Below, piece after piece: positions 1 to 32,117 of a DNA stretch of 32,117 nucleotides (position 1 is its first letter; each line of letters begins with the position of its first letter). The stretch comes from Bacteroidota bacterium (lineage in GTDB: Bacteria > Bacteroidota > Bacteroidia > CAIKAF01). Made by a program: the position numbers and the translations under genes. The DNA lies in contig VGMT01000026.1 of assembly GCA_016866335.1 (NCBI GenBank), positions 1 to 32,117 on the forward strand. The letters are read 5' to 3'. The notes below the pieces were generated by a model. That model searched no databases. It was not told the DNA's origin and saw only the letters and a list, made by a program, of their open reading frames with translations.

Positions 1-1
1 A

Positions 2-166
2 CAGTATTTTCCTAAGAAAATGGACTTTAAATCTATAACAGAAGAACAAGTAAAAGAAGTTGAACTCAAAATAAATTCACGCCCAAGAAAACGATTCAAA
101 TTCGAAACACCTATATTTGTAATGAAAGAATTATTGTTTAATCCAAAAGTTGCATTTGTGGCTTGA
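2..166 (+). mobile_element. IS30-family transposase, C-terminal fragment (cut by window start)
   Basis: Frame 2 of the plus strand is open from the window edge to a TGA at 164-166, giving about 54 residues. They begin YFPKKMDF and contain EEQVKEVELKINSRPRKRF, which matches the end of the catalytic integrase domain of IS30-family transposases (family pattern YFPKGTDF...EL/INxRPRKRL, with the last catalytic Glu before NxRPRK). The enzyme would move the element by cut-and-paste or copy-out. Only the 3' end is in the window, so I cannot say whether the copy is intact. The frame is AT-richer than the neighbouring genes, as expected for a mobile element. It converges with and overlaps the epimerase-like gene by 36 bp, so the element end probably lies just after the stop codon; I could not define the terminal inverted repeat. 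Confidence 0.8.
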
Positions 167-901
167 ATTCAGCCTATCAACACAGCGGTCTATTTCGATT
201 TTTACATGGGAATTGTTTGTAACCCTGTACAAATCAATAAGGCCGAAAAGAGTATAAATAAACCCATTAAGGACGTAGCTGGGCGATTTAAGGGGGTACT
301 CTTCAAGCCAAATTTGTCCTTGTTCGTTTTGCCTTCGTACTCCTCCAAGATGCACATCAAGCTTTAAAAATTCAAAGGCATCCATGGCCGTATCAATGAG
401 TTCGGCTTTTCCGGTTAATTGATGCATGCGCAGGTAGAACGAGATGATTTCTCCTTGTGCCATGGCCGAGGGGTAGCCTGCAGGAATGCCGTATTTTTTG
501 TTTTCAAATGGGATACGCCAACACGTTCCATGGCGGGATTTTTCTTTGTTGGATTCGAACCATTCGAGCAAAACATCTAGTCTTTTTCTGTATTCATATT
601 GTTCTTTGTTGTACCACCAAACATCATGAACAGCAAACCCGAATTGGGCTAAATTAATGCAGAAATGAACGGCTTGGCTTCCGTAGCCCACCAAAGGAAG
701 TCCGTTTTCTGCGAAGTCGCCGTACCTAAATTCAGCATAATCAAGCAAGGCGGGGCGCATGTCGATGTAATAGGGCCCCAATTCGGAATTCCAAGATGCA
801 TTGCCTACAGATAATTGAACGGTAGGGTTGTAAAAAACCCATCCTAGCGGGGCAGAGGGATTTCCAGAGCGGCCTTCAGGAAGTGTAGGAATTGTTGCCA
901 A
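131..901 (-). pseudogene. D-glucuronyl C5-epimerase-like protein, 3' truncated by IS30 insertion
   Basis: 256 codons from a TTG start at 901; an in-frame stop lies just upstream and there is no in-frame ATG before residue 48, so TTG is the only reasonable start. Residues about 75-230 resemble the C-terminal (alpha/alpha-barrel) domain of heparan-type D-glucuronyl C5-epimerases: the segments GYPSAMAQGEIISFYLR and EEYPLKSPSYVLNGF, with YTLFGLIDLYR following, are family hallmarks. Such enzymes invert C5 of uronic acids in polysaccharides, but the substrate here is unknown. The family normally continues for about 80 more residues (a W-x-x-YD segment, then a YHxLHIxQL segment); here the frame runs into transposase-end DNA and stops after WIKQ. 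I infer that IS30 interrupted the gene, with the rest beyond the window. Domain call fairly sure; loss of function likely. Confidence 0.7.
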
Positions 902-926
902 ATCAAATGAATACTTGAATTGGCAT

Positions 927-934
927 CAAAGTTA
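927..934 (-). promoter_or_regulatory. -7 promoter box TAACTTTG for the epimerase-like gene
   Basis: On the minus strand TAACTTTG matches the Bacteroidota -7 consensus TAnnTTTG exactly, 25 nt before the TTG start at 901. The decamer TTAACTTTGA is also found before the genes at 2869 and 6370. I see no good -33 TTTG at the usual 19-21 nt spacing. Confidence 0.5.
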
Positions 935-950
935 ATATTCTCTTAAAACC

Positions 951-2372
951 TCACCTCTTTTCTTCTAATTTTTGGAGTCGCAATTCCAAATCTTGGATTT
1001 TTTGGTCTTGCTCCTTGATGATTTGAAGCAAATAAACGGGCAGTCGGTCATAGTGCACAGAATAAGGCACTTGTTTGCTGTGGTCTAGAATTTCTTTTCC
1101 ATTTTGGTCTGTTGCAGGAATTCCAGAGTTGCCGACCCATTGGCGTTCTGGTCCATAAACAACCAAATCGGGCAGTGTTTCATGGACTTCTTCTGCAATA
1201 AGTCCAACTTCTTTATTTCCACCCAATGCTGGCTTGAGTTGATATGCAACGGGGCGCAGGCGAAACAGATTTTCTTTATCGAACTGAAGCGGTTTAACAT
1301 TGGTTTTCACATGTATGGTAGAGGACTGGGGTCTTAGTTCGCCGCTGGAAGTGCGTATAATGGTTGTGCCGGTTCCGGTTGTGCTGCTGCCTTGAATAAA
1401 GCGCTGGTTGGTTTCTATGGTGTTGTTGGCAAGAATGCCGCCACTGCTGGGGGTAGTTGTGGTTCCTACCCGTACTCCTGATGTTACATAGGTATGCCCA
1501 TCAACCTGTAAATCGTAGGTTGAACTGGAAGTGCTTCCGATGCGAAGCCGCCCTGCGATATTTGAAGTGGTGCTTGATCCATCGGCCAAGAAACCTCCGT
1601 TACCCACTGTTAAATCGAAAGATGAGTTTGGTGTTGTGGTTCCAATTCCAACCCGATCGGTACTGGTAACCACAATGGCATTGGTACATTCATAGTTGCC
1701 GCTTCCCGTACCACGAATGGTATAGTTGGTGTTTGAGGTTGTGTTGCAGTTTACGGTGGTTCCTCCTCCGCCCCCTCCAGAGGGTGCAGCCGGAATCCAT
1801 GCCAGGCCGTTCCAGGTTAAAACATCGTTCAGAATTGGGGCCATGGTAGAAATTGGAGCGGATTGCAAGGCATTGGCGTTCCACAGTGGCGTGGATGTTT
1901 GAGCATCCATTACGTTTCCGTTTAGTGTCAAGCCGGTTCCGGCACTTATGGTACTTCCTCCGCCTCCATTGCCGGCTGTTTCAGCATACAATGCATAAGG
2001 AACACTTAACAATTCTCGGGTGCTCGACAAACTGTAGCTTGTTCCTCCGAAGGGGTCTGTAGCTGCTTCTAAAAAATAGGGGCCAGCCGACCAGACGATT
2101 CCAGAAAGGGAGCCAGAAACCACTTGACCTGAGCCGATTTCAGCGGTTACCAAGCCATTTGAATTGGAAGTAAGCGAATGGGTTTCTTGGTAAACGACGG
2201 ATCCGGTTGGGGAGCCTTGGCGGATTTTGACCTCAAGCCCTACGCTCCCGTTTACCACCAAATTGTTGGCGGGATTTCGAACCACAGATTGGTAAGAAAA
2301 TCGAGCTGGAGCTTGAGCCAACAAACCGACGGTTGCGGTAAGAGAGGTAAAGAGTAACATTTTGAATTTCAT
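951..2372 (-). CDS. Secreted tail-fibre-like protein with C-terminal peptidase S74 chaperone domain
   Basis: 473 residues with a signal peptide (about 1-20, ending LLAQ). Residues 22-130 are a beta-rich module seen at the start of many Bacteroidota secreted proteins (FSYQSVVRNPANNLV). Gly-, Ser- and Thr-rich low-complexity stretches follow, including polyglycine at 135-139 and 199-204 and repeats such as VGIGTTTP. Residues about 345-445 match the S74 intramolecular chaperone (TNVKPLQFDKENLFRLRPV, then GLIAEEVHETLPDLV). In this family the domain drives trimerisation of fibres and then cleaves itself off using a Ser/Lys pair five residues apart; S351 and K356 have that spacing. Residues 448-473 form a coiled coil, as is usual after S74. 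The gene lies 17 bp downstream of the T9SS gene and probably shares its transcript. Its partner or target is unknown. Confidence 0.85.
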   Translation of the reverse strand: MKFKMLLFTSLTATVGLLAQAPARFSYQSVVRNPANNLVVNGSVGLEVKIRQGSPTGSVVYQETHSLTSNSNGLVTAEIGSGQVVSGSLSGIVWSAGPYFLEAATDPFGGTSYSLSSTRELLSVPYALYAETAGNGGGGSTISAGTGLTLNGNVMDAQTSTPLWNANALQSAPISTMAPILNDVLTWNGLAWIPAAPSGGGGGGTTVNCNTTSNTNYTIRGTGSGNYECTNAIVVTSTDRVGIGTTTPNSSFDLTVGNGGFLADGSSTTSNIAGRLRIGSTSSSTYDLQVDGHTYVTSGVRVGTTTTPSSGGILANNTIETNQRFIQGSSTTGTGTTIIRTSSGELRPQSSTIHVKTNVKPLQFDKENLFRLRPVAYQLKPALGGNKEVGLIAEEVHETLPDLVVYGPERQWVGNSGIPATDQNGKEILDHSKQVPYSVHYDRLPVYLLQIIKEQDQKIQDLELRLQKLEEKR

Positions 2373-2389
2373 ACGATTGCGGAATAAAA

Positions 2390-2869
2390 TTAGTGTTTAA
2401 CGAAAGGTATTTTGGTGTTCAGGTTGGTATATGGAAGTAGAAGGGTGTACGCTCCCGCCGGTAAATTAAGCACCGAAATGGATGGCTGTTGAAGGGATAA
2501 TTCTCCTGTTTGAAGTTCTTGCCCCACTGAATTTAGAATACTATACTGGGTAGGTAAAGAGATGTGTTCAAGGCCTTTTAAATGGATGTTATTTGTTCCT
2601 GGATTAGGATACAATTTCAACGTATGCACTTCGACCACATCGGCACCCGTTAAAAACAATTCGGCGGGTTGCTGGACTCCCTCAGAAATGTAACCGTCAG
2701 GGCCTGAATAATGAAGATAGGCAACTTGCCCAAGCGACCATGAAAAGGCACCAGAACCCCCTTGGGCATCGCCCCCTGAAGATAGCACCTCTCTCTGCGC
2801 ATGGATTGTAGAGAAACAAACTAGAAAACAAAGAGAAATAAACCCTGAAGAATGCAAAAATCGATTCAT
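2390..2869 (-). CDS. Small secreted protein with T9SS type A sorting domain
   Basis: I chose ATG 2869 over an in-frame ATG at 2887 because it begins directly with a good signal peptide (MNRFLHSSG, then a hydrophobic core ending STIHAQ). The mature part starts with the common Bacteroidota pattern REVLSSGGDAQGGSGAFSWS followed by LGQ and later SEGVQQP, a short beta domain often found with type A sorting signals. Residues about 85-159 are a T9SS type A C-terminal domain (LKLYPNPGTNNIHLKG near the start, then LNLPAGAYTLLL). T9SS would carry the protein across the outer membrane, release it or anchor it to the surface, and remove the domain. No catalytic domain is visible. It is first in a two-gene unit with the S74 protein downstream. 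Confidence 0.8.
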   Translation of the reverse strand: MNRFLHSSGFISLCFLVCFSTIHAQREVLSSGGDAQGGSGAFSWSLGQVAYLHYSGPDGYISEGVQQPAELFLTGADVVEVHTLKLYPNPGTNNIHLKGLEHISLPTQYSILNSVGQELQTGELSLQQPSISVLNLPAGAYTLLLPYTNLNTKIPFVKH

Positions 2870-2898
2870 GGCACAAAAGATGAACAACTAGATTAACT

Positions 2899-2906
2899 CA
2901 AAGTTA
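2899..2906 (-). promoter_or_regulatory. -7 promoter box TAACTTTG for the T9SS/S74 gene pair
   Basis: An exact TAnnTTTG match on the minus strand, inside the same decamer TTAACTTTGA as at 927 and 6430. It ends 29 nt before ATG 2869, which agrees with the shorter start. No clear -33 element. Confidence 0.5.
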
Positions 2907-2980
2907 ATAAGTATGGGTTGGATTAAGAACAACCGTTTGACATAAAAACAGAAATTCTTACTTCAATTTGAACTGCGTTG

Positions 2981-5900
2981 TTATTCCATAAGCATGAGCT
3001 GGCCTTGCAATTCAATACCTTCTCCAAATTCGCCTTTGCCCTTCAAGATGTAGAAATATACTCCAGTACTAAGTTGGGTATTGTATATGGATTGCCCGCA
3101 AAAGCAGCGTTGGCAATTCAAATCAGGGTTGGTTTTGGTGTTTTCGGTTTGAAAGACCATGGCCCCCCATCGGTTATAGACAAAAAAGTCGTAATCAATA
3201 CAAGGATTAAAGCCTGGGGCAAAAACTTCAAAATCCCAGCAATCGTTGCCAGGAATGCTTGGATTCCGAAGCAAAACATTGGGCATAATGGGAGTATTTA
3301 TTGAATCCATTACAACCACCGGCATAAGAATAGTAGATCGGCATCCTTCAGCATCGACAATGGTTAAACTCATTTTTTGGTTTGAAGCGGAGGGATGGTT
3401 GTAAATGAAGTTTGTGGCCGTTGTATCGGTTAGGCCGTCGTTGTTCCAATCCCAGGCAAAGGTGTAAGGGGGTGTCCCTCCATTTGAACTGTCTTGATAC
3501 GCATTTTCCAGAGGGCATAGGGCCTGATATGTAAACAAGGCTTCAGGGTTAACAGAAACCACTCCATCAAGCAAAAGAGTGTCGCTGCAGCCTTTGTCGG
3601 TAGTAACTCTAAGTTGAATTTGGAAGGGGCCTACAGGTAAATTCGTAAAGCTTGGGGTTTGTTGATTAGAGCTATTAATGTACCCTGTTGGTGCGGTGAT
3701 ATTCCAGGCAAATCCGTTAATAATTCCCGGGCTAAGCACCGAAGATGTATCGGTTAAAACCAAAGGCTGGCCTTCGCAAAGAGGCTGAGGAAAGGAAAAT
3801 CCTGCAAGGGGAAGGGGGTGAACAACGATGGCGGGAGGGGTAATAGAATCAACACAACCTAGGTCGGAGGTTACAACAAGGGTAACTGGGAATGTTCCAC
3901 TGCTGGTGAAGGTGTGCACAGCGTTGGCATTGGAAGCTGAGTTTCCATCGCCAAACAACCAAAGTTGTGAAACGATTTGACCGCTACCCAGGGTGCTGGT
4001 GTTTTGAAATTGAACCGTTAATGGAAGGCAGCCTTGGCTTGGATTGCTGGTAAAGGAGGCCGTTGGCATAGGATTAACCACCACGGTCATGGTATCTGCA
4101 TCGTTTGGAATGGTGCATCCATCGGAAGCGGTAACAATGTAGGTTGTGGTTTGAATTGGAGTAACATTATGCGGTCCTGGGCCTTGAGGAACCCCATTGG
4201 TCCAGGTTAAGGTTGCATTTCCGTTTCCTCCTTGCATGTTGGCCCCAATTGAAGTTGTTTGTCCAAGGCATATTGTATCATCAGGGAGGGAATTAACCAA
4301 AAGAGGGGGACTAACAACCACCGTATCGTTTGCCAAAAGGGCCACACACCCATTCGCATCAACAACTTGAACCGATAAAACAATGTTCCCTGTAGCATTC
4401 AGAGGGACAGAAGAAGTGGTTGCCCCGGTATTCCAAACTTGGGAATATGGCGCGGTTCCCCCGCTTATTTGAACATTTGCGGTAGAGGTTTGTCCGAAAC
4501 AGAGCGTATTGGGGGCTTGAATATTAACCTGAGGAACAGGATGAATGTTTAGGGTATCTACGATGGTATCTAGGCAGCCATACATATTGGTGACCAGGAG
4601 TTGGACTTGATAGTTTCCTGGGAGCGTGTAGGTGTGGGCTGGATTTTGCTGATTGGACGAGTTGCCGTCGCCAAAATTCCAGTTCCATTGGGTAGGAAAA
4701 AAGGTAGATGATCCAGAGAATTGGCTGGGCTGGGCATTTTGGCATACGGGATTTAGAGACATGTTTGCCTCAGGCTTGGGGCGTATTACAACCTCGATCG
4801 AGTCGTAATTTGTAACGTTATTGCAGGTTGCTTCAAGCCGAATCTTGTAACGCCCGACTTGGCTGAAATAATAAATTAGGCTATCTGTTCCTGGAAGGGA
4901 AACCATAAGAACTCCGCTGCTGTCGCGAATTTGCCAATCTTGACTGCAAATAAGCCCAATGGTTGTATTGTTCCATAGAATAATGGAGTCGCCCAGGCAA
5001 ATCGTGGTGTCAGAAACCACAAACTGAGGCACATTGTTGCAGTTGAAACAAATAATGTCGCTGTTTGGAACAATAGAAATGGGAGTAGGGGCGGGCGAAG
5101 CCGAAAGAATAGAAATAGGAGCGTAATTTGGATTTGGGGTTCCGGTTGTCAAACTGGGGTTAAGCATGGTAGGGTTGGGCGTTGTGCTGTATGGGCAGTT
5201 TGCCAACCCACCTAGGCTGTCAACCTTAATAAACATGGGGTCAAAATACAGGGCCCCAAAACCTTGGGTGGAGGCCGAAACTAAAAATCCACCGTCTTGA
5301 GTTTCTTGAATGCCCCAACCTTTATCAAGGCTGTTGCTTCCGTAGGTTTTACTCCAGAGTCTATTCCCAAGCGTATCATAGACATTAAAGAGCACATCGG
5401 CACCACCATTGCCCCAAGATGAAGTATATCCACTTTGTAAAATCAGGTTGCTTGAAGTATAATTCACAAAATGCGACCTGTCTTCGCCAGGGCCTTGAAG
5501 TACTTTTGACCATTGGATGTTACCTGAACTGCCTTCAATGCTCATTAAAAGTAGGTCATAGCCTTGACCCATACTGGAGGTAGATGCTGAAATAAGGAGG
5601 TTTCCCGATGGCGTTATCTTACCGGCCAAATCCCAATCAATGCCATCATTCCCCGCCATTCCATAGTTGCGGGTCCAAATTGGATTTCCCTGGGGATTTA
5701 ATCGTGCAGCAAACATATCTTGTCCGCCAAAAGGCCCAATATATTGACCTGCAATAAAAATGTCTCCACCCGGAAGAGCTTCCACATAGTTTACCCAAGC
5801 GTTGGTAAGTTCAACATTTTTTTCCCAAACAGGATTTCCATTGGCGTCTGTTTTTAAAATAAATCCATATTGCGGGCTGCCCCAAAATCCTCCCATTAAA

Positions 5901-6370
5901 AATCCCCCATCGGGAGTTTCATCTGTACAAAGTCCAAAATCGTCGTTAACGGTTCCGAAGGTTTTAGACCACTGCAATTGGCCTTGAGGGTTAAGCCTTA
6001 CCAGCCAGGAGTCGTAGTTTCCGGCGCCATAAGACCGTGCCAATCCTGCAATAATAAACCCCCCATTGCTTGTTTGCCGTACAAATTTACCTCCCTCTTC
6101 ATCGGGCCCTCCGTAGCGGTTGTACCATTGGGTTACACCGCATTCGTCCACTTTCATAACGTATAAATCACACATTCCATGACCCCCAGGGCCGTCGTCT
6201 TGACCGGTGCCAACAAACCCCATGTCGTTTGTTTCTGAAAAGGCCAAGCCAAAGTTCAACCCTGGAATTTTTTCAACCCGAAGGAAAGTGGTTATGCTGT
6301 TGGATTGGCCATGAAGCGACAACAAGCCAAGTCCTAAGGCCCAAGTTATAATCAGTCGGTTAATTTTCAT
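2981..6370 (-). CDS. Giant secreted protein: beta-propeller-like repeats, PKD domains, T9SS type B C-terminus
   Basis: 1129 residues with a signal peptide (MKINRLIITWALGLGLLS, then HGQ). Residues about 25-400 hold roughly seven repeats of 50-60 residues with the pattern DGGF(L/I)xxG...D.(F/L)xxxxxxxGxxxWxKxYG, probably a beta-propeller. A PKD-like module follows (about 450-530), then clear PKD domains around WNWNFGDGNSSNQQNPAHTY and QLWLFGDGNSASNANAVHTF, and a third near the end (FAWDWNNDGLTDT). The last 100 residues are a T9SS type B (CHU_C, gliding-motility-associated) domain: YNRWGAMVFQT near the middle, then LSTGVYFYILKGKGEFG. Such proteins are exported by T9SS and sit on the surface, often as adhesins. 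The C-terminal region is a close copy of that in the next gene and unusually rich in cysteine (NCQRCFCGQ). Confidence 0.85.
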   Translation of the reverse strand: MKINRLIITWALGLGLLSLHGQSNSITTFLRVEKIPGLNFGLAFSETNDMGFVGTGQDDGPGGHGMCDLYVMKVDECGVTQWYNRYGGPDEEGGKFVRQTSNGGFIIAGLARSYGAGNYDSWLVRLNPQGQLQWSKTFGTVNDDFGLCTDETPDGGFLMGGFWGSPQYGFILKTDANGNPVWEKNVELTNAWVNYVEALPGGDIFIAGQYIGPFGGQDMFAARLNPQGNPIWTRNYGMAGNDGIDWDLAGKITPSGNLLISASTSSMGQGYDLLLMSIEGSSGNIQWSKVLQGPGEDRSHFVNYTSSNLILQSGYTSSWGNGGADVLFNVYDTLGNRLWSKTYGSNSLDKGWGIQETQDGGFLVSASTQGFGALYFDPMFIKVDSLGGLANCPYSTTPNPTMLNPSLTTGTPNPNYAPISILSASPAPTPISIVPNSDIICFNCNNVPQFVVSDTTICLGDSIILWNNTTIGLICSQDWQIRDSSGVLMVSLPGTDSLIYYFSQVGRYKIRLEATCNNVTNYDSIEVVIRPKPEANMSLNPVCQNAQPSQFSGSSTFFPTQWNWNFGDGNSSNQQNPAHTYTLPGNYQVQLLVTNMYGCLDTIVDTLNIHPVPQVNIQAPNTLCFGQTSTANVQISGGTAPYSQVWNTGATTSSVPLNATGNIVLSVQVVDANGCVALLANDTVVVSPPLLVNSLPDDTICLGQTTSIGANMQGGNGNATLTWTNGVPQGPGPHNVTPIQTTTYIVTASDGCTIPNDADTMTVVVNPMPTASFTSNPSQGCLPLTVQFQNTSTLGSGQIVSQLWLFGDGNSASNANAVHTFTSSGTFPVTLVVTSDLGCVDSITPPAIVVHPLPLAGFSFPQPLCEGQPLVLTDTSSVLSPGIINGFAWNITAPTGYINSSNQQTPSFTNLPVGPFQIQLRVTTDKGCSDTLLLDGVVSVNPEALFTYQALCPLENAYQDSSNGGTPPYTFAWDWNNDGLTDTTATNFIYNHPSASNQKMSLTIVDAEGCRSTILMPVVVMDSINTPIMPNVLLRNPSIPGNDCWDFEVFAPGFNPCIDYDFFVYNRWGAMVFQTENTKTNPDLNCQRCFCGQSIYNTQLSTGVYFYILKGKGEFGEGIELQGQLMLME

Positions 6371-6429
6371 GGCTAAATGGATAATTTGAACAATACTGAA
6401 TGGGAATAAGCACCTCAGGAAAACCCTTT

Positions 6430-6437
6430 CAAAGTTA
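6430..6437 (-). promoter_or_regulatory. -7 promoter box TAACTTTG for the 1129-residue T9SS gene
   Basis: An exact TAnnTTTG match on the minus strand within TTAACTTTGA, 59 nt before ATG 6370. No convincing -33. The remaining intergenic DNA up to 6571 is AT-rich and shows nothing else. Confidence 0.45.
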
Positions 6438-6571
6438 AATTAATTGCTTTAAAATCAGATAAAATTAAGGGTGAACATTGCAAAAATTAAAGTAAAGTTC
6501 AAACGAAATCGCAGGAGTACATTTTCGAGCGGTTCGAAAGGCGCCCATAGAACAGAAACGGAATTCTAGCC

Positions 6572-8566
6572 TTATTCCATGATCATTAATTGGCCTTGAA
6601 GTTCAATTCCTTCACCGAATTCCCCCTTGCCCTTCAAAATATAGAAGTAGGTTCCTGTAGAAAGCGTTGTTTGATTGTTGGTTTGGCCGCAAAAGCAACG
6701 CAAGCAATTCAAATCTGGATTAAGTGAGGTGTTCTCGGTGCTAAAAACCAAAACACCCCAGCGGTTGTATATCCATAAATCGTAATCAATGCATCGATTA
6801 AAACCTGGGGCAAAGGACTCAAAATTCCAACAATTGTTTCCTGAGATACTGGGATTTAGGTGCAGTACGTTTGGCATTAAGGGGTCGTCCACCGATTCCA
6901 TTACCATAACATCGATTAGGGTGTCTGAGCGGCAGCCCAAACTGTCGGTAACCGTTAACATAACTTGCTGTCCCGATGATTGAGGGTGCACATAAGAAAA
7001 CGATTGAACCGTTGTGTCGGTAATGCCATCGTTGTTCCAGTCCCATGCTAAGGAATAAGGCGGCGTGCCCCCTTGGGTACTATCCTGATAAACGTTTTCT
7101 TTAAAGCAAAGAGATTCATAACCAAAGTAGGCCTGTGGATTTTCAGAAATCAACCCTAATCGGCTTAGGGTATCAACGCAACCGCTGTCAGTGGTTAAAA
7201 TTAATTGCACCTGAAAGGTCCCCGCAGGCAAATTCAAAAATGAAGGTTCTTGAAGGGAAGAGACATCATTGTAGCCATTGGCTCCATTGATAAGCCAGGA
7301 ATAACTTGAAATTTGACCTGGCCCGGAGAAAGAGGACGTGTCTGTAAGGTTTGCCGGGCTTCCTTCACACAAGGGTTGAACAAAGGAAAACCCAGGACGA
7401 GGAAGTGGATTGACGGTAACCCAGACATATCCAGTTGAGACACAACCAGCGGTGTCGGTGATGGTAACAGCGTACATACCAGCATTACCTTGACCAACGC
7501 CTTCGAGCATGGGATTAGCCGCCAGGGAACTGAAATTAGAGGGGCCAACCCAAACAAAACCAGGCCCACTGGAATTGGATTGAAGGCGCAAGGTGTCTCC
7601 TTCGCACACAGGCAAATTAGCCGTTGGGACAGCCGGGCTTCCAACCAAATCAACCACGACATCATCGGTTACGGTTATTTGGCTACCGTCGCAGCGGGTA
7701 TAAACAACCTGAGCGGTATAAGTTGTTTGCGTATTTGGGCAAACCGTAACAGTGTCGCCCTGCCCAATTGGATTTCCGCCCTCGAACCAACTAACCTGAT
7801 ACGTTGGCGCACCATTGGGAACAAACCTCCAGGCTTCGTTTGCCGCAGTCCAGGGACCCGTATTTCGGTTTGGAGGAACAACAGCATTGGTGGCCGAGGC
7901 ATCTTGAATTCCAATAAGGGCATTACCGCTGTTCCAAGTAGCGCAGGTTGGCTTGTTTTGAATGTAAACCTCAATGATATTCGTGGTTTCATACAAAACA
8001 ATTTGCTGGGTAGTCTGAAGGTTGTTGCAACTGAAGTGGCAAACATTAGAGAAGTTAAAAACGAAGGTTCGACAAGGAGCATTGCCCGAAACTTGAACCG
8101 CTATCTGTCCGCAAATAGAAGGGTCAATGTCGTGGTAGGCTCCATAGATGGTGTTCGGAAACAACGTATTGCTCGGCAAGCTTGCGTTAAATGCCCAAGC
8201 GCAATAGTTGTTTGCCTGAGTTACATCAAATGTCAATACCCCGTTGGTTCCAACCACCACCTGATTGTAGGCTCCACCAAAGTAGCAAAAAGGGAATGGG
8301 AGCGGCTGTATTGAGCTCCAAATATCATCAATCCCAATAAAAAGCGGAGTGCCAGCCGTGAATGGGAAGGGAGGGTTGTATGGAATGGATTCAACCGTGT
8401 AAGAGGTTGTTTCGCCTACGCGAAAAGGTTTGGCCACCAAATCTAAACAGGAATTGGTGCAAGGCACTAGGGTGTCGTTTCCTGCAAAAACCTCGGGGCA
8501 TCCGGGCTGAGCAAAGACAGGTATGGAGCTAAAAATTCCAAAAAAAACGATCAATAAAAGCCGCAT
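6572..8566 (-). CDS. Large secreted protein with PKD-like modules and T9SS type B C-terminus
   Basis: 664 residues from ATG 8566. An upstream in-frame ATG at 8593 overlaps a -7 box, so it is unlikely to be translated; the shorter start gives a clean signal peptide (MRLLLIVFFG, ending PVFAQ). The N-terminal half is a beta-rich domain (FPFCYFGGAYNQVVVGTNG, then GAYHDIDPSICGQI) common in Bacteroidota surface proteins. Ig/PKD-like modules and a PKD domain (AWDWNNDGITDTT) follow. The final 100 residues are a CHU_C-type T9SS type B signal (IYNRWGVLVFST, LSTGTYFYILKGKGEFGEG). The last ~270 residues closely match the protein encoded just downstream at 2981-6370, so the two are tandem paralogues over this part. 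Function is probably adhesion or surface structure, by inference only. Confidence 0.85.
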   Translation of the reverse strand: MRLLLIVFFGIFSSIPVFAQPGCPEVFAGNDTLVPCTNSCLDLVAKPFRVGETTSYTVESIPYNPPFPFTAGTPLFIGIDDIWSSIQPLPFPFCYFGGAYNQVVVGTNGVLTFDVTQANNYCAWAFNASLPSNTLFPNTIYGAYHDIDPSICGQIAVQVSGNAPCRTFVFNFSNVCHFSCNNLQTTQQIVLYETTNIIEVYIQNKPTCATWNSGNALIGIQDASATNAVVPPNRNTGPWTAANEAWRFVPNGAPTYQVSWFEGGNPIGQGDTVTVCPNTQTTYTAQVVYTRCDGSQITVTDDVVVDLVGSPAVPTANLPVCEGDTLRLQSNSSGPGFVWVGPSNFSSLAANPMLEGVGQGNAGMYAVTITDTAGCVSTGYVWVTVNPLPRPGFSFVQPLCEGSPANLTDTSSFSGPGQISSYSWLINGANGYNDVSSLQEPSFLNLPAGTFQVQLILTTDSGCVDTLSRLGLISENPQAYFGYESLCFKENVYQDSTQGGTPPYSLAWDWNNDGITDTTVQSFSYVHPQSSGQQVMLTVTDSLGCRSDTLIDVMVMESVDDPLMPNVLHLNPSISGNNCWNFESFAPGFNRCIDYDLWIYNRWGVLVFSTENTSLNPDLNCLRCFCGQTNNQTTLSTGTYFYILKGKGEFGEGIELQGQLMIME

Positions 8567-8586
8567 AAAAAAGAGTAGGTTGATTG

Positions 8587-8594
8587 CAAACATA
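8587..8594 (-). promoter_or_regulatory. -7 promoter box TATGTTTG for the 664-residue T9SS gene
   Basis: An exact TAnnTTTG match on the minus strand that overlaps the upstream ATG at 8593. It ends 20 nt before ATG 8566, which supports that codon as the start. Confidence 0.5.
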
Positions 8595-8785
8595 CGCAGA
8601 CAATTTAAAGAAATTAGTATTTAAGACAATCCCAATCCACAAACCGCTTGAATTCCCCAATGGAGTATTCCCGTTTTTAAGGTATAGACCAACATTCCCC
8701 TTGATTTGTTGCTGCATTCTGAATTAAGACATGCAAACCCTTACGTTTAGAAATCCGATACGGTTATTTTCATCGGCGAATTGGC

Positions 8786-8816
8786 TTTGCCATACCTTGC
8801 CCATTGCCTATCTTTA
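8786..8816 (+). promoter_or_regulatory. Bacteroidota-type promoter of the mutAB operon
   Basis: TTTG at 8786-8789, a 19-nt spacer, then TATCTTTA at 8809-8816. This fits the TTTG / TAnnTTTG consensus with correct spacing; one base of the -7 box differs. Only five bases separate the -7 box from ATG 8822, so transcription would begin at or next to the start codon (leaderless). Confidence 0.6.
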
Positions 8817-8821
8817 CCCCT

Positions 8822-10255
8822 ATGAATACGTTTTCTTTTCACGAGGATTTTGAGACCGCCGATTGGGTGTCGGCGGTTAAGGCCTCGATAAAAAATCCTG
8901 ATGAACTGAAATCCCTTGTTAAAACGGATTCAGATGGCCTTGGAATTAAGGCATTGTATCGTTCAGAAGATGTTGAAACGGCCTACCCGCTTCCTGAAAA
9001 CCAAGGCAAATGCGAAATTTGGCAGCGCATACAAATTGAACGTGTTTCCAGAGCAAATAAACGAGCCCAAGAAGCCTTGAATGGAGGGGTAAGCGGATTG
9101 ATATTTAGCCATACAGCGCTTCCTTCAGAGAACGATTGGGACAGATTGCTTGAGGGGATTCATCCCGACTGGGGCTTGCCAATATTTTGGGACCTTGCAG
9201 ATTCTTCAACAGCAGGCGTGTTTCTGTGGATTGACTATTTATTGCGGCAAGGATATGAACTTGATTCGATTAAGGGTGGTGTATTCTTAGATCCATTAAC
9301 ATTGGCTGCACGCCAAGGTAAAATGGAAGGAGGAAGGACAAGCGTTTTCGACGTGCTTCATAAAACCATTGAATATGCATTGGCTGAAATGATAAGGGGC
9401 AACTGGTTGCACGTTCAGGCTGGATTTTACCGGGAGTGCGGCTGCAGTCCCGTTCAAGAATTAGCCTTTGCTTTGGCCTTGGCCTCAGATTATTTAGAAG
9501 AACTTTCCAACAGAGGAATGGAAGAAGACAGGTTGCTTTCAACCATAATGTTCCATTTTAGTTCATTATGTACCTCTGATTATTTTACCGAGCTGCTCAA
9601 GCCTAGGGTGTTTTTGTTGTTGTGGAAAAACCTGTTGGATTCTAGGTCTCTTGCATACCAAAAACCCCATATTCATATAGAAACTGCTGAGCGCAATAAA
9701 ACCCTGTACGACGCTCACAACAATTTGGTTAGGGCGGGAATTGAAAGCCACGCCGCCTTGGTTGGTGGCGCTGATAGCCTTTCAAACAGAGCGTTTGATG
9801 GGTTTTTTAGGGAACCAGATGCCGCCTCGTGCCGTTGGGCCAGAAACATCGGATTAATTTTAAGAGAAGAAGCTGGTATAAATTGGGTGGCCGACTCGGC
9901 CAAGGGCGCCTATTTTCTTGAAAAAAGAACCCAACAGTTGGCCGAAGCCGCTTGGAACTTGTTTTTAGAAATCGAGGCATTAGGGGGTATGGCAGATGCT
10001 CTTAAGTGCAATTTTATTCAGCAGCAAGTAGCGTTTAAGTCGGAGGAAGAAAAAAAAGGGTTTTTAGCCCGCAAAAAAGTGCTGGTAGGAAGCAACACCT
10101 ATGTAGACGATAGGCAAACGATGTCAAAGGAGTTTGCCCGAATTCTTCCAGCGGAACCTGAAGAAGACATTCAGTTTTTAAAACTTAGGCCAGAAAGGCT
10201 AAGTGAGGGTTTAGAGGTGGAACGTTTAAAAATGGAAGCAACATCTTCAAAGTAA
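8822..10255 (+). CDS. mutA: Methylmalonyl-CoA mutase, small (beta) subunit
   Basis: 477 residues from ATG 8822; a TTG 18 nt upstream is in frame but lies within the promoter. It is the non-catalytic partner of MutB in the heterodimer that interconverts (R)-methylmalonyl-CoA and succinyl-CoA. Family segments include HIHIETAERNKTLYDAHNNL, followed by RAGIESHAALVGGADSLSN, and KVLVGSNTYVDD near the end, all from the TIM-barrel mutase domain. At 477 residues it is shorter than the ~620-640-residue subunit of actinobacteria because it lacks the degenerate cobalamin-binding domain; from memory this short form is usual in Bacteroidota. Only three bases separate its stop from the mutB start, so the two are co-transcribed. 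Confidence 0.92.
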   Translation: MNTFSFHEDFETADWVSAVKASIKNPDELKSLVKTDSDGLGIKALYRSEDVETAYPLPENQGKCEIWQRIQIERVSRANKRAQEALNGGVSGLIFSHTALPSENDWDRLLEGIHPDWGLPIFWDLADSSTAGVFLWIDYLLRQGYELDSIKGGVFLDPLTLAARQGKMEGGRTSVFDVLHKTIEYALAEMIRGNWLHVQAGFYRECGCSPVQELAFALALASDYLEELSNRGMEEDRLLSTIMFHFSSLCTSDYFTELLKPRVFLLLWKNLLDSRSLAYQKPHIHIETAERNKTLYDAHNNLVRAGIESHAALVGGADSLSNRAFDGFFREPDAASCRWARNIGLILREEAGINWVADSAKGAYFLEKRTQQLAEAAWNLFLEIEALGGMADALKCNFIQQQVAFKSEEEKKGFLARKKVLVGSNTYVDDRQTMSKEFARILPAEPEEDIQFLKLRPERLSEGLEVERLKMEATSSK

Positions 10256-10258
10256 GGA

Positions 10259-12376
10259 ATGAAACCAGCATACAAAAAATTGAATTTACAGGCGTTCAAG
10301 ACTCCGACAGCGATGAACACCGAAGCGTTTGTTAGCCCAGAAGGAATTTCTTTGAAATCAAGGTATTCCGCTGAGGATGTTTCTGAATTTAGGCATGCGG
10401 ATAGTTTGCCGGGACTGGCTCCGTTTTTAAGAGGCCCATATCCCACCATGTATGCGATAAAGCCATGGACATTAAGGCAGTATGCAGGGTTTTCAACCGC
10501 AGATGCCTCGAATGCCTTTTATCGGAGAAATTTGGCCGCGGGCCAAAAAGGTTTGTCGGTAGCCTTTGATTTGGCTACCCATAGGGGCTATGATTCTGAC
10601 CACCCTCGGGTGCAAGGAGATGTAGGAAAGGCTGGGGTGGCTATTGATTCGGTTGAAGACATGAAAAGGTTGTTTGATGGAATACCTTTGCAAGAAATGT
10701 CGGTTTCTATGACCATGAATGGAGCGGTTCTCCCCATTATGGCTTTTTACATAGTTGCTGCCGAAGAACAAGGTGTTTCGCCCGACACGCTTTCTGGCAC
10801 CATCCAAAACGACATTCTAAAGGAGTTCATGGTGCGCAACACCTACATATACCCGCCAGCTCCAAGTATGCGCATTATTGCGGATATCTTTAAATACACT
10901 TCGGCATCAATGCCAAGGTTTAATTCTATTTCGATCTCAGGGTACCATATGCATGAGGCTGGTGCCCCTGCCGATTTGGAACTTGCATATACCTTGGCCG
11001 ATGGCCTAGAATACGTTCGAACAGGTATGGCAGCGGGGCTGAACATCGATGATTTTGCCCCAAGACTTAGCTTCTTCTTTGCCATTGGCATGAACCATTT
11101 TATGGAAATTGCAAAGCTAAGAGCCGCAAGGCAAATGTGGGCTGAATTGCTGTCGGGCCTTGGCTCTTCCAATCCAAAATCTTTGATGTTGCGAACGCAT
11201 TGCCAGACTTCGGGCTATAGCCTTACGGAGCAAGACCCTTTTAATAATGTGGTTCGAACCGCAAATGAAGCGCTGGCCGCGGTACTCGGGGGAACACAGT
11301 CTTTGCACACCAACAGTTTAGATGAGGCCATTGCCTTGCCTACCGATTTTTCGGCTCGAATAGCCCGAAACACGCAATTGATTTTGGCAGAAGAAGCCGG
11401 AATCACTCCGTTTATTGACCCCTGGGGGGGCAGCCATTATGTTGAATACCTCACAGGAATGCTTATTCGGCGAGCAAAAGAACACCTAACAGAAATTGAA
11501 GCCTTGGGCGGAATGACCAAAGCCATCGAACAAGGTTTGCCAAAGCGCCGTATTGAAGAGGCGGCAGCTAAAAAACAGGCGCGCATTGATAGTGGAGAAG
11601 AGGTGTTGATTGGGGTAAACGCCTATCCCTGTGAAGAAACAACCCAGATAGAATTATTGGAAGTAGACAACCAAGAGGTTCGAAATGCGCAAGTAAGAGG
11701 CCTTCAAGATTTAAAAGCCCGCCGAGATGCGAAGGCGGTGGCACTTTGCCTTCAAAATTTGGCAAAAGGTGCGGCTGACCCGAACGCCAATTTATTGGAA
11801 TTGGCTATTGAGGCAGCAAGAGCCCGGGCTACACTTGGTGAAATTTCAGAGGCCTTAGAACGGGTTTTCGGCAGGTATCAGGCACATATTCAAACTATTT
11901 CTGGTGTTTATTCCTCAGGTATGAAAAACGATATGCAATTCAAAGAGGCCCAAGCCAGTGTTCAATCCTTTTTAAACAGTTCTGGTCGCCGCCCCAGAAT
12001 TCTGGTTGCAAAAATGGGCCAAGATGGTCATGATAGAGGTGCTAAGATTATAGCAACCTCATTTGCCGACCTAGGTTTTGACGTAGATGTGGGCCCCCTA
12101 TTTCAAACTCCCGCCGAGGTCGCAAAAATGGCGGTAGAAAACGATGTCCATTTTCTGGGAATTAGCTCTCTGGCTGCCGGCCATAAAACGCTGGTTCCTG
12201 AAGTAATTAAAGAACTAAAATCCTTTGGTCGCCCTGATATTATTGTGGTGGTTGGGGGCGTTATTCCTTCGGCCGATTATCCCTTTTTGTTTGAGGCTGG
12301 CGCTGCGGCTGTCTTTGGACCGGGTACTAAAATACCCCAAGCCGCCGTTCAATTGTTGAAGCTGCTCGAAAGCTAA
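10259..12376 (+). CDS. mutB: Methylmalonyl-CoA mutase, large (alpha) catalytic subunit
   Basis: 705 residues, full length. Residues about 35-540 form the TIM barrel that binds the acyl-Co[20 protein letters not shown] carries the conserved active-site Tyr and Arg, and [19 protein letters not shown] is the mutase signature. Residues about 575-705 are the B12-binding domain: [11 protein letters not shown] contains the DxHxxG motif, with His591 as the cobalt ligand, and GGVIPSADY is the usual end of the domain. It uses adenosylcobalamin to interconvert methylmalonyl-CoA and succinyl-CoA in propionate, branched-chain and odd-chain metabolism. ATG 10259 follows the mutA stop by three bases, and its opening ([10 protein letters not shown]) resembles family N-termini. 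No meaB-like chaperone or epimerase gene is present here. Confidence 0.96.
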
Positions 12377-12412
12377 GTTTCATTTTTCCTTATCTTAATT
12401 CATTCTTTATTT

Positions 12413-13777
12413 ATGGAACCCATTTTAATCTACCTGATTCTATTTTTGTTGATTCTGATTTTAGGCTTAATGTTGGTTCGAAAAAGCGGCCCCATGCCCG
12501 AATTGGATACCATTAAGGAAGCGTTGATTCGATTTGATGCCGCTCAAGAAAAAACAGCTAAGTTGTTTCAAGACGAATTGCAGCGCCAAAGAACAGAGTC
12601 GCAAGCCCTGGCGCGTGGCGACCGAGAGGAATTGACCAAATCACTGCAGCAGTTTAGCCAAGCATCTACAGTGCAGTTTCAAACGTTGGTTGAACAAATG
12701 AAAGTTAGCTCAACCGAGCAGATAAATCAGCAAAAAGAACAAAGTGTAGCTGCCATTCAAAGTTTGAAAGAAGTTAGAGAGTCCATTGAAAAACAATTGA
12801 ATGCCATTCGAGAAGACAACGAAAAGCAACTCAATCAAATTCGGCATACCGTTGACCAAAAATTGCACGAAACCCTAGAGAAACGACTAGGAGAGTCGTT
12901 CAAATTGGTCAGTGAGCGCCTTGAACTTGTTCACAAAGGGCTAGGTGAAATGCAAAGCATTGCTACGGGGGTGGGCGATTTGAAAAAGGTCCTAGACAAC
13001 GTTAAAACCAGGGGTATTTTGGGCGAATATATGCTTGAAAATATTTTAGAGCAATTGCTAACTCCTGACCAATATGAACGAAATGTAGCCCCCAAAAAGG
13101 GCAGCCAAGCCAACGTTGAATTTGCGGTAAAATTACCGGGCAAAGAACATGCAGAGTGGGTTTGGCTCCCAATTGATTCAAAGTTCCCTATTCAATCTTA
13201 TGAAAAACTATTGGTGGCATACGATGCCGGAGACCAATCGTTAATTGAACAAAGCAGCAAGGAACTTCTGAAAGCAGTAGAAGGATTTGCCCGCGATATC
13301 AGTCAGAAATACATAGACCCTCCCCATACGACTGATTTTGCACTTATGTTTTTACCTATTGAAAGCTTGTACGGTGAAATTCTTCGACATCCTGGGTTGT
13401 TTGAGAATTTGCAGCGCAGCTACCGGGTTACCGTGGTTGGGCCTACCACCCTTTCTGCTTTGCTGAATAGCCTTCAAATGGGTTTCAGAACCCTAGCTGT
13501 TCAACGCCGCAGTTCCGAAGTATGGAAAATTTTGGAAGCCGTTAAAACCGAATTTGATAAATTCCAAGTTCAATTGGAAAAGGTGGACAAACAACTTAGC
13601 AGCGCATCACGCTCCCTGCAAGATTTGAGGTCAACACGCACAAGCGTAATGACCCGTAAACTGCGCGAAGTTAGTTTGCTTGACCCCGTAGAGGCAAGGG
13701 CACTGTTGGAACTCCCCGAGGGCATGGATGAAGACAATGAAGGGGTTGATTTGGAGGACCAAGATTCGCCCGACTGA
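12413..13777 (+). CDS. rmuC: DNA recombination protein RmuC
   Basis: 454 residues. An N-terminal membrane anchor (about 2-22, ILIYLILFLLILILGLMLV) is followed by a long coiled coil (about 35-180, rich in Gln, Glu and Lys). The RmuC domain spans about 195-400, with RGILGEYMLENILEQLL, then PIDSKFP, FALMFLPIESLYGEIL and the end GPTTLSALLNSLQMGFRTLA, which are strongly conserved. The domain has a nuclease-like fold; in E. coli rmuC restrains inversions at short inverted repeats. The tail is acidic (EGMDEDNEGVDLEDQDSPD). The start lies 36 nt after mutB on the same strand; a weak TATCTTAA at 12391-12398 could be its own promoter. Confidence 0.92.
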   Translation: MEPILIYLILFLLILILGLMLVRKSGPMPELDTIKEALIRFDAAQEKTAKLFQDELQRQRTESQALARGDREELTKSLQQFSQASTVQFQTLVEQMKVSSTEQINQQKEQSVAAIQSLKEVRESIEKQLNAIREDNEKQLNQIRHTVDQKLHETLEKRLGESFKLVSERLELVHKGLGEMQSIATGVGDLKKVLDNVKTRGILGEYMLENILEQLLTPDQYERNVAPKKGSQANVEFAVKLPGKEHAEWVWLPIDSKFPIQSYEKLLVAYDAGDQSLIEQSSKELLKAVEGFARDISQKYIDPPHTTDFALMFLPIESLYGEILRHPGLFENLQRSYRVTVVGPTTLSALLNSLQMGFRTLAVQRRSSEVWKILEAVKTEFDKFQVQLEKVDKQLSSASRSLQDLRSTRTSVMTRKLREVSLLDPVEARALLELPEGMDEDNEGVDLEDQDSPD

Positions 13778-13812
13778 ATTGACATTTTGCCCTTTTTCAG
13801 TTTAGGTGGCCC

Positions 13813-13892
13813 CGGGCGAGGGATTGCAGTGGAAATGCCCGCAGGGCATTGAAACGGAAAGCCCGGTGCCGGCCCTTAGGCCGGCACGCCCC
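13813..13892 (-). repeat. Dispersed structured repeat, copy 1 (two perfect hairpins)
   Basis: Read on the minus strand, GGGCG at one end can pair with CGCCC at the other. Inside are a perfect 9-bp hairpin (GTGCCGGCC/GGCCGGCAC, 4-nt loop, 13866-13887), the core CGGGCTTTCCG, a second perfect hairpin (AATGCCC/GGGCATT, 3-nt loop, 13834-13850), and GCAATCCCTCGCCC. The same cores occur at 30374-30516, and related ones at 17818 and 23786. It sits just downstream of rmuC, on the opposite strand, and could also end its transcript. Resembles intergenic elements common in Bacteroidota genomes (from memory). Confidence 0.6.
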
Positions 13893-14519
13893 CCAATAAA
13901 AAAACCGCCCCAGAAATGCAAAGCCCTTTAAATCAGTCGACTATTTAAGAGCGGTGGCATTCTCAAATGCGAAAAAGTGTTAATAAATGCAAAAACACCC
14001 CCTGTTTTACTTGACAATTTTGCTGAGCTTTGCGTACTTTGAAGTTCACCGGTGAAACAGTGTTTTATTTTTTGCTTCGTCACGTAAAGGGGTGGCGAAG
14101 AACACTTAGGGTTCTTTGAGCGTGAAGTTTATGCGAACATTTGAACGTCTGTAAAAGGATATTCTGTGTTCGCCAGGGGGTCTCAGAAATGCCTCTGATG
14201 GATGCAAAGGCAACTTTGCTGAAATTCGGGGCGGGAGTTTTGGGAATGAGAAGGGTGAAAGGGCAAATCACCATTATTGCGAAGGATGTGAAGTGGAATT
14301 ATTGGTGCTTTAATACGAAGGTCAAAGCACTGGATTTAGGTAGAGCGTCCTTCTGGAATTTTCTGTAAGGAAGCGAACAACGGTTCGAACGATTAGCCTC
14401 GCCTTTTTAGGTTGGGGGTAAATGGTATTGGTTGCAAGTGTAAGCCTAAATAGAGCGCTTGCATTTTTTGGAATTTCGATGGAATTTCCCGGTAAGGGCC
14501 CTTTTCGGGGCAAATCAAT
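13893..14519. other. Gene-free stretch between rmuC and the next minus-strand gene
   Basis: No convincing gene in about 630 bases. Short open frames on both strands (for example 14141-14368 plus) show no family resemblance, signal peptide or start context. Visible small structures are a 12-bp palindrome TTCACCGGTGAA (14045-14056), an AAGAAC/GTTCTT hairpin near 14098-14117, an AAAACA/TGTTTT hairpin (13992-14008), a TGCAAG/CTTGCA inverted repeat spanning about 14433-14463 and a 10-bp palindrome at 14494-14503. An unrecognised small RNA or decayed gene is possible. Confidence 0.4.
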
Positions 14520-14747
14520 TTAATGGCTCGAATCTGTTCCCAATAAAAAATCAAGGCTCCTTGCAACCACCGACCTCATAACCTCAATCCCTTCCAACTT
14601 TTCCTGCTTCTGTACATCGCCCGAGGTTTCCATTACCCTACTACCAGGTTGCTTGAAAACAGCAATAAAAACAGCTACATTTATTAGAACAACCAGCCCT
14701 AAACCAACAATAACTCCAACTTCTAGTCCTTTTGGTACTCTTTTCAT
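14520..14747 (-). CDS. Possible small single-pass membrane protein (hypothetical)
   Basis: 75 residues if started at ATG 14747 (MKRVPKGLEV); the frame extends to 14816, but the shorter start has an exact -7 box 16 nt upstream and gives a typical layout. A positively charged N-terminus is followed by one hydrophobic segment (about 10-32, VGVIVGLGLVVLINVAVFIA) and a polar tail of about 40 residues. I recognise no family. It lies 50 bp downstream of the DUF502 membrane-protein gene on the same strand. The real gene status is uncertain. Confidence 0.4.
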   Translation of the reverse strand: MKRVPKGLEVGVIVGLGLVVLINVAVFIAVFKQPGSRVMETSGDVQKQEKLEGIEVMRSVVARSLDFLLGTDSSH

Positions 14748-14763
14748 ACGTCCAAATCTTCCC

Positions 14764-14771
14764 CAAAAATA
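14764..14771 (-). promoter_or_regulatory. -7 promoter box TATTTTTG before the small membrane-protein gene
   Basis: An exact TAnnTTTG match on the minus strand, 16 nt before ATG 14747. No -33 at the right distance. Confidence 0.35.
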
Positions 14772-14865
14772 ATACCAATGTCCCTTATGCTTTATGCCCA
14801 AACCTCTCTTTATCAACCACTCTTTGTTAAATCTCCGTTAAATAAGGCCAGGCCAAGACTCTAGT

Positions 14866-15480
14866 CTAGGGTTGGTTTTCCTCCTCCTCGTTTTTTGACC
14901 TTGTTTTTTTCATTTGTACGCTTACAATACCCCCCGATATGATATGCTTCATTACTTCGGCTGCTGGCCAGTCTATGGCTTTTAGGGTATGGGTATCTAC
15001 CACCAAATAATCGCCTACAAAACCATACGATTTCGGCAAATAGACTCCTGTTTTGTTCGGCCCAAAAATGTCAGGCTCCAGATGTTCTCGCGTAATGAAC
15101 CCCAATTTGTACATCGCTGGATGTTCAGAAACCAATACCAAAACCGGCTTGTTGAAACGCTTTTCTTCTCCGACGAAGGCCGAAAGCAAGTCTTTCACTG
15201 AACCGTAAATTACTTTTATCAGCGGTGTTTTTTCAAGGCCTTTTTCCAACCATGAGAGCAAAGGTTGGGCAATTAAAGTTGAGCCAAGGGCTCCAACTAG
15301 AGTTACACCAGCCAATACAAACAATATACCCAAGCCAGGAACCTTATAATGCGCCAGACCATCTAAATAGGTGAAGCTAAAGTACAATACGTATAGGGTT
15401 AGGCCCAAGGGGGCCGACAGCAACAGCCCCTGGAAAAACCAGCGCAGCAGCAGGCGGGGAATGCGTTTGTATAAGGGCAT
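14866..15480 (-). CDS. DUF502 family membrane protein
   Basis: 204 residues from ATG 15480, eight bases after the SDR stop; a longer frame from 15504 would overlap the SDR gene. Two transmembrane segments (about 10-35 and 50-75: LLLRWFFQGLLLSAPLGLTL and LGILFVLAGVTLVGALGSTL) are followed by a cytosolic or periplasmic beta-rich domain. The order of conserved blocks fits DUF502: TPLIKVIYGSVKDLLSAF, GFITREHL, then a VYLPKSYGFVGDYLVV segment. The family's role is not established; it occurs widely in bacteria and plants (COV-like proteins). The C-terminus is highly charged (KKTRSKNEEEENQP). Confidence 0.85.
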   Translation of the reverse strand: MPLYKRIPRLLLRWFFQGLLLSAPLGLTLYVLYFSFTYLDGLAHYKVPGLGILFVLAGVTLVGALGSTLIAQPLLSWLEKGLEKTPLIKVIYGSVKDLLSAFVGEEKRFNKPVLVLVSEHPAMYKLGFITREHLEPDIFGPNKTGVYLPKSYGFVGDYLVVDTHTLKAIDWPAAEVMKHIISGGIVSVQMKKTRSKNEEEENQP

Positions 15481-15488
15481 AGTTACAT

Positions 15489-16295
15489 TTACATGGCTGT
15501 CCAACCTCCATCAACTACTAGGTTCGCCCCACTCATATAAGCACTGGCTTCCGAGGCTAGAAAAACCACAGCGCCCATGTAATCGGTGGGCGCAGCCATT
15601 CTACCTAACGTGGTTTTAGCCGAATAGTTTTCAATAAACCATTCGGTTTGACCGTTTTCTACCCCGCCTGGCGATAGGGTGTTGACTCGGACTCCTTTGT
15701 TGCCCCAATATGCCGATAAAAAGCGCGTGAAATTAATCACGGCACCTTTGGTGGCGGGGTAGGCGGCCGATTTATAAAAGGTTTGTTCTCCTTGGGGATT
15801 TTTGTAGATGCTTTGGTCGGGACCAACCATTCCGTAGGTCGAGGCCACATTTATGATGGAGCCTCTGCCTGCCTTGGCCATGGCGCTTCCAATAACCTGA
15901 CAGCAAAGGAACATCCCGGTTACGTTTACTTCGAGCGAGGCGCGGAACATTTCCACCGGGTAATTTTCAAACGCCGATTGTTCGGCAGCTAAGGCCGGAT
16001 TTTCAAACATGTCATTGATGGCGGCGTTGTTCACCAAAATATGCGGACACCCCCAGCGGGATTCCGTGGCTGCCAATACCATTCTTAGGTCTTCAGCTTT
16101 GGTGATATTGGCTCCAAGGGCCATAACCTTATCTGGGTTTTCTTGCTCAAGGGCCAAGCAAGATTCCTTTTTTAGGTCTAAGGCAACAACATAAGCTCCG
16201 GCTGAATGCAATGCCCGAACGTGGTTTTGCCCAATTAAACCGCCTGCTCCGGTTACAATGGCTACTTTTCCGCTTAAATCAAACAAGTTTGTCAT
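15489..16295 (-). CDS. Short-chain dehydrogenase/reductase (SDR), classical type
   Basis: 268 residues. The Rossmann cofactor motif is TGAGGLIG (about 16-23), followed by a VVALDLKKES turn whose Asp suggests NAD(H) preference. NNAAIND is the structural motif. The catalytic residues are Ser in IINVAST and the YxxxK in AAYPATKGA; the C-terminus VVDGGWTAM is typical. The insertion between Ser and Tyr (GPDQSIYKNPQGEQTFYKS) and the SPGGVENGQ motif recall SDRs found in bacterial sugar and nonulosonate pathways, but no such pathway genes are nearby, so the substrate is unknown. Its ATG at 16295 is only four bases after an exact -7 box. Confidence 0.9.
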   Translation of the reverse strand: MTNLFDLSGKVAIVTGAGGLIGQNHVRALHSAGAYVVALDLKKESCLALEQENPDKVMALGANITKAEDLRMVLAATESRWGCPHILVNNAAINDMFENPALAAEQSAFENYPVEMFRASLEVNVTGMFLCCQVIGSAMAKAGRGSIINVASTYGMVGPDQSIYKNPQGEQTFYKSAAYPATKGAVINFTRFLSAYWGNKGVRVNTLSPGGVENGQTEWFIENYSAKTTLGRMAAPTDYMGAVVFLASEASAYMSGANLVVDGGWTAM

Positions 16296-16299
16296 GGAT

Positions 16300-16307
16300 C
16301 AAAGATA
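16300..16307 (-). promoter_or_regulatory. -7 promoter box TATCTTTG immediately before the SDR gene
   Basis: An exact TAnnTTTG match on the minus strand, with four bases between it and ATG 16295. This predicts a leaderless or nearly leaderless transcript that could continue into the DUF502 gene. Confidence 0.5.
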
Positions 16308-16334
16308 GGTTGATTCGTCCTGATACGGTACGCC

Positions 16335-17132
16335 TTATTCTTCTTTAGGAAATTGCCGAGCTGCGATCCAGATGCTGATTTCATACAGCAGCATTAGCGG
16401 AAGGGTAATTAGAATTTGAGAGGTAACATCGGGCGGGGTAACTACTGCGGCAACCACCAAGATTACCACCGCGGCATGCCGGCGGTATTTGCGTAGAAAT
16501 TTGGGCCCAACCAATCCCAAACGGGCCAGAAAAAAAACGAATACCGGCAATTCAAACACCAAGCCTGTTCCAAGGGTAAGTTGCAGAATGGTTGAGATAT
16601 ACGAGGTAAAGGTGGGTTTGTTTTCTATGTAGGCGCTCACGCTATAGGTCCCTAAAAAATGAACGGTCATTGGCGCCAATATAAAATACCCAAAGGCAAC
16701 GCCCGAAAAAAACAAAAAGCTTGAAAAGAAAACGATGCCCGATATTTTTTTCTGTTCGTGTACGTGCAGCGCAGGGCGAACAAACTTCCAAATTTCAAAC
16801 AAAATGTAAGGAAACGCCAGCACGGTGCCTGCAATCAGGCAGGCCCAAATATGCCATGTAAACTGCCCGCTCATGCTTATGTTTTGAAAGCCTTGCATTG
16901 GCAGTTCCCCAAGGCATAGGGTCTCAACATGAATCAGCTGACCAAGCCAGCATAGGGCCTTTTTGGTCAAAAAGTCTGATCGGTAGGGCCCAAACAAAAT
17001 GGTGTCGAACAGAAAGTCGGTGAAAATAAAGGCCAATATGCTGCCAATAAATACAGCTATACTGCTACGCCACAGGTGTCCGCGGAGTTCTTCAACATGC
17101 TGCAAAAAGGACATCTCCTTGTGCTCGGCCAT
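16335..17132 (-). CDS. tatC: Twin-arginine translocase subunit TatC
   Basis: 265 residues, normal length. The N-terminus MSFLQHVEELRGHLWRS carries the conserved EELR motif that takes part in twin-arginine signal recognition. Six hydrophobic helices are visible. The cytoplasmic loop ending LFEIWKFVRPALHVHEQK holds the conserved FEIWxFxxPxLxxxE pattern. An extended first periplasmic loop (about 50-95, with CWLGQLIHVETLCLGELP) is common in Bacteroidota TatC. It forms the receptor complex with TatA/B, which export folded proteins. No tatA or tatB lies beside it here. Weak -7 box TACCTTCG is four bases before the start. Confidence 0.95.
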   Translation of the reverse strand: MAEHKEMSFLQHVEELRGHLWRSSIAVFIGSILAFIFTDFLFDTILFGPYRSDFLTKKALCWLGQLIHVETLCLGELPMQGFQNISMSGQFTWHIWACLIAGTVLAFPYILFEIWKFVRPALHVHEQKKISGIVFFSSFLFFSGVAFGYFILAPMTVHFLGTYSVSAYIENKPTFTSYISTILQLTLGTGLVFELPVFVFFLARLGLVGPKFLRKYRRHAAVVILVVAAVVTPPDVTSQILITLPLMLLYEISIWIAARQFPKEE

Positions 17133-17136
17133 GCCA

Positions 17137-17144
17137 CGAAGGTA
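17137..17144 (-). promoter_or_regulatory. Near-consensus -7 box TACCTTCG before tatC
   Basis: One mismatch to TAnnTTTG on the minus strand; four bases separate it from ATG 17132, the same spacing as before the SDR gene and the gene starting at 21971. Confidence 0.35.
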
Positions 17145-17164
17145 TTAAAATAGGGGCAGATTGC

Positions 17165-17707
17165 TTAGCCTTCTTCGTCAATAAGCCAGCGGACGTCCAT
17201 AGCTTCTTCCCAGTTGTTCCACAGGTACTTAACCCAAGGCGAGGCCACTGCCTTTCTAAGGTCACCCGGTTTGTCGGCCAAAATCTTTGCCATTTCTACC
17301 CCCATGCGCTGAATCTCAAAGAGCAATTGTTCGTTTTGGTCTTCCGGTGTTTCCTCGAGAATCAAGTCATAAATCTCGGCGGCTTCCAGTAAAAAATGGT
17401 GGTTGTTCACCTGTTCAGGACCAAAATAATGCCGAGTACGATCTAAAAAATCTTGCAGCAAATCAGCATCAGGCACCGATTGCGATTGAAGATAGGCTCC
17501 AAATTCAAACAACCGTTCTAGTCCGGCCTTAAAAGGCGCTTGAATGGCCACAGGTTCATCGCCTTCAAAAATCTGACTCGGAATCATTTCTGCTCCTGTG
17601 CTCAATGCGACTTTAAACCAAAAGGGAATGGGGTGCCAAGATTCAGACAAAAACAAAAGTTCTTCTGTGTCGTCGCGGTAGGCGTAAAAATAGGCCCGGT
17701 TTGCCAT
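17165..17707 (-). CDS. Hypothetical cytosolic protein (MANR(A/S)Y type)
   Basis: 180 residues with no signal peptide or membrane segment; acidic overall. It opens MANRAYFYAYRDDTEELLFL, resembling a family of uncharacterised bacterial proteins that begin MANRSYLY. A central block (EQVNNHHFLLEAAEIYDLIL) and the end (LWNNWEEAMDVRWLIDEEG) are mostly helical. I do not know a function. It is 32 bp upstream of tatC on the same strand and could be co-transcribed; the near-consensus box TATTTTAG at 17731-17738 may drive it. Confidence 0.75.
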   Translation of the reverse strand: MANRAYFYAYRDDTEELLFLSESWHPIPFWFKVALSTGAEMIPSQIFEGDEPVAIQAPFKAGLERLFEFGAYLQSQSVPDADLLQDFLDRTRHYFGPEQVNNHHFLLEAAEIYDLILEETPEDQNEQLLFEIQRMGVEMAKILADKPGDLRKAVASPWVKYLWNNWEEAMDVRWLIDEEG

Positions 17708-17730
17708 GCGTTAAAAAACGGAATTTGGCT

Positions 17731-17738
17731 CTAAAATA
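17731..17738 (-). promoter_or_regulatory. Possible -7 box TATTTTAG for the 180-residue protein gene
   Basis: One mismatch to TAnnTTTG on the minus strand, 23 nt before ATG 17707. Low information in AT-rich DNA. Confidence 0.25.
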
Positions 17739-17817
17739 GGTTTTTATTCAATTCTCTGCTACTGAAAAACGGCTCAATCGCATTTTTAAGGGCTAAATGA
17801 GGTTTTTTTTTCTTTTT

Positions 17818-17856
17818 TGGGCGGCAAACGGGCTTTCAGGGCTAGTCCGCGGTCCT
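17818..17856 (+). repeat. Dispersed structured repeat, copy 2 (5' part only)
   Basis: The segment from GGGCGGCA through CGGGCTTTC and GGCTAGTCCGC aligns with the first 40 bases of the copy at 30374. The 3' core (CAATCCCT) and closing arm are missing, so this is a truncated or diverged copy. The rest of the gap to 17998 has a short hairpin TTTACG/CGTAAA (17970-17986) near the end of the downstream gene and a repeated GTAGCCAGA, but no gene. Confidence 0.45.
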
Positions 17857-17998
17857 GCTTTTTACTAGGTGCATGTTTTAACTTGACCCACCTTGTTCAT
17901 GGCACAAAACCCGAGTAAGATAAAGTAGCCAGAAACAAAAAGGTAGGTGTAGCCAGACCTGTGGTAACCTTTACGAAACCCGTAAAAACCTATGGGTG

Positions 17999-20227
17999 TT
18001 AGGGCCTAGCCCCAATCATAAATCGGTCGCTGCGTTTAAAGCCACCCGGACCAGTACTAATTAAAACATAGCTTCCAGAGGGCAAGTTCCAGAGCGCTAT
18101 GTTTGTGCTTTGCTCACCATTCAGGTTGCGTTGTTCCTGTTGAACCGTTCTGCCCAGAAGGTCAACAATTCTAAAAACATAGAACCCTTGCAATTCCGCT
18201 TGGAATTCTACCGAAATACGATCGTTGGCCGGATTGGGGTACAACTTCCAGCTTTGCTCACTTAAAATGCCGGTCGACATTTGATACCCCACCGTAAATT
18301 GAAAATCCACCCCATTTCCAAAATCACCTCCAAAATTTTTGAGCGTCGAATAGGGCGAAACAGCACCCATTATGCGCAATGACCCTGTTCCAGCGGGCTG
18401 GTTTGCCCAAAAAGCAATGCCATCGCCCCCACTGTCGTTAAACCGCATACGATAGCAGCCTGGACTAAGCCGAATGGTGTCTCTAGAAAGGGTGTTGATA
18501 GGAAAAGAGCTGCGAGATCGAACCACCTGTCCGTTGGCATCCTCAATCGACCACGTGTTCTCGTTCGGAACCATATTGGTTTTGAAGAAAATAAAAAACG
18601 AATCGGGAAGCTGAGTAACCGCCTGAAAAGAACTCATCTGCTCATTGTTGAAGCCCAGCTCGTCGGCTTGACCGTTGGCTTCGGTTATTCTTGCAAAAAA
18701 CGTGTTGGCTCCAAACGAGTTGAACCAGCTGTTGAGTGGCGGCAAGTTGATTTCGGCCTCGGCCAACAAGGGCAAATTCCCGGTCCAATTAAAAACCTGC
18801 GAATTGCCTCCGCTTACTCCGTATTCAATTTTGGCCGAGGTCAGGGCTGTGCCCCCATTGTTGCGTATCCGAATTTTTGGACTCCCACAAATGGGGTTAA
18901 AACGCGAATGATTGGGATTGCTGCTTGGAGCCAATATCTCTTCGACCGAGGCATCGTTTTGGTAAGTCGGTGGCAAATAATCAATCAAATGCCCCTCGGT
19001 AATATAACTGCAATAGTTGTTGTTTACATTCGTAAAGGCTTGCATATCAAAAGATATCAAATTGTTTTGACCAACCAGATACGGAGTAACGGTATGCCTA
19101 AACCAGGGCACTGAGCTGCCCGGACACCAGTTTGCCCGGTCATAAACCCAAGTGCCACCCTGAGGGAAAATAGGATTCCATCCACAGGTGTTGTTCCATA
19201 CCGCTGCCGAAGCTTGAGATTGGCTGTTCACCTTTAAATAGTAATTCTTGCTGCAGAATTCGGCGCAATTTTCGTTCCCCCCAAATCCATGACCTGTTAT
19301 ATACAGAAGCGCGTCGGTGCGTGTGGCCCCAGGGTAGGGCTGATGCATCAAGGGACTCATGTAATTCCCAATCGGATCGTTGGGATTCCCATATGGAAAA
19401 CTACCCCCAAACATTTTTTGCAAGCGGGCTACTTTCAGCGGAGGCTCACCTTCCACAAAATGGAAGGTTAAGCTAACCGTAAATCCATCTTGATAACCAC
19501 TATAAAAGGCACGAATTTCAACAGAATCTTTTAAAAAGTGCTGAAAATCGGTAACATCAAACCGATACGTCCATTTCCATGTATTGGGGTAGGTGCCGGC
19601 ATAAGGGGTAATTAAACGTCCAATTTCAATGTTCTCAATTACCTCAAAAACGGAATACGTTGTTATGTACGATTGATAAATTACGGTGTCGGCCGACCAA
19701 TATAGGGTATCTATAACGGCGCCCAACGAATCAAATACCAAATAGCTTCCCCAAGCTGCCCAGCCGTTTAACGTGTCGGTGGCTTGTGCCGGTTGCTGTG
19801 GGTTTTGGAACAAAATGGCCTGCAGCGGAGCGTTAAACGTGGTGTCAACAGATTGGGTGCCCGAGTTCCAGGCTGTGCTGAAGGTGGGAGTCCAAGAAAT
19901 TCCCACCGAATCAGGACTGGTGTTCCCCACTTTTACATAGGGGTTTTGCACCTGGTTCGAGTCCATGATTCCTGTTGGGCGGCGCAAAAAAATCTGGGTG
20001 GTATAATCCCATTCTGAACAACCGCTGCTGGGGCAGCCCAAGGTGTAATCCATCAAAACTTTATAAAAGGGCCCCTGCCCCGCCGCAGGGAATTGCCCCC
20101 AACGGTCGTAATTCCCATACCAACTCATGTGAACATCTTGGTGGCTTTGAACATGCAGGGTGTCGCCAGGACCAGCCCAACCAAACAAAGGGATAAAAAG
20201 CAAAAACAAGGAGTACACTTTTTTCAT
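17999..20227 (-). CDS. Secreted PNGase F-like protein with T9SS type A sorting domain
   Basis: 742 residues with a signal peptide (MKKVYSLFLLFIPLFGWAG). Residues about 50-410 align with peptide-N4-(N-acetyl-glucosaminyl)asparagine amidase F, which removes N-glycans from glycoproteins. D74 in CSEWD corresponds to the PNGase F catalytic Asp60, and E323 in CAEFC to Glu206. The position of Glu118 appears to be Ser243. All six PNGase F cysteines have partners here (C65/C70, C321/C325, C348/C368), and DRANWCPG is conserved. An insertion of about 110 residues (85-195) separates the first two beta strands. Then come a CARDB-like module (about 425-540), another beta domain, and a T9SS type A tail (LYPNPANDRISVEF...LPSGSYVLIS). 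Likely outside the cell, acting on glycoproteins or binding them. Confidence 0.85.
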   Translation of the reverse strand: MKKVYSLFLLFIPLFGWAGPGDTLHVQSHQDVHMSWYGNYDRWGQFPAAGQGPFYKVLMDYTLGCPSSGCSEWDYTTQIFLRRPTGIMDSNQVQNPYVKVGNTSPDSVGISWTPTFSTAWNSGTQSVDTTFNAPLQAILFQNPQQPAQATDTLNGWAAWGSYLVFDSLGAVIDTLYWSADTVIYQSYITTYSVFEVIENIEIGRLITPYAGTYPNTWKWTYRFDVTDFQHFLKDSVEIRAFYSGYQDGFTVSLTFHFVEGEPPLKVARLQKMFGGSFPYGNPNDPIGNYMSPLMHQPYPGATRTDALLYITGHGFGGNENCAEFCSKNYYLKVNSQSQASAAVWNNTCGWNPIFPQGGTWVYDRANWCPGSSVPWFRHTVTPYLVGQNNLISFDMQAFTNVNNNYCSYITEGHLIDYLPPTYQNDASVEEILAPSSNPNHSRFNPICGSPKIRIRNNGGTALTSAKIEYGVSGGNSQVFNWTGNLPLLAEAEINLPPLNSWFNSFGANTFFARITEANGQADELGFNNEQMSSFQAVTQLPDSFFIFFKTNMVPNENTWSIEDANGQVVRSRSSFPINTLSRDTIRLSPGCYRMRFNDSGGDGIAFWANQPAGTGSLRIMGAVSPYSTLKNFGGDFGNGVDFQFTVGYQMSTGILSEQSWKLYPNPANDRISVEFQAELQGFYVFRIVDLLGRTVQQEQRNLNGEQSTNIALWNLPSGSYVLISTGPGGFKRSDRFMIGARP

Positions 20228-20244
20228 GCTATACGGCGCTTGAT

Positions 20245-20252
20245 TATCTTTA
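20245..20252 (+). promoter_or_regulatory. Promoter -7 box TATCTTTA for the lipoprotein-SRAP pair
   Basis: One mismatch to TAnnTTTG, preceded at a 19-nt spacer by TTTC (20222-20225), one mismatch to the -33 TTTG. It has the same octamer as the mutAB promoter and lies ten bases before the TTG start at 20263, in the divergent region with the PNGase F-like gene. Confidence 0.5.
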
Positions 20253-20262
20253 CCTAAACAAT

Positions 20263-20520
20263 TTGAAAATCAAAGATACTATTTTGCGGCACCTTTCCTT
20301 TTTGCTTTCTGCCATTCTGATCAGCATCATGCTGCTTACCTCTTGTGCTTCAAACCACAAGGCGCAAAGCAATCCTGAATCAGGCATAAAACCCAGCAGC
20401 GATTTACCGCCACCCAGACCCGCCGTAATTGGACCGCCCGAAGGCGTCAAAAAAGTGAAACCCGTCCCTGCCGGCGCCAACCGCCCCGTAGGCGAGCCGC
20501 CGAGGCAACCCCCATTCTAA
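20263..20520 (+). CDS. Small proline-rich lipoprotein (hypothetical)
   Basis: 85 residues from a TTG start, the only start that leaves a full signal peptide. The positively charged N-terminus (MKIKDTILRH) and hydrophobic stretch end at LLTSC, a lipobox with Cys28 as the lipidated residue. The mature part is short, disordered and rich in Pro and Lys (SSDLPPPRPAVIGPP, ending PRQPPF). I recognise no family. Its TAA overlaps the ATG of the next gene (TAATG), so the two are translationally coupled although their likely cell compartments differ. Confidence 0.6.
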   Translation: MKIKDTILRHLSFLLSAILISIMLLTSCASNHKAQSNPESGIKPSSDLPPPRPAVIGPPEGVKKVKPVPAGANRPVGEPPRQPPF

Positions 20521-21161
20521 TGTGCTACACCGTTTCAGCCTATTATACCCAGGCAGAATCTGCCCATCCCAAAGAAGCGATGTCAAACCTCTTTTCTCAG
20601 GGCAGGGTATCGGCCATGCGCGATGAACGGCCGATTTTAGGAGTCATTACCGCCGAAAACAAAGGCATAGAACCTATGCTCTGGGGCTTGGTTCCAGCCT
20701 GGAATAAAAGCATCGATGAATCATGGCGCCGAAAAATGGCCAATGCCACCGTTGAACGACTCAACAGCAGTCCCGCTTTCAAACCCTCGTTTACCTATCG
20801 CCGCGGTGCCGTCTTGGTGCGCTCCTTTTTTGAATGGAGGCACGAGGGCCGAAAAAAAATCCCCTACGAAATTCGGCGCAGCGATGGACACGACCTGCTT
20901 TTGGGAGCTATTTGGGCCGACAACAGCTGGCTAGACCTGCGTTCTTTTTCTTTGGTTACGGTTCCCGCCAACCCAACCATGGCTTTTATTCACAATACCA
21001 AACAACGCATGCCCTTGGTTCTTGAGCAAGGAACCGCTCTTCAGAACTGGTTGCATGGAAGCCCAGAACAGGCTCTGATGCAAGCCGTTCCCGCTAACGA
21101 AGGCATTTTAATAGGCAATATAGATGCAGGCAACCAAGCCAGCCTAGAGTTTGAATTTTAA
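20520..21161 (+). CDS. yedK: SRAP-domain protein (HMCES/YedK type), abasic-site DNA-protein crosslinker
   Basis: 213 residues. Initiator Met removal would expose Cys2 (MCYT), the residue that forms a thiazolidine crosslink with abasic sites in single-stranded DNA. N75 (MANATVER), E105 (RSFFEWRH) and H158 (IHNTKQRMPLVL) match the active-site Asn75, Glu105 and His160 of E. coli YedK, so the protein looks functional. The usual MCGR start is changed to MCYT. WGLVPAW is another family block. The protein would shield abasic sites during replication. The ATG overlaps the stop of the lipoprotein gene. Confidence 0.92.
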   Translation: MCYTVSAYYTQAESAHPKEAMSNLFSQGRVSAMRDERPILGVITAENKGIEPMLWGLVPAWNKSIDESWRRKMANATVERLNSSPAFKPSFTYRRGAVLVRSFFEWRHEGRKKIPYEIRRSDGHDLLLGAIWADNSWLDLRSFSLVTVPANPTMAFIHNTKQRMPLVLEQGTALQNWLHGSPEQALMQAVPANEGILIGNIDAGNQASLEFEF

Positions 21162-21347
21162 CAAGCAGCGGCTACGGTGTTGGCTACAAATGCACGAAGG
21201 GTTGCGGCTTAATTTCGGCGACCACGCTGCTGGCCATGCACAGGAAAAAAAGCGTGCATGCCTGCCTAAATGTCCGCGCCAATGAAGGGGGGAATTTGCC
21301 TGGAAGTTCAGGTTGACCTTGAATCAGGCCTCAACACCGCCTCATTT
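21162..21347. other. Intergenic, no gene seen
   Basis: About 185 bases between two converging genes. There is a GCATGCAC/GTGCATGC pair around 21233-21263 that could form a weak hairpin; I see no T-run typical of a strong terminator. Confidence 0.3.
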
Positions 21348-21971
21348 CTATATTTTCAACCCAAATCCCAATCCATACACCAAAGAAGGAAACCCAGTGC
21401 TGTACACAAATCGTAGTCCCAAGGCAGGCGATACAGAAAAACGGGGAATGGGATGGTAGTGTGCCCGGAGCATAAGGCTACCCGTAATGCTGGTGCGCCC
21501 GTTGTTCCGAATGTTGTAATCGGCACCCAGGGGAGCCAAGGCCGGAGCCAATTCCAGTTTAGGGTGAGGATAAAAATGCAGGCTTAGTCCCTCGGGCAGC
21601 AAAAAGGCCAGGGCCAACAGGCCATCGGCCTCCGTGCTGTACCAGCCGTTGATTTGCCAGGGATTGCTGTAATAGCCACTGGCCAGAGCCAAAAATCCAG
21701 CCAAAGCCCCAGGAACGTGGCAGTAAAAATTCCCCTGCCCGTTGCTGCCAAACAAATATTGATAGTCCAAGCTTATCAGAGGACTTACAAACCATTCAAT
21801 CCTTGCGCCCAAGCCTACACCGCGGTCGTTGCCGGTCTCCGTTATTTCAATCAATGGTCCCAGCCTAAGGTTGTGGTGGTCAAATTCCTGGGCAGACAGT
21901 TCATTGCCGCCCCTGCCCATGCAAAACAATAGGAAGGTAATTCCAACCAGGGTTGTTTTGAACGACTTCAC
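21348..21971 (-). CDS. Hypothetical outer-membrane-type protein
   Basis: 207 residues starting at a GTG (21971), the first start after the promoter box. A signal peptide (MKSFKTTLVGITFLLFCMG, cleavage near LSAQ) is followed by alternating hydrophobic/polar strands (NLRLGPLIEITE, GVGLGARIEWFVSPLISLDY, SGSLMLRAHY-like, GLRFVYSTG) that end with a hydrophobic FGLKI, as in small outer-membrane beta-barrels. A glycine/alanine-rich hydrophobic stretch (about 85-130) is unusual for a barrel. No family recognised. It is convergent with the SRAP gene. Confidence 0.65.
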   Translation of the reverse strand: MKSFKTTLVGITFLLFCMGRGGNELSAQEFDHHNLRLGPLIEITETGNDRGVGLGARIEWFVSPLISLDYQYLFGSNGQGNFYCHVPGALAGFLALASGYYSNPWQINGWYSTEADGLLALAFLLPEGLSLHFYPHPKLELAPALAPLGADYNIRNNGRTSITGSLMLRAHYHPIPRFSVSPALGLRFVYSTGFPSLVYGLGFGLKI

Positions 21972-21975
21972 AAAC

Positions 21976-21983
21976 CAAAGGTA
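21976..21983 (-). promoter_or_regulatory. -7 promoter box TACCTTTG before the outer-membrane-type gene
   Basis: An exact TAnnTTTG match on the minus strand; four bases separate it from the GTG start at 21971, predicting a leaderless transcript. Confidence 0.5.
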
Positions 21984-22067
21984 GGGGTTTTTGTTTCCTT
22001 TTTTCGACCTTGATATTTAGTAAATCAAGTAGAAAGGCATATTTGAAAGGAATTTTCGGCAAATCCC

Positions 22068-22099
22068 CTTGCACCTATTTCGCATTGGGCCTACCTTTG
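22068..22099 (+). promoter_or_regulatory. Bacteroidota-type promoter of dprA
   Basis: TTG at 22069-22071, a 20-nt spacer, and an exact -7 box TACCTTTG at 22092-22099. The leader to ATG 22131 would be about 25 nt. Confidence 0.55.
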
Positions 22100-22130
22100 C
22101 AGGTACTCCTGGGGCCCAATTTGAAATTGT

Positions 22131-23237
22131 ATGAGTTTAGAAAAATCGCTGCTAATGCTCTATGCCATGCCGGGAATTGGCCCCCGCACCCTTCGAAGGT
22201 GGCTAGGTTCTCTACCAAACATGCAGAGCTTGTTTCTGTTGAGTCCATTGGAGCGAAGGGCCTTGCCTGGATTCAAGCCGGGGTTTGAGCCTCATTTTTC
22301 GGCAGGCAATCTGGCTCGCCTTGAAGAACAGGCCAACCTACAACTGCAGCGCTGCCATGAAAGTGGACTTAGAACCCTTACTTTTTTAGATGCCCATTAT
22401 CCCTCGGCCTTGCGCAGTTGCCTCGATGCCCCTTTAATCCTTTTTCATCGGGGCATGTTGCCACCAAGCCAACCTACCTTAACCATGGTTGGAACGCGCA
22501 ATCCTTCCAGCGATGTGGCCCCTTTGCTGCAGCGATTTATACACAGCTTGGCCGGAAATTCATTCTCGGTGTGCAGTGGTTTAGCCAGGGGAGTCGATGC
22601 CTTGGTTCACCGCGAAAGCCTAAGAAACGGTTTCTTTAGCATGGCAGTGGTGGCGCATGGGGCCGACTTGGCCTATCCCCTGCAAAACGAATCCCTAGCC
22701 GCCGATTTGCTGAGAAACGGTTGCATTTGGTCTGAATACCCACCAGGCACCCTTCCTGAACGCGAGTTTTTTCCGCAGCGAAACCGAATTTTAGCGGGAA
22801 TGTGCCAGGCTTTGGTTTTGGTTCAGTCCAATCGGGGGGGCGGAGCCATGATAACCGCTCGGCATGCCCTTCGTTATCAACGCCCTTTGTTCGCTTTTGC
22901 TGGCCCTTTTACCCAATCGGCCTATGCTGGCCCGCTGGCATTAATCAGTGAAGGTCAGGCAAAGGCTATAGCTCGCCCCGAACAGGTTTTAAAGTCCTTG
23001 GGATTGGAAAGTAACCCAGCGAATCGCCTTGAATTAGCCGACCCAGAGGTTCACTTTTCTGAAAACGAAATGACTTTGGTGCGTGAGTTGGCATCAGAAC
23101 CTGGCCTGCTGTTGGACCAACTGGCTCTGCGCACCCAGCAATCTCCCGCTCAGGTGCTGGCCTTGCTCTCGGTCATGGAATTGGAAGGGAAAATTGAAGC
23201 CTTGCCCGGCAACCGATACCGAATGGCTGGTTGCTAA
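22131..23237 (+). CDS. dprA: DNA-processing protein DprA (Smf)
   Basis: 368 residues, standard length. An N-terminal helix-hairpin-helix (MLYAMPGIGPRTLRRWLG) precedes the Rossmann-like DprA domain: MVGTRNPSSDVAPL, CSGLARGVDALVHRESL, VVAHGADLAYPLQNESLA, then SEYPPGTLPEREFFPQRNRI and GGGAMITARHALRYQRP, in family order. Residues about 305-368 are the winged-helix DprA C-terminal domain (ALRTQQSPAQVLALLSVME). DprA loads RecA onto incoming single-stranded DNA in natural transformation and is also found in many non-competent bacteria. It is monocistronic here. Confidence 0.95.
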   Translation: MSLEKSLLMLYAMPGIGPRTLRRWLGSLPNMQSLFLLSPLERRALPGFKPGFEPHFSAGNLARLEEQANLQLQRCHESGLRTLTFLDAHYPSALRSCLDAPLILFHRGMLPPSQPTLTMVGTRNPSSDVAPLLQRFIHSLAGNSFSVCSGLARGVDALVHRESLRNGFFSMAVVAHGADLAYPLQNESLAADLLRNGCIWSEYPPGTLPEREFFPQRNRILAGMCQALVLVQSNRGGGAMITARHALRYQRPLFAFAGPFTQSAYAGPLALISEGQAKAIARPEQVLKSLGLESNPANRLELADPEVHFSENEMTLVRELASEPGLLLDQLALRTQQSPAQVLALLSVMELEGKIEALPGNRYRMAGC

Positions 23238-23364
23238 GGCCTTTTGTGTGGCCTTGCCCTTGCCGATTTCTTTCCTTCTGGCGCATCATTAAAGAAACTG
23301 TTCCGATTTTTTGGGTGGCTAGCCCCCCACCCCCTAAAACAAAGTTAAACCGAAACAGAAAATT

Positions 23365-23404
23365 ATCCGTTTGGTAAACGTTTAACAAACGTTTAAAAAC
23401 GGAT
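23365..23404. promoter_or_regulatory. Multi-dyad palindromic element downstream of dprA
   Basis: Outer arms ATCCGTTT (23365-23372) and AAACGGAT (23397-23404) are perfect inverted repeats; between them the 8-bp palindrome AAACGTTT occurs twice, 11 bases apart (23376-23383 and 23387-23394). The four CGTTT/AAACG half-sites look like a protein-binding array or an extended hairpin. The rest of 23238-23477 has no gene. Function unknown. Confidence 0.5.
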
Positions 23405-23477
23405 AAATTCCTGGAATCGCTGAAAACAAAGGGCGGAAAGCGGACAAAAAAATCAACAGTTTCTTGGAACGAAAAAT

Positions 23478-23760
23478 GGAAATGACGTATTCAGCCAAAA
23501 ACCATACAACCGATTCGGGCCACCTGGGGGAAAAACGCCCTTTGATTACCTAAGGTTTGCTTACGATCAGCCGGGCAACGATCCCTTGAGTTTTGAAATG
23601 CTTGAAGGACTTCAAGTGGGCGACAATCTAACTTGGTCGGTGGCAGGGGGCCCGAAAGCTGGGCGAATACCTTCAGTTAACCTTGGGTTATCAGGGACGC
23701 AAATCACCACAAGGCCCGATTGTTCATATGGGTAACGCTCAAATTCGCGCTTTTTTCTGA
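23478..23760 (+). pseudogene. Remnant of the C-terminal end of a large Bacteroidota surface/outer-membrane protein
   Basis: From 23478 the plus strand reads GNDVFSQKPYNRFGPPGGK and PFDYLRFAYDQPGNDPLSFE, then LQVGDNLTWSVAG. After a run of five Gs (23646-23650) the coherent reading moves by one frame to ARKLGEYLQLTLGYQGRKSP, ending GNAQIRAFF and TGA at 23758-23760. From memory this is the typical end (ARKLxEYLQLxLxYEGRxS...HxGxxQVRAFF) of very large Bacteroidota surface proteins. No start or upstream coding part is present between dprA and this fragment, so I read it as a decayed gene tail with a one-base insertion in the G run. Confidence 0.5.
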
Positions 23761-23785
23761 ATAAGGGATAGGGTGTTGTGTTGGC

Positions 23786-23929
23786 TGGGCCCCGGATGGA
23801 AGCGGCAGCCGCAGGCTGGCGGGGCGGTTGTGGCCCCTTTGCCGGGGCGGCCTTAGGAGCCACCGGCACAGGGCTGCCGCAACCTGACCTGCAGGCCTGT
23901 GGCTACAGCAAACAGCCGGAAAAGGCCCA
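23786..23929 (-). repeat. Dispersed structured repeat, copy 3
   Basis: Read on the minus strand, TGGGCC (23924-23929) can pair with GGCCCA (23786-23791). Inside, GCGGCAGCC (23872-23880) pairs perfectly with GGCTGCCGC (23802-23810), with a GCCCC/GGGGC hairpin further in. The cores are CCGGCTGTTTGCTGTAGCC and GCTTCCATCC, variants of the cores in copies 1 and 4. It lies 11 bases after the last gene of the fad operon on the same strand and could end that transcript. Confidence 0.5.
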
Positions 23930-23940
23930 AAAAAATAAAA

Positions 23941-24327
23941 TTAAGAGCGCAAAGATTCGGCCTCTTCTTGTATAAACCCCTGAATTTCAAGCCTTAACTG
24001 AACCTTGACCATGTTCAGCGTTTTGATTTTTTCCAGCATAGATTCGGTGCTGCGGTGGGGATTTAACGTCATTTCATTCAGTTGCCGCGCGGAATCGGCA
24101 TCCGTAAAAAACGCCAAATGGCTGTAAGCCACAATTAAACTCTCAAGCGTGTCTAAATCTAAACTCCCGCTTTGAATACGGAACGACAGCAAACTGCAAA
24201 TGCCAAATTTGATGCGCGCTGCCGAGCAGGGCAAATTTTCGACCGGTTGAAAGTACTGCCCTTCCCGCGACAAGCGGATGATTTGACTGTATTGTCCTAC
24301 TATTCGTTGAGCCTCGGTAATGCGCAT
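23941..24327 (-). CDS. Hypothetical protein, last gene of the fad operon
   Basis: 128 residues, no signal peptide or membrane segment, mostly helical and rich in Glu, Leu and Ser (LDTLESLIVAYSHLAFFTDA, then LEKIKTLNMVKVQLRLEIQG). I recognise no domain. It begins 51 bases after fadE on the same strand with no clear promoter, so it is probably the last gene of the operon. A role in fatty-acid use is suggested only by position. Confidence 0.6.
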   Translation of the reverse strand: MRITEAQRIVGQYSQIIRLSREGQYFQPVENLPCSAARIKFGICSLLSFRIQSGSLDLDTLESLIVAYSHLAFFTDADSARQLNEMTLNPHRSTESMLEKIKTLNMVKVQLRLEIQGFIQEEAESLRS

Positions 24328-24378
24328 ATTGAAAATTCAGGAACAAGGTTCAAAGTTCGGCATTTAATTTGAAATGCA

Positions 24379-26169
24379 TCAATATGGATAGGCGTTTTTT
24401 TGCAGAATTTCGGCTGCAATGGCTCGGCGTGCATCGCGGGGCGAAATGGGCGCGGTTTTGGTGAAGCGTTTTAGTCCCATTATGGTCATGCTAAGTTCGT
24501 CTCCGCTGCCAAAACTGCAGAGGGCGTTTTTGCCGCTGAGCCAAAGGCGGTCGGCGGTGTCGTAGAACAACACATTCAGCAGTTGGATTTTGCTGGCATG
24601 GGCTTCAATTCCATCGCGGTCGATCAATTTTTGAACCCGGAGCAGGGTGCTTTCGGCCACGTAGGTTTCCATGGCCATATCGGCGATGTCCATTAGAATT
24701 TCTTGTTCTTTGGCCAGTTCCATCATGAGTTTTTGAACGGCGGCGCCGGCCACCAGCAAAACGGCCTTTTTAAATTTTTCGGTGTACAGGTGAAAGGCCT
24801 CAAGCGGCTGCTGCAGGTTGGGCTCAGAAAAGTCGGGGATTTCGAGCAATTCGGCGGCCACGCGTTGGGCGGGCCCCATCAGGTCTAAACTGCCTTTCAT
24901 GGCGCGTTTCAGCATCATATCGACCGTAAGCAGCCGGTTGATTTCGTTGGTTCCTTCAAAAATTCGGTTAATGCGGGCATCGCGGTAGGCCCGGTCCATG
25001 GGAGCCTCGGCCGAATAGCCCATGCCACCAAAAATTTGAACTCCTTCGTCCACCACATAATCTAGGGTTTCTGAGCCGTGTACCTTCATCATGGCGCATT
25101 CAATAGCAAATTCTTCGACGCCTTTTAATTCGGCTTGTTGGGGCGACATTCCCGCCGCTTTTCGGGCCTCGATGGCATCGGTTATGTTTTGGCTGGCTCG
25201 GTAGGTGGCCGATTCGCAAGCAAAGGTGCGCACCACCTGTTCGGCCAATTTGTAGCGAATGGCCCCGTACTTGGCTATGGGCCTGCCAAATTGCTGCCTT
25301 TCGTTGGCATAGCGCGCCGAGCGGCCAACAATGGCCTTGCAGGCACCAATCGAAGCGGCCGACAATTTAATGCGGCCAATGTTCAAAATATTGACGGCAA
25401 TTTTGAATCCGTTTCCGCGCTCGCTCAACAGATTTTCTGCCGGAACTGGGCAGTCTTCAAAAAACACCTGCCGGGTCGAAGAACCCTTGATGCCCATTTT
25501 CTTTTCTTCGGGATTCAAACGAATGCCCGGGTAGGTTTTTTCTACAATAAAGGCCGACAGGTTTTCGTCGGCATCGATTTTGGCAAATACAATGAACAAA
25601 TCGGCAAAACCAGCATTGGTAATCCACATTTTTTGCCCGTTCAACAGGTAGGTTTTCCCATCGGGCGAAAGGCTGGCTTTGGTTTTTCCGGAATTGGCAT
25701 CAGATCCGGCATTGGGTTCGGTCAGGCAATAGCTGGCTTTCCATTCCCCGGAGGCCAGTTTGGGCAGGTAGGCTTGCTTTTGGGCTTCGTTTCCATACAG
25801 TACGATGGGCAGGGTTCCAATGCCGGTATGGGCCGAAATGGCCACGGCAAAGGAATGCCCGGCACCGGTTTCTTCGGCCACCAGCATGCCGGTGTTAAAG
25901 TCTTTGCCAAAGCCCCCGTAGGCCTCAGGAACAGAAACGCCCAACAAGCCCAGTTCGCCGGCTTTGTCCAGCAAACGGGGCATCAAAGCAGGGTCTTCCA
26001 TGCTGTCAATGGCCTCAAGGTGCGGAAACACCTCTTGTTGAATAAAGTCGCGGCAGGTTTCACGAATCAGAATTTGCTCTTGGTCAAAATCTTCTGGAAT
26101 AAAAACGTCTTGGGCCAGGGTAGGGCGAATGAGCCATTCTCCTCCGTTTATGCTGGTTTGCTTTTCCAT
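24379..26169 (-). CDS. fadE: Acyl-CoA dehydrogenase, FadE type (596 residues)
   Basis: Catalyses the first, FAD-dependent step of beta-oxidation, acyl-CoA to trans-2-enoyl-CoA. Residues about 35-145 are the N-terminal helical domain, 150-250 the beta domain (YCLTEPNAGSDANSGKTKA, WITNAGFADL), 260-420 the C-terminal helical domain. The catalytic Glu lies in RIFEGTNEINR (about 417-427), and QIFGGMGY is the FAD-binding signature. About 170 extra C-terminal residues give the length (about 594) of B. subtilis FadE and its relatives. The ATG is 18 bases after the fadA stop. Confidence 0.93.
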   Translation of the reverse strand: MEKQTSINGGEWLIRPTLAQDVFIPEDFDQEQILIRETCRDFIQQEVFPHLEAIDSMEDPALMPRLLDKAGELGLLGVSVPEAYGGFGKDFNTGMLVAEETGAGHSFAVAISAHTGIGTLPIVLYGNEAQKQAYLPKLASGEWKASYCLTEPNAGSDANSGKTKASLSPDGKTYLLNGQKMWITNAGFADLFIVFAKIDADENLSAFIVEKTYPGIRLNPEEKKMGIKGSSTRQVFFEDCPVPAENLLSERGNGFKIAVNILNIGRIKLSAASIGACKAIVGRSARYANERQQFGRPIAKYGAIRYKLAEQVVRTFACESATYRASQNITDAIEARKAAGMSPQQAELKGVEEFAIECAMMKVHGSETLDYVVDEGVQIFGGMGYSAEAPMDRAYRDARINRIFEGTNEINRLLTVDMMLKRAMKGSLDLMGPAQRVAAELLEIPDFSEPNLQQPLEAFHLYTEKFKKAVLLVAGAAVQKLMMELAKEQEILMDIADMAMETYVAESTLLRVQKLIDRDGIEAHASKIQLLNVLFYDTADRLWLSGKNALCSFGSGDELSMTIMGLKRFTKTAPISPRDARRAIAAEILQKNAYPY

Positions 26170-26187
26170 ATTGTTTATTCTAAAGGG

Positions 26188-27362
26188 TTAAAGTCGTTCA
26201 ATAATTCCTGCGGCGCCTTGGCCTGTGCCTACGCACATGGTTACCAATCCGTAGCGTTGGTTTCGGCGTTCCAATTCGTTCAATAATTGAACGGTGAGTT
26301 TGGCTCCGGTACAACCCAACGGATGCCCCAGTGCAATGGCGCCTCCGTGTACATTGAGTTTGTTGGGGTCTACATCTAGGGCCTGCTGAACGGCCAAACT
26401 TTGGCTGGCAAAGGCTTCGTTGAGTTCAATCAGGTCGATGTGGTTCAAGCTTAATCCAGCGCGTTTTAAAACCCCTGGCACAGCGTAAACCGGCCCCATT
26501 CCCATAATGGCGGGTTCTAGGCCAACGGCGTGGTACGAAACAAATCGGCCACGGGGTGTTAGCCCCAATTCAGAGCGCATTTTTTCAGACATCAGCAAGA
26601 CAAAAGCGGCTCCGTCCGAGGTTTGAGAGGCGTTTCCGGCGGTAACGGTACCTTTGGCATCAAACACAGGTTTTAGGGCAGCAAGGGCTTCAAGGGTGGT
26701 GTCGGCGCGTGGGCCTTCGTCCCGGTCAAAAACTGTCGTTTTTAGGCGGCGTTTGCCATCGACCACCGAGACCTCTTCCACCTCAATCGGCACAATACCG
26801 CGTTGCAGCCAACCTTCTTCTTGGGCTTTTACGGCTTTTTGGTGCGAGTTTAGGGCAAACGCATCTTGAGCTTCCCGGCCAATCTGAAATCGGCGGGCTA
26901 CTTCTTCTGCGGTTAGCCCCATTCCCCAATACCAATCGGGATGGGCCTTGGCCACCTTGGGGTTTGGAACCAATCGCCATCCGCCAAAAGGAATGGGGCT
27001 CATGGTTTCGACACCGCCGGCCACAATGCAATCGGCCATGCCGCTTTGGATTCGTGCGGCGGCCAAAGCAATGGTTTCAAGGCCCGAGGGCAGTAGCGGT
27101 TTATGGTAAGCCCCGGTACAGAATCGGTGTTGATTCCCATCAAGGAAATCATGCGGCCCAAGTTCAGTCCCTGTTCGGCTTCGGGGGTGGCGTTCCCAAC
27201 CATCACATCGTCGATGCGGCTGGGGTCCAGTTGGGGGATTTTGGCTAAGAGTTGTTGTAGCACTTGTGCGCCCAGGTCGTCGGCACGCATGTTTCGTAGG
27301 CTGCCTCGTGGCGCTTTGCCCACAGCACTGCGGTATCCATCAATAATGTATGCGGTTTCCAT
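26188..27362 (-). pseudogene. fadA: Acetyl-CoA acyltransferase (3-ketoacyl-CoA thiolase), one-base frameshift at the active site
   Basis: With one base restored the gene would give 391 residues, the normal thiolase length. The first frame starts at ATG 27362 (METAYIIDGYRSAVGKAP) and runs correctly to LTINRYC; the next residues should be SSGLETIALAAARIQ. That peptide lies in the next frame (26188-27087: SGLETIALAAARIQSG on to CVGTGQGAAGIIERL). The shift falls directly after Cys91, the nucleophile: the sequence reads TGC-CC-TCG-GGC where TGC-TCC-TCG-GGC is expected. The remaining catalytic groups, GGAIALGHPLG (His) and CVGTG (Cys), are intact. FadA cleaves 3-ketoacyl-CoA to acetyl-CoA and a shorter acyl-CoA. 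A sequencing or assembly error is a live alternative. Confidence 0.9.
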
Positions 27363-27373
27363 AGCCTTGGGAT

Positions 27374-29749
27374 TTAATTGCGTAAAGGTTTTCCGGTTTT
27401 TAGCATGTGTTGAATTCGTTGTAAGGTGGGTTTGCTGCCCAGTAGGCTTAAAAACGCTTCCCGTTCTAAATCGAGCAAATACGTTTCGCTGACTTGCTGG
27501 GGCTGCGATAGGTCTCCCCCGCACATTACCCAGCCAAGTTTTTCGGAAATAAGCTGGTCGTGGTCGCTGATGTAATTGCCCGACTTCATGCTGTTGGCAC
27601 CGGCGTAAACAATGCCTAGGCCTTCGCGCCCCAGCACCTGAATGTCGTCGCGCATGCGTGGGCGCAGGTACCCGGCTTCGGCCAGCAAAAGAACGGTTTG
27701 CTTTGCCAGGCCAATGCGCTGGGCCGAATTCATGGTAAACCGGTCTTGGCCTTTTCTGAAAATGCCTAGGTCAAAGGCTTGCAGGGCCGATGTAGCCACC
27801 TTGGCCTGTCCAATGGTTAAAAATCGGTTTCGCAGTACGTTGGTTCTAATGCCACCTTCGCCAAATTCATCGGAGGCGCGCAGGGCGAATTCCTTGGAAC
27901 CACCGCCGCCGGGAATAACCCCAACCCCAACTTCAACCAGGCCAATGTAGGTTTCTGCGGCGGCGACAATGGCATCGGCATGCATGCACATTTCGCAGCC
28001 CCCGCCCAGTGTTAAGCCATGGGGGGCTACCACCACCGGAATATCTGAATACCTGATCCGCATGGTTGCCTTTTGAAAAGCCTTGACCGCAAAGTTGAGC
28101 TCATCCCATTCCTGTTCCAACGCCAGCATTAATATTAAAGCCAGGTTGGCTCCGGCCGAAAAGTTTTCGCCATCGTTGGAAATGACCAAGCCGTTCCATC
28201 CTTCGTTCTCGGCCATATCGATGGCTTTATGTATTCCCTGAATCACCTCGGCGCCAATGGAATTCATTTTGGTATGAAACGACAGGTTCAACACGCCCTC
28301 GCCCAAATTCGTAATTCGGGTTCCAGAATTGGACCAGAGGGTTTTGTCGGCATACAGGTTTGAAAGCAGAATAAACCCTTCTTTGCCGGGCACAGGCATG
28401 TCGGCAGCCCGAACATAATCGTGGTAATGCACGAGTCCCTGTTGGTTTGAATAAAAATGCGTTTGCCCCGCTTTTTGCATGGTTTCTACCCAGCTGGGGC
28501 TGGGCAAGCCGGCGGCTTTTTGTTCGGCAATAACCCAATCGAACCCTAGGGCATCCCAAATTTCAAAGGGGCCGTGGCTCCAACCAAAACCCGCCTTTAA
28601 GGCTTCGTCGATTTTAAAAACATCGCCGGCAATTTCGGGAAGCTGTTCGGCCGAGTACGAGAGCAAGTCCAGCATCAGGAACTTAAAAAAGGGGCCCGGT
28701 TGCTGATCTGATTTAACCAAAAGGCTTAAGCGCTCTAAGGGGGAATCAAGCATTTTCAGGGATTCCAAAAGGGAGCCCCGGTATTTTTCTTGGGGCCGGT
28801 ATTCCATTTTGTTCAGGTCCAAAATGTGAATGTCGCTGTTCCCATCGGCTGTTTTAACCTTTTTGTAAAACCCTTGCCCTGATTTTTGGCCCAACCAACC
28901 CAGCTCCACCATGGATATCAAAAAATCGGGAAGTTGAAAAACCTGTTTTTCGCGTTCGGTAGTTGCCACAGAAGCTAAGCCCGAAGCCACCTTAATAAAG
29001 GTGTCGAGCCCAACCACATCGGCGGTTCGGAAGGTGGCCGATTTGGGGCGGCCAATCAAAGGACCAGAAAAACGCTCGATGGTTTCCGGTAAAATTGACT
29101 GAGCCTGCATTTGGTGCAGCAGTTGCATAATGGAGTACACCCCAATTCGGTTGGCAATAAAAGCGGGAGTATCGCGGCATTCCACCGTGGTTTTCCCAAG
29201 AAATTTGCGGCCAAAGGCCAGAAAGAAATCCACCCATTTCCGATCTGTTTTAGCCGAGGGAATGATTTCCAACAGGTTTAAGTAGCGGGGAGGGTTAAAA
29301 AAATGGGTGCCCAAAAAGCAAGCTTGAAAATCGGCCGAGCGCCCTTGAAGCAGGCTGCCAATGGGAATGCCCGAGGTGTTGGTGCTGATGGGAGTGCCCG
29401 AACGGCGGTGGGCTTCAACCCGGTCGAACAAAGCGATTTTGTCTTCGCGCCGTTCAACAATGCATTCAATAATCCAATCGGCCGTCGACAGCCATTCCAA
29501 ATGTTCATCAAAATTGCCGGTTCGGATATGCGATTTTAAGCTGGGGCTAAATAATGGGTCGGGGCTTAGTTTAAAGGCAGCCTGCAGGGATTGTGCGGCA
29601 AGCTTGGTTTGGGCACCCGAATCCGATTCAAGAACGCGGTCGAGTAAATCTACCGAAAACCCTGCATTGGCTAGGTGGCAGGCAATTTGAGAGCCCATCA
29701 CACCCGAACCTAGTACAGCAATGCGGTTAATGTTCAAGGGAGAATTCAT
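27374..29749 (-). CDS. fadN: 3-hydroxyacyl-CoA dehydrogenase/enoyl-CoA hydratase fusion, FadN type
   Basis: 791 residues from ATG 29749, which overlaps the end of marR by 23 bp; a frame extending to 29818 is not needed. Residues about 7-300 are the NAD-binding dehydrogenase (VLGSGVMGSQIACHLANAG), with catalytic His149 in GTHFFNPPRYLN; the dehydrogenase C-terminal domain follows. Residues about 490-700 are the crotonase domain: DGENFSAGANL (oxyanion hole) and the two catalytic glutamates in GGGCEMCMHAD and YIGLVEVGVGVIPGGGG. The dehydrogenase-first order and length match B. subtilis FadN (YusL), not E. coli FadB/FadJ. It performs hydration and oxidation in beta-oxidation. Eleven bases separate it from fadA. 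Confidence 0.93.
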   Translation of the reverse strand: MNSPLNINRIAVLGSGVMGSQIACHLANAGFSVDLLDRVLESDSGAQTKLAAQSLQAAFKLSPDPLFSPSLKSHIRTGNFDEHLEWLSTADWIIECIVERREDKIALFDRVEAHRRSGTPISTNTSGIPIGSLLQGRSADFQACFLGTHFFNPPRYLNLLEIIPSAKTDRKWVDFFLAFGRKFLGKTTVECRDTPAFIANRIGVYSIMQLLHQMQAQSILPETIERFSGPLIGRPKSATFRTADVVGLDTFIKVASGLASVATTEREKQVFQLPDFLISMVELGWLGQKSGQGFYKKVKTADGNSDIHILDLNKMEYRPQEKYRGSLLESLKMLDSPLERLSLLVKSDQQPGPFFKFLMLDLLSYSAEQLPEIAGDVFKIDEALKAGFGWSHGPFEIWDALGFDWVIAEQKAAGLPSPSWVETMQKAGQTHFYSNQQGLVHYHDYVRAADMPVPGKEGFILLSNLYADKTLWSNSGTRITNLGEGVLNLSFHTKMNSIGAEVIQGIHKAIDMAENEGWNGLVISNDGENFSAGANLALILMLALEQEWDELNFAVKAFQKATMRIRYSDIPVVVAPHGLTLGGGCEMCMHADAIVAAAETYIGLVEVGVGVIPGGGGSKEFALRASDEFGEGGIRTNVLRNRFLTIGQAKVATSALQAFDLGIFRKGQDRFTMNSAQRIGLAKQTVLLLAEAGYLRPRMRDDIQVLGREGLGIVYAGANSMKSGNYISDHDQLISEKLGWVMCGGDLSQPQQVSETYLLDLEREAFLSLLGSKPTLQRIQHMLKTGKPLRN

Positions 29750-30236
29750 AGCTTGTGGTATTTGGGGAATTGGGCGCTTGACTGTAGGCCGTATGCTGCG
29801 CAGAGAAGCTTGAGGCAAGTTCGGGTAATTGCTTCAACAGGTTTTCGAGTAAAGCCCATTCTTCAGGGCTCCATTTTGATTGCAAAAAGCGGTGAAAGGC
29901 CTTTACCGTTTGGCTGGCTTCTTTGCGGAACCGCAACCCAAGGGGAGTTAAAAAAACGCGTACCATGCGCTTGTCTAGGGTGTCGGCACGGCGTTCAATC
30001 CAGCCTTTTTCTTCTAAATTGTTCAAACTGCGCGAAAGGCTTCGGGAACTTAATCCCAGGGCCGGTCCCAGATGGGTTACGGCCACCCCTTCGGCAGGAA
30101 CATTCAGCAGCAGGAAACCGGTTGAGCTGTTTATTCCTTTGCTGAGCCCCATTTGATTGTACATTCTAAAAATGGCGTGCCAGGCGGTTTTTACCTGAAA
30201 ACAGGCGGTTAATTTATCGGCGGATTTCTTTGGCAT
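29727..30236 (-). CDS. MarR-family transcriptional regulator of the fad operon
   Basis: 169 residues from ATG 30236; the longer open frame upstream crosses the promoter and a structured repeat and is not coding. The winged-helix domain spans about 45-125: VTHLGPALGLSSRSLSRSLN is the helix-turn-helix and WIERRADTLDKRMVRVFLTP the wing with its DxRxxxVxLTxxG pattern. An N-terminal helix (KLTACFQVKTAWHAIFRMYN) supplies the dimer interface. The C-terminal tail (QAPNSPNTTSYEFSLEH) is disordered. The 3' end overlaps fadN, so the two are translated together. I infer control of fatty-acid genes and itself through the palindrome at 30263. Confidence 0.88.
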   Translation of the reverse strand: MPKKSADKLTACFQVKTAWHAIFRMYNQMGLSKGINSSTGFLLLNVPAEGVAVTHLGPALGLSSRSLSRSLNNLEEKGWIERRADTLDKRMVRVFLTPLGLRFRKEASQTVKAFHRFLQSKWSPEEWALLENLLKQLPELASSFSAQHTAYSQAPNSPNTTSYEFSLEH

Positions 30237-30239
30237 GCC

Positions 30240-30247
30240 GAAAGGTA
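30240..30247 (-). promoter_or_regulatory. -7 promoter box TACCTTTC of the marR-fad operon
   Basis: One mismatch to TAnnTTTG on the minus strand, only three bases before ATG 30236, so the transcript would be leaderless. The expected -33 region falls inside the palindrome at 30263-30278. Confidence 0.45.
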
Positions 30248-30262
30248 CAAAAACCTTAAATT

Positions 30263-30278
30263 CGTATGCAAGCATACG
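30263..30278. promoter_or_regulatory. Perfect palindromic operator candidate for the MarR regulator
   Basis: CGTATGC and GCATACG form a perfect 7-bp inverted repeat with a two-base centre. The size and symmetry fit a MarR dimer site, and it lies 15 bases upstream of the -7 box, over the -33 region, where a bound repressor would block RNA polymerase. Acyl-CoA is a reasonable inducer by analogy with other fatty-acid regulators, but that is inference. Confidence 0.6.
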
Positions 30279-30373
30279 GTAATTTTTAGGAAATTTTACG
30301 GGGAAGTGCTGGGCCGGGTGGTTTTTTGGGGGGATATTGTTCGGTTTTGTTATTAATTGGCAGCGATGATTTT

Positions 30374-30516
30374 GGGCGGCAGGCGGGCTTTCCGCGCTAC
30401 TCCGCAGTTGCCGAAAGGCTGGCCCAGCTGGTTTGCGGGGGCTCCTAAAGTCGCCTCCGCACCTAGCGGGCCAGGCTTCGGCAGCTTTGCGGGGTAGCCG
30501 CGTCAATCCCTGCCGC
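30374..30516 (+). repeat. Dispersed structured repeat, copy 4 (long imperfect hairpin)
   Basis: The outer arms GCGGCAGG (30376-30383) and CCTGCCGC (30509-30516) are perfect complements. Next comes the core CGGGCTTTCCGC (30384-30395), then a long imperfect stem: the segment from GCTACTCCGC through GGCTGGCCC pairs with the segment from GGGCCAGGC through GCGGGGTAGC, with TGCGGGGGC/GCCTCCGCA as the inner stem. CAATCCCT (30504-30511) is the second core. The remaining DNA, 30517-30826, is AT-rich with no gene. Confidence 0.6.
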
Positions 30517-30826
30517 AGTCGACTGCCATGCAACTCCCACCCTCTAAAAACAAGTTATGAGATTAAATTTGATGACAGTTAAAAAGTTGATAGATAGAAT
30601 TTGAAAAAAGCTTGATTTTTAGTTTTAAGTTTCACAAAAATTACTTGCGTTAAGAAGCTGAATTTTGAGAAACCATGCGCAAGGTGTTTTCCAATTCTTT
30701 TCTGCAGGATGTGTTTCCTATTTAGCCGCCGTGGTTTCGGCCCAAAGGTAAGGGGATTGCGTTTGGGGGACCATTGAGGAATTCGGACGGAAAGACCAAA
30801 AAATCAAGTAGGCGGCCCCTAAAGGC

Positions 30827-30850
30827 AAAAAAAAGCGCCCGAAGGCGCCC
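30827..30850 (-). terminator. Intrinsic terminator with UUCG tetraloop
   Basis: On the minus strand GCGCC, loop TTCG, GGCGC (30835-30848) is followed by eight Ts (30827-30834). The C(UUCG)G loop is exceptionally stable. It lies 9 bases after the stop of the small secreted-protein gene and ends its transcript. Confidence 0.85.
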
Positions 30851-30859
30851 TTTACTGTT

Positions 30860-31318
30860 TTATTTTTTGATTCGCTTAAACACGAATCGGGTAATGAAAA
30901 TCCCTTCGGAGTCGTCTTGTCCCCCTTTGCTCTCTACTCCGCTCAACACAAACGCTAGGTCCCATCCTTCGGAAGCCATTTGGGTTAATTTAGACGACAT
31001 CAAGGCGTCGTTGCTGGCAATGTTCTGAAAATTGATGCCCACGCCGCTGTAAAAGTTCAACAACTTGGTCTCGTTGAAATTGTCGATTTTCAATTCCCCC
31101 CGCTCGATTTTACCCTGATCGCTTTTTTTGCCATCCGTACGTGCCGTTGTGAACTGGCTGGCATCTACGTTCTCGTTTTGCTCAATCAGACGGCTGCGAC
31201 CCAATCCCATGGGTACAATCGATTCGATCGCTGTCAATACTTTGTACTCATAGGTCTGAGCTACTGAAACGGCCGCGGTCATAAAAAACGCTACAGCCAA
31301 CAAACTGATTTTTTTCAT
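30860..31318 (-). CDS. Small secreted hypothetical protein (DUF4177-like ending)
   Basis: 152 residues with a signal peptide (MKKISLLAVAFFMTAAVSVAQ). The mature protein begins YEYKVLTAIESIVPMG and ends with an LTQMASEGWDLAFVL segment and ITRFVFKR, a pattern like small DUF4177-type domains (YEYKVV near the start, LNxxxxxGWELVxV, then a strand with KR). The middle is charged and probably flexible. Function unknown. Monocistronic, with its own -7 box upstream and a strong terminator downstream. Confidence 0.75.
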   Translation of the reverse strand: MKKISLLAVAFFMTAAVSVAQTYEYKVLTAIESIVPMGLGRSRLIEQNENVDASQFTTARTDGKKSDQGKIERGELKIDNFNETKLLNFYSGVGINFQNIASNDALMSSKLTQMASEGWDLAFVLSGVESKGGQDDSEGIFITRFVFKRIKK

Positions 31319-31334
31319 GGTTTTTAATTTTGGT

Positions 31335-31342
31335 CAAATATA
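31335..31342 (-). promoter_or_regulatory. -7 promoter box TATATTTG for the small secreted protein
   Basis: An exact TAnnTTTG match on the minus strand, 16 bases before ATG 31318. No clear -33. Confidence 0.5.
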
Positions 31343-31420
31343 AGTCAGCGATTTGGATAGCACTCCCCTTTTAGATTTATTAACCCAACACAGAATGGGC
31401 GGCCTCCAAGCAATATTCCT

Positions 31421-31428
31421 TACTTTTG
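31421..31428 (+). promoter_or_regulatory. -7 promoter box TACTTTTG for the TonB-dependent receptor
   Basis: An exact TAnnTTTG match, six bases before ATG 31435 and fifteen before ATG 31444. No good -33. Confidence 0.45.
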
Positions 31429-31434
31429 GCGTTA

Positions 31435-32117
31435 ATGCCTAGCATGCGGTTTTATTTTTTGCGGTTTTATACAGCGGCAGCTGTTCTTTGGTTTTGGGGG
31501 CCGGCGCTGTACTGCCAAACAGGTTGGCTGCAAGGCGTGGTAACCGACAGCTTGAACCGCCCCATAACTTTGGCCACCGTTGTGCTTGAAAATGGGGCCT
31601 ATGTTTCTGTGAACGACGATGGATTTTACCGTATTGAAATGCAGGCAAACCTGCCGCAATTGGTGAGCATTAAGGCCTACAATTACCGGCCTGAAACATT
31701 TCGAATTGCTCTTAAGCCCGGCGAAACCAAACGCAAAGATGTTCAATTGAGCCTGCTGAGTTTGAAGGAATACCGGCTTGAAGAACGGCGCAAGGAAGAC
31801 TTAAGCATTGTTGAAATTCAGGTTCAGAATGTTCAGGCCATGCCGGTCCCTGGCGACGCCCTTGTGGCCCTGATTCGGCAGCAAGGTATAGGTGTGGCTG
31901 CCGGCAACGAATTGTCGTCGGGCTATTCGGTTCGCGGTGGCAACTACGACGAAAACCTGACCTATGTGAACGGCATGGAGGTGTACCGTCCGTTTTTGGC
32001 CCGCAGTGGCCAACAAGAAGGTCTTAGCTTCGTGAACCCCGATATGGTGGAATCCATCGAGTTCTCGGCCGGTGGCTTTGAAGCCCGCTTTGGCGATAAA
32101 ATGAGCTCGGTGCTGAA
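31435..32117 (+). CDS. TonB-dependent receptor, N-terminal part (runs off the window)
   Basis: An open frame of 227 codons to the window edge. In-frame ATGs at 31435 and 31444 are both possible. The signal peptide is MRFYFLRFYTAAAVLWFWG, ending LYCQ. Residues about 30-110 form a carboxypeptidase-regulatory-like beta sandwich (LQGVVTDSLNRPITLATVVL, then GFYRIEM). The plug domain follows: ALVALIRQQGIGVAAGNELS, then YSVRGGNYDENLTYVNGMEV and NPDMVESIEFSAGGFEARFG, which match the conserved (S/F)xVRGG...xNGxx and VExIExxxGxxxA(R/E)YG motifs. The barrel is beyond the window. Such receptors import siderophores, cobalamin or glycans; which one cannot be told. Minus-strand frames here are shadows. Confidence 0.9.
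   Translation, partial: MPSMRFYFLRFYTAAAVLWFWGPALYCQTGWLQGVVTDSLNRPITLATVVLENGAYVSVNDDGFYRIEMQANLPQLVSIKAYNYRPETFRIALKPGETKRKDVQLSLLSLKEYRLEERRKEDLSIVEIQVQNVQAMPVPGDALVALIRQQGIGVAAGNELSSGYSVRGGNYDENLTYVNGMEVYRPFLARSGQQEGLSFVNPDMVESIEFSAGGFEARFGDKMSSVL

Follow-up and report, generated by a model that had tools for sequence, protein, structure and literature searches.

A conserved palindrome ahead of a marR-fadN-fadA-fadE operon as the probable operator of its MarR-family regulator

The marR-fad locus and its palindrome

The window, that is, the whole stretch of 32,117 nt of a Bacteroidota genome that was analysed, bears on its minus strand a marR-fadN-fadA-fadE operon, with a palindrome ahead of marR. 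The features are as follows.

30263–30278, no strand assigned: predicted palindromic operator CGTATGCAAGCATACG, from the sequence and from conservation upstream of marR orthologues
30265–30276: conserved operator core TATGCNNGCATA, within CGTATGCAAGCATACG
30269–30271, minus: possible -33 TTG at the centre of the palindrome, 21 nt upstream of the -7 box, as read from the sequence
30240–30247, minus: putative -7 box TACCTTTC, which differs from TAnnTTTG at one position and lies 17 nt away from the core
29727–30236, minus: marR, MarR-family regulator of 169 aa (PF12802, PF01047, predicted model, fold matches)
27374–29749, minus: fadN-like 3-hydroxyacyl-CoA dehydrogenase / enoyl-CoA hydratase, its start codon overlapping the end of marR
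26188–27362, minus: fadA-like thiolase, reading frame broken near 27090
24379–26169, minus: fadE acyl-CoA dehydrogenase (NF058590, above cut-off)

The palindrome is perfect, with the 7-bp arms CGTATGC and GCATACG around AA, and lies 26 bp ahead of the marR ATG (30236, minus strand). The sequence-only reading had described a 16-bp site of two 7-bp arms and a two-base centre just upstream of a -7 box, and both statements are borne out: the exact palindrome occupies 30263–30278, and the end of the box is 3 nt away from the ATG. Judged by its own sequence, the palindrome is at chance level: four perfect ones of this geometry (7-bp arms, 2-bp centre) occur in the window, and 20 first-order Markov sequences average 3.55. 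What lifts it above chance is the comparison with relatives.

The regulator contains a winged helix-turn-helix MarR domain, as indicated both by Pfam (PF12802, 33.7 bits with a cut-off of 27; PF01047, 31.5 bits with a cut-off of 24.6) and by fold matches: its model (mean pLDDT 85.5) shows the MarR topology, and many MarR structures are matched, with Z up to 16.4. The palindromic site at the regulator's own promoter that is usual in the MarR family is present as well, as a site only. The protein reaches no NCBIfam equivalog cut-off, and with 25.6 bits against a cut-off of 200 it falls outside the FabT equivalog NF050133. Its fold neighbours include binders of salicylate and of p-coumaroyl-CoA; the fold match was considered as an indicator of the ligand and set aside, since structure comparison says nothing firm about the ligand.

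The fadA frame is open in five congeners and broken in the window at about 27090, near what we take to be the position of the active-site cysteine; the break may be an assembly error or a real loss. Directly downstream of fadE on the same strand lies a 128-aa frame (23941–24327) that matches neither Pfam nor NCBIfam and is possibly the last gene of the operon. Upstream of the operator, at 30365–30535, lies a dispersed repeat of about 150 bp, which has at least 43 matches in the window's genome and at least 41 each in genomes G001 and G003, 40 candidates having been scored per genome out of 203–207 first-look candidates, and one weak match each in G002 and G005. On the minus strand it can form a long hairpin (z -4.7), and a copy adjoins the marR operator in G003 too (C23:167152–167298). 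This repeat is possibly a more unusual object than the operator itself.

The site ahead of marR in relatives and its promoter layout

To follow the site in relatives, we searched for the MarR protein in 80 genomes, namely the window's own and others from its genus, family and class, and found a match at E 0.001 or better in 52 of them (72 match rows). The counts cover 49 of the 72 rows, the remaining 23 (E 1.9e-8 to 9.3e-4) being presumably other MarR proteins. Of the 48 class-relative loci that could be evaluated, 38 have the exact core TATGCNNGCATA no more than 300 bp upstream of marR; the window is one of these, and the core is kept down to 29% identity of the MarR protein. Among the first 30 class loci, of which one lies at a contig edge, the core is exact in 23 of 29, has one mismatch in three (L011, at -136, L014 and L021) and two mismatches in L012, and is missing in two (L029 and L030), where another frame ends directly upstream of marR. 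Among 20 further loci, one of which repeats the contig-end case, it is exact in 15 of 19 and missing in four: L186, where the available upstream DNA measures just 156 bp, and L191, L195 and L200, each a second, more distant marR copy accompanied in its genome by a first copy that does have the site. These three second copies have N in the recognition helix at a position where most proteins have R; as a divider of proteins with and without the site this residue fails, because L196–L199 have T there and the site is still present.

In a second set of 80 named-record loci, of which 79 could be evaluated and one lies at a contig end, the core is exact in 69 of 79 and has one mismatch in nine more, and the sole locus without the site, L127, also has no fadN match. 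Both sets are counted as raw loci regardless of kinship, with many Hymenobacter among the 80 named loci, and they overlap partly, several named loci coming from genomes that are also among the class relatives. Outside the 300-bp regions upstream of marR, the 929,238 bases of the named loci contain one further exact core (L129), whose coordinates coincide with those of the fadE site of the same genome, and the reversed pattern occurs once in the same bases. Thus the search that the sequence-only reading had proposed, for the palindrome before the marR-fadN operons of relatives, recovers it as an exact core in 69 of 79 and 38 of 48 loci, and its absence ahead of orthologous operons, which would have counted against the proposal, is not what these loci show. 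One of the named records, JACSSC010000031.1 (L088), is titled Candidatus Competibacteraceae and bears a Bacteroidota marR-fad operon; the title looks wrong.

The Bacteroidota promoter consensus, in the available text of PMC7366714 and PMC2483708, consists of a -7 TAnnTTTG and a -33 TTTG. We aligned 63 sites with respect to this layout; they were chosen as exact, so that ten core positions are invariant by choice and carry no information. At the free positions, the centre has A at +5 in 43 and T at +6 in 53 of the 63 sites, and the flanks are symmetric, with T at -3 and A at +14 in 49 of 63 each; the arms flanking the core are A/T-rich. A box that matches TAnnTTTG with no more than one mismatch follows 4–40 nt downstream of the core in 57 of 63 sites, and in 41 of these 57 it starts 10, 11 or 12 nt past the core. 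With an 11-nt gap, the common layout, the first TATG of the operator lies 19 nt ahead of the box. As the spacing between -33 and -7 elements is 19 nt, this TATG may take the place of the -33 TTTG. The window departs from the common layout, with a gap of 17 nt instead of the usual 10–12 and no T at -3, and we count both departures against the operator reading.

The marR start codon follows the -7 box by 3–4 nt in all six genomes of the genus (30234–30247 in the window, and L006–L010), which predicts a message almost without a leader. By a hand count, the nearest start lies within 7 nt of the box in 25 of the 57 sites with a good box. Leaders shorter than 10 nt make up only about 3.7% of 5' UTRs in B. 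thetaiotaomicron, according to the available text of PMC7366714.

Copies of the proposed operator away from marR

Binding by MarR predicts that a fadE encoded apart from the marR operon is preceded by its own site. The sample for this expectation consists of 14 genomes from the 18 named loci with no fadE beside marR (L103, L110, L127 and L155 were left out, of which L103, L127 and L155 also lack fadN). Three of the 14 were set aside, L271 because of a contig end and L261 and L270 because fadE lies directly behind a thiolase gene, where no site precedes it; in the 11 evaluable genomes fadE has its own exact site in all 11, 36–121 bp upstream. The pattern searches had already yielded two of these (L258 and L269, as L065 and L210), so nine are new. 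Two exact copies, 37–51 nt apart, stand before fadE in L262, L264, L265 and L266, and such pairs might permit looping or cooperative binding.

The converse was examined in the 34 genomes without a strong marR match. They include 23 with fadE, of which 22 could be judged, and a site within 350 bp upstream is present in none of the 22, eight of them with neither a thiolase nor a fadN match ahead of fadE in the locus. Similarly, among the 46 genomes that match marR strongly, 25 contain TATGCATGCATA, with 44 copies in total, and the 34 genomes without such a match contain two copies, both inside reading frames; the reversed pattern occurs seven times in all 80 genomes.

Operator copies thus stand ahead of beta-oxidation genes at more than one place, both at fadE (11 of 11) and at another acyl-CoA dehydrogenase. 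The intergenic copies found in relatives are given below; these sites were mostly picked for A/T centres or from copy-rich genomes, so the list is not a rate, and in L066, L071, L078 and L213, for example, the automatically called start of the frame lies ahead of the site, so that "before" assumes a later start codon.

Before fadE: L065, L075, L079, L210
Before another acyl-CoA dehydrogenase: L207
Before secretory lipases (PF03583): L071, L078, L081
Before a class 3 lipase: L066
Before a ceramidase: L077
Before an aldehyde dehydrogenase: L202
Before alpha/beta hydrolases: L204, L213
Before an iron-sulphur membrane protein (oxidoreductase): L205, L209, L211
Before phasin-like small proteins, in four genomes: L069, L070, L076, L080

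The phasin-like proteins of L080 and L076 score 30.4 and 28.4 with NF047773, below its cut-off of 35, and this neighbourhood hints at lipid or polyester storage under the same control. The neighbours at L072, L206, L208 and L214 are not lipid-like, and several copies lie inside genes (e.g. L083 and L084). The iron-sulphur oxidoreductase was considered as a class-wide target and rejected, the exact site being upstream in one of 30 loci (30 of 74 matches).

The window's genome contains three exact copies of TATGCNNGCATA; the one at marR is intergenic, and the two others lie inside genes. A regulon inside this genome was thus rejected, and the switch appears to serve one operon there. When the exact and one-mismatch copies of G000 are counted together with nine congener loci that have exact copies, 53 copies lie inside reading frames and four outside; the marR site is tallied as inside since it falls within a longer frame that is not a gene. 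Two of the four outside copies are in G000 (L049 and L229), neither beside lipid genes, and a further G000 site near a frame start (L236, TATGCTTGCAAA) lies upstream of an unidentified protein. The "simple fatty-acid switch" of the sequence-only reading therefore fits the window's genome, where the marR copy is the sole exact intergenic one, and is too narrow for some relatives, in which a wider lipid regulon is indicated.

Interpretation and known systems

The MarR protein whose gene lies directly downstream very probably uses the palindrome as its operator, and autorepression of marR-fadN-fadA-fadE is very likely. Autorepression had been suggested from position and symmetry, and it now gains support from the core kept before marR orthologues, from the site that follows fadE outside the operon, and from its absence where marR is missing. 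We infer that MarR is the binder and that binding represses; the gene content and the position of the site point to the sign of regulation and to the ligand, with acyl-CoA as the inducer that the gene content suggests. A MarR dimer would bind the TATGC and GCATA half-sites across their two-base centre and cover the -33 part of its own promoter, where it would block RNA polymerase and keep marR, fadN, fadA and fadE low. Incoming fatty acids would give rise to acyl-CoA thioesters, and these or a related beta-oxidation intermediate would bind MarR, which would then leave the DNA, the operon being transcribed until the acyl-CoA is consumed. We estimate a probability of about 0.83 for this explanation as a whole, namely a MarR operator, repression of the regulator's own operon and release by acyl-CoA or a related intermediate.

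MarR could also repress here but sense another signal, for example a free fatty acid, acyl-ACP or a lipid-derived stress signal. MarR proteins do bind very different ligands, as the salicylate and p-coumaroyl-CoA binders among the fold neighbours illustrate, and the FabT model gives a score well under its cut-off; we nevertheless hold this unlikely, because the targets are mostly catabolic (beta-oxidation and lipases) and because CouR, of the same fold, was solved with an acyl-CoA-type ligand (5cyv, 6c28). It is improbable that MarR is an activator, or a repressor and an activator at different targets: the site lies over the -33 position at marR promoters, where a protein would block polymerase, even though the sign is not readable from sequence and a few targets have paired sites. 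That another DNA-binding protein, such as a global regulator, reads the palindrome, with marR as just one of its targets, would account for the sites before genes that do not adjoin marR. We consider this very improbable, since in the named-record loci the site is nearly always before marR, and since in genomes without a strong marR match fadE lacks it in 22 of 22 cases and TATGCATGCATA is rare and confined to reading frames. An inverted repeat arisen by chance, or an RNA hairpin that plays no part in transcription initiation, would suit the chance-level count of such palindromes in the window and has next to no probability, for the site is conserved upstream of marR over the class, on which ground the chance reading is dropped, and it lies upstream of the -7 box and would thus not be transcribed from this promoter, which argues against the hairpin.

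With MarR as the preferred binder, a broader proposal can be made, on which we are evenly divided: TATGCNNGCATA and MarR may constitute an undescribed master switch of lipid use across Bacteroidia, ranging from a single self-repressed beta-oxidation operon in the window's genus to a regulon with secreted lipases, ceramidase, acyl-CoA dehydrogenases, an iron-sulphur membrane oxidoreductase and phasin-like proteins, in which an operator half-site would replace the -33 element, so that repressor and polymerase would read the same bases. The near-invariant operator could serve as a predictor of lipid-controlled lipases and acyl-CoA enzymes in many environmental genera, and the operator hypothesis is assayable with one protein and one short DNA.

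How fatty-acid degradation is controlled is understood in detail for Proteobacteria and Firmicutes; among the known systems, the regulators include FadR of the GntR type, PsrA, FadP and FadR of the TetR type. In the titles and abstract beginnings of the open-access literature, we found no description of such a regulator or site in Bacteroidota. An archaeal TetR-type FadR is described in the available text of PMC6449355. Like FadR, PsrA and FadP, the window's MarR is predicted to be a local or regulon-wide repressor of beta-oxidation, probably released by acyl-CoA; those regulators, however, belong to other protein families with other operators and do not form one family with it. FabT shares with it the MarR family and a role in lipid metabolism, but the targets of FabT are in fatty-acid synthesis, not degradation.

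A MarR autorepressor with an operator at its own promoter is of a known kind, whereas the class-wide lipid-catabolism regulon is apparently undescribed. E. coli MarR, SlyA, MepR and CouR are autorepressors with an operator over their own promoters. The window's protein resembles these autorepressors in its Pfam MarR domains, in its fold (Z 14.5–16 to MarR, MepR, CouR and others) and in the predicted palindromic operator over the regulator's own promoter; it differs from MarR, SlyA, MepR and CouR in its operator TATGCNNGCATA, in the beta-oxidation operon context and in reaching no NCBIfam equivalog cut-off. CouR controls aromatic catabolism, and its structure 5cyv aligns with the model of the window's MarR at Z 15.1, with an rmsd of 3.5 over 141 residues and 18% identity. 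With p-coumaroyl-CoA as an effector of the acyl-CoA type (5cyv, 6c28), CouR offers a model for how the window's MarR might be released from its operator.
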